A DNA stretch of 64,000 nucleotides from Aerococcus suis (lineage in GTDB: Bacteria > Bacillota > Bacilli > Lactobacillales > Aerococcaceae). The notes beneath the pieces are model-generated. The model searched no databases, had not been told where the DNA came from, and saw nothing but the letters and a program-made list of their open reading frames with translations. Location of the stretch: contig NZ_FWXK01000002.1 in NCBI RefSeq assembly GCF_900176325.1, forward strand, positions 62,001 to 126,000. The letters run 5' to 3'. The translations under genes were made by a program, and so were the position numbers. Shown here piece after piece: positions 1 through 64,000 of this stretch. How positions within the stretch are numbered: the first letter of the stretch is position 1; each line of letters opens with the position of its first letter.

Positions 1-110
1 TTCAAATCACCTTATTATAGCAAATTGGGGGAGATAAGAGAAATGACGAGAACGATTTTAAGCAAAATGTAATAAATTATTGGATTAACAGTAGAGTGGA
101 GCAACAAAGG

Positions 111-139
111 TAGACATTGATGGATATTTAGTGTAATAT
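111..139 (+). promoter_or_regulatory. Putative promoter of tig
   Basis: TAGACA at 111-116 and TAATAT at 134-139 are separated by 17 bases, close to a housekeeping sigma consensus. The start of transcription would be near 146, just before a stem-loop. Called by eye only. Confidence 0.45.
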
Positions 140-150
140 GTGATGATGTG

Positions 151-174
151 AGGATTACGACTTGAGGTAATCCT
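151..174 (+). other. Stem-loop in the tig leader
   Basis: AGGATTAC (151-158) and GTAATCCT (167-174) form a perfect 8-bp inverted repeat with an 8-base loop. No T-run follows, so it is not an intrinsic terminator. Lying at the 5' end of the predicted transcript, it could protect the mRNA or be a protein site. Function unknown. Confidence 0.4.
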
Positions 175-209
175 ATTTCAATTAATTAATGTATGTTAGG
201 GGAATTTAA

Positions 210-1490
210 ATGACTGTAAATTTTGAAAAAACAGCGACAAATGAAGGTGTTTTACATTTTACCATTGAACATGACAAAGCTTTAAAAGCTATGAAACAAG
301 CTTACAAACGAATCCAAAAAGACGTGGCTTTACCAGGTTTCCGTAAAGGTAAAGTAACATATAAAATGTTTACACAAATGTATGGAGAAGCTAGTCTTTA
401 TGAAGATGCTTTAAACTTATTATTACCTGTTGAATATCCAAAAGCTGTTGAAGAAGCAGACGTTGATGTTGTTGCACAACCACAAATTGATATTGAAGAT
501 ATTCAAAAAGGAAAAGACTGGAAAATTGCTGCAAAAGTAGCTACTAAACCTGCTGTTAAATTAGGTGAATACAAAGATTTAGAAGTTTCTAAACAAGACC
601 GTGAAGTTACCGATGAAGAAGTTGACCAACGTTTAGCTGCAGCTCAAAGTCGTTTAAGCGAATTAGTGCTTAAAGAAGAACCAGCTGAAAAAGGTGACAC
701 TGTTGTCATTGATTACGAAGGCTTCAAAGATGGTGAAGCTTTTGAAGGCGGACAAGCTGATAACTACTCATTAGAACTTGGATCTGATTCATTTATTCCA
801 GGCTTTGAAGATCAATTAATCGGAGCTAAAGAAGGCGATGAAGTTGAAGTTAAACTATCATTCCCTGAAGATTACCCAGCAGAAGACTTAGCTGGACAAC
901 CAGTTGTCTTCCAAGTTAAAGTTCATGAAGTAAAAGAAAAAGAAGTTCCTGAATTAGATGATGAATTTGCTAAAGATGTTGACGATGAAGTGGAAACTTT
1001 AGACGAACTTAAAGCAAAATATCGCAAAGAACTTGAAGAAAATAAAGAAGCACAAGCAACTGAAGCAGTAGAAGAAGAAGCTTTACGTAAAGCTGTTGAA
1101 AATGCTGAAATTGAAGATCTTCCAGAAGCAATGGTTCACGAAGAAGTTCACCGTCAAATGGAACATTACTTAAATGAAATGCAACGTCAAGGAATTTCTC
1201 CTGAATTATTCTATCAAATTACAGGAACATCTGAAGAAGACTTACATAAACGTTTTGAAGAAGACGCAGATGTTCGTGTGAAAACAAACTTAATTTTAGA
1301 ACAAATTGTAGCTGATGAAAATCTTGAAGCTAACGACGAAGATGTTGAAAATGAAATCAAATCATTAGCTGATACTTATAATATGGAAGAAGATAAAGTT
1401 CGCGAAGTCGTAACCAAAGATATGTTACAAAATGACATTGCATTGAAAAAAGCAATGGACATGATTACGAAATCAGCTAAAGAAGTTTAA
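210..1490 (+). CDS. tig: Trigger factor (ribosome-associated chaperone, PPIase)
   Basis: Trigger factor binds the ribosome near the exit tunnel and shields nascent chains; its middle domain is an FKBP-type prolyl isomerase. The protein is 426 aa, the usual length. The ribosome-docking signature PGFRKGK is at residues 42-48, the FKBP-like domain lies roughly at 160-245, and a long acidic and helical C-terminal part forms the substrate cradle. The ATG has a GGGGAA Shine-Dalgarno 4-5 bases upstream. It is followed by a strong terminator and then clpX, the conserved tig-clpX order of Lactobacillales, which links folding and degradation. Nothing looks truncated. Confidence 0.97.
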   Translation: MTVNFEKTATNEGVLHFTIEHDKALKAMKQAYKRIQKDVALPGFRKGKVTYKMFTQMYGEASLYEDALNLLLPVEYPKAVEEADVDVVAQPQIDIEDIQKGKDWKIAAKVATKPAVKLGEYKDLEVSKQDREVTDEEVDQRLAAAQSRLSELVLKEEPAEKGDTVVIDYEGFKDGEAFEGGQADNYSLELGSDSFIPGFEDQLIGAKEGDEVEVKLSFPEDYPAEDLAGQPVVFQVKVHEVKEKEVPELDDEFAKDVDDEVETLDELKAKYRKELEENKEAQATEAVEEEALRKAVENAEIEDLPEAMVHEEVHRQMEHYLNEMQRQGISPELFYQITGTSEEDLHKRFEEDADVRVKTNLILEQIVADENLEANDEDVENEIKSLADTYNMEEDKVREVVTKDMLQNDIALKKAMDMITKSAKEV

Positions 1491-1514
1491 TCTTAGTTTA
1501 TTATGAAATGTGAG

Positions 1515-1556
1515 GAGAACTTGGAGTTGTTAAAATTGACTTCAAGTTCTCTTTTT
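1515..1556 (+). terminator. Intrinsic terminator after tig
   Basis: GAGAACTTG pairs with CAAGTTCTC across an AT-rich loop, followed by TTTTT (1552-1556). A possible clpX promoter (TTGACT 1536-1541, TAAAAA 1558-1563, 16-base spacer) overlaps its right arm. Confidence 0.8.
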
Positions 1557-1595
1557 GTAAAAATAGGAAAACGGAAATGAAAGGAGAATTGCCGA

Positions 1596-2861
1596 ATGTA
1601 TAATGATGATTCAACAACTATTCACTGTTCCTTTTGTGGCAAGTCTCAAGAACAAGTCGATAAATTAATTGCAGGGCCAGAAGTGTATATTTGCAATGAA
1701 TGTGTCGCGTTATGTCAAGAAATAATTGATGAAGAATTACATAATGAAAGTCAAGAATATCAACCAATGATGGAGCCACCTAAGCCGACTGAAATTTATC
1801 GTATATTAAATGATTATGTCATCGGTCAGGAAATGGCAAAACGATCCTTATCAGTTGCCGTTTATAACCATTATAAACGTGTTAACGCAAACCTCAGTCA
1901 TGAGGTGGCAGACGATGAGAATGTCGATTTACAAAAAAGTAATATTTTATTAGTTGGTCCAACTGGCTCAGGTAAAACTTACCTTGCTCAAACCTTAGCC
2001 AAAATTATTGATGTGCCGTTTGCAATTGCCGATGCAACCACTTTGACAGAAGCAGGGTATGTTGGCGAAGATGTTGAAAATATTCTAGTGAAACTTTTAC
2101 AAGCTGCTGACTATGATGTTGAAAGAGCCCAACGAGGCATTATCTATGTCGATGAAATTGATAAAATTGCACGGAAATCTGAAAATGTTTCAATTACTCG
2201 TGATGTGAGTGGTGAAGGAGTTCAACAAGCACTACTTAAAATTTTAGAAGGAACTGAAGCAAGTGTTCCTCCCCAAGGTGGACGGAAACATCCTAATCAA
2301 GAACTCATCCAAATTGATACGACCAATATTTTATTTATTGTTGGCGGTGCTTTTGATGGTATTGAAAGTATTATTAAAGAGCGCCTTGGAGAACGTGTGA
2401 TTGGTTTTGGTCAAGCTAATGAAAACAAAAAATTTGATGACCAAGACTCTATTTTGAGCCATGCTATTCCAGAAGATTTACAAAATTTTGGCTTAATTCC
2501 TGAATTTATTGGTCGGTTACCTGTAATGGCTAATTTAAGTAAATTAACGAAAGAAGATTTAGTTCAAATTTTAACAGGTCCTAAAAATGCGCTGGTTAAA
2601 CAATATCAACAATTGCTAGCGATGGATGATGTGACCTTAGAATTTTCAAGTGATGCTCTAGATGCTATTGCTCAAAAAGCATTAGATCGTAAAACAGGAG
2701 CACGGGGATTACGATCAATTATTGAAGAATCTATGTTAGATGTGATGTTTGAGATTCCGGAACGTGATGATGTTTCTAAAGTTATTATTACTGAAGAAAC
2801 CGTTAACGAGAACGCAAAACCAGAGTTATTGGATGCTGACGATAATCATTTAGAAGGTTAG
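1596..2861 (+). CDS. clpX: ClpX, ATPase subunit of the ClpXP protease
   Basis: ClpX is a hexameric AAA+ unfoldase that feeds substrates to ClpP. Visible in order: an N-terminal zinc-binding domain with C11, C14, C33 and C36; Walker A GPTGSGKT at 121-128; the GYVG pore loop near 154-157; Walker B ending VDEID near 185-189; the RKH pore loop; and an IGFG loop near 268-272, the docking loop for ClpP. At 421 aa it is full length. The AAGGAGA site sits upstream of the ATG. clpP is not in this window. Monocistronic between two terminators. Confidence 0.97.
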
Positions 2862-2879
2862 AACGCAATGAGTGTATAA

Positions 2880-2904
2880 GGCTGGGATATATCCCAGCCT
2901 TTCT
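2880..2904 (+). terminator. Intrinsic terminator after clpX
   Basis: GGCTGGGA and TCCCAGCC form a perfect 8-bp stem around TATA, followed by TTTCT. The same stem sequence is reused in the terminator at 61344-61370. Confidence 0.8.
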
Positions 2905-2936
2905 ACATTTGATTAATTGAAAAATGAGGAGGACTT

Positions 2937-3533
2937 ATGCATATACAAAATGTTGAGTTTTTAGTTAGTGCGGTATCACCTGCACAATACCCAGAACCTC
3001 TTATCCCTGAGATTGCTTTAGCTGGGCGATCTAATGTGGGGAAAAGTTCATTTATCAACGCGATGATTAATCGAAAAAAATTAGCCCGTACATCAAGTAA
3101 ACCAGGTAAGACACAACAATTAAATTATTACCAAGTTGAAGATTGGTTTTACTTTGTAGACGTTCCTGGCTATGGATATGCGAAAGTAAGCAAAAAAGAA
3201 AAAGGCAAATGGGCAAATATGCTGCAAACTTACTTTAGCGAACGGGAAAACTTAGAATTGGCTTTATTAATTGTTGACTTTAGACATAAACCAACCAAAG
3301 ATGATATTGCGATGAAAGATTTTTTTGTTCATTATAATATCCCTTATTTTGTCATTGCGACAAAAACCGACAAAGTGAAAAAAAGTCAATGGTCAAAACA
3401 TATGAGTGAAATATATCGGACACTAAATTTAGAAACGGTTGACCAAATATTACCTTTTTCGGCAGAAACAAAAGAAGGTCGTGAAGAGGCATGGGAAATT
3501 ATAACGGACGTTTTACAAGGTGCATTTGACTAA
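2937..3533 (+). CDS. engB: Ribosome biogenesis GTPase EngB/YsxC
   Basis: EngB is a small essential GTPase needed for late assembly of the 50S subunit. The 198-aa protein is a single G domain: G1 GRSNVGKS at 30-37, G3 DVPG at 75-78 and G4 TKTD at 142-145, giving guanine specificity. Family length is about 195-210 aa. The start has an AGGAGGA site 4-6 bases upstream of the ATG. It follows clpX, a widespread gene order, and is separated from dnaG by 70 bases holding a promoter. Confidence 0.96.
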   Translation: MHIQNVEFLVSAVSPAQYPEPLIPEIALAGRSNVGKSSFINAMINRKKLARTSSKPGKTQQLNYYQVEDWFYFVDVPGYGYAKVSKKEKGKWANMLQTYFSERENLELALLIVDFRHKPTKDDIAMKDFFVHYNIPYFVIATKTDKVKKSQWSKHMSEIYRTLNLETVDQILPFSAETKEGREEAWEIITDVLQGAFD

Positions 3534-3544
3534 TAGGATTCAGC

Positions 3545-3573
3545 TTGCAAAATACCGTGATTTTTAATATAGT
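3545..3573 (+). promoter_or_regulatory. Putative promoter of dnaG-rpoD
   Basis: TTGCAA (3545-3550) and TATAGT (3568-3573) are 17 bases apart, in the only gap before dnaG. There is no terminator between dnaG and rpoD, so the pair probably forms the core of the macromolecular synthesis operon from this promoter. Confidence 0.5.
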
Positions 3574-3607
3574 TAACAATGAGTTTTGCTGAAAAGTAGG
3601 TGTGATA

Positions 3608-5452
3608 ATGGCACAGCGAATTCCTGAAGAAACTGTTGATTATATTAGAGAAGAAACGAATATATTAGATATTGTTTCTCAATATGTCGATTTACAAAAA
3701 CGAGGGCAAAACTATTTTGGATTTTGTCCTTTTCATGACGAACGGACACCTTCTTTTTCAGTCAGTGAAAATAAGCAAATTTTTCATTGTTTTAGTTGCG
3801 GTAGGGGAGGAAATGCTTACCGCTTTCTAATGGATTTAGAGGGCTACTCTTTCCCAGAAGCGGTTAAAAAAGTTGCTGAATTAGGGAATGTATCGACTGA
3901 TTATGATTGGAATCAATTGAATCAATCCTCAAAACAATCTATGTTTACGGAAAGTCAAGAAAAATCATTAGCCATTCATCAGCAATTAACAGAATATTAT
4001 CATTATATCCTGACAACTACCAAAGCTGGACAATCTGGAATGGATTATTTAGAGAAACGCGGATTATCACTAGATACTATTCGTACTTATCGCATTGGTG
4101 TGGCTCCTAATGATGGTGAAATTACTGCCAATTTTTTAAGAAACCAGGGTTTTACAGATGATGAATTATTTAATTCGGGAGTCTTTAGTGGTGTATCAGA
4201 GCGACTACATGATCGTTTTAGAGGACGAATCGTTTTTCCACTATCGAACGAAAGAGGAAACGTCTGCGGCTTTTCAGGTCGTTTATTTACTGATGGAGAT
4301 GACCAACAACCAAAATATTTAAATAGTCCTGAAACAGATATTTTCCATAAAAGGGAATTTTTATTTAATTTAAATATTGCTAAAGAAGATGTGCGCAAAG
4401 CGAAGGAATTCGTTCTATATGAAGGATTTATGGATGTCATTTCTGCGGCTAATATTGGCTTAAAAAATGGTATTGCTTCAATGGGAACGAGTTTAACAGC
4501 TGAACAAATTCAAAAGCTGAATCATTACACGAAACAAATAGTCATCGCCTATGATGGCGATCAACCTGGTCAAAAAGCTACAAAACGAGCAATTGAATTG
4601 ATTCATGAAGAAAAGCCATCATTGAAGCAGATGGTTTTACAATTTCCTAATCAATTGGATCCCGATGAGTTTATTCAACATTATGGTGGCGACCGTTATC
4701 GTCAATTTGTATCAGAGCAGCGCGTGTCGATTATTCACTTCTATCGCAATTATTATAAACAACTATATTCTTTAGATGATGATCAGGGGAAAGTTGATTA
4801 TACAAATAAAATGTTGCAAGTGGTTAATCAACAAGTGAGTCCCCTTGAACAGGCTGTTGCTATTAATGACATTTCTGCTGATACTGGAATCAATGAAGAA
4901 GTGCTGAATGAGCAACTTGCTGCGATGCCTGAGAATGGTAGTAATAACAGTGAAATTACCAGTCATTCACCAGTAACCTTTAATCAGACAATAAATCAAC
5001 CAACTGAAAAAAATTATAGTTTGACGCAAAAAAGTGAATTAGTTTTGTTAAATCGTTTATTTTATCATCAAGAGTTGATTGATGTTTTACCAGAATTAGT
5101 GACAAATTTTCATTTTGACACACCGATTATGGAAACCATTTATTTATTATGGCAAGAATATGTTAATGCTAATGAGAATCCCAATCCTGAAGAGTTCTTA
5201 CAAACTTTAACGGGTCAAGAAGAACAAAGTAAGGTCGTTGAAGCGATGACAATTGACTTACCGAAAGAAGTGAGTGAGAGGGAGATTAGTGATTTAGTGT
5301 TTCATATTGTGACAGAATCTGATTTAAATCAACAATTGGCGGCAATAGATAAGCAACTTGCCGTTGCCAAATCTTTGGATGATTTTGCGCAATTAAGTGA
5401 TTTAAATATGAAAAAAATAGAAATAATGAAACAATTGAAAAATAAAAATTGA
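3608..5452 (+). CDS. dnaG: DNA primase DnaG
   Basis: DnaG makes the RNA primers for replication. The N-terminal CHC2 zinc domain shows C40, H43, C61 and C64. The catalytic TOPRIM core follows, with the conserved glutamate in YEGFMD near residue 272 and the acidic cluster in YDGD near 314. The C-terminal 200 residues are the less conserved helicase-binding part. I chose ATG 3608, 7 bases after AGG, over an in-frame GTG at 3602 that has no room for a Shine-Dalgarno. The protein is 614 aa, normal for Firmicutes. The stop is 14 bases before the rpoD start, so the two genes are coupled. Confidence 0.96.
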
Positions 5453-5466
5453 TAGGAGTCGGTTGC

Positions 5467-6567
5467 ATGAGTAAAGCAAAAGTAGACGGACTAACGTTAA
5501 ATCAAGCGACAAAGAAATTAATTGCTGAGAAAAAAACTTTAGGACAAATTAACTATAAAGAGCTTAGTGATAAAATTGCTCATAAATACATGTTAGACGA
5601 TAAACAAATTGATAAGTTAATTTCCGACTTTGAAGATAAAGGTGTCGCTGTTGTTGATGACGATGGTGGACCAACGAAACGGCAATTAAAAAATGAAGAC
5701 GATAAACCGAAAGATGATACTTTAGTTCCTTCTGATGTAAAAATTAATGATCCCGTTCGGATGTATTTAAAAGAAATTGGTCGAGTGGATTTGTTAAATG
5801 CTGATGAAGAGGTTGCTCTAGCGAAAAGAATTGAAGAAGGGGATCCTGTTGCTAAGCAAGAATTAGCCGAAGCCAACTTACGGTTGGTTGTTTCGATTGC
5901 CAAACGCTATGTTGGTCGGGGAATGTCTTTCTTAGATCTTATTCAAGAAGGAAATATGGGTCTAATGAAAGCTGTGGAAAAATTTGACTACACTAAAGGA
6001 TTCAAGTTCTCTACATATGCTACTTGGTGGATTCGTCAAGCGATTACTCGGGCGATTGCCGATCAAGCACGTACGATTCGTATTCCGGTTCACATGGTTG
6101 AAACGATTAATAAATTAGTCCGGATTCAACGGCAATTATTACAAGATTTAGGTCGCGAACCAACACCGGAAGAAATTGGTGCTGAAATGGACTTACCAAC
6201 GGAAAAAGTCCGTAATATTCTAAAAATTGCTCAAGAACCAGTGTCATTAGAAACGCCAATTGGTGAGGAAGACGATTCCCATTTAGGCGACTTCATTGAA
6301 GATCAAGAAGCAACTAGTCCTGAAGATCATACCTCTCAAGAGTTATTAAAAGAACAACTAAGTGAGGTACTTGATACCTTAACCGATCGGGAAGAGAATG
6401 TTTTACGTTTACGTTTTGGTTTAGAAGACGGACAATCCAAAACGTTAGAACAAGTCGGACAACAATTTGGTGTTACTCGGGAACGGATTCGTCAAATCGA
6501 AGCCAAAGCACTACGTAAATTGCGCCATCCATCCCGTTCAAAACAATTAAAAGACTTTTTAGATTAA
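5467..6567 (+). CDS. rpoD: Primary RNA polymerase sigma factor RpoD/SigA
   Basis: This is the housekeeping sigma factor. Region 1.2 begins at [11 protein letters not shown] (about residue 95). Regions 2.1-2.4 carry the [10 protein letters not shown] and [10 protein letters not shown] motifs that melt and read the -10 element. Region 4 ends with a helix-turn-helix ([15 protein letters not shown], from about residue 338) that reads the -35. At 366 aa it has the short region 1 typical of Firmicutes. I start it at ATG 5467 because TAGGAG lies 8 bases upstream; an earlier in-frame TTG at 5449 has no ribosome site. Co-transcribed with dnaG. Confidence 0.97.
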
Positions 6568-6571
6568 GAAG

Positions 6572-6599
6572 AAGAGGTAAGTTTAGCTTACCTCTTTTT
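6572..6599 (+). terminator. Intrinsic terminator after rpoD
   Basis: GAGGTAAG (6574-6581) pairs with CTTACCTC (6587-6594) and is followed by TTTTT. It ends the dnaG-rpoD unit. Confidence 0.85.
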
Positions 6600-6646
6600 C
6601 ATTACTAACATTCGAAATTATCAAAAGTGGAAACAATCAGGTAAAT

Positions 6647-6715
6647 TAAAAAAGAGATATCCATCGTTCCTACCGCAGATGAACTCTGTTTCAAGGGGAA
6701 CTAGAATATCTCTCT
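6647..6715 (-). ncRNA. Candidate ~69-nt small structured RNA
   Basis: Read on the minus strand, a promoter-like pair is followed within about 7 bases by a compact fold that ends in TTTTTT. The outer stem is AGAGATAT/ATATCTCT (6706-6713 with 6653-6660), the middle stem GTTCC/GGAAC (6697-6701 with 6666-6670) and the apical stem CAGA/TCTG with a 5-base loop. The whole transcript would be one nested hairpin with its own terminator. I do not recognise it as 6S, SRP, tmRNA or a known riboswitch. It could instead be only a terminator for minus-strand readthrough from tRNA-Thr. Confidence 0.4.
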
Positions 6716-6721
6716 TTCACA

Positions 6722-6750
6722 ATTATATATAAAGTAAATGTGGGTGAAAA
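6722..6750 (-). promoter_or_regulatory. Putative promoter of the minus-strand small RNA
   Basis: On the minus strand TTTTCA (complement of 6745-6750) and a perfect TATAAT (complement of 6722-6727) are 17 bases apart. The -35 matches only four of six consensus bases. Confidence 0.4.
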
Positions 6751-6762
6751 CTAATTAGTCAT

Positions 6763-6924
6763 ATGTTGGAAATAATTATTATGTCTAGAGAACCATTTAA
6801 TCAGTTTTGATGGTTAATTAATGCCTTTTTAGGTGTTGGATTATTTGTCTTAATCATTACTGGACGAATCTTTTTATACGCTTTGATTAAGGTAATAAAA
6901 AGTATGGGTATAAACTTTGAATGA
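6763..6924 (+). pseudogene. Interrupted small hydrophobic reading frame
   Basis: From ATG 6763 the frame reads 15 codons, meets TGA at 6808-6810, then stays open for 37 more codons to TGA 6922-6924. The part after the internal stop is strongly hydrophobic (FLGVGLFVLIITGRIFLYA) with a basic tail, like one membrane helix. There is no usable start after the stop and only a weak ribosome site before the first ATG. The simplest reading is a decayed small membrane-protein gene in which TGG became TGA. A spurious frame in an AT-rich gap is possible. I do not recognise a family. Confidence 0.3.
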
Positions 6925-6944
6925 CACTTTTTTCATGATATACT
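6917..6944 (+). promoter_or_regulatory. Putative promoter of the plus-strand small RNA
   Basis: TTGAAT (6917-6922) and TATACT (6939-6944) are 16 bases apart. No coding frame with a ribosome site lies between it and the downstream terminator. Confidence 0.45.
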
Positions 6945-6950
6945 TAAGCC

Positions 6951-7064
6951 ATATTAAGAGGGGAAGTTTAAACTTCCCACTCAATGGTCCACTCAAAGGT
7001 TATTACAAGTAATGCGACTTTTATTGTTAGCTTGTGATTAACCTTTGAGTTTTCTTATGTTTTT
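6951..7064 (+). ncRNA. Candidate ~115-nt small RNA with 5' hairpin and terminator
   Basis: A promoter-like pair is followed by two strong hairpins and a T-rich tail. Hairpin 1 is the perfect 18-base palindrome at 6961-6978, with a bulged GAG/CTC extension. Hairpin 2 pairs 12 bases at 6991-7002 with 7039-7050 and continues after a small internal loop with ACAAG/CTTGT. It is followed by a T-rich stretch at 7051-7064. The longest ATG frame inside is 17 codons with no Shine-Dalgarno, so this looks non-coding. I do not recognise the family. Confidence 0.45.
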
Positions 7065-7116
7065 GCATTAATTTTGCACTGTACTACTCACATCACTACT
7101 ATATCAACAACAAAAA

Positions 7117-7189
7117 TGCCGGATGCAGGATTTGAACCTGTGACCCCCGCATTACGAATGCGATGCTCTACCAACTGAGCTAATCCGGC
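7117..7189 (-). tRNA. tRNA-Thr (anticodon CGT)
   Basis: On the minus strand a full cloverleaf starts GCCGGAT-TA-GCTC. The anticodon loop is TTCGTAA, so anticodon CGT reads ACG. The acceptor stem GCCGGAT/ATCCGGC is perfect, with discriminator A. CCA is not encoded. The T stem has one A-C mismatch at its base. No clear hairpin terminator follows directly, only a short T-run. Confidence 0.95.
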
Positions 7190-7208
7190 ATATTAAACAA
7201 CATAAATT

Positions 7209-7237
7209 AGTATACGCTTGAATAAGTTAAATGTAAA
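7209..7237 (-). promoter_or_regulatory. Promoter of tRNA-Thr
   Basis: On the minus strand TTTACA (complement of 7232-7237) and TATACT (complement of 7209-7214) are exactly 17 bases apart and about 20 bases before the tRNA. Confidence 0.65.
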
Positions 7238-7317
7238 TACTTCTTTATAAAAAACTAATAAAACTGATTCAGACTATTGAAGTTCATGTAATTTCTTTTC
7301 GCTAGTGGATATCTGTT

Positions 7318-7326
7318 TGTTATAAT
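7318..7326 (+). promoter_or_regulatory. Extended -10 element before trmK
   Basis: TGTTATAAT is a consensus extended -10. No good -35 lies 17 bases upstream. It would drive trmK and the nif3-like gene. Confidence 0.45.
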
Positions 7327-7356
7327 AATCAATAAAACAAATGAGAGAGTGATGAG

Positions 7357-8067
7357 ATGAACGCTAACCAATTATCCAAGCGACTGGCAGCAGCTGCGCG
7401 ATTTGTTCCTAATGATGCCCGTTTAGCAGATATTGGCTCCGATCATGCCTATCTTCCTGTTTACTTAGTCAAGGAAGGAATTATTGATTATGCCATTGCA
7501 GGTGAAGTGGTTGAAGGTCCCTATCAATCTGCGATAACAGAAATTTCTGAGCAGAAACTAACAACTAATATTGAAGCTCGGTTAGGTGATGGGCTTGAAG
7601 TGGTTCAACCAGAAGATCAAATTGATGTCGTAACAATTTGTGGAATGGGTGGCAAATTAATTGCTGAAATCTTAGCGAGAGGATTAAATAACCAACATTT
7701 TAACCAGTTCCCATTGTTAGTGTTACAACCTAATGTTTGGGAACCAGGTTTAAGAAAGTGGCTACTTAATCATCAGTACGATATCGTAGCAGAGACTGTA
7801 GTAGCTGAGCATCATAAATATTATGAGATCATCGTCGCAAAACCAACAGAAACTCCTTCCTCTTGGACGGAAGATGAATTATTATTTGGAAGATTTTCTA
7901 AAAGAACAGCACCAGAAGATTTTAAAGAAAAGTGGCAACATGTCTATGAGCAATATGGCCAAATTTTAAGCCATTTTAAGGAAACGAACAATCAAGAATC
8001 GCTTACTAAAAAGGCTGAAATGATCAATTATCGAAACAAAATTAAGCAATGTTTGGAGGCAGAATAA
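7357..8067 (+). CDS. trmK: tRNA (adenine-N1)-methyltransferase TrmK
   Basis: TrmK methylates adenine 22 in the D arm of some tRNAs using S-adenosylmethionine. The 236-aa protein has the SAM-binding motif ADIGSDHAYLP at residues 24-34, a second conserved stretch TICGMGGKLI near 90, and the C-terminal helical coiled part typical of the family. The ATG has GAGAGTGATGAG upstream. Its stop is two bases before the ATG of the Nif3-like gene, and the pair follows dnaG-rpoD as in many Firmicutes, with the small-RNA/tRNA gap inserted. Confidence 0.93.
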   Translation: MNANQLSKRLAAAARFVPNDARLADIGSDHAYLPVYLVKEGIIDYAIAGEVVEGPYQSAITEISEQKLTTNIEARLGDGLEVVQPEDQIDVVTICGMGGKLIAEILARGLNNQHFNQFPLLVLQPNVWEPGLRKWLLNHQYDIVAETVVAEHHKYYEIIVAKPTETPSSWTEDELLFGRFSKRTAPEDFKEKWQHVYEQYGQILSHFKETNNQESLTKKAEMINYRNKIKQCLEAE

Positions 8068-8069
8068 TT

Positions 8070-9191
8070 ATGACAGAAATAACAGTCGGTGACTTTATTC
8101 ATCAATTTGAACAGTATGCACCAGTAAAATTTGCAGTACCTGGTGATCCGGTAGGGTTACATTTTGGCTCAAGAAAACAAGTGATTCATCGGATGATGGT
8201 TACTTTAGATGTTAGACCAGAAGTGGTTGATGAAGCCATTGAAAAAAATATTGATTTTATATTTGCCCATCATCCACCTATTTTCAAAGCACCTGATAAA
8301 TTAGATGCCGATGATCAGCAACAAGCGATGTATATTAAACTGATAAAAAATAATATTGCCGTTTATGCTGCGCATACTAATTTGGATGCGGCACCTGGGG
8401 GGATGAATGATTGGCTTGCTGATCTCTATCAAATTAACGATATTGAAGTATTGTCTCCACATACTCATGTTAGTTATTACCGAGTTAATGCCTATATTCC
8501 AACAGAATCTGTTGCTTCAATCCATCAAGAATTAATCACTGCTGGATATGGCAAGTTTGGCAATTATAGTGGCGTTTACTATGAATTAAATGGGCAAGGC
8601 CACTTCACACCAGAATCTGGGGCCAATCCGACTATCGGAGCTGTAAATGTTGATGAAACAGTTGAAGAGACATTATATAGTCTCTTATGTCGAGAAGATG
8701 AGTGGCAAGCATGTGTAGACTTAATAACCGAAAAACATCCCTATGAAGAACCCGTAATCGATGTGGTTCAGTTAGCGAATCTCAACCAACCGATTGGAAT
8801 TGGTCGAATTGGGAATTTAAAAGATCCGATGCCAATTGAAGATTACATTCAACTGATTAAAGACAAAACAGGTGTGAATGGTTTGCGAGCCGTTTTAGCT
8901 GATGACAAGCGATTAGTAAAACGAGTTGCGGTATTAGGTGGTGATGGTGGAAAATATTATCCTGAAGCCTTGGCTAAAGGCGCAGATACATTTATTACCG
9001 GTGATATTTACTATCATGTGGGGCATGATATGATTGCAGACGGGTTGAATGCGATTGATCCTGGACATCACTTTGAAAGTATTTGTAAATCAAAATTAAC
9101 CCAATTATTTAGCGACTGGCAAGAAGCCAATGAATGGCAAATGACAATTATGCCAAGTGAATTAAATACTGATCCATTCACATTTTATTAA
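8070..9191 (+). CDS. Nif3-like dinuclear metal-centre protein (YqfO type)
   Basis: Nif3/DUF34 proteins form toroidal hexamers with a dinuclear metal site; their biochemical role is still not settled. Metal ligands are visible as AHHPP (H67, H68), HTNLD near 103-107 and HHFES near the C-terminus. At 373 aa it is the long form, with a PII/CutA-like domain inserted in the middle (about 125-230, including HPYEEPV). I start it at ATG 8070, 10 bases after GGAGG; an upstream in-frame start at 8049 overlaps trmK and has no site. Co-transcribed with trmK, and ends 13 bases before pepT. Confidence 0.9.
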   Translation: MTEITVGDFIHQFEQYAPVKFAVPGDPVGLHFGSRKQVIHRMMVTLDVRPEVVDEAIEKNIDFIFAHHPPIFKAPDKLDADDQQQAMYIKLIKNNIAVYAAHTNLDAAPGGMNDWLADLYQINDIEVLSPHTHVSYYRVNAYIPTESVASIHQELITAGYGKFGNYSGVYYELNGQGHFTPESGANPTIGAVNVDETVEETLYSLLCREDEWQACVDLITEKHPYEEPVIDVVQLANLNQPIGIGRIGNLKDPMPIEDYIQLIKDKTGVNGLRAVLADDKRLVKRVAVLGGDGGKYYPEALAKGADTFITGDIYYHVGHDMIADGLNAIDPGHHFESICKSKLTQLFSDWQEANEWQMTIMPSELNTDPFTFY

Positions 9192-9204
9192 GGAGGAAAA
9201 CATT

Positions 9205-10458
9205 ATGTACGACGTTAATACCGATTTATTGTTAGAAAAATTTTTGGCTTATGTAAAAGAAGATACGCAATCAAATCCAGATAATTCTAAAAGCGTTCCG
9301 TCTTCAGAAAATCAAGTCGTGTTTTTAAAAAAATTAAAACAATCATTAGAAGAAATGGGCTTATCCAGTATTCAATTTAATCAGGATGATGCTTATGTGA
9401 CAGCCGTTCTACCAAGTAATGATGAGGATCATAGTTATCCAACGATTGGCTTTTTTGCTCATGTCGATACAGCAGATTTTAATGGCAAAAATGTGAGTCC
9501 TCAAATTATTGAAGATTATCCAGGAGGGAACATTTCTCTTGGAAATTCAGGTTACCAATTAACTCCTGAAGAGTTTCCAGCTTTGAATCATTATCAAGGA
9601 CAAACATTAATCACAACTGATGGAACGACACTATTAGGTGCAGATGATAAAGCTGGTATCGCTGAAATTGTGACTGCTATTACGTATTTAATGGCACATC
9701 CAGAAATAAAACATGGCGATATTAAAGTAGCATTTGGTCCCGATGAAGAAATTGGTATCGGCGCTTCACGTTTTAATGTTGAACGTTTTGATGCAGATTT
9801 TGCGTATACAATGGACGGAGGTCCACTAGGGGAATTACAATTTGAAACATTTAATGGCGCTCAAGCAAAATTTGTGGTAACAGGTAAAAATGTTCATCCG
9901 GGAACGGCAAAAGGAACGATGATTAATGCGTTACAAGTTGCGATTGATTTCCATCAAGCGTTACCGCAATCAGATCGACCTGAGAAAACGAGTGGTCGAG
10001 AAGGCTTTTATCATTTACTTGATTTAAATGGTAATGTGGAATCAGCAACGGGAGAATACATTATTCGTGACCATAGTCGTGAAAAATTTGAAGAACGTAA
10101 ACGCTTATTCCAAACAACGGCTGACCAAATTAATAATGAATTTGGTCGCGAAGTGATTGCGGTTTCAATAACGGATCAATACTATAATATGGGTGATGTG
10201 ATTAAAAATGATTTCCGTCCGATAACATTAGCTAAACAAGCTTTTGAAAAAATTGGTATTGAACCTGACACAGCAGCTGTTCGCGGAGGAACAGATGGCT
10301 CTACCTTAACATTTAATGGCTTACCAACGCCTAATATATTTGCTGGCGGAGAAAATATGCATGGTCGCTTTGAATATGTCAGTTTACAAACGATGGAAAA
10401 AGCGGCTCAGGTTATCGTTGGCATCGTTGAAGCGTCACGTGACTATAACACACTATAA
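9205..10458 (+). CDS. pepT: Peptidase T (tripeptide aminopeptidase)
   Basis: PepT is a cytoplasmic zinc aminopeptidase (family M20B) that removes the N-terminal residue from tripeptides, a nutritional activity in peptide-using lactic acid bacteria. The 417-aa protein shows the metal ligands AHVDTAD (H86, D88), GADDKAG near 148, catalytic DEEIG near 182 and the C-terminal metal histidine in the AGGENMHGRFE stretch. The ATG follows AGGAGG by 8 bases. It lies 13 bases after the Nif3-like gene, so it probably shares its transcript. Confidence 0.95.
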   Translation: MYDVNTDLLLEKFLAYVKEDTQSNPDNSKSVPSSENQVVFLKKLKQSLEEMGLSSIQFNQDDAYVTAVLPSNDEDHSYPTIGFFAHVDTADFNGKNVSPQIIEDYPGGNISLGNSGYQLTPEEFPALNHYQGQTLITTDGTTLLGADDKAGIAEIVTAITYLMAHPEIKHGDIKVAFGPDEEIGIGASRFNVERFDADFAYTMDGGPLGELQFETFNGAQAKFVVTGKNVHPGTAKGTMINALQVAIDFHQALPQSDRPEKTSGREGFYHLLDLNGNVESATGEYIIRDHSREKFEERKRLFQTTADQINNEFGREVIAVSITDQYYNMGDVIKNDFRPITLAKQAFEKIGIEPDTAAVRGGTDGSTLTFNGLPTPNIFAGGENMHGRFEYVSLQTMEKAAQVIVGIVEASRDYNTL

Positions 10459-10506
10459 GTTATAAACCGGACTTCATAGTGACTTAATCTTAGAAAGGAA
10501 TATGGG

Positions 10507-13500
10507 ATGAGTTTACAATTTACATTAATTCAGGAGACCAACTCAGGACGTGAGAAAGTCTTTGAAGATATCCTAAAATTTTTAGGCGAATCAACCAAAA
10601 ATCGGGTATTTTATTTAACGCCTGAACATATGAAGTTTGAAATGGAAATGTTTGTTCTAAACCATATTGAAGAGCTAACATCTCAACAAGATGAAGTTGC
10701 TATGATGCGGCTAAACGTCTATAGCTTTAGACGTTTAGCCTGGTTTTTAGCGCAGCAAACGGATTATCAAGAGAGTCGTCATTTATCTGATGTCGGGCAA
10801 ATGATGGTTATTCAAAAAGTATTGTCATATTTAAAAGACGATTTAACGGTTTATCGTGGAGAAGTTAATCGGATTGGCTTTATGCAAAAATTAAAAGATC
10901 TATTTAATGAACTCATAAATGGCAATATTTCGAGTGAAACGTTATCAACAATTACTGACTCAGATGGTGATGACTCATTATTGATAGCTAGCCAGAAAAA
11001 TAAATTAAGTGAGCTACATCAAATCTATGCTTATTATGAAAATTGGTTAGCAAATCAAAAGATTTCTAAAAGTACAATTTACGATGATTTATTTCAACAA
11101 ATACAAGGGCTTGATTTGGAACATATTATGGTGGTTGTTGATGGCTTTAAGCGGTTTAATGCCGGAGAAAAACGTGTTTTAGGCGCTTTGTTAACTAAAG
11201 TTCCTAAAATGCATCTTATTTTAACCTTAGATCAGCCTTTTATTGATCATGCGCCTCAATGGGACGATGTCTTTATTGCTACCGGCACGATTTACTATGA
11301 AATGTATCATTTTGCTAAAGAACAAGGAATTCCAGTAAACCAGGACATCTATGGATCGACCGTTTGTCAATATCATCCAGGAATTAAAAGATTAGATCAA
11401 TTGATGCAGCACGACAATCTAAGTCAAGGTAAACAAGTGATTGATCAGTCAACTCAAGCGGAGTTAGAAGATGTGGTTCATCTTTTCAAGGCAGAGACCA
11501 CGTATATTGAAGCTAACGAAGTAGCTAATCGTATTCATCAATTAGTTTCAAAAAATAATTATCGATATCAAGATATTCAAGTATTAATGCGCGATACAGC
11601 GTTATATCAAAATAGCTTAATTCCTGCTCTAGAGAGAAATAAGACGCCGTACTTTTTAGATGAGCAAGAAACAATGGATCGCCACCCATTGTATCGGATG
11701 TTAACCGCTATTTATAATATTTATCAATATAATTGGCGGTATCAAGATGTTTTCAATTTATTACGTAGTGAACTTTTAGTTCCTAAGCAATGGCAAACAT
11801 CAGCTGAGCATCCGCTAACAGGAAGAGAATACCGAGAACTTATTGATCGTGTTGAAAATATTGTTTTGAAAAATGGATACGAAGGTAAATTTTGGTGGAA
11901 TAAACGTCAGTCTTGGCAATTTCGGCGAATTAATGAGGATGGAGAGGTTATTCAAACAGAAGCTGAACAACATCTTGAAATTGAGAGTAATCGGATTCGC
12001 CTATTTTTAGCGCAAACATTACAACCTTTATTTGATTCTTGGGATACTGAGTCAGATACATTATCTATTCTGACACAATTTTATCGATTCTTATCTTCCA
12101 ATCATGTGGCTGAGAGATTAGGCACGTGGCGGGATGACCAATTAGCTGAAGGCGATTTACAAGGCGCCCGTCATCATGAACAAGCATGGCAAACCTTTGT
12201 TACTATATTGGATGAATATGTACAACTGTTTGAAAAAGAACCATTTCATCCTTCTCAATTTTTTGACTTATTAACGACTGCATTTCAAGAAGCAAAATTT
12301 AGTATTGTCCCACCAACAATGGACAGCGTTACCATTTCAACATTAGATAGACCACGATTGAACCAAAAGAAAGTCACTTTTATAGTTGGTTTGACAAAAG
12401 GAGCGTTACCTAAAACCTTTACGGATTCCTCATTAATGACTCAAGAAGATCGTGAATTACTTGAGCCACGTTTAAACTGGAATCAAAAATTATCACCATC
12501 CGCTAAAATAAAAAGGAATGATGAAAAATTTTTAGCTTATAAAGGCTTTTTGTCTGCTTCGGAACATCTTTTTTTAAGCTATCCTTTTAATGACGAAAAT
12601 GATGCGTTAGCCGAAGCTTCTCCATATATTAATTGGTTAGTAACAGAGTGTAACCTTCCAATCAAAAAAGTGACGAGTGATTTATCAACACAAACATTTG
12701 GTGGATGGCAATCGCAATTAGATGCTTTCATCCAAGCTAAGCGTCAATCACAGGAAGAACAAGTGATTCTTTCTCCGAAATGGCATCAGTTGCTCAGTCA
12801 GATTACAGAGAAAGTATCTAATCGCCAAGGTTTGAATCATTTGTTACATAGTACAGATTATAAAAATAAAGTTGTCAACTTACCTTCAAGTTTAGCAAAA
12901 GAATTGTATGGTCAGCATTTAAGATTATCCATTTCTCAACTAGAAATGTACAATCGTGATCCGTTTAGCTTCTTTATGCGTTATGGGTTACGGTTAAATG
13001 AAAGAGATATTTTTACCTTATCTCCGTTAGAAACGGGGACGTATTATCACGCGGTCCTTGACTATGTTGTCAAAATGGTTCAAAAGGACCAACTTAATCT
13101 AGGGTCATTAACCGAACAAGAATTAAAAAAATACGCTGAAATTGCGTTTAGTGAGTTAAAACAAATTGACATGCATCCCGAATTTACCATTTTAACAAGC
13201 TCGCAAATTATGAACCAATTGGGCCAACGAATGGATTTAAAATTATGGCAATTATTAAAACAAATCGAGCAACAACAAAAAGATACCGAGTTTAATACAA
13301 TTGAAACTGAAAAAGCCTTTGGGTTTGACAGAAGTTACGCTTATCAGTTGTTACTACCTGATGGGGATACAATTGATTTGCGGGGGAAAATTGACCGTAT
13401 CGACAAAGTGGATTATGAAGGAAAAACATATCTGCAAATTGTTGATTATAAATCGAATCATAATGTTAAAGTTGACTTTAGTAAGATTTATACCGGTCGT

Positions 13501-14085
13501 CAATTACAATTATATACTTATTTAGCTGTCGCATTGAACTTATATCAAGCGACATTGTCTAAGGATGTATTACCGTTTGGAGCTTTCTATCAAAATATCA
13601 ATTTAGCCAAACAAACAATAAAAACGCAAAGTGAGTGGGATAAAAAAGTTACAGATTCGGTTCAGAAACGTTATCAATTATCTGGTTATGTGCTAGGGGA
13701 TATTGACTTATTAAAAGCAGTAGATGAGTCGTTTAATACAAAACGAAAATCTCAAGTTTATCATGCCGAACTAACCCAAAAGGATACGTTTAATAAGAAA
13801 AATAGTTATCAATTAAGTGATGAAGAATTTCAGTTAATGTTGGCATTTGTTAAAGAAAGAATTCAACAAACAGCAACGAAGATAAAATCAGGATATATTC
13901 AATTGGAACCGTTCAAGGATGATAACTTTACATTATCAAAAACAGCTCCTTATCGTTCGGTCTCATTATTTGATGTCACTGAACCAGAACAACCTTATCG
14001 AGAAGAGACTGATTTGAAGAATAAATCAGAATTCTTTAAACAGGTCAAAAAAGACTTACAGGAAGGAGAAGAAGATAATGAGTAA
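10507..14085 (+). CDS. addB: Helicase-exonuclease subunit B, RexB-like AddB
   Basis: AddB (RexB in streptococci and lactococci) is half of the AddAB/RexAB nuclease that processes double-strand ends for RecA. The N-terminus (VFYLTPEHMKFEMEMFV) matches the inactive-helicase start. The C-terminal RecB-type nuclease motif GKIDRID...VDYKSN lies near 955-980. There is no Walker A where AddB of bacilli has one, and I see only two cysteines in the whole chain (about 288 and 718), so the C-terminal 4Fe-4S cluster of Bacillus AddB is absent, as in RexB. It is 1192 aa and overlaps addA by 8 bases. A 12-bp inverted repeat lies inside the gene at 10709-10740. Confidence 0.92.
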   Translation: MSLQFTLIQETNSGREKVFEDILKFLGESTKNRVFYLTPEHMKFEMEMFVLNHIEELTSQQDEVAMMRLNVYSFRRLAWFLAQQTDYQESRHLSDVGQMMVIQKVLSYLKDDLTVYRGEVNRIGFMQKLKDLFNELINGNISSETLSTITDSDGDDSLLIASQKNKLSELHQIYAYYENWLANQKISKSTIYDDLFQQIQGLDLEHIMVVVDGFKRFNAGEKRVLGALLTKVPKMHLILTLDQPFIDHAPQWDDVFIATGTIYYEMYHFAKEQGIPVNQDIYGSTVCQYHPGIKRLDQLMQHDNLSQGKQVIDQSTQAELEDVVHLFKAETTYIEANEVANRIHQLVSKNNYRYQDIQVLMRDTALYQNSLIPALERNKTPYFLDEQETMDRHPLYRMLTAIYNIYQYNWRYQDVFNLLRSELLVPKQWQTSAEHPLTGREYRELIDRVENIVLKNGYEGKFWWNKRQSWQFRRINEDGEVIQTEAEQHLEIESNRIRLFLAQTLQPLFDSWDTESDTLSILTQFYRFLSSNHVAERLGTWRDDQLAEGDLQGARHHEQAWQTFVTILDEYVQLFEKEPFHPSQFFDLLTTAFQEAKFSIVPPTMDSVTISTLDRPRLNQKKVTFIVGLTKGALPKTFTDSSLMTQEDRELLEPRLNWNQKLSPSAKIKRNDEKFLAYKGFLSASEHLFLSYPFNDENDALAEASPYINWLVTECNLPIKKVTSDLSTQTFGGWQSQLDAFIQAKRQSQEEQVILSPKWHQLLSQITEKVSNRQGLNHLLHSTDYKNKVVNLPSSLAKELYGQHLRLSISQLEMYNRDPFSFFMRYGLRLNERDIFTLSPLETGTYYHAVLDYVVKMVQKDQLNLGSLTEQELKKYAEIAFSELKQIDMHPEFTILTSSQIMNQLGQRMDLKLWQLLKQIEQQQKDTEFNTIETEKAFGFDRSYAYQLLLPDGDTIDLRGKIDRIDKVDYEGKTYLQIVDYKSNHNVKVDFSKIYTGRQLQLYTYLAVALNLYQATLSKDVLPFGAFYQNINLAKQTIKTQSEWDKKVTDSVQKRYQLSGYVLGDIDLLKAVDESFNTKRKSQVYHAELTQKDTFNKKNSYQLSDEEFQLMLAFVKERIQQTATKIKSGYIQLEPFKDDNFTLSKTAPYRSVSLFDVTEPEQPYREETDLKNKSEFFKQVKKDLQEGEEDNE
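10709..10740 (+). repeat. Perfect 12-bp inverted repeat inside addB
   Basis: GGCTAAACGTCT (10709-10720) and AGACGTTTAGCC (10729-10740) are perfect complements with an 8-base loop, about 200 bases into the coding frame. The codons fall in a conserved stretch (RLNVYSFRRLAW), so the repeat may be chance, but it would form a very stable mRNA hairpin. Confidence 0.6.
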
Positions 14086-17000
14086 CATTCCAAAACGCGA
14101 TCCGCAATCATTATTTACTGACAATCAGTGGCAGGCTATTCACGAAGATGGACATAATTTACTATTGTCAGCTTCTGCTGGTTCAGGGAAAACGAGTGTT
14201 TTAGTCCAACGAATTATTGCTAAGATAAAAAAAGGTGTTAGTATCAAACGGCTGCTAGTCGTTACTTTTACTGAGCGAGCAGCTGGTGAAATGAAAGAAC
14301 GTCTAGAAAAAGAATTAAGAAACTTAGTCAATCAGACCTCTGATACGGGAAAACAACGATTCTATATTCAACAAATACAATCATTACCAGAAGCTGATAT
14401 TTCAACTATTGACGCTTTTTGTCGTCAAGTGATTTTACGATTTTATTATCTAATAGACCTTGATCCGGTTTATCGTTTGTTAACGGATAAAACAGAAATT
14501 TCATTACAACGGCAAAAGGTATGGCAACAATTAAAAGAAGAATGGCTAGCTGTAGGAGACGAGGATTATCTGATTGTCCATAATAATTTTTCCAATGGGC
14601 AGAGCGATAAAGCGGTCGATGATTTAGTATATTCACTATATGACAAAGCTAGGGTTCATGCGAATCCAAAACAATGGTTAGAGGAATTGCTTCACTTATA
14701 CGATGGCAATGAAACGTTCGGTGACTCACAATTATTTCAAGATTATATCCAGCCGATGGTATTGAGTGAAATTGAGCGACTAAAGAATCGCCTCTTCCAA
14801 TTAAAACAACAATTACCAACTGCTGAAGCCGACCCATTTAAAAAGTTAAGTGATGATATCGACAGTATAATCGAACGATTCAATCAAATTAAACAGCTAT
14901 TACAAGTTAGTTATCAACAAGCTTTTGACTTAGCTCATAGCAAACTCCCAATTAAAACGAGCGTCAGCAAAAAAGGGCTAACGGATGAAGAAAAGGATAT
15001 ATACAAAGAATACGCTGATAGATTCAAAGCAATCAAGGATGATTTCAATAAAAAAATAGTTCCCAAATATTTAGCGTTTAATGATGCAACTCAGACGCAA
15101 TTTCATCATGAAGCATATCAAATCGCCAAAGCAACGATTCAGGTACTGATACGTTTCTTATCTAAGATGGAAGAACAAAAGCGAAAAGATGCTGTTATGG
15201 ATTTCTCTGATATTGAAGGATATACGTATCAGATTTTAACGTCACCTTCTAAAAATCAAGCGGGTGAGACTGTTAGTGAAGCAAAAATATATTATCAATC
15301 GCTCTTTGAAGAAATATTGATTGATGAGTACCAAGACGTGAATGCGTTACAGGAAGCCATTTTAACGACCATTTCACGTGGTAATAATATGTTCATGGTT
15401 GGAGATGTTAAACAAAGTATTTATCGTTTTCGTTTCGCTGAGCCTCAATTATTTATTCAAAAATTCGAAGATTATGCTGATGGAGAGAATGGAAATCGCA
15501 TCATTTTAGCTGAAAATTTCCGTAGTCGGAATAATGTGTTGCAATTTACGAATTACATTTTTCGACAAATAATGGATAAAACAGTCGGTCAAATTACTTA
15601 TGATGATACCGCTGCTTTAGTCAATGGGTTCAAAGATTTTAAAGGTGAAACCAATCAATTTAATACAGAAGTGTTGATGTATGAATCGACGTCAGAAGAT
15701 GACGATAATCGCTATTCAGAAAAAGGAGAAAAGGATTCATCTTCAAGTAATTTTACAGGTGATGAAGGGGAAATCACCTTAATGGCGCAAAAGATTAAGC
15801 GAATGATTCAACACAAATTTAAAATTTACGATAAAACCCTCAAACAAATGCGTCCGATTACTTATAGGGATATTGTTATTTTAGCAAGTTCAAGAACACG
15901 TTATTTGGATATTGAGAAAGTATTTGAAACATATCATATTCCGTTACATTTAGATAAATCCACCAACTATTTTCAACGGATTGAAATGTTGGTTATGTTA
16001 AATGTTTTACGTCTCGTTGATAATCCTGATCAAGATATTCCGTTAGCTTCGGTTTTACGATCACCTATTCTTAATTTGAGCGAACCTGAATTAGCTAACA
16101 TTCGATTAGCTAATCAAAATGGGTCTTATTATCAAGCGTTTCTAGCTTATCTTGAGCAAGCAGATTTAGAAGATAATTTGGCCAAGAAATTAAAACAATT
16201 TGATTATTGGCTAGAGAATTGGCGGAATATGGCGAGAGATCATGCCATCTCAGAGTTAATTTGGCAGATTTATTTGGATACTGGATTTTTAACATATGTT
16301 AGTGGAATGCCTAATGGGGAACAACGGCAGCGTAATTTACATGGTTTATATCAAAGAGCTGTTAATTTTGAGAATTCAGGATTCAAAGGATTGTTTCAAT
16401 TTATCCAATTTGTAGAGGCTATTCTCTCTCAAGATAACGATTTAGAAACACCTCAGGTTATTGATGAAGACATGAATAATGTCTCAGTGATGACAGTTCA
16501 TGCGTCAAAAGGATTGGAATTTCCAGTCGTCTTTTATTTAAATTTCACACAAAAATTTAATACTGAGGATGTTAAACAGCCATATATAGCAAGTGATGCC
16601 ATTGGACTAGGGGTAGAAATTAATAATCTAAGTAAACAAGTGAGTTACCAGGATCCTTTATTCCAACTAGCTAAAATCGAAGAGAAGCAACAACTCTTAG
16701 CCGAAGAGATGCGTAAACTTTACGTTGCCCTAACAAGAGCAGAACAGAAGCTTATTTTAGTTGGTAAAGTAAAAGATTGGGATAAAGCAGTGACTGTTTG
16801 GGGTAATATGGTGAGTGAAGACGAGTTGATTCCGTCTACTAATCGCTTAAACGCTCAATCTTTAGCAGATTGGATAATGCCCGCTATTTTAAGGCATAAG
16901 AATAGTCAAAATGTGAATCATGTGTTAGATATTCCTATTTTACCGTCCAAAGAACTAACTAATCTTCTTAAAATTGAAGTTGTGAATGAAGAATCATTAA

Positions 17001-17812
17001 GTAAAAGGCATAACACTAGTACAGTCGAGTCAGAGGTCGATAACGATATTAACCTGCAAATGCTTGATATTGATATCGATAACCTTCCAGATGTGAATTG
17101 GAAATATGCATATAGACAAGCGATTAAAACAACTAGTTATCAATCGGTTAGTGAATTAAAACGACTGATGCAAGATCCTGATGAAGAGGAATTGACGCCT
17201 TTTCAAATTCAAAAGCAAAATAGTATGCGTTATACGAGTGATACGTTTGAAGGGCCCCAATTTATTCAGAAAGCAATTAAAGTAGCAACACCTCAAGCGA
17301 TTGGGACAGCTACTCATTTATTAATGCAACGCGTGCCTTTAGACACGATGCCTACGACTGATTCGCTCCGTAATTTATTTACGCAGTTAGCTAAAAAAGG
17401 GGTAGTGAATCAAAAATTAGAAACAGCGATTGACTTCGATAACTTGGCCGCTTTTTTTGCCACCGATATGGGACAGCTTTTATTACGCGAACATCACGAT
17501 TTATATCGTGAAGAAAGTTTTTCTTTGATGTTACCTGCTAATGAAATTTTTGATGAAACAGGGCTAGAAGACCGATTATTAGTTCATGGAACGATCGATG
17601 GCTTTATTTTAAAATCAGATCATATTATTTTATATGATTTCAAAACTGACCGCCTTAATTATTTAAATCCTGGTCAGCAAGAAAAAACGTTAAGAGAGCG
17701 ATATGAAACACAAATTTCATTGTATGCTAAAGCTTTAGAAGCGATTTGGGGGCGACCAGTAACCAAAAAAGTTCTTATTAGCTTAGATACAGTTAAAAAT
17801 TTTTATATTTAG
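14078..17812 (+). CDS. addA: Helicase-nuclease subunit A, AddA/RexA
   Basis: AddA is the motor and one of the two nucleases of the AddAB complex. The UvrD-like helicase has Walker A ASAGSGKT at 31-39, motif II IDEYQDVN near 416-423 and the C-terminal helicase motifs TVHASKGLEFPVV and RKLYVALTRA. The RecB-family nuclease at the end has LYDFKTDR near 1185-1192 and the Q...LY...A motif after it. At 1244 aa it has the normal length. Its ATG lies inside the last codons of addB (8-base overlap), after GGAAGGAGAAG, so the two subunits are translated together. Confidence 0.95.
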   Translation: MSNIPKRDPQSLFTDNQWQAIHEDGHNLLLSASAGSGKTSVLVQRIIAKIKKGVSIKRLLVVTFTERAAGEMKERLEKELRNLVNQTSDTGKQRFYIQQIQSLPEADISTIDAFCRQVILRFYYLIDLDPVYRLLTDKTEISLQRQKVWQQLKEEWLAVGDEDYLIVHNNFSNGQSDKAVDDLVYSLYDKARVHANPKQWLEELLHLYDGNETFGDSQLFQDYIQPMVLSEIERLKNRLFQLKQQLPTAEADPFKKLSDDIDSIIERFNQIKQLLQVSYQQAFDLAHSKLPIKTSVSKKGLTDEEKDIYKEYADRFKAIKDDFNKKIVPKYLAFNDATQTQFHHEAYQIAKATIQVLIRFLSKMEEQKRKDAVMDFSDIEGYTYQILTSPSKNQAGETVSEAKIYYQSLFEEILIDEYQDVNALQEAILTTISRGNNMFMVGDVKQSIYRFRFAEPQLFIQKFEDYADGENGNRIILAENFRSRNNVLQFTNYIFRQIMDKTVGQITYDDTAALVNGFKDFKGETNQFNTEVLMYESTSEDDDNRYSEKGEKDSSSSNFTGDEGEITLMAQKIKRMIQHKFKIYDKTLKQMRPITYRDIVILASSRTRYLDIEKVFETYHIPLHLDKSTNYFQRIEMLVMLNVLRLVDNPDQDIPLASVLRSPILNLSEPELANIRLANQNGSYYQAFLAYLEQADLEDNLAKKLKQFDYWLENWRNMARDHAISELIWQIYLDTGFLTYVSGMPNGEQRQRNLHGLYQRAVNFENSGFKGLFQFIQFVEAILSQDNDLETPQVIDEDMNNVSVMTVHASKGLEFPVVFYLNFTQKFNTEDVKQPYIASDAIGLGVEINNLSKQVSYQDPLFQLAKIEEKQQLLAEEMRKLYVALTRAEQKLILVGKVKDWDKAVTVWGNMVSEDELIPSTNRLNAQSLADWIMPAILRHKNSQNVNHVLDIPILPSKELTNLLKIEVVNEESLSKRHNTSTVESEVDNDINLQMLDIDIDNLPDVNWKYAYRQAIKTTSYQSVSELKRLMQDPDEEELTPFQIQKQNSMRYTSDTFEGPQFIQKAIKVATPQAIGTATHLLMQRVPLDTMPTTDSLRNLFTQLAKKGVVNQKLETAIDFDNLAAFFATDMGQLLLREHHDLYREESFSLMLPANEIFDETGLEDRLLVHGTIDGFILKSDHIILYDFKTDRLNYLNPGQQEKTLRERYETQISLYAKALEAIWGRPVTKKVLISLDTVKNFYI

Positions 17813-17815
17813 GGC

Positions 17816-17845
17816 TTGCATTTTTATAAATACCCGTGCTATAAT
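17816..17845 (+). promoter_or_regulatory. Promoter of tRNA-Gly
   Basis: TTGCAT (17816-17821) and TATAAT (17840-17845) are 18 bases apart, with TGC just before the -10 (extended -10). It starts immediately after the addA stop. Confidence 0.7.
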
Positions 17846-17879
17846 ATATTTTGTCGTTAGGAAATATGTTATAGCACAT

Positions 17880-17950
17880 GCGGGTGTAGTTTAGTGGTAA
17901 AACTACAGCCTTCCAAGCTGTTGTCGCGAGTTCGATTCTCGTCACCCGCT
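17880..17950 (+). tRNA. tRNA-Gly (anticodon TCC)
   Basis: A 71-base cloverleaf: acceptor GCGGGTG/CACCCGC, anticodon loop CTTCCAA with TCC reading GGA, variable loop of four bases, T-loop TTCGATT and discriminator T. CCA is not encoded. It has its own promoter and terminator, so it is a single-gene unit. Confidence 0.96.
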
Positions 17951-17960
17951 TAATATAGAA

Positions 17961-17991
17961 GAGTGAGACTGATTTGGTCTCACTCTTTTTT
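17961..17991 (+). terminator. Intrinsic terminator after tRNA-Gly
   Basis: GAGTGAGAC (17961-17969) pairs with GTCTCACTC (17977-17985), followed by six T. Confidence 0.9.
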
Positions 17992-18023
17992 GCTGAATAA
18001 ATGATATGAGAGGTGAATCATTA

Positions 18024-18635
18024 ATGAAGTATTATGCTGTCCGCAAAGGTCGCCAAAAAGGAATTTTTACCTCATGGCCTGAATGTCAAAAGCAAGTGAG
18101 TGGTTTTAAAGGCGCGGAATTTAAAAGTTTCAAAACCAAATCAGAAGCACAAACGTATTTAAATCAAACCAATTCCCTTCAAAATCATCAACAACAAACA
18201 TCTATGACGAAAGAAGATGCCTTAGTCGTATATGTGGATGGTAGTTATGATCAAAGGCTTAAACGTTATGGTTATGGTGGGGTGATTATTTATCAAAATC
18301 AGGAAACGACCTTCCAAGGTAGTGGTACGGAAGCTGATTTGATTGTTATGCGTAATGTTGCGGGTGAACTTTTAGGAGCTATGCGTGCTGTGTCAATTGC
18401 GGAAAAGATTGAAGCTCCTAGTATTATTATTTACCACGATTATGCCGGAATCGCTAAATGGGCGACTGGCGACTGGCGAGCAAATAAATCTGCCACTCAA
18501 TATTATCAGCAATTTATGCAAAAACATGCTCAAAACTTGACGATTCATTTTGAAAAGGTAGCAGCACACACGGGTGACTATTATAATGAACAAGCAGATC
18601 AATTAGCTAAGGAAGCGGTGCGCAATGCATTATAG
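18024..18635 (+). CDS. rnhA: Ribonuclease H1 with N-terminal hybrid-binding domain
   Basis: This enzyme cuts the RNA strand of RNA-DNA hybrids. The N-terminus (MKYYAVRKGRQKGIF...) is the small hybrid-binding domain (viroplasmin/HBD) of eukaryotic-type RNase H1. The catalytic RNase H fold follows after a glutamine-rich linker, with the four acidic residues in VYVDGSY (about D70), GELLGA, YHDYAG and NEQADQLA. It is 203 aa from ATG 18024, which has GAGAGGTG 8 bases upstream; an earlier in-frame ATG at 18006 has no site. The stop lies 10 bases before the preferred lspA start. Confidence 0.92.
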   Translation: MKYYAVRKGRQKGIFTSWPECQKQVSGFKGAEFKSFKTKSEAQTYLNQTNSLQNHQQQTSMTKEDALVVYVDGSYDQRLKRYGYGGVIIYQNQETTFQGSGTEADLIVMRNVAGELLGAMRAVSIAEKIEAPSIIIYHDYAGIAKWATGDWRANKSATQYYQQFMQKHAQNLTIHFEKVAAHTGDYYNEQADQLAKEAVRNAL

Positions 18636-18645
18636 GAACAAAAAT

Positions 18646-19107
18646 ATGATTATTCAGTATGTGCTTATATTTGGACTTGTTTTATTAGATCAACTTGTTA
18701 AATGGTGGACAGTATCTAATTTACCGTTATATACTGATCAATCTATTATTGATAATATCTTATCGCTATTCTATATTCAAAACGATGGCGCAGCTTGGGG
18801 AATTTTAAGCGGTCAAATGTGGTTATTTTATATTATAACGGTTGTTGTTATTATTGGATTATTTTATATGCTACATACAGATGGAAAACAACATGTTCTC
18901 TTGCGAACTGCTCTAAGTTTCCTAATAGGAGGCGCGATTGGGAATTTTATCGATCGTCTACATTTAAATTATGTGATTGATATGTTTCGATTAAAATTCA
19001 TTAATTTTCCAATTTTTAATATTGCTGATGTCGCACTTACTATTGGTGTTATATTACTCATTTTCTACGTTTTCTTTGGAAATCATGAATTGGAGGAAAG
19101 TGAATGA
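18646..19107 (+). CDS. lspA: Lipoprotein signal peptidase LspA
   Basis: LspA is the membrane aspartyl protease that removes signal peptides from prolipoproteins. Four hydrophobic segments are visible, with DQLVKWW after the first, NDGAAWGIL after the first loop, and the catalytic aspartates in FIDRLH...VIDMF and FNIADVAL. From ATG 18646 (TAGGAA seven bases upstream) it is 153 aa, matching the family and placing the first helix at the very N-terminus. An in-frame ATG at 18625, overlapping rnhA, would add seven residues and also has a plausible site. Its end overlaps the next gene by four bases. Confidence 0.94.
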   Translation: MIIQYVLIFGLVLLDQLVKWWTVSNLPLYTDQSIIDNILSLFYIQNDGAAWGILSGQMWLFYIITVVVIIGLFYMLHTDGKQHVLLRTALSFLIGGAIGNFIDRLHLNYVIDMFRLKFINFPIFNIADVALTIGVILLIFYVFFGNHELEESE

Positions 19108-20036
19108 AATATAAGGTCAGTCTTAATGCTCAAGGTCAGCGTCTGGATCGATTCTTGACAGATGAAACTATTAGTGAAAGTCGAACGACAATCAAAGAGT
19201 GGATAAAAAAGGGGTTTGTCACTGTAAATCAACAACAAGAAAAAAGTAGTTATAAAGTGATAGAAGGAGACAAAATTGAAGTTTGTCTTCCAAAAGAGAG
19301 TCAGGACACGCCATTATTATCTCCAGAACCTATGGATTTAGATATTGTCTATGAAGATACGGATATTATTGTTGTCAATAAGCCGCAAAATTTAGTCGTA
19401 CATCCATCACCTAATCATTTGAATCATACTTTAGTGAATGGATTACTCGACCATGTGTTAAAACACCACGAGCAGTTAGCGGATAGCCCGAATGGTGAAT
19501 ATCGCCCCGGAATTGTTCATCGTATTGATAAAGATACTTCAGGACTTTTAGTCGTTGCTAAAACAGAACTTGCTTTAGAGAATTTGACTAATCAAGTGTC
19601 TAATCATTCGATGTCGCGAAAATATATGGCGCTAGTTTATGGTGATATAGCAGAGGAATCTGGTCAAATCAACGTGCCTATAAAACGTCATCCTGTTGAT
19701 CGCTTACGCTATGAAGGGCATCCTGAAGGGCGCCAAGCATTAACTTATTTCAAAGTATTGGAACGCTTTAATCAATTTACGCTACTTGAACTATCGTTAG
19801 CAACTGGACGGACTCATCAAATCCGTGTCCATTTACAATTTATCAATCATCCCGTCGCTGATGACCCATTATATTCTAGAGATCATAAGCAGCAGTTTTT
19901 TACAACAAATGGTCAGTTATTACATGCGTATCAACTCACTTTAAATCATCCACGTTCTGGTGAATTAATGACTTTTGAAGCTGATTTACCTTACACGTAT
20001 CAAAGTATATTAGAAAATTTACGTCATGAGATATAA
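19104..20036 (+). CDS. RluD-family 23S rRNA pseudouridine synthase
   Basis: A pseudouridine synthase of the RluA/RluD class that isomerises uridines in large-subunit rRNA. An S4 RNA-binding domain fills about residues 1-65. The catalytic domain begins near 78 and carries HRIDKDTSGLLVVAK with the catalytic aspartate at 142, then LATGRTHQIRVH. At 310 aa it has the family length. It starts in a 4-base ATGA overlap with lspA, the conserved lspA-rluD arrangement of Firmicutes, where the gene is called ylyB. The exact target uridines cannot be told from sequence. Confidence 0.93.
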   Translation: MKYKVSLNAQGQRLDRFLTDETISESRTTIKEWIKKGFVTVNQQQEKSSYKVIEGDKIEVCLPKESQDTPLLSPEPMDLDIVYEDTDIIVVNKPQNLVVHPSPNHLNHTLVNGLLDHVLKHHEQLADSPNGEYRPGIVHRIDKDTSGLLVVAKTELALENLTNQVSNHSMSRKYMALVYGDIAEESGQINVPIKRHPVDRLRYEGHPEGRQALTYFKVLERFNQFTLLELSLATGRTHQIRVHLQFINHPVADDPLYSRDHKQQFFTTNGQLLHAYQLTLNHPRSGELMTFEADLPYTYQSILENLRHEI

Positions 20037-20068
20037 AAAAGTTTTCTCACGTAAATTTAATAATTGCT

Positions 20069-20097
20069 TTGCAAAACAGGAATGAATTTAGTAGAAT
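20069..20097 (+). promoter_or_regulatory. Putative promoter of the yneF-like gene
   Basis: TTGCAA (20069-20074) and TAGAAT (20092-20097) are 17 bases apart, 33 bases before the coding start. Confidence 0.55.
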
Positions 20098-20129
20098 GAT
20101 ATGGTGATAGAATAGAGAGGGGATTTTGA

Positions 20130-20357
20130 ATGACTACTGGAGCATGGATTTTTGTTGCAATCATTACATTTATTTTAGGCATGGTTGCGGGATTCTTCAT
20201 TTCACGTAAATATATGATTAAATATTTTGAAGAAAACCCACCAATTTCAGAAGATATGATACGAGCAATGATGGCACAAATGGGGCAAAAGCCATCAGCT
20301 AAACGTGTTCGTCAAATTTCGCAATCAATGCGTAGTGTAGGAAATAAACGTAAATAA
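20130..20357 (+). CDS. YneF-family small membrane protein
   Basis: A 75-aa protein with one N-terminal membrane helix (about residues 5-24) ending in FFISRKYM, then a conserved cytoplasmic tail with NPPISEDMIRAMMAQMG and a basic C-terminus. This pattern is the UPF0154/YneF family, widespread in Firmicutes and without an assigned function. The ATG follows GAGAGGGG. It has its own promoter and terminator, so it is a single-gene unit. Confidence 0.9.
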   Translation: MTTGAWIFVAIITFILGMVAGFFISRKYMIKYFEENPPISEDMIRAMMAQMGQKPSAKRVRQISQSMRSVGNKRK

Positions 20358-20368
20358 TAAAATCTTTT

Positions 20369-20400
20369 AAGCCGAGACCCTGTGTTTCGGCTTTATTTTT
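20369..20400 (+). terminator. Intrinsic terminator after the yneF-like gene
   Basis: AAGCCGA (20369-20375) pairs with TCGGCTT (20387-20393), followed by TATTTTT. Confidence 0.8.
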
Positions 20401-20421
20401 CTTCTTGGAGGGGTGAAAACT

Positions 20422-22200
20422 ATGTTTTCAATATTTAAAAAACTGAGTTGGTTTTTCAAACTAAGATGGAAGTCTTATCTCTTTGGTGTAACTGCTCTGA
20501 TTACTTGCGCCATTTTAACGGCAGCCACACCTAAAATTGTTGGTAATGTGATTGACCAAATGGCTAGCGGACAATTAACAATGTCAACCCTTCTTATGCA
20601 AGTTGGGATTATTTTAGTTTTTGGATTAATTATGTATGTTTTACGTTTTGGATGGCGCTCGGCTATCTTTGGAAATTCAACGATTCTAGAGTCTATTATG
20701 CGTAATCGCTTATTTCATCATTTTACGCAAATGGATAATACATTTTTCCATAAATATCGTACCGGAGATTTGATGGCTCATGCGACTAACGACTTAGCTG
20801 CCTTACGATTTGTTGCAGGTGGTGGGATCTTGACCCTAACAGATTCCATTTCAATCAGTGCCATTACTATTTTCTCGATGCTAGTCCTAATTGATTGGAA
20901 ATTAACAGTATTAACGATTATTCCTTTCCCATTACTAATTATTAGTTCGCGTTATTTAGGGCAACGAATGAATCGAAGTTATAAAAAATCATTAGAAGCA
21001 TTTTCACGACTAAATGATCGCGTACAAGAAACTGTCTCTGGAATGAAAGTGGTTAAAGCTTTTGGGGAAGAGAAAGAGTTCAATCAAGATTTTCAGGATG
21101 ATGTTCAAGGTATCATTCGAGCAAATAAAAAAGTTTATACTCTGGAATCTGGGTATAACCCAATTAATCAAATTATTATTGGTTTAACGTATGTTTTAAC
21201 TTTATTTGTCGGGACATTCTTTGTCCAATCTGGACGAATTTCAATTGGGGATTTGGTTGCTTACTTTTCTTATTTAGGAAATATGACGTGGCCATTACTG
21301 GCTGTAGGTAATTTAGTTAACACTCTAGAACGTGGTAGTGCGAGTTGGGACCGTGTCGCTGCCTTATTAGAAGAAACGTCAGCAGTCGTTGAAAAGGAAG
21401 ATGCTTTATCAGGTCCCGTATCAGGTGATATTCATTTTGCTATTGAAGATTTTGCTTATCCAGATGGAGATGGCGACGATCATATTCAGAACGTTCACTT
21501 TGATTTGCCAGTTGGAGAAACATTAGGAGTTGTCGGTAAAACTGGTAGTGGGAAAACCACGTTGTTTAAATTGATGCTCCGCCAATACGATAATTATCAA
21601 GGCCAAATAACTTATGGAGGCGTTGATTTACGAAATTACCAACTGCAAGCTCTGTCACAAGCTTTTGGATATGTTCCACAAGATAATTTCTTATTTTCAA
21701 CGACTATTCGGGATAATATTCGGTTTTCAAATCCAGAATTGCCACAGTCTGAAGTTGAGAAGTATGCTAAATTGGCAGATATTCATGATGATATTATGTC
21801 ATTTCCTGAAGGCTATGATACTGAAGTTGGGGAACGAGGCGTTTCTTTATCAGGTGGACAGAAACAACGGATCTCAATTGCTCGCGCTTTAGCGGTGGAG
21901 CCAGAGTATCTTATTTTAGATGATGCCTTGTCTGCTGTGGATGCACAAACTGAAGAACGTATTTTAGCTAATTTGAAAACTTATCGAAACGAACAAACCA
22001 CAATTATTGCGGCTCATCGTTTAAGTTCTGTAATGCATGCTAAAGAAATAATTGTGATGGATAATGGTCAAGTTTCTCAAAGAGGAACTCATAGTCAACT
22101 TGTTAATCAGTCAGGTTGGTATCGAGAAACCTATAATAAACAACAGTTACAAGCTAAGTTAGGTGAGGAGGAAATTAGTGATGAAAACAACAACAACTAA
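20422..22200 (+). CDS. Heterodimeric ABC exporter, subunit 1 (degenerate Walker B)
   Basis: A half transporter of the multidrug/lipid exporter class: an N-terminal six-helix membrane domain (about 1-320) and an ATPase domain. Walker A is GKTGSGKTT near 372-380 and the signature LSGGQKQR is intact. The Walker B runs LILDDALSAVD, so the catalytic glutamate is an aspartate. This is the hallmark of the non-hydrolysing site in heterodimers such as BmrC/BmrD (YheI/YheH) and TM287/288. ATG 20422 has GGAGGGG nine bases upstream; a GTG at 20413 abuts that site and is unlikely. The gene overlaps subunit 2 by 20 bases. Substrate unknown. Confidence 0.92.
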   Translation: MFSIFKKLSWFFKLRWKSYLFGVTALITCAILTAATPKIVGNVIDQMASGQLTMSTLLMQVGIILVFGLIMYVLRFGWRSAIFGNSTILESIMRNRLFHHFTQMDNTFFHKYRTGDLMAHATNDLAALRFVAGGGILTLTDSISISAITIFSMLVLIDWKLTVLTIIPFPLLIISSRYLGQRMNRSYKKSLEAFSRLNDRVQETVSGMKVVKAFGEEKEFNQDFQDDVQGIIRANKKVYTLESGYNPINQIIIGLTYVLTLFVGTFFVQSGRISIGDLVAYFSYLGNMTWPLLAVGNLVNTLERGSASWDRVAALLEETSAVVEKEDALSGPVSGDIHFAIEDFAYPDGDGDDHIQNVHFDLPVGETLGVVGKTGSGKTTLFKLMLRQYDNYQGQITYGGVDLRNYQLQALSQAFGYVPQDNFLFSTTIRDNIRFSNPELPQSEVEKYAKLADIHDDIMSFPEGYDTEVGERGVSLSGGQKQRISIARALAVEPEYLILDDALSAVDAQTEERILANLKTYRNEQTTIIAAHRLSSVMHAKEIIVMDNGQVSQRGTHSQLVNQSGWYRETYNKQQLQAKLGEEEISDENNNN

Positions 22201-23962
22201 AACCTCTTTCTCTTTAAAAGAGCAGTGGCAAATTTTTAAAATGTTGATAGCTTTTACGAAGGGCTATCGAGGACAATTTTTAATGTCTTTTATCGCTATG
22301 GCTGGTGTCAGCGGAATTGCAGCTTACTTACCTGTTGTTATTCAACAATATATGGATAATTACTTGCGAATGGGTAATGCGACTTTGATGATTACCATCC
22401 GGGTGAGCTTATTTTATTTAGTACTGACCATTTTGAAATCTATTTTTGAATATGTACAAAATTATTTGTTTCAAATGGCTTCGGAACGAACAGTAGGAGA
22501 TATTAGGGATACATTATTTGATCATGTTATTAAGCTTGGAATGCGTTATTTTGATCAGGTACCCAATGGGACCGTTGTTTCTAGAGTAACCAATGATACT
22601 GAAACAATTATTGAATTTTGGAACGTTTTCCTAAATCTTTTTAATGGTTTGTTTAACGTTATCGCTGTGGGTATTGCTATGTTTACTCTTGATTGGGAAT
22701 TAGCGTTAATGTTTACCGCTTTTCTACCAATTATTTTATTGTTAGTCTATATTTATCAACGCTATAGTACGCGTATTTATAGTCAAATGCGGGAATCCTT
22801 AAGTCGATTAAATGCACGACTAAGTGAGTCGATTTCTGGTATAAATATTATTCAAGCATTTGCTCAAGAAAAACGAATGATGGCAGAATTTGATACGGTG
22901 AATCAAGAATATGTCGTTGCTAGAAAAGCAATGTTTAAAATGGATGCTCTACTTTTAATGCCAGCAATTAATCTAATTGAGGCTTCAGCACTTGCTTTAG
23001 TATTATTTGTTTTAGGTCGTCAGCAAATCATAGATGCTTCTGTTGAAATCGGAGTTATCTATGCGTTTACTTCTTATTCTAAATCATTCTTCCATCCTTT
23101 AGGTCAAATGATTGATAGTTTAAGTATTTTCCAAGATGGCATTGTTTCCGGTTCACGAATTAAAGAAGTTTTAAATTACCAAGAAATGGCGCCTACGTCT
23201 TTACCTGGAGCAAGTGCTCATATCACTGACGGAGAAATTAGTGTTCGAGATCTATCATTCTCATATGATGGTGAAAAATCTGTATTAAAAAATATTAATT
23301 TTGATGTTAAACCCGGTCAAACTCTAGCATTAGTTGGCCAAACTGGATCAGGTAAGTCATCAATTATTAATGTTCTTATGCGGTTTTATGAGTTTTCTCA
23401 TGGTAAGGTAATGATTGACGGTCATGACATTAAAGAGATTCCAATTGAAGAATTACGTGCTAAAATGGGATTAGTTTTACAAGATAGTTTTATGTTTTAT
23501 GGAGATATTGCGAATAATATTACACTGCATAAAGATTATAATGATGAATATATTCAAGCAGCTGCTCAGTTCGTAAAAGCTGATGACTTTATTCGTGCGA
23601 TTGACGGTAATTACCATGCTCGAGTCATTGAAGGTGGAGATGCGTTTTCTACGGGGCAAAATCAATTAATTAGTTTTGCGCGAACGATTATTCGCGAACC
23701 TAAAATATTAATCTTAGATGAAGCGACAGCTAATATTGATACCGCTACTGAACAAAAAATTCAATCTGGTTTAGATAATATGCGTCGTGGTCGAACAACG
23801 ATTATTATTGCTCATCGTCTCTCAACGATTAAAGATGCGGATAAAATTTTAGTTTTACGACATGGTGAAATTATTGAGTCAGGAACTCATGATGAATTGA
23901 TTGCAGCTGGAGGAACTTATCACGATATGTATCAATTACAAACTTACCAAAAAGATGAATAG
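22181..23962 (+). CDS. Heterodimeric ABC exporter, subunit 2 (active site Walker B)
   Basis: The partner half transporter, 593 aa. A six-helix membrane domain is followed by an ATPase with Walker A GQTGSGKSS near 385-393 and a canonical Walker B LILDEATANID with the catalytic glutamate. Its signature is altered to FSTGQNQ, so it pairs with the degenerate Walker B of subunit 1 to form the inactive site, while the other site stays active. ATG 22181 follows GGAGGAAA; an earlier in-frame start at 22163 lacks a site. The 20-base overlap with subunit 1 suggests coupled translation in equal amounts. Confidence 0.93.
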   Translation: MKTTTTKTSFSLKEQWQIFKMLIAFTKGYRGQFLMSFIAMAGVSGIAAYLPVVIQQYMDNYLRMGNATLMITIRVSLFYLVLTILKSIFEYVQNYLFQMASERTVGDIRDTLFDHVIKLGMRYFDQVPNGTVVSRVTNDTETIIEFWNVFLNLFNGLFNVIAVGIAMFTLDWELALMFTAFLPIILLLVYIYQRYSTRIYSQMRESLSRLNARLSESISGINIIQAFAQEKRMMAEFDTVNQEYVVARKAMFKMDALLLMPAINLIEASALALVLFVLGRQQIIDASVEIGVIYAFTSYSKSFFHPLGQMIDSLSIFQDGIVSGSRIKEVLNYQEMAPTSLPGASAHITDGEISVRDLSFSYDGEKSVLKNINFDVKPGQTLALVGQTGSGKSSIINVLMRFYEFSHGKVMIDGHDIKEIPIEELRAKMGLVLQDSFMFYGDIANNITLHKDYNDEYIQAAAQFVKADDFIRAIDGNYHARVIEGGDAFSTGQNQLISFARTIIREPKILILDEATANIDTATEQKIQSGLDNMRRGRTTIIIAHRLSTIKDADKILVLRHGEIIESGTHDELIAAGGTYHDMYQLQTYQKDE

Positions 23963-23972
23963 AAGGTGACCT

Positions 23973-24635
23973 ATGTTATATAAATTTTTACTTTGGATAA
24001 TTCGTGGCCTCATTCGCATCGTCAATGGGAAGGGACATTTTGAATATCATGAAGATTATAACCCAGATGCGACATATGTCGTAGTGGCTCCTCATCGCAG
24101 TCTGCTGGATCCTATTATTATCGCTAAAGCACTTTATCCTAAGCAAGTCGCTTATATTGGAAAAAAAGAGTTGTTTAGTAATAAATTTATGTCTTGGGTT
24201 TTCAATTCAGTAAATGTTATCCCTGTTGATCGTGATAAACCAGGTGTCAGTACAATAAAAAATGCTGTTCGAGTATTAAAAGACGGAGACAAGCATGTGG
24301 GAATTTTCCCAACTGGCTCACGATTTTCTGATGAAATTAAACCAGGATCAGGAAAAATTGCCAAAATGGGTAATGTTGACTTATTACCGGTCACTTATCA
24401 AGGACCAATTAAAATTTCTGGTCTTTTTAGTCACAAAAAAGCGAATCGGGTGAAATGTCGGGTAGGAAAACCCATTGCTCTTCCTGACGGAAAACGTTTA
24501 ACAAAAGATGATATGAAAATAGTTAGTCAAGAAATTGCTGAATCATTTGCTGAAAATGATGCGCAATTAGATCCCGAGTATACTTATGATGTTGAAAAAA
24601 TGCGTGCAGAGTATGAAGCTAGAAAGGCTAAATAA
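23973..24635 (+). CDS. plsC: PlsC-type 1-acylglycerol-3-phosphate acyltransferase
   Basis: This family adds the second acyl chain to make phosphatidic acid at the membrane. The catalytic HX4D motif is HRSLLD (H41, D46). Block III reads FPTGSRF instead of the textbook FPEGTRS, a variant I associate with lactobacillal homologues. A hydrophobic stretch at residues 1-17 is probably the membrane anchor. It is 220 aa, starts after AAGGTGA, lies 10 bases after the exporter and touches the next ABC gene without a gap, so four genes probably share a transcript. A related acyltransferase specificity is possible. Confidence 0.87.
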   Translation: MLYKFLLWIIRGLIRIVNGKGHFEYHEDYNPDATYVVVAPHRSLLDPIIIAKALYPKQVAYIGKKELFSNKFMSWVFNSVNVIPVDRDKPGVSTIKNAVRVLKDGDKHVGIFPTGSRFSDEIKPGSGKIAKMGNVDLLPVTYQGPIKISGLFSHKKANRVKCRVGKPIALPDGKRLTKDDMKIVSQEIAESFAENDAQLDPEYTYDVEKMRAEYEARKAK

Positions 24636-27368
24636 ATGTTAGAGTTAAAAAATATTGCGAAATCATATACGACAGGTAATTTTACTCAGAAAGCATTAGA
24701 TGATGTCTCTCTTTCCTTCCGTCAAAATGAATTTGTTTCTATTTTGGGACCATCAGGATCAGGGAAAACAACATTATTAAATATTATTGGTGGTTTGGAT
24801 CAATATGATAGTGGGGATTTACTGATTGATGGTCAATCAACAAAAGATTATTCTAATCGTGATTGGGATACCTATCGTAATTACTCCATCGGTTTTGTTT
24901 TCCAATCTTATAATTTAATTCCCCATCAATCAGTGCTGAATAATGTTATTTTAGCTCTAAAGCTAGGTGGCTTATCAAAAAGCGAGCAAAAAACTAAAGC
25001 AACCAAAGCTTTAGAAGAGGTTGGGTTGGGTGACCATATTCACAAAAAGCCTAATCAGTTGTCGGGAGGACAAATGCAACGGGTTGCAATTGCGAGAGCT
25101 CTAGTCAATGATCCTGAAATAATCTTAGCTGATGAACCGACTGGAGCACTTGATTCTAAGACGTCGACAGCAATTATGGATTTATTACAACAGGTGGCTA
25201 AAGACCGATTAGTCATTATGGTAACCCATGATCCTGAACTGGCTCATAATTATTCTACTCGGATTGTTCAGCTTCATGATGGGGTCATCACTGCTGACTC
25301 AGACCCTTATGAAATCAAGCAGCATTTAGCAGGTAATCCCCCTAAAAAACAGTCAGGAATGTCATTTTTGACGGCTTTAGGATTGAGTTTTAATAATTTA
25401 TGGGACAAAAAAGCACGAACACTATTAACTGCTTTTGCGGGTTCGATAGGGATTATTGGAATTGCCCTTATTTTAGCGTTAACGAATGGTGTCAGTCAGT
25501 ATATTACTGATGTTCAAGAAGACACGTTAGCTTCATACCCTTTAACTATTAATTCAGAAGAAATGGATATTTCTTCCTTTGTTAATATGGGGGAATCTTT
25601 TTCGAAAGAGTTTGAAGAAGAAGCTAACAAAGGATTTAGTGATGTCCGTATCTCAACGATGGGATTAGAAGCTGAACAACAATTTAATGCAGGGTTGCAG
25701 GAGAATGATTTAAAATCATTTAAATCATTTTTAGAGAAGGATAACGGTATCCAAGAAGCTATTGGGAAAAATGGTGTGAATTATACCTATCCATTAAAAT
25801 TTAAGGCATTTACTGAAGATGAAGATAATCAGTGGATTGATACTGATACGGTCATGGATGATGATAAGCAAAGTAATCAGTTTTCATTTGACTTTACTAA
25901 CCAGGATGAAAATGGAAAATACTTTAATCAATTAACATCATCAAGTGATGCGGTTATTAGTCCGATGATTAAAGATACCTATGATTTAGTAGATGGTCAA
26001 TGGCCATCTCAAGCAAATCAAGTGGTGTTAATTTTACTTCCTGATTATTCATTATTACCTGAAGATGCGGTTTCGATTGGTTTAATGACAAAAAGCGAGT
26101 ATGATGATTTGAACTCGACGATTGATTCAGGAGATGAGGTTAAAGGGCCACGCTATAGTAGTGATGAAGTGATAGGACATAAATATTATCTCTATCCTGA
26201 AGCGATGAATTATACGAAACAATCAAATCAAACTTTTGAACGCGAGGACGAGTTACCCAATAAAGATAAAATAAAATCAGATGGTATTGAATTAGAAATC
26301 AGTGGGATTATTGCACCTAAAGAAACCGATTCAGCTGGTCCTGTTAGAGGGCCAATTGCTTATACGTCAGATTTAACAGATGAATTTAAGCAAGTGACAA
26401 ATAATAGTTCCGTTGTTAAGCAACAGTCAGAAAATGTTGACACAAATGTTTTGACTGGATTACCGTTTGAAGCGAAAGATGATAATGAAAAAGCAGAACA
26501 AGGGAAGGATTACTTAGAAAACCTTACTGATACTGAAAAAGTTATGGCTTATTTCAAGTATGTAGGTGACAATGAAGAGGCTAATCATACAGCTAATGAT
26601 TCCGCCAATGCTATGGATTTATCTATGTTACAAGCGGATGATGAGGAAGATGATGTTAAGAATAGTCCACTCATTGGATTATTTGACGAATGGGTGGATA
26701 ATCAAGCATCTAAAGACGATTTCATCCAAGTTTATCATGATGAATTAGCCGATTATAATTATGAAGACAATATGAAAAACTTTGGTGCTATTCATGATGA
26801 TCAACCTGAAAGTATAGATATCTATACCGATTCATTTGATCAAAAAGATCAATTATCTGATGCTATTGAGCGGTATAATGATGAAGCGAAAGACGGAAAA
26901 GAAATTACCTATACGGATTTTGTCGGTTTATTAACGACTTCCATCGCCTCTATTATTAATGTTATTGCTTATGTTTTAATCGGATTCGTGTCTATTTCAT
27001 TAATTGTATCAGCGATTATGATTGGCATTATTACTTATATTTCTGTTCAAGAACGAACGAAAGAAATCGGTGTATTACGTGCTTTAGGGGCAAGCAAACG
27101 AAATACGACAACAATGTTTGTTGCTGAAAACTTATTAATTGGAATTACTTCTGGAGCTGTCGGTGTGGGAATTTCTTATTTAGTGATTTTTACAGCTAAT
27201 TATGTGATTCATCATGTCTTTAACCATCCAGAAATATCAGCCTACTTAGGTTGGAAAGCAGTCATTGCTCTTATTGTATTAGCAACCATTATTACAGTCA
27301 TTGGTGGTCTGTATCCCGCTCGTTCAGCTGCGAAAAAAGATCCGGTAACTGCTTTACGAACCGAATAA
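24636..27368 (+). CDS. MacB/FtsX-like ABC protein with fused ATPase and permease
   Basis: One 910-aa chain joins an N-terminal ATPase to a permease. Walker [10 protein letters not shown] is at 38-46, the signature LSGGQMQR near 141-148 and Walker [12 protein letters not shown] near 160-170. The first membrane helix is near 264-285. An acidic region of nearly 500 residues, predicted outside the cell, separates it from three C-terminal helices (from about 768), with the FtsX-type [11 protein letters not shown] motif between helices 2 and 3. Proteins of this type act as mechanotransmitters, often in lipoprotein or antimicrobial-peptide responses. The ATG abuts the plsC stop. No sensor kinase gene is nearby. 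Substrate unknown. Confidence 0.9.
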
Positions 27369-27378
27369 TCCAATCTTT

Positions 27379-27409
27379 AAAGAAGATGGTTTTTGCCATC
27401 TTCTTTTTT
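27379..27409 (+). terminator. Intrinsic terminator after the ABC cluster
   Basis: AAAGAAGATGG (27379-27389) pairs with CCATCTTCTTT (27396-27406), followed by a T-run. It closes the exporter-plsC-ABC unit. An extended -10 (TGTTATAAT near 27443-27451) before the next gene is a likely promoter. Confidence 0.88.
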
Positions 27410-27489
27410 AAAACGCTGATTTAGGTGTCAAAAGATGACTTATGTTATAATAGTAGAATACTGAAAACGCTAAACAATGGGGTGTAGTC

Positions 27490-30400
27490 ATGAAGTGGAG
27501 TATTTCAAGTAAAATTATTGATGAGGCGCATCAGTTAGTAAATGATGAACGAATTATAAAATTGGTTCCAGATGAAACAGAAACGGTCTGGCGCTCAGAA
27601 GTCGTGGATGATAAAACGTATAAAGTCATTTTAGATGGTACGGGTAAAGAAGAAGATGTCTGTCAATGTGACGTTTGGGAGAAAAAAGGGTATTGCCGGC
27701 ATACAGTGGCGACTGAGCTTTTTTTACGTGAGTTGGATATGACACGAGTTTTTAAATTCAATAATGAACTAAAAAGATTCCCAGAAACAGCGGATGAAGA
27801 TGCCTTAATGACGGTTTTAATGGAAGAGTTTAAACAAGATATTTTAGGAGAACCTGATGAAACGATTGAAGCACCACAGCTTTCTCCATTAAATATTGTT
27901 GTTGAAGTCCAAAACGAAGGAACACAATATTATCAAACAGACTTTTCCAATATTTTTTATTTAAGGTTAAAAATTGGTTATCATCGCCAATATTACGTAT
28001 CTGATTTGTCAGAGTTTTTCAATTGTTTAGAAAATCATGGATTATATACTCTTCCTAATCGTGAAAGAGAGACTATTTGGTTAAGTCCTGTAACCTTTTC
28101 TAAAGCAACCTATGAATTTCTTAGCCAGCTCGCACAATCTTATATGTTTGATCGAGAAAAACATATGAAATCTCTTCACACCCCTGATAGTCGTCACTTG
28201 AAACAACGTTATTATTTAAACCGTGAACAAATTCAAACGTTATTAACTTATCACGAGGATACGCCATTTGAATTGCAATGGTTGATTGATAATGAAAGTG
28301 TTCATTTTAATCGTCAGCAGCCATCAAATTTTCTTACAATTTCTAAACAAAATCAAAAGATAATATTTAAATTTAATCCGAATATTCATTGGTTTAAACA
28401 TTATGGAATTGTTGCAATCAATCAAGAGGTGTACCAGGTTGGCTTAACTAAACAAGACTTTCAAGCAATGAGTGCGTTGTATAACCAAATTGTTGAGCAT
28501 CAATTTGAACTTGAAATAGATATTGATCAGGCAAAAGAATTGATTATGAATTTTGGATATTTATTCCGAAAAATTCAACCAGAAATTAATTTTGCTGAAA
28601 TAGTAAATATACAACAAGAGAAATTAGTGACAGAACTTATTGCTGATTTAACACAGCAAACATTGCAAGTTGAATTGATTCATCATTATGGGACTCAAGT
28701 AGCATATCGACCTCATCAATTAACAATAAGTGATGAAGACCCCATTATATTACGAGATGTGACGACCGAAATAAAACGTGAACGTTGGATGAATCGTTTG
28801 CATTTTTCATATGAGAATAATCACTATTCACAAAAATTTCCATCAGTAACTGAAGCGGTTCACTTTATTAAAAAATTGACGCATTCATTACCACACGGTT
28901 GGCAATGGACATTCAAAGATAAGTTAGCAGGACTAGATGAGCATGAGCTTAATGGAGAACTTGAACTAAATCGTGGAACGACTAATCGTTATTTGACCAT
29001 TAATTTTAATATTGAAGATGTAGAGTCACAAGAAGTTGACCGAATATTAGAAGCAATTGTTAACCGTGAAACTTACTATCAATTGAGTGATGGTCGCATT
29101 GTAGATGTTTCAAATGTTTTACCTGAAGAGCAAGAAGAATTAGTTCAACATCTTTATCAGCAAAATGGGGAAGTTAAGTCAGGCGATAAAATTCCAATTT
29201 ATCAAACATTGCGATTCGCTAGTGAGCTTCAAGATCAAGCTGACTTTCAACGATTTTATGATGAAATTATTCATTATAATGATTATATTGATGTGGATTT
29301 AGCTGGTTTGAAGACGACATTATCCCATTATCAACTAGAGGCAGTTAAGTGGTTAAAAGCTTTGAGTCGATACCAACTAGGAGGCTTATTAGCGGATGAG
29401 ATGGGACTAGGGAAAACTGTCCAAACGATTGGGTATGTTTTAGATGCTTGGAATTCCAATCAGAAGTTAAAATGTCTGATTATTACGCCAGCTTCCGTAT
29501 TGTATAATTGGAAGCATGAATTTAATCGCTTCGCTCCTAAAATTCCAGTAACTGTTATTGATGGTTCAATTGAAGAGCGCGAAACGTTACGTGAAAATGC
29601 TGGAAATATTATGTTAACGTCTTATCAAAGTTATCGAAATGATCAAGAAGCCTACAAGGATGACTTTTTTGATGTGCTTATTTTAGATGAGGCCCAAGCA
29701 ATAAAAAATGAGCGGACATTATTATATCAATCAGTAGCTAAACAAAAAGCGGGAATGCGAATTGGATTATCAGGAACACCGTTAGAAAATAATCTAAGTG
29801 AATTTTGGGCCATGATGCGAATTATTCTTCCTGGATTATTGCCTGATGCTAAAACTTTTCAAAATTTGTCAACGAGTGACATCAGACAATTAACAGCGCC
29901 ATTTGTTTTAAGACGGACTAAACAAGACGTTCAATTGGACTTACCAGATAAAGAAGTGTCTGATCGCTACGCTTCACTTGACGCTAAACAAAAAAATATT
30001 TATTTGGCTTATTTGGAAGATATTAAGAATAAAATGGATCAAGCGAGTCAGTTATCTAATATTCAAATGGATTTATTAGCAGGAATTACTCGACTTCGTC
30101 AAATATGCTGCCATCCACAATTAATAGATAGTGATTACTCAGGAACATCAGGTAAATTTGAATACTTTAAAGAAACATTAGATAGAGCTTTAGATGCGGG
30201 GAAATCCGTTCTGGTCTTTTCTCAATTTACCAGTATGCTAGATATTATTGGAAACTATTTAGAGGACCAATCTATTGCTTACTATAAAATAACAGGTCAG
30301 ACTAAAAAACAAGTTCGCCAAGAGCAAGTGACGGCATTTAATCGCCAAGAGCGTCAAGTGTTCTTAATTTCTTTACGTGCCGGTGGGGTTGGATTAAACT

Positions 30401-30669
30401 TAACCGGGGCTGATACGGTATTTTTATATGATTTATGGTGGAATCCTGCGGTAGAAGAACAAGCTATTGGACGCGCTCATCGAATTGGACAAACGAACGA
30501 TGTGCGGGTATATCGTTTTATTACCGAGGGAACAATCGAACAACGGATTGCTGAGCTACAAGAAGAGAAAAGAATTCTATTCGATGAAGTCTTTACCGAG
30601 GGAGAATCAGGAATCAATCAATCATTAAGCCTGGAAGATTTACAACAAATTATAGGAATTAAAAATTAA
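27490..30669 (+). CDS. SNF2-family DEAD/H helicase with SWIM zinc finger
   Basis: A 1059-aa SNF2/Swi2 ATPase, a double-stranded nucleic-acid translocase. The N-terminus has a SWIM zinc finger with C58, C60, C69 and H71 (CxCx8CxH). The middle (about 130-600) is the poorly conserved bacterial SNF2-associated region. The motor has ADEMGLGKT near 632-640, [16 protein letters not shown] and the C-terminal helicase half ending with GRAHRIGQT near 990-1000. Bacterial members may act on transcription complexes like RapA, or in repair; the sequence does not decide. The ribosome site is weak (GGGGTG). Transcribed alone, ahead of rpsB. Confidence 0.9.
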
Positions 30670-30675
30670 CTTGCA

Positions 30676-30777
30676 AATTAACTTGTCTTATGGTAAGTTA
30701 ATTGGGTGCGCATGCACAGCTAATTCACACGTTACGGATGAAAACGCAAGGTGCTCAATGATTGAGTGGCGTTTTTT
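30676..30777 (+). promoter_or_regulatory. rpsB leader with stem-loop and terminator-like hairpin
   Basis: The 148 bases between the helicase and rpsB hold two hairpins. The first is a perfect 9-bp stem, AATTAACTT (30676-30684) with AAGTTAATT (30695-30703), and a 10-base loop. The second is AAAACGC (30741-30747) with GCGTTTT (30769-30775) and an inner CTCA/TGAG stem, ending in six T. It could be the helicase terminator, or an attenuator through which S2 or another factor controls rpsB. I see no clean promoter after it, which favours readthrough control. Confidence 0.5.
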
Positions 30778-30817
30778 AGAAGTAGCGGCGGAAAATAAAC
30801 CAAATGGAGGAATTTAC

Positions 30818-31585
30818 ATGTCAGTAATTAGCATGAAACAATTATTAGAAGCAGGTGTTCACTTTGGACACCAAACACGCCGTTGGGACCCTAAAATGGC
30901 TCCTTACATTTTCACAGAACGTAATGGAATCTACATTATCGACTTACAACAAACTGTTAAATTAGTTGATAAAGCTTATAACTATGTTCGTCAAGTTGCT
31001 GAAAATGATGGTGTTGTTTTATTCGTAGGTACTAAAAAACAAGCACAAGAATCTATTGCTGATGAAGCAAAACGTGCTGGTCAATACTATGTTAACCATC
31101 GTTGGTTAGGTGGTACGTTAACTAACTGGGAAACAATCCAAAAACGTATTGCTTACCTTAAAGACATCGACCGTATGGAAGAAGACGGAACATTTGATGT
31201 TTTACCTAAAAAAGAAGTTATGGACTTAATGAAAAAACGCGAACGTTTAGAAAAATCATTAGGTGGTATTAAAGAAATGCCACGTATTCCTGATGTTATG
31301 TTCGTTGTCGACCCACGCAAAGAAGCTATCGCTATTGCTGAAGCTCGCAAATTAAACATCCCTGTAGTTGCTATGGTAGATACTAACTGTGACCCAGATG
31401 ATGTAGATTTTGTTATCCCTTCAAATGACGATGCTATTCGTGCGGTTAAATTATTATCAGCTACAATGGCAGACGCTGTTATCGAAGGTCAACAAGGGGC
31501 TCAAGAAGAAGAGGAAGCACCAATTACAGCTGAAGACTTTGAATCAGATGCTGTTTTAGATGACGCTTCAGAAGTAGAAGAATAA
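30818..31585 (+). CDS. rpsB: 30S ribosomal protein S2
   Basis: S2 sits on the back of the 30S head-body junction and is added late in assembly. The 255-aa protein begins [19 protein letters not shown], the conserved family start, and carries the two helices of the coiled-coil insertion ([13 protein letters not shown]) and the [12 protein letters not shown] motif. The C-terminal tail is strongly acidic (EEEEAP... to EVEE). The true start is ATG 30818 with TGGAGG seven bases upstream; the frame is open further upstream to 30671 but that is leader. rpsB and tsf form the usual pair, here with a promoter and hairpin between them. Confidence 0.97.
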
Positions 31586-31597
31586 GCGATACCATAG

Positions 31598-31626
31598 TTG
31601 AAGTATATACGCGAATAGCGTAAAAT
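31598..31626 (+). promoter_or_regulatory. Putative promoter in the rpsB-tsf gap
   Basis: TTGAAG (31598-31603) and TAAAAT (31621-31626) are 17 bases apart, directly after the rpsB stop and before a terminator-like hairpin. It could feed tsf independently of rpsB. Confidence 0.45.
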
Positions 31627-31641
31627 AAGACTTAAGTAGTT

Positions 31642-31698
31642 GGCTATCTGATAAGTATTAGGAGCTAGGAAGCTTTACTTATGGGATAGCCTTTTATT
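31642..31698 (+). terminator. Terminator-like hairpin between rpsB and tsf
   Basis: GGCTATC (31642-31648) pairs with GATAGCC (31685-31691), with an inner ATAAGTA/TACTTAT stem, followed by TTTTATT. It would either set the rpsB:tsf ratio or act as an attenuator of the promoter just upstream. Confidence 0.7.
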
Positions 31699-31725
31699 AA
31701 GACATGAAGATTCTAGGAGGAATGA

Positions 31726-32607
31726 ATGCAAATGGCAGTATCAGCTAAAGAAGTTAAAGAATTACGTGATCGTACAGGCGTTGGAATGATGGAAGCGAAA
31801 AAAGCTTTAGTTGCAGTTGACGGTGACATGGATAAAGCAGTTGACTACTTACGTGAAAATGGTTTAGCAAAAGCCGACAAAAAAGCTAACCGTATCGCTG
31901 CTGAAGGATTAACTAAAGTTGCTATCGATGGTAATGATGCAGCAATCGTTGAAGTAAACTCAGAAACTGACTTTGTTGCTAAAAACGATCAATTTATCGA
32001 TGTTTTAGATAAAATTGCGAATGCAATCTTAGTTAATAAACCTGCTGACTTAGAAGCCGCATATGAAATTGATATGGATGGTAAATCATTACAAAACTTC
32101 TTAAAAGAAGCGACTTCAGTTATCGGAGAAAAAATTTCATTACGTCGTTTTGAAACAATTACTAAATCAGACGATCAATCATTCGGTGAATATGTTCACC
32201 AAGGTGGACGTATTTCTGTATTAGTATTACTTGATGGTAACAATGATGAAGTTGCTCAACAAGTTGCTATGCACGTTGGTGGTATGAAACCTCAATACTT
32301 AAATGAAGACGATGTTCCTGAAGAAAAACGTGAACATGAAAAACAAGTATTAACTGAACAAGCTTTAAATGAAGGTAAACCAGAAAAAATCGTTGAAAAA
32401 ATGATTGCTGGACGTTTGAAAAAATACTTTGCAGAAATTTGCTTAGTTGATCAAAAATTCTTACTAGATGACAGTCAAACTGTTGGTGAATTTGCCGCAT
32501 CTAAAGACACTAAAGTTGAACAATTTGTACGTTACGAAGTCGGCGAAGGTATGGAAAAACGTGAAGAAAACTTTGCAGACGAAGTAGCAAGTCAAATGGG
32601 TAAATAA
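31726..32607 (+). CDS. tsf: Elongation factor Ts
   Basis: EF-Ts is the nucleotide exchange factor of EF-Tu. The N-terminal UBA-like domain has KELRDRTGVGMMEAKKAL, and the core holds the signature ETDFVAKNDQF that contacts EF-Tu, then the two dimerisation subdomains. The protein is 293 aa, standard for Firmicutes. AGGAGG lies 5 bases before ATG 31726, a spacing used by other genes here. ATG 31732 (MAVSAKEV, the textbook N-terminus) is 11 bases away and is a real alternative. It is followed by a strong terminator. Confidence 0.97.
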   Translation: MQMAVSAKEVKELRDRTGVGMMEAKKALVAVDGDMDKAVDYLRENGLAKADKKANRIAAEGLTKVAIDGNDAAIVEVNSETDFVAKNDQFIDVLDKIANAILVNKPADLEAAYEIDMDGKSLQNFLKEATSVIGEKISLRRFETITKSDDQSFGEYVHQGGRISVLVLLDGNNDEVAQQVAMHVGGMKPQYLNEDDVPEEKREHEKQVLTEQALNEGKPEKIVEKMIAGRLKKYFAEICLVDQKFLLDDSQTVGEFAASKDTKVEQFVRYEVGEGMEKREENFADEVASQMGK

Positions 32608-32645
32608 TTTCATTAGATTAATGGATGAGACATTCATTCAATAGT

Positions 32646-32681
32646 AAGGTTGGGGATGAATGACCGTTCCCAACCTTTTTT
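32646..32681 (+). terminator. Intrinsic terminator after tsf
   Basis: AAGGTTGGG (32646-32654) pairs with CCCAACCTT (32669-32677), followed by a run of T to 32681. It lies only 15 bases before pyrH, so some readthrough is expected. Confidence 0.88.
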
Positions 32682-32696
32682 GTAAGGAGTTATCAT

Positions 32697-33425
32697 ATGG
32701 TAGAACCAAAATATAAGCGTGTCGTACTAAAATTAAGTGGTGAAGCCTTAGCTGGACCAAAAGGTTTTGGTATTGACCCGGATACAATGAAAAATGTCGC
32801 CCAAGAAATAAAAGATGTTCATGATTTAGGTGTTGAAATCGCTATTGTATGTGGTGGTGGAAACATTTGGCGTGGCGTTACTGGTGAAGAAATGGGTATG
32901 GAACGTGCCCAAGCTGATTATATGGGAATGTTAGCGACAATTATGAATGCGTTGGGCTTACAAGACGTCTTAGAAAATATAGGCGTTCCCACTCGTGTGC
33001 AAACCTCAATTGAGATGCGTCAAATTGCTGAGCCGTATATTCGACGCAAAGCCGAACGTCATCTAGAAAAAGGACGTGTCGTGATTTTCGCTGCCGGAAC
33101 AGGTAATCCATACTTCTCTACCGATACCACATCTGCTTTACGAGCTGCTGAAATTGAGGCGAATGTGATTTTAATGGCCAAAAATGGCGTTGATGGCGTT
33201 TATTCAGCTGATCCTCGTAGTGATGAAACAGCTGAAAAATATAGCAATCTAACGCATTTAGATATTATTCAAAAAGGATTACAAGTAATGGATTCAACTG
33301 CTAGCTCATTAAGTATGGATAATCATATTCCATTGGTTGTCTTTAATTTAAACGAGTCTGGCAATATTAAACGCGTTGTTCTCGGAGAAGATATCGGAAC
33401 AACAATTACAGATAAGGAGTCATAA
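32697..33425 (+). CDS. pyrH: Uridylate kinase
   Basis: PyrH phosphorylates UMP to UDP, feeding RNA, DNA and cell-wall precursors. The 242-aa amino-acid-kinase fold shows LKLSGEAL at the start, [10 protein letters not shown] near 55-64, [13 protein letters not shown] near 137-149 and [14 protein letters not shown] near 161-174. The site AAGGAG precedes the ATG. It ends one base before frr, the universal pyrH-frr pair that ties nucleotide supply to translation genes. The start is well supported by the N-terminus ([15 protein letters not shown]). Confidence 0.97.
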
Positions 33426-33426
33426 T

Positions 33427-33987
33427 ATGGCAATTGACACAATTTTAAAAGATACAAAAGCACGAATGGCTAAAAGTGAAGAGTCTCTTCAACGCGAATT
33501 AAATCGTATTCGTGCAGGGGTTGCCAATGCCAGCCTATTAGATGGTATTAATGTGGAATATTATGGAGTTCCTACTCCGTTAAATCAATTAGCAACCATC
33601 TCTACCCCTGAACCTCGTATGTTAATGATTACCCCTTATGATAAAGGATCATTAGGTGAAATTGATAAAGCAATTCAAATGTCAGATTTAGGTATTCCAC
33701 CAACAAATGATGGATCAGTTATTCGTTTGACAATCCCAGCTTTAACTCAAGAACGTCGCCAAGAATTGACAAAACGTGTAAATAAAAACTTAGAAGATGG
33801 TAAAGTTGCGGTTCGTAATATTCGTCGTGATGCCATCGATGAAGTAAAAAAAGCTCAAAAAGCTAAAGAAATTACTGAAGATGATGTTCGTAGCTATGAA
33901 GATGATATTCAAAAATTAACGGATGCTTCTATTGCAAATATGGAAGAATTAGCACAAGCAAAAGAAAATGAAATTTTAAATGTTTAA
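33427..33987 (+). CDS. frr: Ribosome recycling factor
   Basis: RRF splits the post-termination ribosome together with EF-G. The 186-aa protein has the conserved helices [21 protein letters not shown] and [16 protein letters not shown], with [17 protein letters not shown] in the small domain. I place the start at ATG 33427, one base after the pyrH stop, with AAGGAG at the end of pyrH as ribosome site; the open frame extends upstream into pyrH but does not match the family. A terminator follows. Confidence 0.97.
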
Positions 33988-34003
33988 TAATCTATGCTTG
34001 TCG

Positions 34004-34036
34004 AAGGAATCTAACAGGTGAGTTAGGTTCCTTTTT
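34004..34036 (+). terminator. Intrinsic terminator after frr
   Basis: AAGGAATCTAAC (34004-34015) pairs with GTTAGGTTCCTT (34022-34033, one wobble) and is followed by T residues. It separates pyrH-frr from uppS. Confidence 0.85.
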
Positions 34037-34135
34037 CTTTTGTCTAATCATGCAAATGCGTTAAAATTTAGTAAATGAGTATGTTTTGAGCCTATTCTTT
34101 GATACAATGAAAAGAGTATTTTCGGAGGGAAAAAT

Positions 34136-34897
34136 ATGAAAGCTAAGTATACTTTTAATGAAAATCTATCAGTACCAAAGCACGTTGCTGTGATTATGGA
34201 TGGTAATGGACGATGGGCTCAAGAACGTGGCAAGAAACGGACAGAAGGCCATTATGAAGGGTTAATGGCATTACGTCGAGTGGCGATTGCAGCCCATAAA
34301 ATGGGAGTTAAAGTTGTGACGGCTTATGCTTTTTCAACTGAAAACTGGAAACGCCCACTAAGTGAAGTGAATTATTTAATGACTTTACCGAAATCATTAA
34401 ACGATGATGTATTACCCGATTTAATGAAAAATAATGTACAAGTTCGCTTAACTGGGTCATTAGATGGCGTTCCTAAAGTAACCCAAAAATATATAAAAAA
34501 TGCGATTGAAAAAACCCATGATAATACTGGTTTAATTGTGAATGTCGCATTCAATTATGGGAGCCGCCATGACATCGTTGAAGCAACCAAAGCAATCGTC
34601 GATGATGTTCAGTCAGGAAAATTAACGACTGAACAAATTGATGAAGCGTTATTCGCAAAACATCTAGCAACTGGTCATCTAGGTGAGTTATCAGACCCTG
34701 ACTTTTTGATTCGTTCAAGTGGAGAAGTTCGTTTAAGCAATTATCTCCTATGGGAGCTAGCTTATAGTGAAATGTTGTTTGTCGATACTAAATGGCCAGA
34801 TTTTGATGAAGAGGTATTCAAAGCTTGTATTGGAGAATATCAACATCGGCAACGGCGATATGGGAAAACTGGAGAACAAATTGAAACCGATGAATAG
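34136..34897 (+). CDS. uppS: Isoprenyl transferase (undecaprenyl diphosphate synthase)
   Basis: UppS adds cis isoprene units to make the C55 lipid carrier for peptidoglycan and teichoic acids. The 253-aa protein has the catalytic aspartate in MDGNGRWA (D22), AYAFSTENWKRP near 65-76, NVAFNYGSRHDIV near 137-149 and the C-terminal SSGEVRLSNYLLWELAYSE. The site GGAGGGA precedes the ATG. It starts a uppS-cdsA-rseP-polC run on one strand with short gaps. No dxr lies between cdsA and rseP, consistent with mevalonate-derived isoprenoids in Lactobacillales. Confidence 0.96.
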   Translation: MKAKYTFNENLSVPKHVAVIMDGNGRWAQERGKKRTEGHYEGLMALRRVAIAAHKMGVKVVTAYAFSTENWKRPLSEVNYLMTLPKSLNDDVLPDLMKNNVQVRLTGSLDGVPKVTQKYIKNAIEKTHDNTGLIVNVAFNYGSRHDIVEATKAIVDDVQSGKLTTEQIDEALFAKHLATGHLGELSDPDFLIRSSGEVRLSNYLLWELAYSEMLFVDTKWPDFDEEVFKACIGEYQHRQRRYGKTGEQIETDE

Positions 34898-34909
34898 GGA
34901 GGTGACAAT

Positions 34910-35701
34910 ATGTTTCAACGTGTAATTACAGCGATTGTTGCCTTGGCTATCTTTCTTCCACTATTATTTATTGGAGGATTGCCTTTTGAATTATTAGTAA
35001 TGGTAATGGGAATTATTACCTTGTTAGAGTTACTACGAGTTGTTGGACAACCATTATGGCGGTTTGAAACTTTAGTAACGGTTATTATTATGGTATTAGT
35101 CATTCTTCCTAGTCGCGTTTTAACTTTATTTTCTAATGAAATCAATCAAATGATTCTTTTTTATGCAGGAGCTATGATATTACTTTTTATTTCAGTGTTT
35201 GTTCCTGATCGAGTGAAATTTGAACAAGCGGGGACATTATCTTTAGCTGCTTTATATGTAGGTCGCGGTTATCATTTTTTAATTGAAACTCGTAACTACG
35301 GCTTACTACCGTTACTCTTTGTTTTAGTCATCATATGGGGAAATGATAGCTTTGCCTATATTGTTGGCCGGTTAATCGGGAAAAATAAATTGGCACCTGA
35401 AATATCACCGAATAAAACCATCGAAGGATCAATTGGAGGTATCGTTGGTGCTTTTATTTTAAGTAGTATCATTTTATACTTTGATAATTTCTTTGGTATT
35501 AGCTTATTACAAAATATTATTTTAGTGACGTTAATTGGTATTATAGGGCAACTAGGTGATTTGGTAGAATCAGGAATCAAGCGAGCATATGGTGTGAAAG
35601 ATAGCGGAACGATTTTACCAGGACATGGTGGTTTGTTAGATCGTTTTGATAACATGCTAATCGCATTACCAATGTTCTATTTTATTATTTCATTCTTTTA
35701 G
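34910..35701 (+). CDS. cdsA: Phosphatidate cytidylyltransferase
   Basis: CdsA makes CDP-diacylglycerol, the precursor of phosphatidylglycerol and cardiolipin. The 263-aa protein is a multi-pass membrane protein, hydrophobic almost throughout. The family signature is at the C-terminus: KRAYGVKDSG then LPGHGGLLDRFD, with the metal-binding acidic residues. WGNDSFAYIVGRLIGK marks the middle conserved region. The site GGGAGGTGA precedes the ATG, 12 bases after uppS. It ends 15 bases before rseP. Confidence 0.95.
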   Translation: MFQRVITAIVALAIFLPLLFIGGLPFELLVMVMGIITLLELLRVVGQPLWRFETLVTVIIMVLVILPSRVLTLFSNEINQMILFYAGAMILLFISVFVPDRVKFEQAGTLSLAALYVGRGYHFLIETRNYGLLPLLFVLVIIWGNDSFAYIVGRLIGKNKLAPEISPNKTIEGSIGGIVGAFILSSIILYFDNFFGISLLQNIILVTLIGIIGQLGDLVESGIKRAYGVKDSGTILPGHGGLLDRFDNMLIALPMFYFIISFF

Positions 35702-35716
35702 AAGTGAGGAATCGTT

Positions 35717-36982
35717 ATGCAAGCGATAATCGCATTTATTTTAATTTTTTCCATAATAGTGATTGTGCATGAATTTGGTCATTACTTTTTTGCTAAACGC
35801 GCAGGAATTTTAGTTCGTGAGTTTGCTATTGGTATGGGTCCTAAAATTTATCATTATGAAGGAGACGAAACAACTTATACGATACGGTTGTTACCAATAG
35901 GTGGTTACGTCCGTATGGCTGGATTGGAAGAAACTGAGGATAGTTTAGCTAAAGGCATGCAAGTCGTGATTGAGACGGATAAAAATGAGACGGTTCAATC
36001 TATCTCGACTGTTGAAGAAGAACAAAACTTTTCTGGATTACCTTTAGAAGTTATTGATGCGGATTTAGAAGATCAAATGTTTATAGAAGGAATCCCTTTC
36101 GGTGAAAGTCAGCCTAGACGATTCTCAGTCAGTGAAAAAGCTTTTTTTATCGAACCTGATGGGACTAAATTAAAAGTCGCTCCAAGACATCGACAATATC
36201 AATCAGCAAGTATTGGTCATCGTTTAATGACAAATTTTGCTGGACCTATGAATAATTTTATTTTAGCCATTGTTGCGTTTATTATCTTAGGTTTCGTTCA
36301 AGGAGGCGTTCCAACTAATAGTAATATTATTGGTGACGTTCAACCCAATTCACCAGCTGCCGAGAGTGGGATTAAAGCGGATGATGAAATTATTGCGATT
36401 AATGATGAAAATATTTTAAGCTTTGAGGCTATGGGTAAAGCCATTGAACCTCATAGTGACGAGAAAATTACAGTGACGATTAAACGTGATAATCAAACGC
36501 GTGACTTGCAACTTACGCCAGAAGGTGTCGATGCTGGTGAAAATAAAAAAGTCGCTAAAATTGGTGTTATGCCTAAACGAACGTTAAATCCAATTAAGGT
36601 AATAGGAAATGGCTTTGTATTAGCTTGGCAAATTGTAGCTGCAGTTTTTGCGGTGTTAATATCTATGTTTAAAACAGGCTTTGATATTAATAACTTTGGA
36701 GGTCCTGTTTATATGTATCAAGCGACGTCTCAAGTGGTTAGTTTAGGCGTCACTGGATTACTCTCTTGGTTAGGTGCCTTAAGTGTTAATTTAGGAATTG
36801 TCAATTTATTACCAATTCCTGCTTTAGATGGAGGTAAACTCGTCCTAAATATAATTGAACTTATTCGAGGAAAACCATTAAGTCCGAGGGTAGAAGGTTA
36901 TATTAACGTGATAGGTGTCGTTCTTGTGTTCATTCTAATGATTGCTGTGACATGGAATGATATTTTACGTTTCTTCAGTTAA
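35717..36982 (+). CDS. rseP: RIP metalloprotease RseP (site-2 protease)
   Basis: This intramembrane zinc protease cleaves membrane-anchored regulators and leftover signal peptides (RseP/RasP/Eep). The HEFGH zinc motif is at residues 18-22 in the first helix, the third ligand lies in NLLPIPALDGGK near 363-374, and a single PDZ domain (SPAAESGIKADDEIIAI) lies in the middle. At 421 aa it is normal; an acidic segment at about 75-135 before the second helix enlarges the loop. In enterococci the homologue Eep processes peptide pheromones, so a similar role is possible. Start: GTGAGGA six bases before the ATG. Confidence 0.95.
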   Translation: MQAIIAFILIFSIIVIVHEFGHYFFAKRAGILVREFAIGMGPKIYHYEGDETTYTIRLLPIGGYVRMAGLEETEDSLAKGMQVVIETDKNETVQSISTVEEEQNFSGLPLEVIDADLEDQMFIEGIPFGESQPRRFSVSEKAFFIEPDGTKLKVAPRHRQYQSASIGHRLMTNFAGPMNNFILAIVAFIILGFVQGGVPTNSNIIGDVQPNSPAAESGIKADDEIIAINDENILSFEAMGKAIEPHSDEKITVTIKRDNQTRDLQLTPEGVDAGENKKVAKIGVMPKRTLNPIKVIGNGFVLAWQIVAAVFAVLISMFKTGFDINNFGGPVYMYQATSQVVSLGVTGLLSWLGALSVNLGIVNLLPIPALDGGKLVLNIIELIRGKPLSPRVEGYINVIGVVLVFILMIAVTWNDILRFFS

Positions 36983-37000
36983 ATGTTATGTGCGACAATA

Positions 37001-37022
37001 AGGGGCCATTTGATTGGTCCCT
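37001..37022 (+). other. Hairpin between rseP and polC
   Basis: AGGGGCCA (37001-37008) pairs with TGGTCCCT (37015-37022), followed by ATTTTA. It may be a weak terminator where most relatives carry proS. The ribosome site of polC begins 17 bases further on. Confidence 0.5.
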
Positions 37023-37047
37023 ATTTTACTTAATTAAGGAGGAAAAT

Positions 37048-40000
37048 ATGGCAAATTCTCATGCTGAGGCTTTTCAAGTATTATTAAAACAATTAAATTG
37101 GTCGCCTAACCATGAAATATTCCAAAAAGGCGAAATCAAAAATGTGACAGTACATACACAATCGCGAGTATGGCAGTTTGATTTAAGTTTCGAACGTCGT
37201 CTTCCGGCACCATTATTTAAGGAACTAGAGGAACGATTAGCGAATGATTTTCAACCGGGACGTGCCCATATGCGAGTCATTGTGAGCGAAGAACTCCCAG
37301 TTAATCCAGAAGAAGTTTATGATTATTGGCCTATCATTATTAAACGGTCCAATATTTCAAATGGGTTAACTAACCAAATTTTTAAAAATCAATTACCAAC
37401 GTATGAAAATAATCAGTTTATTATTCGTTGTGATAATGATCAGGTGAAACAAGTCATTGAAAAAAACTATATAGCGGTAGTCAAACAAAATTATCAAATG
37501 GCGGGCTTCCCTGTATTACCTTTTGAAGTAGTGGTGGACGTTGATACAGCTAATGATCGTCAAGATAATTTTCAGGCACGTCAAGACCATTTAATGGAAG
37601 CACAACAAGAGATAGCAAAAGCTGCTAATAAACGTCAACATGAAGCACCAAAACAAAAAGAAGCGGATGTATTACCAAAAGTTAATAAAGTTGCGATTGG
37701 GAAACCAGTCCCTCATGATGAACGTTTACGACCAATGAGCAGTTACGTCGAAGAACAACGTCAAGCGGTTATGGAAGGGGTTGTTTTCGAAGTTGAAATC
37801 AAACAATTACGTACGGGTCGTCAAATTTTAAAAATGAAACTATCAGATTATACGTCAGCCTTTATCGTTCAAATGTTCTCTAAAAATGATCAAGACAAAG
37901 CGATATTTGCTGCTATAAAAACCGGTATGTGGTTACGCGTTAAAGGGGACATCAAAATGGATGACCAATTTGAGCGTGATTTGGTTGTTACAGCGAATAG
38001 TTTTGAAGAAATTCACAAGGAAAAACGTCAAGATACAGCTCCAAAAGGCGAAAAACGAGTTGAACTGCATTTACATACTAATATGAGTATGTTAGATGCG
38101 ACCAATTCAATTACTGACTATGCCAATCAAGCCAAAGCTTGGGGGCATGAAGCAATAGCCGTTACCGACCATTCCGCATTACAAGCCTTTCCTGAAGCGA
38201 GTCAGGCAGCTAAAGATACGGGATTAAAAATGATTTATGGTGTTGAAGCGAATGTTGTTGATGACGGTGTTCCAATTGCCTATAATCCGAGTGATATTGA
38301 ACTCGAAGATGCAACTTATGTTGTTTTTGACGTGGAAACGACGGGGTTATCTGCTGTCTATGATCAAATTATTGAATTAGCAGCAGTAAAAATGCATCGT
38401 GGAAATGTTATTGATCAATTTGAGGAATTTATTAATCCTGGTCATCCTTTAAGTAGCACCACTATTAATTTAACTGGAATTACTGATGCGATGGTGCAAG
38501 ATGCTAAACCGGTTGAAGAGGTAATGCAATCATTTAAAGATTGGACAGATGGCACCATTTTGGTGGCCCATAATGCGAGTTTTGATATGGGATTTTTGAA
38601 TGCGACGTATAAACGTCTAAATATTCCAAAAGCTGAAAATCCAGTGATTGATACTTTGGAATTGTCACGGTTCTTGCATCCACAGATGAAATCCCATCGA
38701 TTAAATACTTTAGCTAAACATTATAATGTCGCTCTTGAACAACATCACCGGGCAGTGTACGACTCAGAAACAACTGGTGCGTTATGCTGGATTTTCTTAA
38801 AAGAAGCGGCTAGTGAACATGATATTACGAACCATAAAGATTTGAATAAACGGGTCGGAGAAGGTGACGCCTATAAACGAACGCGTCCGTTTCATGCCAC
38901 AATTATTGCTAAAAACCAAGATGGATTAAAAGATCTCTTTAAATTAATTTCGGCTTCGAATGTTACTTATTATTATCGGACACCAAGAATTCCACGTTCT
39001 TTATTAAATAAATCGCGTAAAAATTTATTGATAGGTTCAGCTTGTTCAGAAGGAGAGGTTTTTGAAGCTCTTATGCAAAAAGGGCGTCAGGAAGCAATCA
39101 ATAAAGCTAGTTTCTATGATTATCTAGAAATCATGCCTAAGGGAATTTATGAACCGTTAATAAAAGATGAGCTAATTAATGATGAAGAAACATTAGAAAA
39201 TATTATGCGTGAGTTGATTTCTGTCGGAGAAGAAGTTGATCGCCCAGTTGTTGCTACTGGTAACGTTCACTATTTAAATCCGGAAGATAAACCATATCGT
39301 GAAATATTGATTCATTCGATTAAATCAAATCGAACGAAATATTTTCCTGAGGCTCATTTTCGGTCAACTGATGAAATGCTAAACGATTTTGCTTTCTTAG
39401 GGGAAGAAATGGCTCATCAATTAGTTGTTGAAAATTCACAAAAAATTGCGAATCTCATTGAACCCATCGAACCACTAAAAGATAAATTGTATACTCCTAG
39501 TATCGAGGGGTCAGAAGAACAAATTACTGAGATGAGTTATGAGAAAGCTAAAAGTATTTATGGAGAGAATCTCCCTGAAATTATTGAAAAACGATTGAAA
39601 AAAGAATTGTCATCTATTATTGGTAATGGTTTTTCTGTTATTTATTTGATTTCACAAAAATTAGTGAAGAAATCTAATGATGATGGTTATATCGTAGGTA
39701 GTCGGGGATCTGTTGGTTCATCCTTTGTAGCCACTATGATGGGAATTACAGAAGTTAATCCATTAGCTCCTCATTATGTATGCCCCGAATGTCATCATAG
39801 TGAGTTCTTTACGGATGGAAGTGTCGGATCTGGATTTGATTTGCCAGATAAAGAATGCCCACATTGCGGGACTAAAATGAATAAGGACGGTCATGATATT
39901 CCATTTGAAACCTTCTTAGGATTTAAAGGCGATAAAGTTCCCGATATTGATTTGAACTTCTCAGGGGAATATCAACCGAGAGCGCACGCTTATACTAAAG

Positions 40001-41370
40001 TTCTTTTCGGAGAGGATAAAGTCTTTAGGGCAGGAACAATTGGTACTGTTGCTGAAAAAACGGCTTTTGGATATGTCTTAGGTTATGATCGTGATAACAA
40101 CTTAAATTTACGTAAAACGGAGAAAGAATTTTTAGCGCAAGGTGCTACTGGTGTAAAACGGACAACTGGACAACATCCAGGAGGTATTATCGTTATTCCT
40201 GAATATATGGATGTTTATGATTTTACCCCAATTCAATATCCGGCCGATGATCAAAGTGCTGAGTGGCGAACGACTCACTTTGATTTCCATTCTATTCATG
40301 ACAATGTGTTAAAACTTGATATTCTAGGGCACGATGATCCTACAATGATTCGGAAATTACAAGATTTATCAGGCATTGCCCCAACCGACATCCCAGTAGA
40401 TGATCCTTCTGTCTATGAATTATTCAATGGTACTGAAATCTTAGGTGTGACGCCTGAACAAATTTATTCTAAAACAGGGACATTGGGAATCCCTGAATTT
40501 GGGACAGGTTTTACGCGTCAAATGTTAGAAGCAACTAAACCAACTACGTTTGCTGAATTATTACAAATTTCAGGTTTGTCACATGGAACGGACGTGTGGT
40601 TAGGTAATGCTGAAGTTTTAGTTCGAGAAAAAGGGCTACCATTATCTGAAGTCATAGGCTGTCGTGACGATATTATGGTGTATTTATTGCATAAAAATTT
40701 ACCTGAATCGGATGCGTTCCAAATTATGGAAAAAGTTCGGAAAGGTAAAGGATTATCAGATGAACATAAAGCGATTATGCGAGAACATGATGTTCCAGAA
40801 TGGTACCTAGAATCCTGTGAAAAAATTAAATATATGTTCCCTAAAGCTCATGCGGCAGCTTATGTTTTGAATGCTATGCGTGTTGCGTGGTTTAAAGTTC
40901 ATCATCCCATTTGGTATTATTGTGCCTTTTTAAGTGTTCGTGCAACTGACTTCGATCTTGAAGCAATGACAAACGGATTACAAGCTACTAAAGCACGAAT
41001 TGAAGAGATTCGTAACAAAGGGAATGACGCTAGCAATAAAGAGAAACAAACATTAGTTATTTTAGAGATTGTAAACGAAATGCAAGAACGTGGTATCGAG
41101 ATGAAAATGGTTGATGTGGAAAAATCTGATGCTATGGCGTTTGAAATTATAGATGATCATACACTATTAGCGCCATTCCGTGCCGTAGATGGTTTAGGAA
41201 ATAATGTTGCCAAACAAATTGTCAAAGCCAGAGAAGAGTCGCCATTCTTATCTAAAGAAGATTTACAAAAACGGGGCAAAGTATCTAAGTCATTAATAGA
41301 ATATATGAGTGAACAACATATGCTAGATAATTTACCTGATCAAAATCAATTAAGTTTATTTGATTTTTAA
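37048..41370 (+). CDS. polC: DNA polymerase III PolC-type alpha subunit
   Basis: PolC is the main replicative polymerase of low-GC Gram-positives, with a built-in proofreading exonuclease. In order: an N-terminal domain (1-220), an OB fold near 230-330, a PHP domain starting HLHTNMSMLD near 340 that is split by the exonuclease with VVFDVETTGLS near 424, a four-cysteine zinc motif (CPEC...CPHC) near 911-945, and the polymerase from PDIDLNFSGEYQ near 965 to the end. It is 1440 aa from ATG 37048 with AAGGAGG five bases upstream. Upstream in-frame codons belong to the rseP-polC gap. A strong terminator follows. Confidence 0.97.
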   Translation: MANSHAEAFQVLLKQLNWSPNHEIFQKGEIKNVTVHTQSRVWQFDLSFERRLPAPLFKELEERLANDFQPGRAHMRVIVSEELPVNPEEVYDYWPIIIKRSNISNGLTNQIFKNQLPTYENNQFIIRCDNDQVKQVIEKNYIAVVKQNYQMAGFPVLPFEVVVDVDTANDRQDNFQARQDHLMEAQQEIAKAANKRQHEAPKQKEADVLPKVNKVAIGKPVPHDERLRPMSSYVEEQRQAVMEGVVFEVEIKQLRTGRQILKMKLSDYTSAFIVQMFSKNDQDKAIFAAIKTGMWLRVKGDIKMDDQFERDLVVTANSFEEIHKEKRQDTAPKGEKRVELHLHTNMSMLDATNSITDYANQAKAWGHEAIAVTDHSALQAFPEASQAAKDTGLKMIYGVEANVVDDGVPIAYNPSDIELEDATYVVFDVETTGLSAVYDQIIELAAVKMHRGNVIDQFEEFINPGHPLSSTTINLTGITDAMVQDAKPVEEVMQSFKDWTDGTILVAHNASFDMGFLNATYKRLNIPKAENPVIDTLELSRFLHPQMKSHRLNTLAKHYNVALEQHHRAVYDSETTGALCWIFLKEAASEHDITNHKDLNKRVGEGDAYKRTRPFHATIIAKNQDGLKDLFKLISASNVTYYYRTPRIPRSLLNKSRKNLLIGSACSEGEVFEALMQKGRQEAINKASFYDYLEIMPKGIYEPLIKDELINDEETLENIMRELISVGEEVDRPVVATGNVHYLNPEDKPYREILIHSIKSNRTKYFPEAHFRSTDEMLNDFAFLGEEMAHQLVVENSQKIANLIEPIEPLKDKLYTPSIEGSEEQITEMSYEKAKSIYGENLPEIIEKRLKKELSSIIGNGFSVIYLISQKLVKKSNDDGYIVGSRGSVGSSFVATMMGITEVNPLAPHYVCPECHHSEFFTDGSVGSGFDLPDKECPHCGTKMNKDGHDIPFETFLGFKGDKVPDIDLNFSGEYQPRAHAYTKVLFGEDKVFRAGTIGTVAEKTAFGYVLGYDRDNNLNLRKTEKEFLAQGATGVKRTTGQHPGGIIVIPEYMDVYDFTPIQYPADDQSAEWRTTHFDFHSIHDNVLKLDILGHDDPTMIRKLQDLSGIAPTDIPVDDPSVYELFNGTEILGVTPEQIYSKTGTLGIPEFGTGFTRQMLEATKPTTFAELLQISGLSHGTDVWLGNAEVLVREKGLPLSEVIGCRDDIMVYLLHKNLPESDAFQIMEKVRKGKGLSDEHKAIMREHDVPEWYLESCEKIKYMFPKAHAAAYVLNAMRVAWFKVHHPIWYYCAFLSVRATDFDLEAMTNGLQATKARIEEIRNKGNDASNKEKQTLVILEIVNEMQERGIEMKMVDVEKSDAMAFEIIDDHTLLAPFRAVDGLGNNVAKQIVKAREESPFLSKEDLQKRGKVSKSLIEYMSEQHMLDNLPDQNQLSLFDF

Positions 41371-41382
41371 AAATGATTGTTT

Positions 41383-41416
41383 AAGAGATATTGGGAAGAT
41401 CCAATATCTCTTTTTT
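41383..41416 (+). terminator. Intrinsic terminator after polC
   Basis: AAGAGATATTGG (41383-41394) pairs with CCAATATCTCTT (41401-41412), followed by six T. It ends the uppS-polC run. Confidence 0.92.
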
Positions 41417-41437
41417 GTTTTACTAGTAATGCCAGTT

Positions 41438-41477
41438 ATTGCAATAAATTTACAATAATTGCAATCTATTATAAAAT
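41438..41477 (+). promoter_or_regulatory. Promoter with two ATTGCAAT palindromes before the DUF1538 gene
   Basis: TTTACA (41449-41454) and TAAAAT (41472-41477) are 17 bases apart. The self-complementary octamer ATTGCAAT occurs twice, at 41438-41445 just upstream of the -35 and at 41458-41465 in the spacer. Their centres are 20 bases apart, about two helical turns, so a dimeric regulator could bind both on one DNA face. Candidate operator; the regulator is unknown. Confidence 0.5.
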
Positions 41478-41539
41478 AGAAGAGATGTCAGACAATTTTT
41501 GTTTATTTTGAAGCAAAAATAAAAAAAAGGAGGAGTTTA

Positions 41540-43009
41540 ATGGATTTACTGGTTGATAAGTTTAAAGAAGTCTTATCATCGGTTTTACCTATTGTGATTA
41601 TTGTGATGCTGTTATCTTTCACAATTGTCGACGTTGCCCAAGATATGATGCTTCGTTTTATTATCGGAGCTATCTTATTAATTTTTGGGTTGACTATTTT
41701 TCTATTTGGTATCGATGTTGGGATGCAACTAATTGGAGATAATTTAGGTCGGTTTATGAGTACCCAAACTCGTAATAGTATTGTTATGTTCATCGCCTTT
41801 TTGGTAGGATTTGCAGCGACAGTTGCAGAACCCGATTTGCTCATTTTGGGTGGGCAGATAGCCGATGCGACAGGAGGAACGTTTTCAGAAACGTTTATTG
41901 TCGGCATTGTTTCAATAGGAGTTGGATTAATGATTGCCCTAGGTGTTCTACGATTAATTAAAAGTTTTGGTATTAAATACTTTTTCTTAATTATTTATGC
42001 CTTAATTGCCGTTTTGGCATTACTTTCCACAAATGAATTTATGGCTATGGCGTTTGATGCTTCTGGAGCAACAACTGGTGCCTTAACTACTCCTTTTATA
42101 CTAGCTATTGGAGCGAGTGTTTCTAATAGTAAAGGGGGAGCCAGTGCGAGTGATGATTCGTTTGGGTTAGTTGGTGCGATGAGTACAGGACCTATTCTAG
42201 CCGTATTATTACTGTCATTAATTCAAAAAGGTGGATTCCAAGGTTCAGGGGATGCTTATCAATATACTGAAGGAATTTTTTCACCTTTTATTCATGCTAT
42301 TGGGGAGACATTATTTGAATCTCTCATTGCTTTAGCGCCAATTTTAGTTATTTTTCTAATTATTAATTACCTTTCACTTAAAATATCAAAGCAACGATTA
42401 AAAGATATTTTTAAAGGGGTTGTCTATACGTTACTTGGATTAACCGTTTTCCTAATTGGTGTTAATCAAGGCTTTATGGACATGGGAAGATTTTTAGCAA
42501 CAGAGTTAGCTAATGATCACCAAAACTTGTTACCAATTATTGCGCTAGTGATGGGATTAGTAGTCGTTTTAGCTGAACCTGCTGTTCATGTTCTAGGTGA
42601 GCAAGTTGAAGATGTCACTGGTGGATATATCAATAGTAAGTTATTGATGGGAGCGTTATCCATTGGTGTTGGATTAGCATTAACATTCTCAATGTTACGA
42701 ATTATGATTCCAGGGTTACAATTATGGCACTTTTTATTACCTGGTTTTTCTATTGCATTGATACTCGCTTTCTTCGTTCCAGATTTATTTACTGGTCTTT
42801 CCTTTGATGCTGGTGGCGTCGCTAGTGGTCCAATGACCGCAACGTTTATATTAGCCTTCTCACAAGGAGTAGCGGACACTTTACCTCAAGCAGATGTCTT
42901 GGTCGATGGATTTGGTGTGATTGCAATGGTTGCCATGACCCCTATTATTATGGTACAAATATTAGGATTGATTTTTAAATTGAGAACTCGTAAAGTAGGT
43001 ATGGATTAA
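41540..43009 (+). CDS. DUF1538 membrane protein with internal duplication
   Basis: A 489-aa integral membrane protein of the DUF1538 family, with about a dozen hydrophobic segments and no signal peptide. It is two repeats about 250 residues apart. E97 in VAEPDLLILG matches E346 in LAEPAVHVLG, both followed by an aspartate-TGG or ADATGG element. FDASGATTG at 172-180 matches FDAGGVASG at 422-430, and each repeat ends with a TGPI/TPII helix. Buried glutamate, aspartate and glycine-rich breaks suggest a transporter or channel with inverted or tandem repeats. AAAGGAGGAG precedes the ATG. A tandem PII-like gene follows after 19 bases, so PII control of transport is inferred. Confidence 0.88.
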   Translation: MDLLVDKFKEVLSSVLPIVIIVMLLSFTIVDVAQDMMLRFIIGAILLIFGLTIFLFGIDVGMQLIGDNLGRFMSTQTRNSIVMFIAFLVGFAATVAEPDLLILGGQIADATGGTFSETFIVGIVSIGVGLMIALGVLRLIKSFGIKYFFLIIYALIAVLALLSTNEFMAMAFDASGATTGALTTPFILAIGASVSNSKGGASASDDSFGLVGAMSTGPILAVLLLSLIQKGGFQGSGDAYQYTEGIFSPFIHAIGETLFESLIALAPILVIFLIINYLSLKISKQRLKDIFKGVVYTLLGLTVFLIGVNQGFMDMGRFLATELANDHQNLLPIIALVMGLVVVLAEPAVHVLGEQVEDVTGGYINSKLLMGALSIGVGLALTFSMLRIMIPGLQLWHFLLPGFSIALILAFFVPDLFTGLSFDAGGVASGPMTATFILAFSQGVADTLPQADVLVDGFGVIAMVAMTPIIMVQILGLIFKLRTRKVGMD

Positions 43010-43028
43010 TTGGGAAAGGAGATGCACG

Positions 43029-43679
43029 GTGGATTATCCAGTAGTATTACTTGGTATTGTTAAAGACGGCCAAGGAAGTAAATTTTTACAAGCATGTAAA
43101 GACGGTGGATCAACAGGTGGAACCGTGTTACGAGGACTAGGAACAATTGGCAATAAAGTCATGAATATTCTAGGTCTTCATGATCGACGGAATGAAGTTA
43201 TTCTGACGATTGTCCCGAATGAACTTGAAGATTCACTGCATCAATTGATTTCAAAACGTCTGCATATGGACAAGCATGGACAAGGCGTTTTGTTCTCTTT
43301 AGCAGCAACTAGTTTGATCGGTAACCATGGAAAAGACTATCAATTTCAAGAAAGTGAGGAAAATATGGCGGATCATCAAGTGATTATAACGATTGTTGAT
43401 CGTGAATTTGGAGACGATGTTGTGGCGGCAGGTAGAGAAGCAGGCGCTCGAGGAGCAACTATTTTACATGGTCGAGGCACAGGATCACGTGAAGTCTCTA
43501 AACTCTTTCATGTGAATATTGAACCTGAGAAAGAAGTTGTACTAATGGTTGTCGATGGTGATAAAACAAAAACTATCTCTGACAATATTGTTAAGGAATT
43601 AGATATTCGTGCAAAAGGAAAAGGCTTATTGTTCACGATGGGTGTCAATCAAACAACAGGGCTTTACGAAGCGGACTAA
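43029..43679 (+). CDS. Tandem PII-like (GlnB-fold) regulator
   Basis: PII proteins are trimeric sensors that block or open membrane transporters. This 216-aa chain holds two PII-like domains, about 1-101 and 113-216, joined by an acidic linker. Each has the GGSTGGTVLRG or AGARGATILHG turn and ends with GQGVLFSL or GKGLLFTMGV, the strand that closes the nucleotide cleft in the family. The GTG start has AAGGAG seven bases upstream. Codon 113 is an ATG (43365) preceded by GTGAGGA, so the second domain could also be made alone as 104 aa. Co-transcribed with the DUF1538 gene. Ligand unknown. Confidence 0.85.
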   Translation: MDYPVVLLGIVKDGQGSKFLQACKDGGSTGGTVLRGLGTIGNKVMNILGLHDRRNEVILTIVPNELEDSLHQLISKRLHMDKHGQGVLFSLAATSLIGNHGKDYQFQESEENMADHQVIITIVDREFGDDVVAAGREAGARGATILHGRGTGSREVSKLFHVNIEPEKEVVLMVVDGDKTKTISDNIVKELDIRAKGKGLLFTMGVNQTTGLYEAD

Positions 43680-43691
43680 GAGATGGATATC

Positions 43692-43720
43692 TTGCACGTT
43701 AGGTGTTAATGTGATATATT
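43692..43720 (+). promoter_or_regulatory. Promoter of the rimP-nusA-infB operon
   Basis: TTGCAC (43692-43697) and TATATT (43715-43720) are exactly 17 bases apart. It lies between the PII gene and a strong hairpin, so all transcripts from it must pass that hairpin before rimP. Confidence 0.6.
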
Positions 43721-43743
43721 ATTAACTGATTAATGACCACATG

Positions 43744-43772
43744 AGAGTGAGCGGGGACGCTCACTCTTTTTC
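43744..43772 (+). terminator. Terminator/attenuator in the rimP leader
   Basis: AGAGTGAGCG (43744-43753) pairs with CGCTCACTCT (43758-43767) around GGGA, followed by five T. It would end the DUF1538-PII transcript and can also attenuate the operon that contains nusA, whose product promotes intrinsic termination. Confidence 0.8.
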
Positions 43773-43809
43773 ATGAATTAAGTATCTAAAGAATGAAATG
43801 GAGGATAAT

Positions 43810-44283
43810 ATGGCAAAAATAGTGGAGCAAATCAAGCCGTTAATCGAACCAACATTAACTGAATTAGGCTATACGCTTTATGACATTGAATATGTTAAAG
43901 AAGGAAAAGCTTGGTATTTACGGATATATATTGATAAACCAGGTGGCGTAACTTTGGAAGACTGTGTTTCAGCAAGTGAACACGTTTCTGAAGTCATTGA
44001 TGAAACGGCTGATAGCATCATTAAAGGTGCCTATTATCTAGAAGTTTCCTCTCCTGGAGCTGAACGGCCATTAAAAACAGCTGCTGACGTTGAAGCGGCG
44101 ATTGGTAAATGGGTATACGCATCATTTTATCAATCAATTGATGGTGAAAAAGACATTCAAGGTCGTTTACTCGAAGCGAATGATGATTACTACGTTATTG
44201 AGAAAAAAGTAAAAACGCGCCGTCAATCAGTAGAGATTCCAAAATCACAAGTTTCTTTAATTCGCTTAGCGATTGAGTTGTAG
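43810..44283 (+). CDS. rimP: Ribosome maturation factor RimP
   Basis: RimP helps assemble the 30S subunit. The 157-aa protein has the N-terminal alpha/beta domain (WYLRIYIDKPGGVTLEDC near 34-51, with the SSPGAERPL motif near 79-87) and a C-terminal Sm-like barrel. ATG 43810 has GGAGG five bases upstream; an in-frame ATG at 43798 lies before that site and is unlikely. It is the first gene of the conserved rimP-nusA-ylxR-ylxQ-infB-rbfA operon, 14 bases before nusA. Confidence 0.95.
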   Translation: MAKIVEQIKPLIEPTLTELGYTLYDIEYVKEGKAWYLRIYIDKPGGVTLEDCVSASEHVSEVIDETADSIIKGAYYLEVSSPGAERPLKTAADVEAAIGKWVYASFYQSIDGEKDIQGRLLEANDDYYVIEKKVKTRRQSVEIPKSQVSLIRLAIEL

Positions 44284-44297
44284 AAAGAGGGAAGATA

Positions 44298-45653
44298 ATG
44301 AGTAAAGAATTACTAAATGCTTTAGATATTCTTCAAGAAGAAAAAGGGATTTCACCTGAAGTTGTGGTTGATGCTTTGGAAACAGCTTTGATTACAGCTT
44401 ATAAACGAAATTATCAACAAGCACAAAATGTTGAAGTTGTCTTTGATGAGAAAAAAGGGAATTTTAAAATTTTTGCTATAAAAGAAGTTGTTGATATGGT
44501 TCTAGACTCACAATTAGAAGTATCACTTGAAGATGCCCATAAAATTAACCCAGCTTATGAAATTGGGGATACGATTAAATTTGAAGTGACACCGTCTGAT
44601 TTTGGTCGGATTGCTGCTCAAACAGCAAAACAAGTGGTTATGCAACGAGTTCGTGAAGCAGAACGTAGCATTATTTATGAAGAGTTTATTGACTATGAAG
44701 ATGATTTGTTATCAGGAGTTGTTGAACGTCAAGACCGCCGTTATGTTTACGTTAATTTAGGTAAAATTGAAGCGGTATTAACTCCTGAAGGACAAATTCC
44801 AGGTGAAACGTTCCAAGCTCATGACCGTATTCAAGTGTATATTGAACGAGTAGAAAATACGACGAAAGGCCCACAAATTTATGTCAGCCGCAGTCATCCT
44901 AATTTATTAAAACGATTATTTGAACAAGAAGTTCCAGAAATTTATGATGGTACGGTGGAAATTAAATCAATTGCTCGTGAGGCAGGAGATCGTTCAAAAG
45001 TAGCTGTCTATTCAAATGATCCAAATATTGACCCAGTAGGTACGTGTGTTGGTCCACGTGGTCAACGTGTTCAAGCTGTTGTCAATGAATTAAAAAATGA
45101 AAACATGGATATTATTGAGTGGAATGAAGACCCTGCTGTTTTCATTAGTAATGCATTGAACCCAGCTGAGGTACTTGATGTTCATTTTGTTCCAAATGAA
45201 AAATCATGCATCGTTGTTGTTCCTGACAATCATTTATCATTAGCAATTGGAAAACGAGGTCAAAATGCTCGTTTAGCAGCGAAACTAACCAATCACAAGA
45301 TTGATATTAAATCGGAATCCGATTTTGCTGAGTATCAATTAACTGATGAGTATCAAGATCTTTTCTTCCCAGCTGAAGATTTAAAAGAAGAGTCAGCAGA
45401 AGATGCTGCAAATGTTGCGGAAGATGTTCCTGAAGAATCATTAGTAGATGTGGCAGATGAAGTTGAAGCCATTGAAGATGCAAGTGAAAACGAAGTAGAA
45501 GCAATGTTAGATAATGAAGATATTTCTGAAGGAAACTACGATCCTGAAGATGTCGAAGACGTCATTGATGAGTTTGATAATGATTCAGAACAATCATATG
45601 ATGATTTAGTAGCTGCTTACGATAATCCAGACCTTGATAAGGATATCGACTAG
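44298..45653 (+). CDS. nusA: Transcription termination/antitermination factor NusA
   Basis: NusA binds RNA polymerase and modulates pausing and termination. Domains: N-terminal polymerase-binding part (about 1-125), S1 (about 133-200, YVYVNLGKIEAVL) and two KH domains (VGTCVGPRGQRVQ near 250 and LAIGKRGQNARLA near 315). The last 100 residues are an acidic low-complexity tail, making it 451 aa against about 370 in Bacillus. That tail is common in lactic acid bacteria. The start has AAAGAGGGAAG upstream. The leader hairpin at 43744-43772 could give feedback by NusA-stimulated termination. Confidence 0.96.
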   Translation: MSKELLNALDILQEEKGISPEVVVDALETALITAYKRNYQQAQNVEVVFDEKKGNFKIFAIKEVVDMVLDSQLEVSLEDAHKINPAYEIGDTIKFEVTPSDFGRIAAQTAKQVVMQRVREAERSIIYEEFIDYEDDLLSGVVERQDRRYVYVNLGKIEAVLTPEGQIPGETFQAHDRIQVYIERVENTTKGPQIYVSRSHPNLLKRLFEQEVPEIYDGTVEIKSIAREAGDRSKVAVYSNDPNIDPVGTCVGPRGQRVQAVVNELKNENMDIIEWNEDPAVFISNALNPAEVLDVHFVPNEKSCIVVVPDNHLSLAIGKRGQNARLAAKLTNHKIDIKSESDFAEYQLTDEYQDLFFPAEDLKEESAEDAANVAEDVPEESLVDVADEVEAIEDASENEVEAMLDNEDISEGNYDPEDVEDVIDEFDNDSEQSYDDLVAAYDNPDLDKDID

Positions 45654-45664
45654 GAGGGATTGGA

Positions 45665-45961
45665 ATGAAACAGCGCAAAATTCCAATGCGTAAATGTGTC
45701 ATTGCGAATGAGATGTTTCCTAAAAAGGAACTCGTTCGCATCGTCCGTACACCGGAAGGAAACGTCGAAATTGATCCAAGTGGTAAGCAAAACGGACGCG
45801 GTGCTTATATCTCTCTAAATCCAGAAATGGTTCAAAAAGCATGGGATAAGCACCTCTTAGATCGTCATTTAAATGTGACCATTAGTGATGAATTTTATGA
45901 AGAATTGAAAGCATATGTTGCTCACCAAAAGGCCCGCCAAGAGTTATTTGCTAATGAATAA
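45665..45961 (+). CDS. ylxR: YlxR-family protein (RnpM)
   Basis: A 98-aa basic protein with the YlxR signature: RKCVIANEMFPKKELVRIVRTPEG near 9-32, then GRGAYIS near 44-50. In Bacillus the homologue has been reported to bind RNase P RNA and to lower its activity (RnpM). GAGGGA precedes the ATG, 11 bases after nusA. It overlaps ylxQ by eight bases. Confidence 0.93.
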   Translation: MKQRKIPMRKCVIANEMFPKKELVRIVRTPEGNVEIDPSGKQNGRGAYISLNPEMVQKAWDKHLLDRHLNVTISDEFYEELKAYVAHQKARQELFANE

Positions 45962-46241
45962 AAAACTGAATTTATTGGGATTAGCTCAAGCTGCTGGTAA
46001 ACTAGTCAGTGGAGAACCACAAGTATTAACAGCTATTAAACAAAAGCAAGCAAAGGTTGTATTGTTAGCAGCTGATTGTGGGGCAGCAACACAAAAGAAA
46101 ATACGTAACAAATGTTCCTATTATGATATTCAACTAATTGAAAATTATACACAGTACGATTTAAGTCAAGCGTTAGGAAAGAAACGAACAGTCGTATGTT
46201 TAACAGATAAAGGATTTGCTCAAAGTTTTTTGAGTAAATAA
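45954..46241 (+). CDS. ylxQ: L7Ae-like K-turn binding protein YlxQ
   Basis: A 95-aa protein of the L7Ae/L30e/S12e fold, which binds kink-turns in RNA. It shows LLGLAQAAGKLVSGEPQVL at the start, the VVLLAADCGAATQKKI stretch and a closing VVCLTDKGFAQ. I start it at ATG 45954, inside the last codons of ylxR (overlap to 45961), because this gives the family N-terminus; an upstream in-frame TTG at 45915 would add 13 unrelated residues. No strong ribosome site is seen, so translation is probably coupled to ylxR. Confidence 0.92.
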   Translation: MNKKLNLLGLAQAAGKLVSGEPQVLTAIKQKQAKVVLLAADCGAATQKKIRNKCSYYDIQLIENYTQYDLSQALGKKRTVVCLTDKGFAQSFLSK

Positions 46242-46300
46242 TGTGTGATACAGGAGCGAAAATCATATGAAACAATAGCACAATTAAGGATGGTGATGGC

Positions 46301-48430
46301 ATGTCTAAAAAACGTGTCTACGAATTTGCAAAAGAAATCGATAAAACAAGTAAGGAAGTTTTAGACTTAGCTCAAGCTGCTGGGCTTGATTTTAGTAGTC
46401 ATATGGCGACTATGAATGAAGCAGAAGAAAAACAATTGACAGATTATATGAGTGCTAAAAAAGAACAATCAGCACCTGATCAATCAGCAGAAAAAGAATC
46501 ACAAAAAGAGACTAAAAAAGAAGCTAAGAAAAACAAACATAAAGGTAAAAATAAAAAAGCGGATAATAAACAAAAACCGCATAAAAAAGGGCATAAAGAT
46601 AAAAAACATGAAAAAAATCATTCTCATGATCAAAAAGAGAATGACCAAAATTCTCAACCAAAACATAAACCAGCACCTGATAAAGTAGTTTATAAAGAGG
46701 GAATTACTGTTGCTGAATTAGCTAAAAAAATTCATAAAGAACCAGCTAAATTAGTTAAAGATTTATTTATGATGGGTGTACCTACAAATCAAAATCAATC
46801 ATTAGGTTCAGATGAAGTTGAAATTATTTTAGCTGAATATGGTATTGAAGCTAAACAAGAAGTTGTCATTGACCCATCTGATTTTGAACATTACTTTGAA
46901 GATGCTAAAAATCAAACAGAACATTTAGAAAGTCGTCCACCAGTTGTGACGATTATGGGTCATGTTGACCATGGTAAAACAACCTTACTTGATTATTTGC
47001 GTCATGCAAATGTAACTGAAGGTGAAGCAGGTGGTATTACTCAACATATTGGAGCATATCAAGTAGCTTCTGATGATCGGTTAATCACGTTCCTAGATAC
47101 ACCTGGCCACGCAGCATTTACGACAATGCGGGCACGTGGGGCAGATGTTACAGATATTGTTGTTATTGTAGTAGCAGCCGATGATGGTGTCATGCCACAA
47201 ACGGTGGAAGCTATTAACCATGCGAAAGCAGCTGAAGTCCCAATAATTGTCGCAGTTAATAAAATTGATAAACCAACGGCAAACCCACAAAAAGTTATGC
47301 AAGAATTATCCGAATATGGATTAATTTCTGAAGACTGGGGTGGAGATACCATCTTTGTCGAAATTTCTGCCAAATTTGGTCAAAACGTTGATGAATTATT
47401 AGAAATGATTCTATTAATTGCCGATGTTGAGGAATATAAAGCACAACCTAATCGTTTGGCATTAGGATCTGTGATTGAAGCACGTTTAGATTCTTCTAAA
47501 GGAGCCATTGCGACTTTACTTGTACAACACGGAACGCTAAAAACTGGCGATTCATTAGTAGTTGGTAATACTCACGGTCGTGTTCGGGTAATGTCAGATG
47601 ATAGTGGTAAACGGATTAAATCTGCCGGGCCATCAACACCAGTCGAAATTACCGGATTACAAGAAAGTCCAGAAGCTGGAGATCGTTTTGTTGTCTTCGA
47701 AGATGAAAAAACAGCTCGTAGCATTGGTGAAGAGAGAGCATCTCGTGCGCAAGAAGAACGTCGTCAAATGACTCATCATGTTACTTTAGATAACTTATTT
47801 GAAACGTTACAAGAAGGACAACTAAAATCTGTAGCAGTTATTATTAAAGCAGATGTCCAAGGATCAGCTGAAGCCTTATCAGCAAGTTTACAAAAGATTG
47901 AAGTTGAAGGTGTCAAAATTGATATCGTTCATAGTGCCGTTGGAGCAATTAATGAAGCAGATATCTCGTTAGCACAAGCATCTGGCGCTATCATCGTTGG
48001 TTTTAATGTTCGTCCAACACCACAAGCTCGTGAACAAGCTGAAGCAGATGGCGTTGATATTCGTCTTCACAACGTTATTTATAACGTTATTGATGAAATT
48101 GAAACGGCAATGAAAGGTCTACTTGATCCTGAATATGTTGAAGAAGTGACTGGTACAGTACAAGTACGTGAAACCTATAAAGTTTCTAAAGTCGGAACTA
48201 TTGGTGGTTCATACGTATTAGATGGCTATATCGAACGGAACAGTGGTGTTCGTGTCATTCGTGATAATATTGTTATTTACGAAGGACAATTAGCTTCATT
48301 GAAACGTTTTAAAGATGATGCCAAACGAGTTGACAAAGGCTATGAATGTGGTTTAATGATTGAAAATTACAATGATATTCAAGTAGATGATATTATTGAA
48401 GCCTTCCATATGGTAGAAGTAAAACAATAG
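46301..48430 (+). CDS. infB: Translation initiation factor IF-2
   Basis: IF-2 is the GTPase that brings initiator tRNA to the 30S subunit and joins the 50S. The N-terminal IF2N domain ([16 protein letters not shown]) is followed by a lysine-rich low-complexity linker (about 55-125), a second N-terminal domain, then the G domain with GHVDHGKTT near 220, DTPGHAAFT near 266 and NKIDK near 320. The C-terminal domains complete a 709-aa protein, with a shorter N-terminus than Bacillus or E. coli. The start follows AAGGATGGTGATG. The reading frame in the lysine-rich linker is simple-sequence but open in all relatives. Confidence 0.97.
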
Positions 48431-48440
48431 GAGGTTTGTC

Positions 48441-48794
48441 ATGGCAAAATTTAGAGCCGAACGCGTGGCACAAGAAATTTTACGTGATGTCAATGACATT
48501 CTACAACGTAAAGTGCGTGATCCGCGTGTTGAAGGAGTCACAATTACAGATGTTGATGTAACGGGTGACTTACAACAAGCAACGATATACTATACCGTCT
48601 TATCTGATAATGAATCAGATCGAAATGATGCGAAAACAGGTTTAGAAAAAGCAAAAGGCTTAATCCGTAGTGAAATTGGCAGTCGTTTGCAAATTTATAA
48701 AACACCTGAAATTTATTTTACTTACGACGAGTCAATTGCTTATGGTAACCGAATCGATGAATTAATTAATCAATTGCATCGCGAGGAAAAATAA
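48441..48794 (+). CDS. rbfA: Ribosome-binding factor A
   Basis: RbfA is a KH-fold protein that matures the 5' end of 16S rRNA and helps cells at low temperature. The 117-aa protein has RAERVAQEILRDVNDILQ at the N-terminus, DPRVEGVTITDVDVTGDLQQA in the middle and the RIDELINQL helix at the end. AGGAGG precedes the ATG by seven bases, 10 bases after infB. A terminator follows, ending the operon. Confidence 0.95.
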   Translation: MAKFRAERVAQEILRDVNDILQRKVRDPRVEGVTITDVDVTGDLQQATIYYTVLSDNESDRNDAKTGLEKAKGLIRSEIGSRLQIYKTPEIYFTYDESIAYGNRIDELINQLHREEK

Positions 48795-48805
48795 GACAAT
48801 TAAGA

Positions 48806-48840
48806 AAGAAGTTGAGTTTTTCTCAACTTCTTTTATTTTT
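48806..48840 (+). terminator. Intrinsic terminator after rbfA
   Basis: GAAGTTGAG (48808-48816) pairs with CTCAACTTC (48822-48830) around TTTTT, followed by TTTTATTTTT. It ends the rimP-rbfA operon. Confidence 0.92.
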
Positions 48841-48934
48841 GCCTTTCTACCGTGTTTGCGTAACGAAATATACGTGCGTCACGATTGAAAAAATGATATG
48901 CTAATAACGATTTACGAAAAAGTTAGGTGATAAC

Positions 48935-49855
48935 ATGCAAAATTTGGATGGCATTTTACCTTTGTGGAAGGAAAAAGGCTTAACTAGTCACGATTGTGTA
49001 TTTAAAGCACGAAAAATCTTACATATGAAAAAAATAGGTCATACAGGGACTTTAGATCCTAATGTGGATGGTGTTCTTCCATTATGCCTTGGTAAAGGCA
49101 CCAAATTAGTTGATTTAATAATGGATAAAACCAAAACATATGTGGGTGAAATTACGTTAGGATTTGCAACTGAGACGGAAGATTTAGATGGAAAAATCAT
49201 TGATGAATTGGCTATTGATCAACCGATTCCATCAGAAGTCATTGATCAAAAAATGCAAGAATTCAAAGGAATAATTACTCAAATACCACCAATGTATTCA
49301 GCCGTAAAAGTAAATGGTAGACGATTGTATGAGTATGCGCGAGCAAATGAAACTGTTGAGAGACCGACACGGCAAGTTGAAATTCATCAATTTAAGCGAA
49401 CCTCTTCTGTAGAGTATGACAATGAAAAGCATGTCCAACGATTTAAATTTGAAGTGGTTTGTGGAAAAGGAACTTATATCCGCACACTTGCTTCAAATTT
49501 AGGTGAATCATTAGGTGTTCCAGCAACAATGATCAAATTAACCCGAACAGGAAGTTCACCATTTAGTAAGAATGAATGCTTGACATTGGCAGAAGTTAAA
49601 CAAGCCGTTACAGATGGTTCAATTAACCAATATGTATGGTCAATTGATCGTGTATTAAATCAATATCCGACTTGGGAAGTGCCAGCTCATTTAATAAAAT
49701 TAATTAGAAATGGTGCCGTAATTGATAAAGACCAATTACCTAAGGACTTAAGTGATGAGCCAATCGTAGCAGCTCAAATTGATAACCAAATTATCGGTTT
49801 ATATGGGCCACATCCAACGAAAGAAAATAAAGTTAAGCCTAAGAAAATGTTTTAA
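48935..49855 (+). CDS. truB: tRNA pseudouridine(55) synthase TruB
   Basis: TruB makes the universal pseudouridine 55 in the tRNA T loop. The catalytic aspartate is in HTGTLDPNVDGVLP (D41), a variant of the textbook TLDPxATGVL seen in lactic acid bacteria. PPMYSAVKVNGRRLYEYAR and GKGTYIRTLASNLG follow. At 306 aa it is the standard bacterial length with a C-terminal PUA-like extension. AGTTAGGTGA precedes the ATG. It is 17 bases from ribF, with which it is probably co-transcribed. Confidence 0.96.
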   Translation: MQNLDGILPLWKEKGLTSHDCVFKARKILHMKKIGHTGTLDPNVDGVLPLCLGKGTKLVDLIMDKTKTYVGEITLGFATETEDLDGKIIDELAIDQPIPSEVIDQKMQEFKGIITQIPPMYSAVKVNGRRLYEYARANETVERPTRQVEIHQFKRTSSVEYDNEKHVQRFKFEVVCGKGTYIRTLASNLGESLGVPATMIKLTRTGSSPFSKNECLTLAEVKQAVTDGSINQYVWSIDRVLNQYPTWEVPAHLIKLIRNGAVIDKDQLPKDLSDEPIVAAQIDNQIIGLYGPHPTKENKVKPKKMF

Positions 49856-49872
49856 TCGAGAAGGGACGACAG

Positions 49873-50829
49873 ATGGAAGTTAGACAATTACATCATCCAA
49901 TTGACACACAAGATATTTATCAAGGTCCGATAGTATTAGCCCTGGGTTTTTTTGATGGTGTGCATAAGGGGCATCAAGCAGTTTTACAAACAGCTAAACG
50001 TGAAGCATCAAAACGTGGACTTCCGTTAGCTGCTATGACATTTAATATTTCACCTAAATTTATGTTTCAAGAATGGCACCCAAAAGAGCTACAGTATTTG
50101 ACAGATTTATCTGAAAAAGAAGAGTTGATGGCATATTATGGGGTAGATATTCTTTATGTTGTTCAATTAACAAGTGCTTTTGCTAAATTAGCCCCGCAAT
50201 TATTTGTTGATCAATATTTGGTTGGATTACAAGCTCAAACAGTAGTCGCCGGTTTTGATTATACATATGGCCCTAAAGATACAGCAAATATGACATTATT
50301 GAACGACTATGCTAGAGATCGCTTTCGAATTATCGAAGTTCCTAAAGTAGCTATGGAAGGGCACAAAGTGGGAACAACACAAATTAGAGAAGCCTTAATT
50401 GGGAAAGGCGATGTCACATTTGCTAATGATCAATTAGGCTATCCATATTTCTTAATGGGATTAGTTATTCACGGTGAAAAAAGAGGACGAGAACTTGGTT
50501 ATCCCACTGCCAATTTGCTAATCGATGATTCACATGTGATGCCAAAAGTTGGGGTATATGTGGTGGAATGTTTAATCAACGAGGAGCTTTATCCAGGCAT
50601 GGCATCGATAGGATATAATATTACTTTTGGTGATAATCGTGAAAAGACAGTAGAAATTCATCTCTTGGATTATAGCTTAGATATATATGGCGAAACAGTG
50701 AAGGTCTATTGGCATAAACGATTACGAGGTGAAGAGAAATTTTCTTCAAAAGAAGCACTCATTGAACAAATGCAACAGGATGAAATTGACACCCGAGCAT
50801 TTTTCGAAAATTATTATCCTTATCAATAA
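49873..50829 (+). CDS. ribF: Bifunctional riboflavin kinase / FAD synthetase
   Basis: RibF makes FMN and FAD from riboflavin. The N-terminal adenylyltransferase has the nucleotide-binding LGFFDGVHKGHQ near 27-38; the C-terminal kinase begins near 185 with HGEKRGRELGYPTANL and contains the VYVVE strand. The protein is 318 aa, the usual size. AAGGGACGA precedes the ATG, 17 bases after truB, the common truB-ribF pair. It is followed by a strong terminator. Confidence 0.96.
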   Translation: MEVRQLHHPIDTQDIYQGPIVLALGFFDGVHKGHQAVLQTAKREASKRGLPLAAMTFNISPKFMFQEWHPKELQYLTDLSEKEELMAYYGVDILYVVQLTSAFAKLAPQLFVDQYLVGLQAQTVVAGFDYTYGPKDTANMTLLNDYARDRFRIIEVPKVAMEGHKVGTTQIREALIGKGDVTFANDQLGYPYFLMGLVIHGEKRGRELGYPTANLLIDDSHVMPKVGVYVVECLINEELYPGMASIGYNITFGDNREKTVEIHLLDYSLDIYGETVKVYWHKRLRGEEKFSSKEALIEQMQQDEIDTRAFFENYYPYQ

Positions 50830-50844
50830 AAAACACTAATAAGG

Positions 50845-50875
50845 AGATTGAAGGAAACTTCAATCTTTTTATTTT
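50845..50875 (+). terminator. Intrinsic terminator after ribF
   Basis: AGATTGAAG (50845-50853) pairs with CTTCAATCT (50858-50866) around GAAA, followed by TTTTATTTT. Confidence 0.92.
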
Positions 50876-51018
50876 GTCTTGAAAAAGTAGAAAATCATTC
50901 TTCTATTCGCAAAATAAATTTAGATATTTGATGATATATTTCACAAAAGAGCCTCAATAATAGCAAACAAAGACTGTCATATCAGCGTTTTTACTGCTTA
51001 TTTATAAAAGTAAAATAA

Positions 51019-51048
51019 GGTCAAAAAATACTTTGACTATTGTTGACT
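51019..51048 (+). promoter_or_regulatory. CtsR-like operator before hrcA
   Basis: On the minus strand two direct heptads AGTCAAC and AGTCAAA (complement of 51032-51048) are three bases apart, matching the CtsR box RGTCAAA-N3-RGTCAAA with one change. A third half site GGTCAAA in the opposite direction lies at 51019-51025. The box overlaps the -35 of the promoter. ctsR itself is not in this window. Confidence 0.6.
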
Positions 51049-51071
51049 TAAGTATCAGACCATGATATTAT
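51043..51071 (+). promoter_or_regulatory. Promoter of hrcA-grpE-dnaK-dnaJ
   Basis: TTGACT (51043-51048) and TATTAT (51066-51071) are 17 bases apart; TATAAT three bases further is an alternative -10. It lies between the CtsR-like box and the CIRCE element. Confidence 0.6.
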
Positions 51072-51078
51072 AATGGTG

Positions 51079-51105
51079 TTAGCAGTCGAGCTGTTCAAGT
51101 GCTAA
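51079..51105 (+). promoter_or_regulatory. Degenerate CIRCE element (HrcA operator)
   Basis: TTAGCAGTC (51079-51087) and AAGTGCTAA (51097-51105) flank a 9-base spacer. The consensus is TTAGCACTC-N9-GAGTGCTAA, so each arm has one change. The position just downstream of the -10, before hrcA, is the expected place for HrcA autoregulation. Confidence 0.75.
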
Positions 51106-51121
51106 AAGTGAGGTGATACAA

Positions 51122-52171
51122 ATGTTGACTGACCGACAGATGTTAATCCTTCAAGCAATTATTGATCACTATACGACTTATGAAGAACCTGTGGGATCGA
51201 AAACTTTGGCTAAGATGCCAACGATTGAAGCAAGTTCGGCAACAGTACGGAATGAAATGGCTAGATTAGAAGCGTTGGATTTAATTAGTAAGACGCATTC
51301 ATCATCCGGTCGTATTCCGGTTGAAGCTGGTTATCGGTATTATATTAATCATATTATGCCGAAATATGGTGGTTTAATTGATTCAGGTTTAACAGATACT
51401 GAACAAGAAATGGTTCATGAAATTTTTAGTGATCCATATGCTGAATTGGAAGACATCATCACGAAGTCGGCGGAAACATTAGCGCTGTTATCACAAAACG
51501 TGGTGATGGCTTTAGGACCGGAAGCTTTGACCCAACGATTAGCTGGTTTTAAAATTGTTCAGCTAACCAGAGATCGCGGGATGGCAATTTTAATTACCCA
51601 TCTCGGTAGAGTAGAGGATTTCGTATTTACGATTCCTAAGCAAGTCTCATGGGATACGCTCGAAGAGTTAGTGAATGTCATTAATGCGGAAATGCTTCAA
51701 TTACCGCTTTCTACTGTCATTCAACGATTGCAAACAGAAACAATTGATATTATGAACTTGGATAAACATCCAAATAATCGCTCCTTAGTTAACCATTTAG
51801 TTAAAAAAATTGATGGTGAGCGGCTAGTTATCAGTGGTAGACAATTACTCTACCAACAACTAAGTTCAAGCGAGGACTTCAAAGAAATTCACTCTTTGAA
51901 TGAAGTTCTGAATAATCATCAATTATTAATTGACTTAATGAGTGAGCGAAATAAAGGTATTCAAGTGCGTATCGGTAAGGAACTAGAACAACCTAAACTT
52001 GAAAATATGAGTTTAATGACTGCTAATATTGGAACAGATCAAAACGATCATGACTTAATATTTGCGGTTTTAGGACCTGAAAATATGCCGTATCTGAAAA
52101 TGGTTCAGTTAGTACATGGTATTCGTTCTGAATTGAATCGATTTTTAGATGATTACCAATCAAAATTATAG
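51122..52171 (+). CDS. hrcA: Heat-inducible transcription repressor HrcA
   Basis: HrcA binds CIRCE and represses chaperone genes; GroE helps fold it. The 349-aa protein has an N-terminal winged helix-turn-helix (MLTDRQMLILQAIIDHY, then SATVRNEMARLEAL and SGRIPVEAGYRYY), and the central GAF-like and dimerisation domains. I start it at ATG 51122, where GAGGTG lies six bases upstream and the N-terminus matches relatives; a GTG at 51113 lies inside that site. It heads the hrcA-grpE-dnaK-dnaJ operon, with grpE starting 12 bases after its stop. Confidence 0.96.
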   Translation: MLTDRQMLILQAIIDHYTTYEEPVGSKTLAKMPTIEASSATVRNEMARLEALDLISKTHSSSGRIPVEAGYRYYINHIMPKYGGLIDSGLTDTEQEMVHEIFSDPYAELEDIITKSAETLALLSQNVVMALGPEALTQRLAGFKIVQLTRDRGMAILITHLGRVEDFVFTIPKQVSWDTLEELVNVINAEMLQLPLSTVIQRLQTETIDIMNLDKHPNNRSLVNHLVKKIDGERLVISGRQLLYQQLSSSEDFKEIHSLNEVLNNHQLLIDLMSERNKGIQVRIGKELEQPKLENMSLMTANIGTDQNDHDLIFAVLGPENMPYLKMVQLVHGIRSELNRFLDDYQSKL

Positions 52172-52183
52172 GAGGGTTTGCTG

Positions 52184-52762
52184 GTGGATAAAGAAAATCA
52201 AGAACCAACAACAGAAGAACAAAAGACAGAGAAAGAGGAAAAAACAACAGAAAATGTTGAATCCACTCAAGAAACTGTTGAAAATTCAGAAGAAAATAAA
52301 AAAGAGGATGCCTCAGAGGTTAAACAATTAAAAAATGAATTAGCAGAAAAAGATGATCAAATTGTTCGTTTATCTGCCGAAATTCAAAATATGCGTCGCC
52401 GTTTTCAAAATGAACGACAAGATTTAGCTAAATACCGTTCTCAATCACTAGCAAACGACATTTTACCAGTGTTAGATAATCTTGAACGGGCATTAGCTAT
52501 TGAAGTAGAAGGCGATGCTAGTGAAAACTTGAAAAAAGGTGTTGAAATGGTTCAATCTAGCCTAATTCAAGCGTTAGCTTCTGAGGGAATTGAAGAAGTG
52601 AATCCGTTAGGTGAAATCTTCGATCCAAACTTCCACCAATCTGTATCATCAGTACCAAAATCTGATGATCAAGAAGATGAAGAAATTGTGGAAGTTTATC
52701 AAAAAGGTTATATGATTAAAGATCGAGTATTACGCCCAGCAATGGTTATTATTGCTCAATAA
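52184..52762 (+). CDS. grpE: GrpE, nucleotide exchange factor of DnaK
   Basis: GrpE dimers release ADP from DnaK. The N-terminal 45 residues are charged low-complexity (K, E, T, N). A long coiled-coil follows (about 45-100, with LSAEIQNMRRRFQNERQD), then the beta-rich domain with HQSVSSV and VYQKGYMIKDRVLRPAMVIIA. From GTG 52184 with AGGAGGG seven bases upstream it is 192 aa. TTG 52178 and CTG 52181 are too close to the ribosome site. Co-transcribed with hrcA and dnaK. Confidence 0.95.
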   Translation: MDKENQEPTTEEQKTEKEEKTTENVESTQETVENSEENKKEDASEVKQLKNELAEKDDQIVRLSAEIQNMRRRFQNERQDLAKYRSQSLANDILPVLDNLERALAIEVEGDASENLKKGVEMVQSSLIQALASEGIEEVNPLGEIFDPNFHQSVSSVPKSDDQEDEEIVEVYQKGYMIKDRVLRPAMVIIAQ

Positions 52763-52822
52763 TCACAAAATTTTAAGAAAATTCATTTTTAACATAAACT
52801 ATTAATTGAAAGGATGTTTTAA

Positions 52823-54664
<1,842 letters not shown>

Positions 54665-54711
54665 GATAGACTGAAACGTCATATCAATCGTCTGAAATAG
54701 ACAATTAGTTG

Positions 54712-54783
54712 GCGGTTGGTCCTTATCAAAAGCTAGTGATTTCAAGGATGATCTACTTTGGTAAGGCCAACTGCTTACTTTTT
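54712..54783 (+). terminator. Hairpin and T-run between dnaK and dnaJ
   Basis: GCGGTTGG (54712-54719) pairs with CCAACTGC (54767-54774), and the stem continues with CCTTA/TAAGG and CAAAAG/CTTTG, with bulges. A T-run at 54779-54783 follows. It probably acts as a partial terminator between the two genes. Confidence 0.65.
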
Positions 54784-54815
54784 ATGTGAATTTAAACTAA
54801 AGAAGGGAGCTTGTT

Positions 54816-55970
54816 ATGGCAGATAAAAATCCTTATGACGTACTAGGTGTCTCTAAAGATGCCAGTCAAGCTGAGATTAAAAAAGCCTATCGTAAATTAT
54901 CTAAAAAATACCATCCTGATTTAAACGATAGTGATGATGCAGAACAAAAATTTAAAGAAATTTCTGATGCTTATGAAATTTTAGGTGACGAACAAAAACG
55001 GAAACAGTACGACCAATTTGGATCAACAGGTGGTGCTGGTGGCTTTGGTGGCTTCGGTAATGGCGGTGGCCAGTATCAACAATATTCTGGTGGCTTCGAA
55101 GACATTTTTGATACCTTCTTTGGTGGGGGTAGTGGCTTCGGTGGCTTTGGCCAACAACGCCGTCGCGATCCGAATGCGCCTCGTCCTGGTGATGATTTAC
55201 AATATACAATGGATTTAAACTTTGAAGAAGCTATTTTTGGTAAAACAGAGCATATTAGTTTCAGAAGAGAACAAGATTGTCATTACTGTCATGGGACAGG
55301 AGCAAAACCAGGAACTTCACCAAAAACATGTTCTACTTGTGGAGGACGTGGAGTGGTTAATCAAACACGTAATACACCTTTAGGTCGTATGAGTACGCAA
55401 ACAACGTGTCCAGATTGTAATGGATCAGGTGAAGTGATCGAAGACGAATGTACGCATTGTCATGGAAAAGGACGCGAAGCTGTAAATCATAAAGTAAAAG
55501 TGAAAGTGCCAGCTGGTGTAGAAGATGGTCAATCAATACGCCTTTCTGGTCAAGGTAATGAAGGCTATAATAATGGTCCTGCAGGTGATTTATATGTTGT
55601 TTTCCGCGTAAAAAGTAGTGACATGTTTAAACGTAAAGGATCAGAAATTTACTTTACGTTGCCAATAAACTTTGCTCAAGCCGCATTAGGTGATGAGGTA
55701 GAAGTGCCAACCGTTCATGGTAAAGTTAGTATGAAAGTTCCTGCCGGGACTCAAACAGGTGAAACTTTTCGATTGAAAGGAAAAGGAGCACCTAAATTGA
55801 ATGGTTCTTCTAATGGTGATCAACGAGTCACAGTAAAAGTTATGACACCTAAAAATCTAAATGATGGACAACGAAAAGCGCTTCGCCAATTTGCTGAAGC
55901 AACAGGTGATAATGTGACTGAAGAGGAACGCAACTTTTTTGATAAATTAAAACGTGCATTTAAAGACTGA
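54816..55970 (+). CDS. dnaJ: Chaperone DnaJ (Hsp40)
   Basis: DnaJ delivers substrates to DnaK and stimulates its ATPase. The J domain has the HPD motif at 33-35. A glycine/phenylalanine-rich linker (about 70-120, GGFGGFG repeats) follows. The zinc domain holds four CxxCxGxG repeats ([32 protein letters not shown]) and then come the substrate-binding barrels and the dimerisation tail. The 384-aa length is standard. AGAAGGGAG precedes the ATG. A terminator follows, ending the heat-shock operon. Confidence 0.97.
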
Positions 55971-55993
55971 CTAGATGAAATTAAAAATTATTA

Positions 55994-56027
55994 AGAGATT
56001 AGGAGACTTTCCTAGTCTCTTTTTTTA
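55994..56027 (+). terminator. Intrinsic terminator after dnaJ
   Basis: AGAGATTAGG (55994-56003) pairs with CCTAGTCTCT (56011-56020, one wobble), followed by seven T. Confidence 0.9.
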
Positions 56028-56055
56028 TAGATAGTAAGAGACATTGGTTAGAGAA

Positions 56056-56084
56056 TTGTTATTATCTCAAGGCTTTGCTATAAT
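56056..56084 (+). promoter_or_regulatory. Promoter of lepA
   Basis: TTGTTA (56056-56061) and TATAAT (56079-56084) are 17 bases apart, with TGC just before the -10. Confidence 0.65.
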
Positions 56085-56116
56085 GAGGTCTGTTAAACAA
56101 GAAGGAGCTTATATCT

Positions 56117-57943
56117 ATGAATATCGAAGAAATGAAACAACGACAAGAAAGAATTAGAAATTTTTCGATTGTGGCACATATTGACCACGGGAAATCGACA
56201 CTTGCCGATCGTATTTTACAAAATACGGGAACCGTATCTGAACGGGAAATGCGTGATCAAATGCTTGACTCCATGGATTTAGAGCAAGAACGCGGAATTA
56301 CAATTAAATTAAACGCTATTGAATTGGAATATACTGCCAAAGATGGCGAACGTTACATCTTCCATTTAATAGATACCCCAGGGCACGTCGACTTTTCTTA
56401 TGAAGTCTCACGTTCGCTAGCTGCCTGTGAAGGGGCTGTATTAGTAGTAGATGCTGCGCAAGGGATTGAAGCACAAACGTTAGCTAATGTGTACTTAGCT
56501 TTAGAGAATGATTTAGAAATTTTACCAGTCATAAACAAAATTGATTTACCGGCTGCTAATCCAGAAGCGGTTCAGGAAGAAATTGAAGATGTCATTGGTA
56601 TCGAAGCTGATGATGCCGTGTTAGCAAGTGCAAAAGCTAATATTGGGATTGATGATTTATTAGAACAAATTGTTGAAAAAGTTCCAGCTCCAACAGGTGA
56701 CTTAGAAGGTCCTGTACAAGCTTTAATTTTTGACTCAGTTTATGATCCTTATCGTGGAGTCGTCTTAAGTATTCGAGTACAAAATGGTGTCATCCATCCA
56801 GGGGACACTATCCAAATTATGAGTAATGGAAAGACATATGAAGTAGTTGAATTGGGAATTATGTCACCAAAACCGATTCCTAGAGATTACTTAATGGCTG
56901 GGGATGTTGGTTATGTGACAGCAAGTATAAAAGATATCCAAGATACTCGTGTGGGGGATACGATTACTTTAGCTGATAATCCGGCCACTGAACCATTGGA
57001 ACAATATCGACAAATGAATCCAATGGTGTATTGTGGGATTTATCCTGTAGACTCTTCTGATTACGGTGATTTAAGAGATGCTTTAGAAAAATTACAATTG
57101 AATGATGCCAGTTTGGAGTTTGAAGCAGAAACGTCACAAGCATTAGGATTTGGCTATCGCTGTGGGTTCTTAGGATTACTACACATGGATGTGATTCAAG
57201 AACGTTTGGAACGTGAATTTAATTTGAATTTAATTGCAACCTCACCATCCGTAATTTATCATGTTCAAAAAACAGATGGTTCCTGGGTAGAAGTCGATAA
57301 TCCTTCTGAAATGCCGGATAATACGAATATCGAATCAGTAGAGGAACCATATGTTAAGGCTGAAATTATGGTACCTCAAGAATTTGTTGGTGCAGTTATG
57401 GAATTATCACAGAAAAAAAGAGGTAATTTCGTTACGATGCAATATTTGGATGATATTCGTGTCAATGTGATTTATGAAATTCCATTATCTGAAATCGTCT
57501 TTGATTTCTTTGATCAATTGAAATCCCATACTAAAGGATATGCATCATTAGATTATGAAATTATTGGTTATCGCCCATCAAATCTAGTGAAGTTAGATAT
57601 TTTATTAAATAATGAAGTCGTGGATGCTTTAAGTATTATTGTTCATCGTGATTTTGCGTATGACCGTGGAAAAAATCTGGTTCGTAAATTAAAAGAAGTC
57701 ATTCCGCGTCAACAATTTGAAGTTCCTATCCAAGCTGCTATTGGACAAAAGATTATTGCACGAACAAATATCAAGTCCTTACGAAAAGATGTCACAGCTA
57801 AACTGTATGGTGGAGATGTTACTCGTCGACAAAAACTTCTAAATAAACAAAAAGAAGGTAAAAAACGAATGAAAGCAGTAGGATCTGTCGAAGTTCCTCA
57901 AGAAGCTTTTATGGCCATTCTCGATATGGACGAAGATAATTAA
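56117..57943 (+). CDS. lepA: Elongation factor 4 (LepA)
   Basis: LepA is a ribosome-dependent GTPase related to EF-G, implicated in translation under stress and in initiation or ribosome biogenesis. The G domain has HIDHGKST at 21-28, DTPGHVDF near 80-87 and NKIDLP near 135-140. It lacks the EF-G domain IV and ends with the LepA-specific C-terminal domain. It is 608 aa. AAGGAG precedes the ATG. It lies after the chaperone operon, with its own promoter and a bidirectional terminator. Confidence 0.97.
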
Positions 57944-57958
57944 TCATTTAATTAATAC

Positions 57959-58002
57959 AAAAAACTTGGAGATTAGTATCATGCTAACCTCCAAGTTTTT
58001 TT
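57959..58002. terminator. Bidirectional terminator between lepA and the aldo/keto reductase
   Basis: ACTTGGAG (57964-57971) pairs with CTCCAAGT (57989-57996), with an inner TTAG/CTAA stem. A-rich on the left and T-rich on the right, it works for both converging genes. Confidence 0.85.
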
Positions 58003-58017
58003 AATAGTGTCAATGTT

Positions 58018-58956
58018 TTATGGTAATGGATATCCAGCTGATAAATAAAGATCATACCATTCTTGATTCGTTAAATTCACTGTCAATGCTTTAGCTGTAT
58101 CTTTTAGATGGTCTGGAGACATTGTACCAGTGATGACTTGAATATGTGCAGGATGTTTAAGAATCCATGCGGCAGCAATCGCATTTTTCCCCACTTGATA
58201 TTTATTTGCTAATTCAGCTAGTTTTTCATTAACTTCTGGGAAATCAGGATGGTCAATAAAGCTACCTGAAATTAAACCATATTGAAATGGAGACCAAGCT
58301 TGGATGCGAATTTGTTGTTGCTGACAATATGCTAATAGTCCACTATTACCAGTAGCGTTTTGACCTTCTGGATAATCAGTGTTAACCGTCACTTCTTGAG
58401 CAACCATATCCGCATGCATTAATCCAAACTGTAATTGATTATATTGCAAGGGTTCAATGGTACCAGCTTGTAAAAGGGCAATTTGATTTTGACCAAAGTT
58501 TGAAACGCCAAAACTGTTTACTTTACCATCATGACGTAAATGGAAGAAGGCTTCGGCAATTTCATCCACTTGCATTAAAGGATCCGGACGATGTAGAAGA
58601 AATGCATCTAAATAATCTATTCTCAAACGTTTAAGTGTTCCTTCAACAGATTCGATGATGTGATCTTTACTGAAATCATAGCGGGGGCCGCCCATTTTTT
58701 TTGTAATGATGCCACCTTTACTTTGAATAAATAAATCTTCACGATTTAAAGACGACTGTTTTAAAGATTGACCAAAAGTTTTATCTGATTCACCTTCGCC
58801 ATAAATATCAGCCGAGTCAAACATCGTAATCCCATTATCAACTGCCGTTTCAATAATGTTTTGAGCATCTCCCACACTTTTTTCATGCATACGCATAATT
58901 CCTAAAATAAGAGGCGATTGCTTTTTAGCACTTTCTGAAATTTTTTCTTGATTCAT
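58018..58956 (-). CDS. Aldo/keto reductase
   Basis: An NADPH-dependent oxidoreductase of the AKR superfamily, similar to the YdhF/YtbE-like group. The catalytic tetrad is visible: D47 and Y52 in FDSADIYG, K80 in QSKGG and H122 in LLHRPDP. It is 312 aa, with a TIM-barrel layout and an ASPF-like C-terminus (KHPAHIQVITGTMSPDHL). AAAGGATG precedes the ATG on the minus strand. It is the only protein-coding gene on that strand here. The natural substrate is not clear. A possible cre site lies 36-49 bases upstream. Confidence 0.92.
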   Translation of the reverse strand: MNQEKISESAKKQSPLILGIMRMHEKSVGDAQNIIETAVDNGITMFDSADIYGEGESDKTFGQSLKQSSLNREDLFIQSKGGIITKKMGGPRYDFSKDHIIESVEGTLKRLRIDYLDAFLLHRPDPLMQVDEIAEAFFHLRHDGKVNSFGVSNFGQNQIALLQAGTIEPLQYNQLQFGLMHADMVAQEVTVNTDYPEGQNATGNSGLLAYCQQQQIRIQAWSPFQYGLISGSFIDHPDFPEVNEKLAELANKYQVGKNAIAAAWILKHPAHIQVITGTMSPDHLKDTAKALTVNLTNQEWYDLYLSAGYPLP

Positions 58957-58991
58957 AAAATCATCCTTTTTCTCTTTACTAATATTAAATC

Positions 58992-59005
58992 TGAAAACGG
59001 TTAAA
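58992..59005 (-). promoter_or_regulatory. Possible cre (CcpA) site before the aldo/keto reductase
   Basis: TGAAAACGGTTAAA resembles the cre consensus WTGNAANCGNWNNCA except for the 3' CA. It lies in the upstream region of the minus-strand reductase, so catabolite control is conceivable, but a one-off match in an AT-rich gap is weak. Confidence 0.25.
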
Positions 59006-59146
59006 AAAGCAATGATAATTATTTGATACGTTAATATTTTAATCTGATTGGGTACCTATAATAAAAATATAAAGTAGTAAAAGACTGTTATAATAGCTTT
59101 TAGAGTAATAATTAAAAAATAATATCATTTATTTTTAAAATAACCT

Positions 59147-59174
59147 TTGACTTTTATAAGAAAACTATTACAAT
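59147..59174 (+). promoter_or_regulatory. Promoter of the serS T-box unit
   Basis: TTGACT (59147-59152) and TACAAT (59169-59174) are 16 bases apart, just before the T-box leader. The region 58957-59146 between the divergent genes otherwise shows only AT-rich sequence and stray TATAAT words. Confidence 0.6.
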
Positions 59175-59180
59175 ATAGTT

Positions 59181-59447
59181 AATAGATAAAAGCTTAGTCA
59201 TGAGCAGTAACAAAGCCTTTTAGTTCAGAGAGCTTATGGATGGTGAGAATAAGCCTAAGAGATTGTGAATCCGCATAACTAGCTGACTCTGTAAGCCAAT
59301 ATTGGTGAAGGAGCTCCGGTATCAGCCGTTAACTATGAGTGTAAGTCAATGACTATGACTTAAATTAGGGTGGTACCGCGGATAATTATGTTTGTAATAA
59401 CCATTTCGTCCCTTCCAAGGAATTGGAAGCGATGAAATGGTTTTTTT
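59181..59447 (+). promoter_or_regulatory. T-box riboswitch of serS
   Basis: A T-box leader: the stem I elements CAGAGAGC and GGATGGTGAGA are at 59225-59247, the T-box core AGGGTGGTACCGCG is at 59367-59380, and the terminator AACCATTTC...GAAATGGTT with T7 is at 59399-59447. The likely specifier is TCC at 59270-59272, in GTGAATCCGC, a serine codon that matches serS downstream. Uncharged tRNA-Ser would favour the antiterminator and open serS. Confidence 0.88.
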
Positions 59448-59456
59448 GTATTTTAG

Positions 59457-60773
<1,317 letters not shown>

Positions 60774-60792
60774 TTGGTATAAGGTATAAATA

Positions 60793-61311
60793 ATGATATT
60801 ATCAGGAAAACGGATTACTGAATTACAAGGAGATGGGATTGAAATTGAGCCCTTTAATCCTAAGCAAGTGAATCCGAATAGTTATAATCTAACTTTAAGT
60901 GATGAATTAGTTGTCTATGAAGATAAAGTCTTAGACATGAAAAAAGAGCCAACAGTTAAACACATTCATATTCCTGAAGAAGGTTATGTTCTAGAACCAG
61001 GAAAATTATATTTGGCACGTACGCAGGAATATACGCGAACGAGTCGGTTTGTTCCTATGCTTGAAGGCCGTTCTTCGGTTGGACGCTTAGGATTATATAT
61101 CCATGTAACAGCAGGATTTGGTGATGTTGGATTTAACGGTTATTGGACATTGGAAATGCATTGTTTGCAACCAATTCGTATATATAGTGGTGTAGAGATT
61201 TGTCAAATTTATTATCATACGATTGACGGCGAATTTGATACTTATTCATCTGGAAAATACGCCAATAACAATGGTATTCAAGGAAGTCAATTGTATAAAG
61301 ATTTTCTCTAA
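60793..61311 (+). CDS. dcd: dCTP deaminase
   Basis: Dcd converts dCTP to dUTP, the feed for dTMP synthesis. The 172-aa trimeric fold shows EGRSSVGRLGL (E91 to L101), HVTAGFGDVGFNGYWTLE with the catalytic glutamate E121, and the C-terminal GKYANNNGIQGSQLYKDF. It lies 19 bases after serS and probably shares its transcript. AAGGTATAAATA before the ATG is a weak ribosome site. Its dUTP would pass via dUTPase (not in the window) to ThyA, encoded 2 kb downstream. A bifunctional deaminase-dUTPase is possible and cannot be separated by eye. Confidence 0.9.
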   Translation: MILSGKRITELQGDGIEIEPFNPKQVNPNSYNLTLSDELVVYEDKVLDMKKEPTVKHIHIPEEGYVLEPGKLYLARTQEYTRTSRFVPMLEGRSSVGRLGLYIHVTAGFGDVGFNGYWTLEMHCLQPIRIYSGVEICQIYYHTIDGEFDTYSSGKYANNNGIQGSQLYKDFL

Positions 61312-61343
61312 TAGTTAACTAAAAAAGATTAAACATTCAAAAG

Positions 61344-61370
61344 AAAGGCTGGGATTTCCCAGCCTTTTTT
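61344..61370 (+). terminator. Intrinsic terminator after dcd
   Basis: AAAGGCTGGGA (61344-61354) pairs with TCCCAGCCTTT (61357-61367), followed by T to 61370. The core GGCTGGGA/TCCCAGCC repeats the clpX terminator at 2880-2899. Confidence 0.9.
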
Positions 61371-61467
61371 ACTCACTCTAAAATCTTTTAAAGACCAGTG
61401 TCGTTTATTTTATCCAAGGTCTTTGTATGCTAAAATAAGCATAACTATAGAAATGTGAGGCGTTTAA

Positions 61468-63387
61468 ATGAGAGATTACAAAGCAATAGCATGGAATAAG
61501 ACATTTGGAATCAAACAGCTTTTAGCTGATGTATCTTTTTTAATTCGTGAAGGTGAGCACATTGGTTTAATTGGAACGAATGGTTCAGGGAAAAGTACAT
61601 TGTTAGAAATTATTTCAGGTAAAGATACGTTTGATTCAGGAAAGGTAGAAATGCCTCGTGATTTCTCAATAGGCTATGTGCCACAAGAAGCAGATTTAGA
61701 TCCTAACCAAACGATATTTGAAGCTATCTATGAAAGCGATAGTCCTTTGGTGAAACTGGTAGGAGAATATGAACAAGCGATACTTGACTTAAATCTTAAC
61801 CCAGAATCAGAAGCAGCTATTAAACGATATCAAGATTTGGAAACAGATATGAATCAACGAGATGGTTGGACTTTAGATACTAAAATTCGAACCATTTTAT
61901 CTAAATTAGGAATTACTGATGTCATGCAGCCTATTCATGAATTAAGTGGGGGACAACGTAAGCGAATTAATTTAGCAAAAGTATTAATTGATGATCCTGA
62001 TTTATTATTAATGGATGAACCTACGAACCATTTGGATTTTGATATGGTGGAATGGTTACAAAATTATATTAAAAATTATAAAAAATCAGTTTTAGCTGTA
62101 ACCCACGATCGCTATTTCTTAGATCAAATTGCGGATCGCATATTAGCGTTAAATCGGGGAGATATGCGGGAATATGAAGGGAACTATCAAGCATATTTGG
62201 AAAAACGAGCGCATGAAGAAGAAATTGCTGCTGCGACTCAGGAAAAACAAAAAAAACTTTATAAAAGCGAGTTAGCTTGGATGCGTAAAGGAGCTAAAGC
62301 TCGTACGACTAAACAACAAGCACGCATTAATCGTTTTGAAGACTTAAAAGCAGATGTTAATCAGCCTAAAGCGAAAAATAATAATGTAACGTTAGATTTT
62401 GAACAACAACGACTAGGGAAAAAAGTCATTACTTTAGATCACGTTTCAGTTGGCTATGATAACAATACCTTAGTGAAAGATATCAATTTACTCATTCAAA
62501 ATGATGAACGAATGGGGATTATTGGAGATAATGGCGCTGGAAAAACGACGCTTCTTAATACTATGGCAGGATTATTACCCCCTAAAGCAGGAACTGTAGA
62601 ATTAGGTGAAACCGTACGAATTGCTTATTTCCGTCAAATACCAGCAGATTTACCTGAAGACAAGCGAATGATTTCCTTTATCCAAGAAGTCGCGCAAGAG
62701 TATGAATATACGGATGGTCGAAAAATGAGTGCTTCTCAAATGCTTGAACAATTTCTATTTCCTCGTGAAACTCATGGGATGTTAATTGAACAACTATCAG
62801 GAGGAGAAAAGAAACGTCTTTATTTACTTAAGCTATTAATGGAACGTCCTAATGTTCTCTTTTTAGATGAACCAACAAATGATTTAGATATTGATACGTT
62901 AACAGTTTTAGAAGATTATTTAGAAACTTTCCCTGGGGCGGTTATTACAGTTAGCCATGACCGTTATTTTTTAAATAAAGTGGTAGATAGATTATTAATT
63001 TTAACTAAATCTAAGCACGAAGCGAGATTATTTTATGGCAATTATAGTCACTATCGCGAAGCAATTGATAATAAGCCGTCCGAACATTCAAATAAAACCA
63101 ATCATAAAACAAAGAATAAAGAAAGTGTAACTCAATCTAAACCTAAAGATGAGAACAAAACGAATGATAAAAAACGGATGACCTATGCTGAGAAAAAGGA
63201 TTGGGAGACTATTGAGGATGAAATTGATCAGTTAGAAATGGCGATTGCCGAAATTGATAACGAAATGTCAGAAAATGGTAACGATTTCAGCAAATTAAGT
63301 GAGTTGCAAAAAGAAAAAGAAAGCAAAGAGCATGATTTGCTGCAAAAAATGGAATATTGGGAATACTTATCTGAATTGTCTCTATAG
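61468..63387 (+). CDS. ABC-F ATPase, YfmR/Uup-like
   Basis: A soluble ABC-F protein with two ATPase domains and no membrane helix; such proteins act on the ribosome. Walker A motifs are GTNGSGKST (about 37-45) and GDNGAGKTT (about 353-361), and the signatures are LSGGQRKR and LSGGEKKR. A basic linker (KKLYKSELAWMRKGAKARTTKQQAR) joins them. A lysine-rich then coiled-coil C-terminal extension (about 530-639) is typical of the YfmR/Uup group, which rescue stalled ribosomes alongside EF-P. Not a classical resistance ABC-F. GTGAGGCG precedes the ATG. Probably co-transcribed with thyA, 10 bases downstream. Confidence 0.9.
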   Translation: MRDYKAIAWNKTFGIKQLLADVSFLIREGEHIGLIGTNGSGKSTLLEIISGKDTFDSGKVEMPRDFSIGYVPQEADLDPNQTIFEAIYESDSPLVKLVGEYEQAILDLNLNPESEAAIKRYQDLETDMNQRDGWTLDTKIRTILSKLGITDVMQPIHELSGGQRKRINLAKVLIDDPDLLLMDEPTNHLDFDMVEWLQNYIKNYKKSVLAVTHDRYFLDQIADRILALNRGDMREYEGNYQAYLEKRAHEEEIAAATQEKQKKLYKSELAWMRKGAKARTTKQQARINRFEDLKADVNQPKAKNNNVTLDFEQQRLGKKVITLDHVSVGYDNNTLVKDINLLIQNDERMGIIGDNGAGKTTLLNTMAGLLPPKAGTVELGETVRIAYFRQIPADLPEDKRMISFIQEVAQEYEYTDGRKMSASQMLEQFLFPRETHGMLIEQLSGGEKKRLYLLKLLMERPNVLFLDEPTNDLDIDTLTVLEDYLETFPGAVITVSHDRYFLNKVVDRLLILTKSKHEARLFYGNYSHYREAIDNKPSEHSNKTNHKTKNKESVTQSKPKDENKTNDKKRMTYAEKKDWETIEDEIDQLEMAIAEIDNEMSENGNDFSKLSELQKEKESKEHDLLQKMEYWEYLSELSL

Positions 63388-63396
63388 GAGGAAATT

Positions 63397-64000
63397 ATGA
63401 CGACACAATATTTAGAGTTATTACATCATATTTTAGAAAATGGCTCACCAAAGCATGATCGAACTGGAGTAGGGACTTACTCGGTTTTTGGTTACCAAAT
63501 GCGTTTCGATTTAGAAAAAGGTTTTCCGCTTCTGACGACTAAAAAAGTTCCCTTTAGTTTAATTCGTTCAGAGCTCCTATGGTTTTTACGTGGGGATACT
63601 AACATTCGTTATTTGCTAGAACATAAGAATCATATTTGGGATGAATGGGCATTTGAAAATTGGGTGTCAAGTTCAGACTACCAAGGGCCAGATATGACAG
63701 ATTTTGGATTGAGGGCTGAGCAAGACCCTGAATTTAAAAAAGTTTATCAAGAAGTAAAATCTGAATTTTGTGAACGGATTTTAACCGATGATAAGTTCGC
63801 AGAAAAATATGGCGAACTCGGTGACGTGTATGGAAAACAATGGCGAGCATGGCCAACACGTGATGGAGGCACTATTGATCAAATTGGAAATATTATTAAA
63901 CAATTGAGAGAAACCCCGGATTCTAGACGAATCATTCTTTCAGCTTGGAATCCTGAAGATGTCCCTAATATGGCGCTTCCTCCCTGTCATACACTCAGTC
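63397..64000 (+). CDS. thyA: Thymidylate synthase ThyA (5' part, cut by the window)
   Basis: ThyA methylates dUMP to dTMP with methylenetetrahydrofolate. The first 201 codons are present. They show [12 protein letters not shown] (21-32), the long insertion near 85-140 typical of lactobacillal enzymes, [10 protein letters not shown] (178-187) and the nucleophile C197 in ALPPCHT. The frame is open to the window end, so the rest lies beyond. AGGAGGAAATT precedes the ATG, 10 bases after the ABC-F gene. In relatives dfrA follows. Confidence 0.96.

Follow-up and report, generated by a model that had tools for sequence, protein, structure and literature searches.

A DUF1538 membrane protein and its tandem PII partner in Aerococcus suis: a candidate PII-gated cation/proton antiporter

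In Aerococcus suis, a gene for a DUF1538 membrane protein (41540..43009, + strand, 489 aa) is followed after 19 bases by a gene for a protein with two PII domains (43029..43679, + strand, 216 aa, GTG start; here named UmpP), and the question that this locus raises is what the two proteins do together. Coordinates refer to the window, the whole stretch of 64,000 nucleotides that was analyzed; the open reading frames and the gap agree with those given in an earlier, sequence-only reading of this DNA. We consider it probable (roughly 0.6) that the pair constitutes a cation/proton antiporter of the UmpAB family with inverted, fused halves, gated by a dedicated two-domain PII protein on its cytoplasmic face. 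Cells rely on cation/proton antiporters to set their internal pH and sodium, and the means by which such proteins are shut down are of general interest.

The pair had been described as a closed unit with its own promoter and terminator, of which the upstream boundary stands. A terminator hairpin of the upstream gene, which we take to be polC (41383..41412, + strand; 13-pair stem, then a T run), insulates the module from that gene. The candidate promoter TTTACA-17-TAAAAT (41449..41477, + strand) has 10 of 12 consensus matches; as the module's own promoter it is rated plausible, because promoter-like matches around the module were no commoner than in shuffled sequences (10 found, 12.0 expected, sd 3.8). 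A hairpin read from the sequence 3' of the PII gene (43745..43771, + strand; 8-bp perfect stem and U5) is preceded by a second promoter-like stretch, and could be either the module's terminator or an attenuator in the leader of the next operon. An Rfam scan of the whole window gave three matches, none of them at the module. The flanks of 85 loci (L085-L164, L195-L199) supplied 456 ORFs, and clustering of these yielded no widely recurring third gene; by its gene neighborhood the module looks self-contained. The biggest cluster was present at 9 loci, with an ABC-ATPase-like representative, and the second at 6 loci, with a GGDEF-like representative, both assigned by sequence motifs.

The DUF1538 protein matches Pfam PF07556 in two stretches (412.4 bits, cut-off 22.6). 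Pairwise alignment of its N- and C-terminal halves gave 30% identity across 225 columns, with E97 and E346 in one shared column and D173 and D423 in another, which bears out the internal duplication recognized earlier, with the halves in fact inverted (see below). Both columns hold E or D in nearly all of 525 half-domains, the exceptions being gaps. The first repeat carries the conserved motif A96-E97-P98-D99 (41825..41836, + strand) at the break between predicted helices 79-95 and 98-110, and the conserved broken-helix motif F172-D173...G180 (42053..42079, + strand), where a predicted helix ends at residue 177 and the next begins at 183. Their second-repeat counterparts are A345-E346-P347 (42572..42580, + strand), with E in 190/190 fused C-halves, and D423...G430 (42806..42829, + strand), with D in 189/190 and one gap. 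An AF2 model of the protein (pLDDT 88.2, pTM 0.86) gave no match at E ≤0.001 in a Foldseek search against the PDB, which does not imply a new fold, as single domains in models of more than 400 residues can be missed. The best Foldseek match, VcINDY bound to fumarate, was weak (E 0.016, prob 0.80), and the best VIA Z-score was 4.8, to proteins other than VcINDY. Assignment of a substrate from the fold was dropped, as the VcINDY match is too weak.

DUF1538 had been said to lack an assigned substrate. This is superseded by UmpAB of Halomonas zhaodongensis, a two-gene DUF1538 system for which Na+(Li+,K+)/H+ antiport was demonstrated in 2017, in E. coli KNabc vesicles (PMC5484666). UmpAB and the module have in common two homologous DUF1538 halves and conserved acidic residues; UmpAB is encoded by two genes, whereas the Aerococcus protein stems from one fused gene and scores well below the UmpA and UmpB cut-offs. 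The UmpA profile matches it best at residues 4-228 and the UmpB profile at 256-478, both below cut-off, marking a UmpA-like half joined to a UmpB-like half. Against the NCBI equivalog models NF041627 and NF041628 it reached 160 and 152.4 bits, with cut-offs of 490 and 500. We therefore class it as a UmpAB homologue only, and its substrate may differ from that of UmpAB.

Judged by charge counts, the two halves are inverted. The K+R bias of fused DUF1538 proteins was +6.2 for the N-halves (positive in 190/190) and -7.3 for the C-halves (negative in 190/190), and this opposition points to inverted halves with the C-terminus inside. In fusions, the inside C-terminus lies on the same side as the PII domain. 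Opposite orientation of the halves is not stated for UmpAB in the passages of PMC5484666. Seven solo DUF1538 proteins had a mean bias of +0.6 (range -1 to +2), near zero as expected from charge for a dual-topology protein.

The tandem architecture of the PII protein, too, was correctly read from the sequence. PF00543 matches it only at residues 118-209, in the second half (37.2 bits, cut-off 25). This domain, D2 (43374..43676, + strand), is defined by that match and by its conserved T-loop, HGRGTGSREVSKLFHVNIEPEKE. The first domain, D1 (43029..43358, + strand), has diverged below Pfam detection and gave no Pfam match alone; it is assigned by paralogy with D2 (26% identity, pairwise E 3e-10) and by the same predicted fold. 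In the AF2 model (pLDDT 84.5, pTM 0.81), D1 and D2 each form a predicted beta-alpha-beta-beta-alpha-beta unit with a T-loop, and PII chains are among the top VIA rows, with Z-scores of 9.1 to 9.9, so that structure prediction agrees with the proposed PII fold for both domains; CutA and one NIF3-related chain fall in the same Z range.

Ordinary nucleotide sensing, as had been suggested from the general behavior of PII proteins, is doubtful, because throughout the subfamily other residues stand at the canonical phosphate-binding positions. Compared with R38, Q39, K58, K90 and R101, which we take to be the ATP-site residues of canonical GlnB/GlnK, the module's PII subfamily lacks the canonical site: K90 is replaced by I, V or L in all classes, R101 is mostly G, and R38 and Q39 are substituted in most members of every class. 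K or R is kept at position 58, as are the B-loop glycine G89 and a T-loop that is strongly conserved in D2-type domains and most single PII domains, which together suggest a working switch. Binding of a ligand in the canonical ATP/2-oxoglutarate manner appears unlikely from these residues. The dinucleotide c-di-AMP is also disfavored as ligand, since the module is present on two plasmids of alphaproteobacteria, for which we know of no c-di-AMP use. It came into question because PstA has been described as a PII-like c-di-AMP receptor.

The association seen in A. suis recurs across genomes, as the sequence-only reading implied it should. A PII gene lies beside DUF1538, on the same strand and within 700 bp, at 259 of 267 distinct loci (274/282 before removal of duplicates; mostly Bacillota, some Actinomycetota), and direct fusions occur besides. 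At the order level, a PII neighbor was found in 76/76 genomes with loci examined, of 83 with DUF1538; at the phylum level in 88/90 genomes examined, of 139; in Actinomycetota in 13/14 genomes; and on plasmids in 5/5 records examined, of 9. The plasmid neighbors are annotated by NCBI as 'P-II family nitrogen regulator'. Both gene orders occur. Among 295 genomes of the order, 82 contain both DUF1538 and module-type PII, 1 only DUF1538, none only module-type PII and 212 neither, with PII called at E 1e-5 or better using profiles trained on the neighbors of the first DUF1538 loci; these co-occurrence counts are not phylogenetically independent. As no genome of the order has this PII in the absence of DUF1538, a general role in nitrogen sensing is ruled out for the protein in this order. 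The 8 loci without an adjacent PII comprise L173 and L211, which are cut off by the end of a contig; L042 and L163, with 345 and 752 bp remaining before a contig end; L247, with about 2.4 kb free of PII on each side; and L011, L013 and L022, which are second DUF1538 copies with 519-678 bp of upstream sequence covered.

At 14 loci, a PII domain is joined to the C-terminus of DUF1538 (U.U.PII), with linkers of 13-22 residues and domain E-values of 2e-15 to 2e-26. Split DUF1538 genes mostly accompany a one-domain PII and fused ones a PII with two or more domains: multi-domain chains occur at 177/189 fused-DUF1538 loci versus 16/69 split pairs. The idea of a matching pseudo-symmetry between transporter and PII holds to that extent; it does not extend to the many split pairs with a single PII, nor to those lineages with three PII domains per fused antiporter, provided by a triple chain, or by a two-domain chain whose third domain is either fused to the antiporter or encoded as a single domain on its own. 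In a tree of PII domains (163 rows, 114 columns; 84/160 inner branches open, long branches present), the third domains, whether fused to the antiporter, single and upstream, or part of a triple chain, form no single group and are found mostly among the D2-type, which suggests that they arose repeatedly. A broader proposal is tentative, and we would not bet on it: a new, widespread class of PII-gated antiporters served by a PII subfamily of their own, with D1- and D2-type domains combining into a hetero-assembled ring that would cap each antiporter as a pseudo-trimer and respond to a non-canonical ligand.

Given that PII accompanies DUF1538 in almost all genomes examined, in some cases as a fusion, it is probably the on/off switch of the exchanger. 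In the mechanism we propose, the DUF1538 protein would be a monovalent-cation/proton antiporter with two inverted seven-helix halves in one chain, in which the conserved pairs E97/E346 and D173/D423 at the broken helices may make up the site that binds ion and proton. The T-loop of D2, with IEPEKE at its end, would be the docking element on the cytoplasmic face; a ligand, or the cation or pH state, would change the T-loop such that PII blocks or frees the antiporter, and blocking would spare the cell a proton leak while antiport is unwanted. We infer substrate, ligand and sign of regulation of the pair; we hold blocking to be likelier than activation, since the assay in E. coli vesicles showed UmpAB to be active when expressed by itself. 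That assay was done without a cognate PII, which weighs against gating by PII; the E. coli control genome matches PF00543, i.e. the host of the assay has PII proteins of its own.

The closest precedents are other PII-transporter pairs. GlnK-AmtB pairs a PII protein with an ammonium channel; it resembles the module in placing PII on a membrane transporter, and by analogy cytoplasmic action of the T-loop would be expected here. The GlnK-AmtB structure 2ns1 is among the structural matches of the PII model. The module differs in its transporter family, and its PII has a shorter T-loop, substitutions at the ATP site and chains of more than one domain. In SbtB-SbtA, a PII-like protein with a bicarbonate transporter, the partner is likewise dedicated to one transporter family; SbtB matches the module's PII by fold only, its listed entries being apo or with AMP, cAMP, ADP or ATP. 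PotN is reportedly tied to a polyamine ABC transporter. The title of the paper on it speaks of a PII subfamily in Firmicutes that senses energy state. With its PII fold and its origin in a lactic acid bacterium (Lentilactobacillus hilgardii, PDB 7o4x), it is the top VIA row (Z 9.9), but it is a single domain with 16% identity to the two-domain PII of the module. PotN and a PotA fragment are labelled side by side in published passages.

Four other accounts of the pair were weighed against a PII-gated antiporter. A PII-gated transporter of another substrate (for instance only K+, ammonium, or some organic ion) is unlikely but a serious contender, given the scores far under the UmpAB equivalog cut-offs and VcINDY with fumarate as top Foldseek match; that match is weak, with the top VIA Z-score going to other proteins, and the halves best match UmpA and then UmpB, in the correct order, with acidic residues conserved at the helix breaks of both. 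It is decidedly unlikely that PII is a permanent structural subunit that serves assembly or a fixed conformation of the transporter and senses nothing. The loss of canonical ATP-site residues, the near-invariable presence of PII at DUF1538 loci with 14 fusions, and the variation of PII domain number with the state of the transporter gene would all fit such a subunit, whereas the kept K/R58, G89 and T-loop suggest a switch, and UmpAB alone is active in E. coli (PMC5484666).

A conventional role for PII, sensing ATP, ADP and 2-oxoglutarate in the manner of GlnB/GlnK and thereby coupling antiport to the nitrogen or energy status of the cell, we regard as improbable: the PF00543 match and the best structural matches, PotN included, are all to PII proteins, but R38, Q39, K90 and R101 are substituted in most members of every class and this PII type never occurs apart from DUF1538 in the 295 order genomes. 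Short operons are common among bacterial genes, so the two could be chance neighbors or reflect a loose operon habit; linkage at 259/267 loci, both gene orders, fusions, plasmid copies and matched presence and absence rule this out, leaving it a negligible probability.

No paper linking PII to DUF1538 was found among the matches listed from the open-licence PMC literature, and none on tandem PII was found in that literature; the lone paper with both DUF1538 and 'PII' has the latter inside a sequence motif. 'PII' and 'P-II' are absent from the main text of the UmpAB paper (PMC5484666); DUF1538 or UmpAB is mentioned in PMC5996927, PMC6055358 and PMC6440370. If a PII-gated antiporter is the correct reading, PII control, seen in the transport of ammonium and bicarbonate, would also reach the homeostasis of pH and sodium, and the DUF1538 neighbor annotated as a 'P-II family nitrogen regulator' gains a concrete target, nitrogen regulation being unlikely.

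According to passages of PMC3962082, membrane proteins of the DUF606 family occur as solo forms with dual topology, as pairs and as antiparallel fusions. DUF1538 shares this series, and its charge bias is of the type listed in that paper for other proteins of dual or antiparallel topology. DUF1538 is a separate family, and differs in that each of its forms has a PII partner; solo, paired and fused DUF1538, each with PII, thus form a natural series for the co-evolution of inverted-repeat transporters and their regulators.

The DUF1538-PII module lies in a genome of 1.38 Mb in 13 contigs, with the DUF1538 gene at 41540-43009 (two matches to PF07556) and the tandem PII gene, 19 bases beyond it, at 43029-43679; a PF00543 search of this genome up to E 1 found no match besides the module's PII. 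The flanking ORFs, one of 1460 aa ending at 41370 and another starting at 43798, are presumably polC and rimP-nusA, as read from their translations. The flanking ORFs of two other Aerococcus loci, L085 (Aerococcus kribbianus) and L091, match one another and are similar to those of the window in their lengths and arrangement, and the second half of the L085 DUF1538 is 82% identical to the window's. Within the window, the DUF1538 halves share 30% identity, and the PII domains D1 and D2 26%. In the stretch 43692-43771, a promoter-like TTGCAC-17-TATATT, read by eye and absent from the scan's list, precedes the hairpin 3' of the PII gene; instead of terminating the module, this hairpin may therefore be an attenuator in the leader of the operon that follows. 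A T-box leader (Rfam RF00230) was seen at 59186-59416, upstream of an ORF at 59469.

DUF1538 loci were collected from the order, the phylum, named genome contigs, Actinomycetota and plasmids, giving 282 loci, 267 of them distinct by sequence, with a few overlapping ones remaining (e.g. L140/L201, L207/L221). Pairing with PII is the rule: a PII-domain gene in the same orientation lies no more than 700 bp away at 259 of the 267 distinct loci (274/282 overall), counts that depend on profiles initially built from the neighbours of the earliest loci. Among the eight exceptions, L173 and L211 run to the end of their contigs, and a contig end lies 345 bp from L042 and 752 bp from L163. L011, L013 and L022, with upstream sequence of only 519-678 bp, are second fused copies in genomes G234, G282 and G274, whose other copies (L054, L062, L064) have PII; each of these genomes additionally has one further single PII domain from this subfamily, not linked to DUF1538. 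At L247, no PII gene was found in about 2.4 kb on either side. By genome, 83 in the order had DUF1538, of which 76 were examined and all 76 showed a linked PII (one, at L051, just as a 70-aa frame); so did 88/90 examined of 139 in the phylum sample, and 13 of the 14 Actinomycetota genomes, all of which were examined. Support independent of our own profiles comes from Pfam, which recognises PII in five proteins or chains (window, L195, L213, L083, L021); the fused PII domain of L097, and window D1 scanned alone, gave no Pfam match. On 5/5 plasmid records opened, two of them alphaproteobacterial, the NCBI annotation "P-II family nitrogen regulator" adjoins DUF1538.

In a sample of 295 order genomes, which are related and hence not independent, 82 had both DUF1538 and this PII subfamily, one had DUF1538 only (G182, 85% complete), none had the PII only and 212 had neither. 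Ordinary PF00543 proteins occurred in 13 of 14 control genomes, all 14 of which were free of DUF1538. Because its presence tracks DUF1538 in this way, while ordinary PII proteins occur without it, the adjacent PII type looks dedicated to DUF1538. At L031 (genome G098), a single-domain PII adjoins DUF1538, and some 185 kb from there is a frame of 256 aa that matches PII domains twice. At L195 (Methylocystis rosea plasmid pGW6_2, mobilizable), a DUF1538-DUF1538-PII module is flanked by insertion-sequence genes.

In a notation where U is one half of DUF1538, p is one PII domain, dots join the parts of one chain and each bracket is a gene, the architectures of the 267 loci were [U.U][p.p] (134), [U][U][p] (40), [p.p][U.U] (16), [U][U][p.p] (16), [p.p][U.U.p] (12, plus two fusions truncated by contig ends), [U][U][p][p] (8), [U][p] (7), [U.U][p.p.p] (5) and [p][U.U][p.p] (4), the remainder being rare or without p. 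Multi-domain PII chains accompany 177 of 189 fused DUF1538 loci (single-domain only, 5, including the two contig-cut fusions; none, 7) and 16 of 69 split pairs (single-domain only, 52; none, 1). In the 14 DUF1538-PII fusions, the PII domain (domain E-values 2e-15 to 2e-26) begins 13-22 residues beyond the last DUF1538 segment. These gene fusions are the strongest sign that DUF1538 and PII may form a physical complex, and they put PII at the membrane protein's C-terminal side. Two modules stand in tandem at each of L140, L235, L239 and L249.

The window's tandem chain was modelled as two PII folds (pLDDT 84.5, pTM 0.81). A profile built from the D2, single and solo classes of domain matched, at E <=0.01, 34 PDB sequences, almost all of them PII or GlnK by name (best 9p1x, E 9e-8). 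The best 50 VIA matches (Z 9.1 to 9.9) included PII, GlnK, SbtB, CPII and PotN, together with CutA and one NIF3-related chain; Foldseek, ranked by E-value, placed the ferredoxin-like repeat protein 3gn6 and the anthrone oxidase-like protein 5f9p first and PII chains next. In GlnZ numbering, the subfamily retains K or R at position 58 and the B-loop G89. All classes have I, V or L in place of K90 and mostly G in place of R101, and R38 and Q39 are also changed in most members; among D2, single and solo domains, the commonest substitute for Q39 is H. The T-loop is short, with (G/A)RG(S/T)GxHE well conserved in D2 and most single and solo domains, and IEPEKE comes next in all of these but the solo ones (window D2: GRGTGSRE, IEPEKE). 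This signature is missing from D1, which also varies more, so the chain combines one domain with a conserved T-loop and one diverged domain. The protein is unlikely to retain the usual ATP/2-oxoglutarate chemistry.

PII proteins form trimers, which makes it attractive to picture D1, D2 and one more D2-like domain assembling as a hetero-trimer. Several lineages have three PII domains per fused DUF1538, as a three-domain chain (L075, L078, L081, L082, L083), as a domain fused to DUF1538 plus a two-domain chain, or with a single domain on the antiporter gene's other side (L018, L034, L052, L091); some Aerococcaceae genomes hold an unlinked extra single domain (e.g. G060, G234, G282, G214). In a poorly resolved PII domain tree, the third domains did not group together. 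The window's genome has only two matching domains, so a hetero-trimer would fit there only with two stacked rings or mixed trimers.

The AlphaFold2 model of the window DUF1538 is confident (pLDDT 88.2, pTM 0.86), with seven main helical segments in each half, two of them broken at the best-conserved motifs, AEP (E97, E346) and FD..G...G (D173, D423); these positions are E or D in nearly all 525 half-domains, the remainder being gaps. K+R bias, counted over loops taken from this model, was +6.2 in fused N-halves (positive in 190/190) and -7.3 in fused C-halves (negative in 190/190), +4.2 in split UmpA-like genes (positive in 66/67) and -5.3 in split UmpB-like genes (66/71 negative, 3 positive, 2 zero). 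By the positive-inside rule, these opposite biases mean that the halves are inverted, with both termini of the fused protein inside. The seven solo proteins (mean +0.6, range -1 to +2) look like dual-topology homodimers, and five of their genomes (G702, G717, G732, G744, G503) have a single DUF1538 match. The solo, pair and fused series resembles the path of DUF606 in PMC3962082, and the bias values are similar in size to those tabulated there for dual-topology and antiparallel proteins; we infer a direction of evolution along this series.

The sequence-only reading took DUF1538 to have no known substrate, which is contradicted by UmpAB of Halomonas zhaodongensis, a DUF1538 gene pair shown in PMC5484666 to encode a heterodimer with pH-dependent Na+(Li+,K+)/H+ antiport activity between pH 6.5 and 9.5. 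The NCBIfam models for UmpA and UmpB, which carry equivalog cut-offs, match best the window protein's first and second half, respectively. The window protein, like eight further DUF1538 proteins from split, solo and PII-fused genes, scores far under both cut-offs, so antiport is a reasonable expectation rather than a transfer from UmpAB.

Antiport by UmpAB is already known, as is the gating of transporters by PII; the open-licence PMC literature searched held no report of their combination, nor of a DUF1538-dedicated PII subfamily, natural DUF1538-PII fusions, multi-domain PII chains or the inverted solo/pair/fused DUF1538 series. Beyond the observed parts, linkage, charge-based orientation of the halves and fusions, we propose that DUF1538 would exchange Na+ or K+ against H+, that the D2 T-loop would dock PII on the antiporter, and that a ligand or the ion/pH state would gate it via PII. 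PII might activate the antiporter or have a purely structural role, but inhibition is the favoured reading, since UmpAB was active in E. coli when expressed on its own (PMC5484666).
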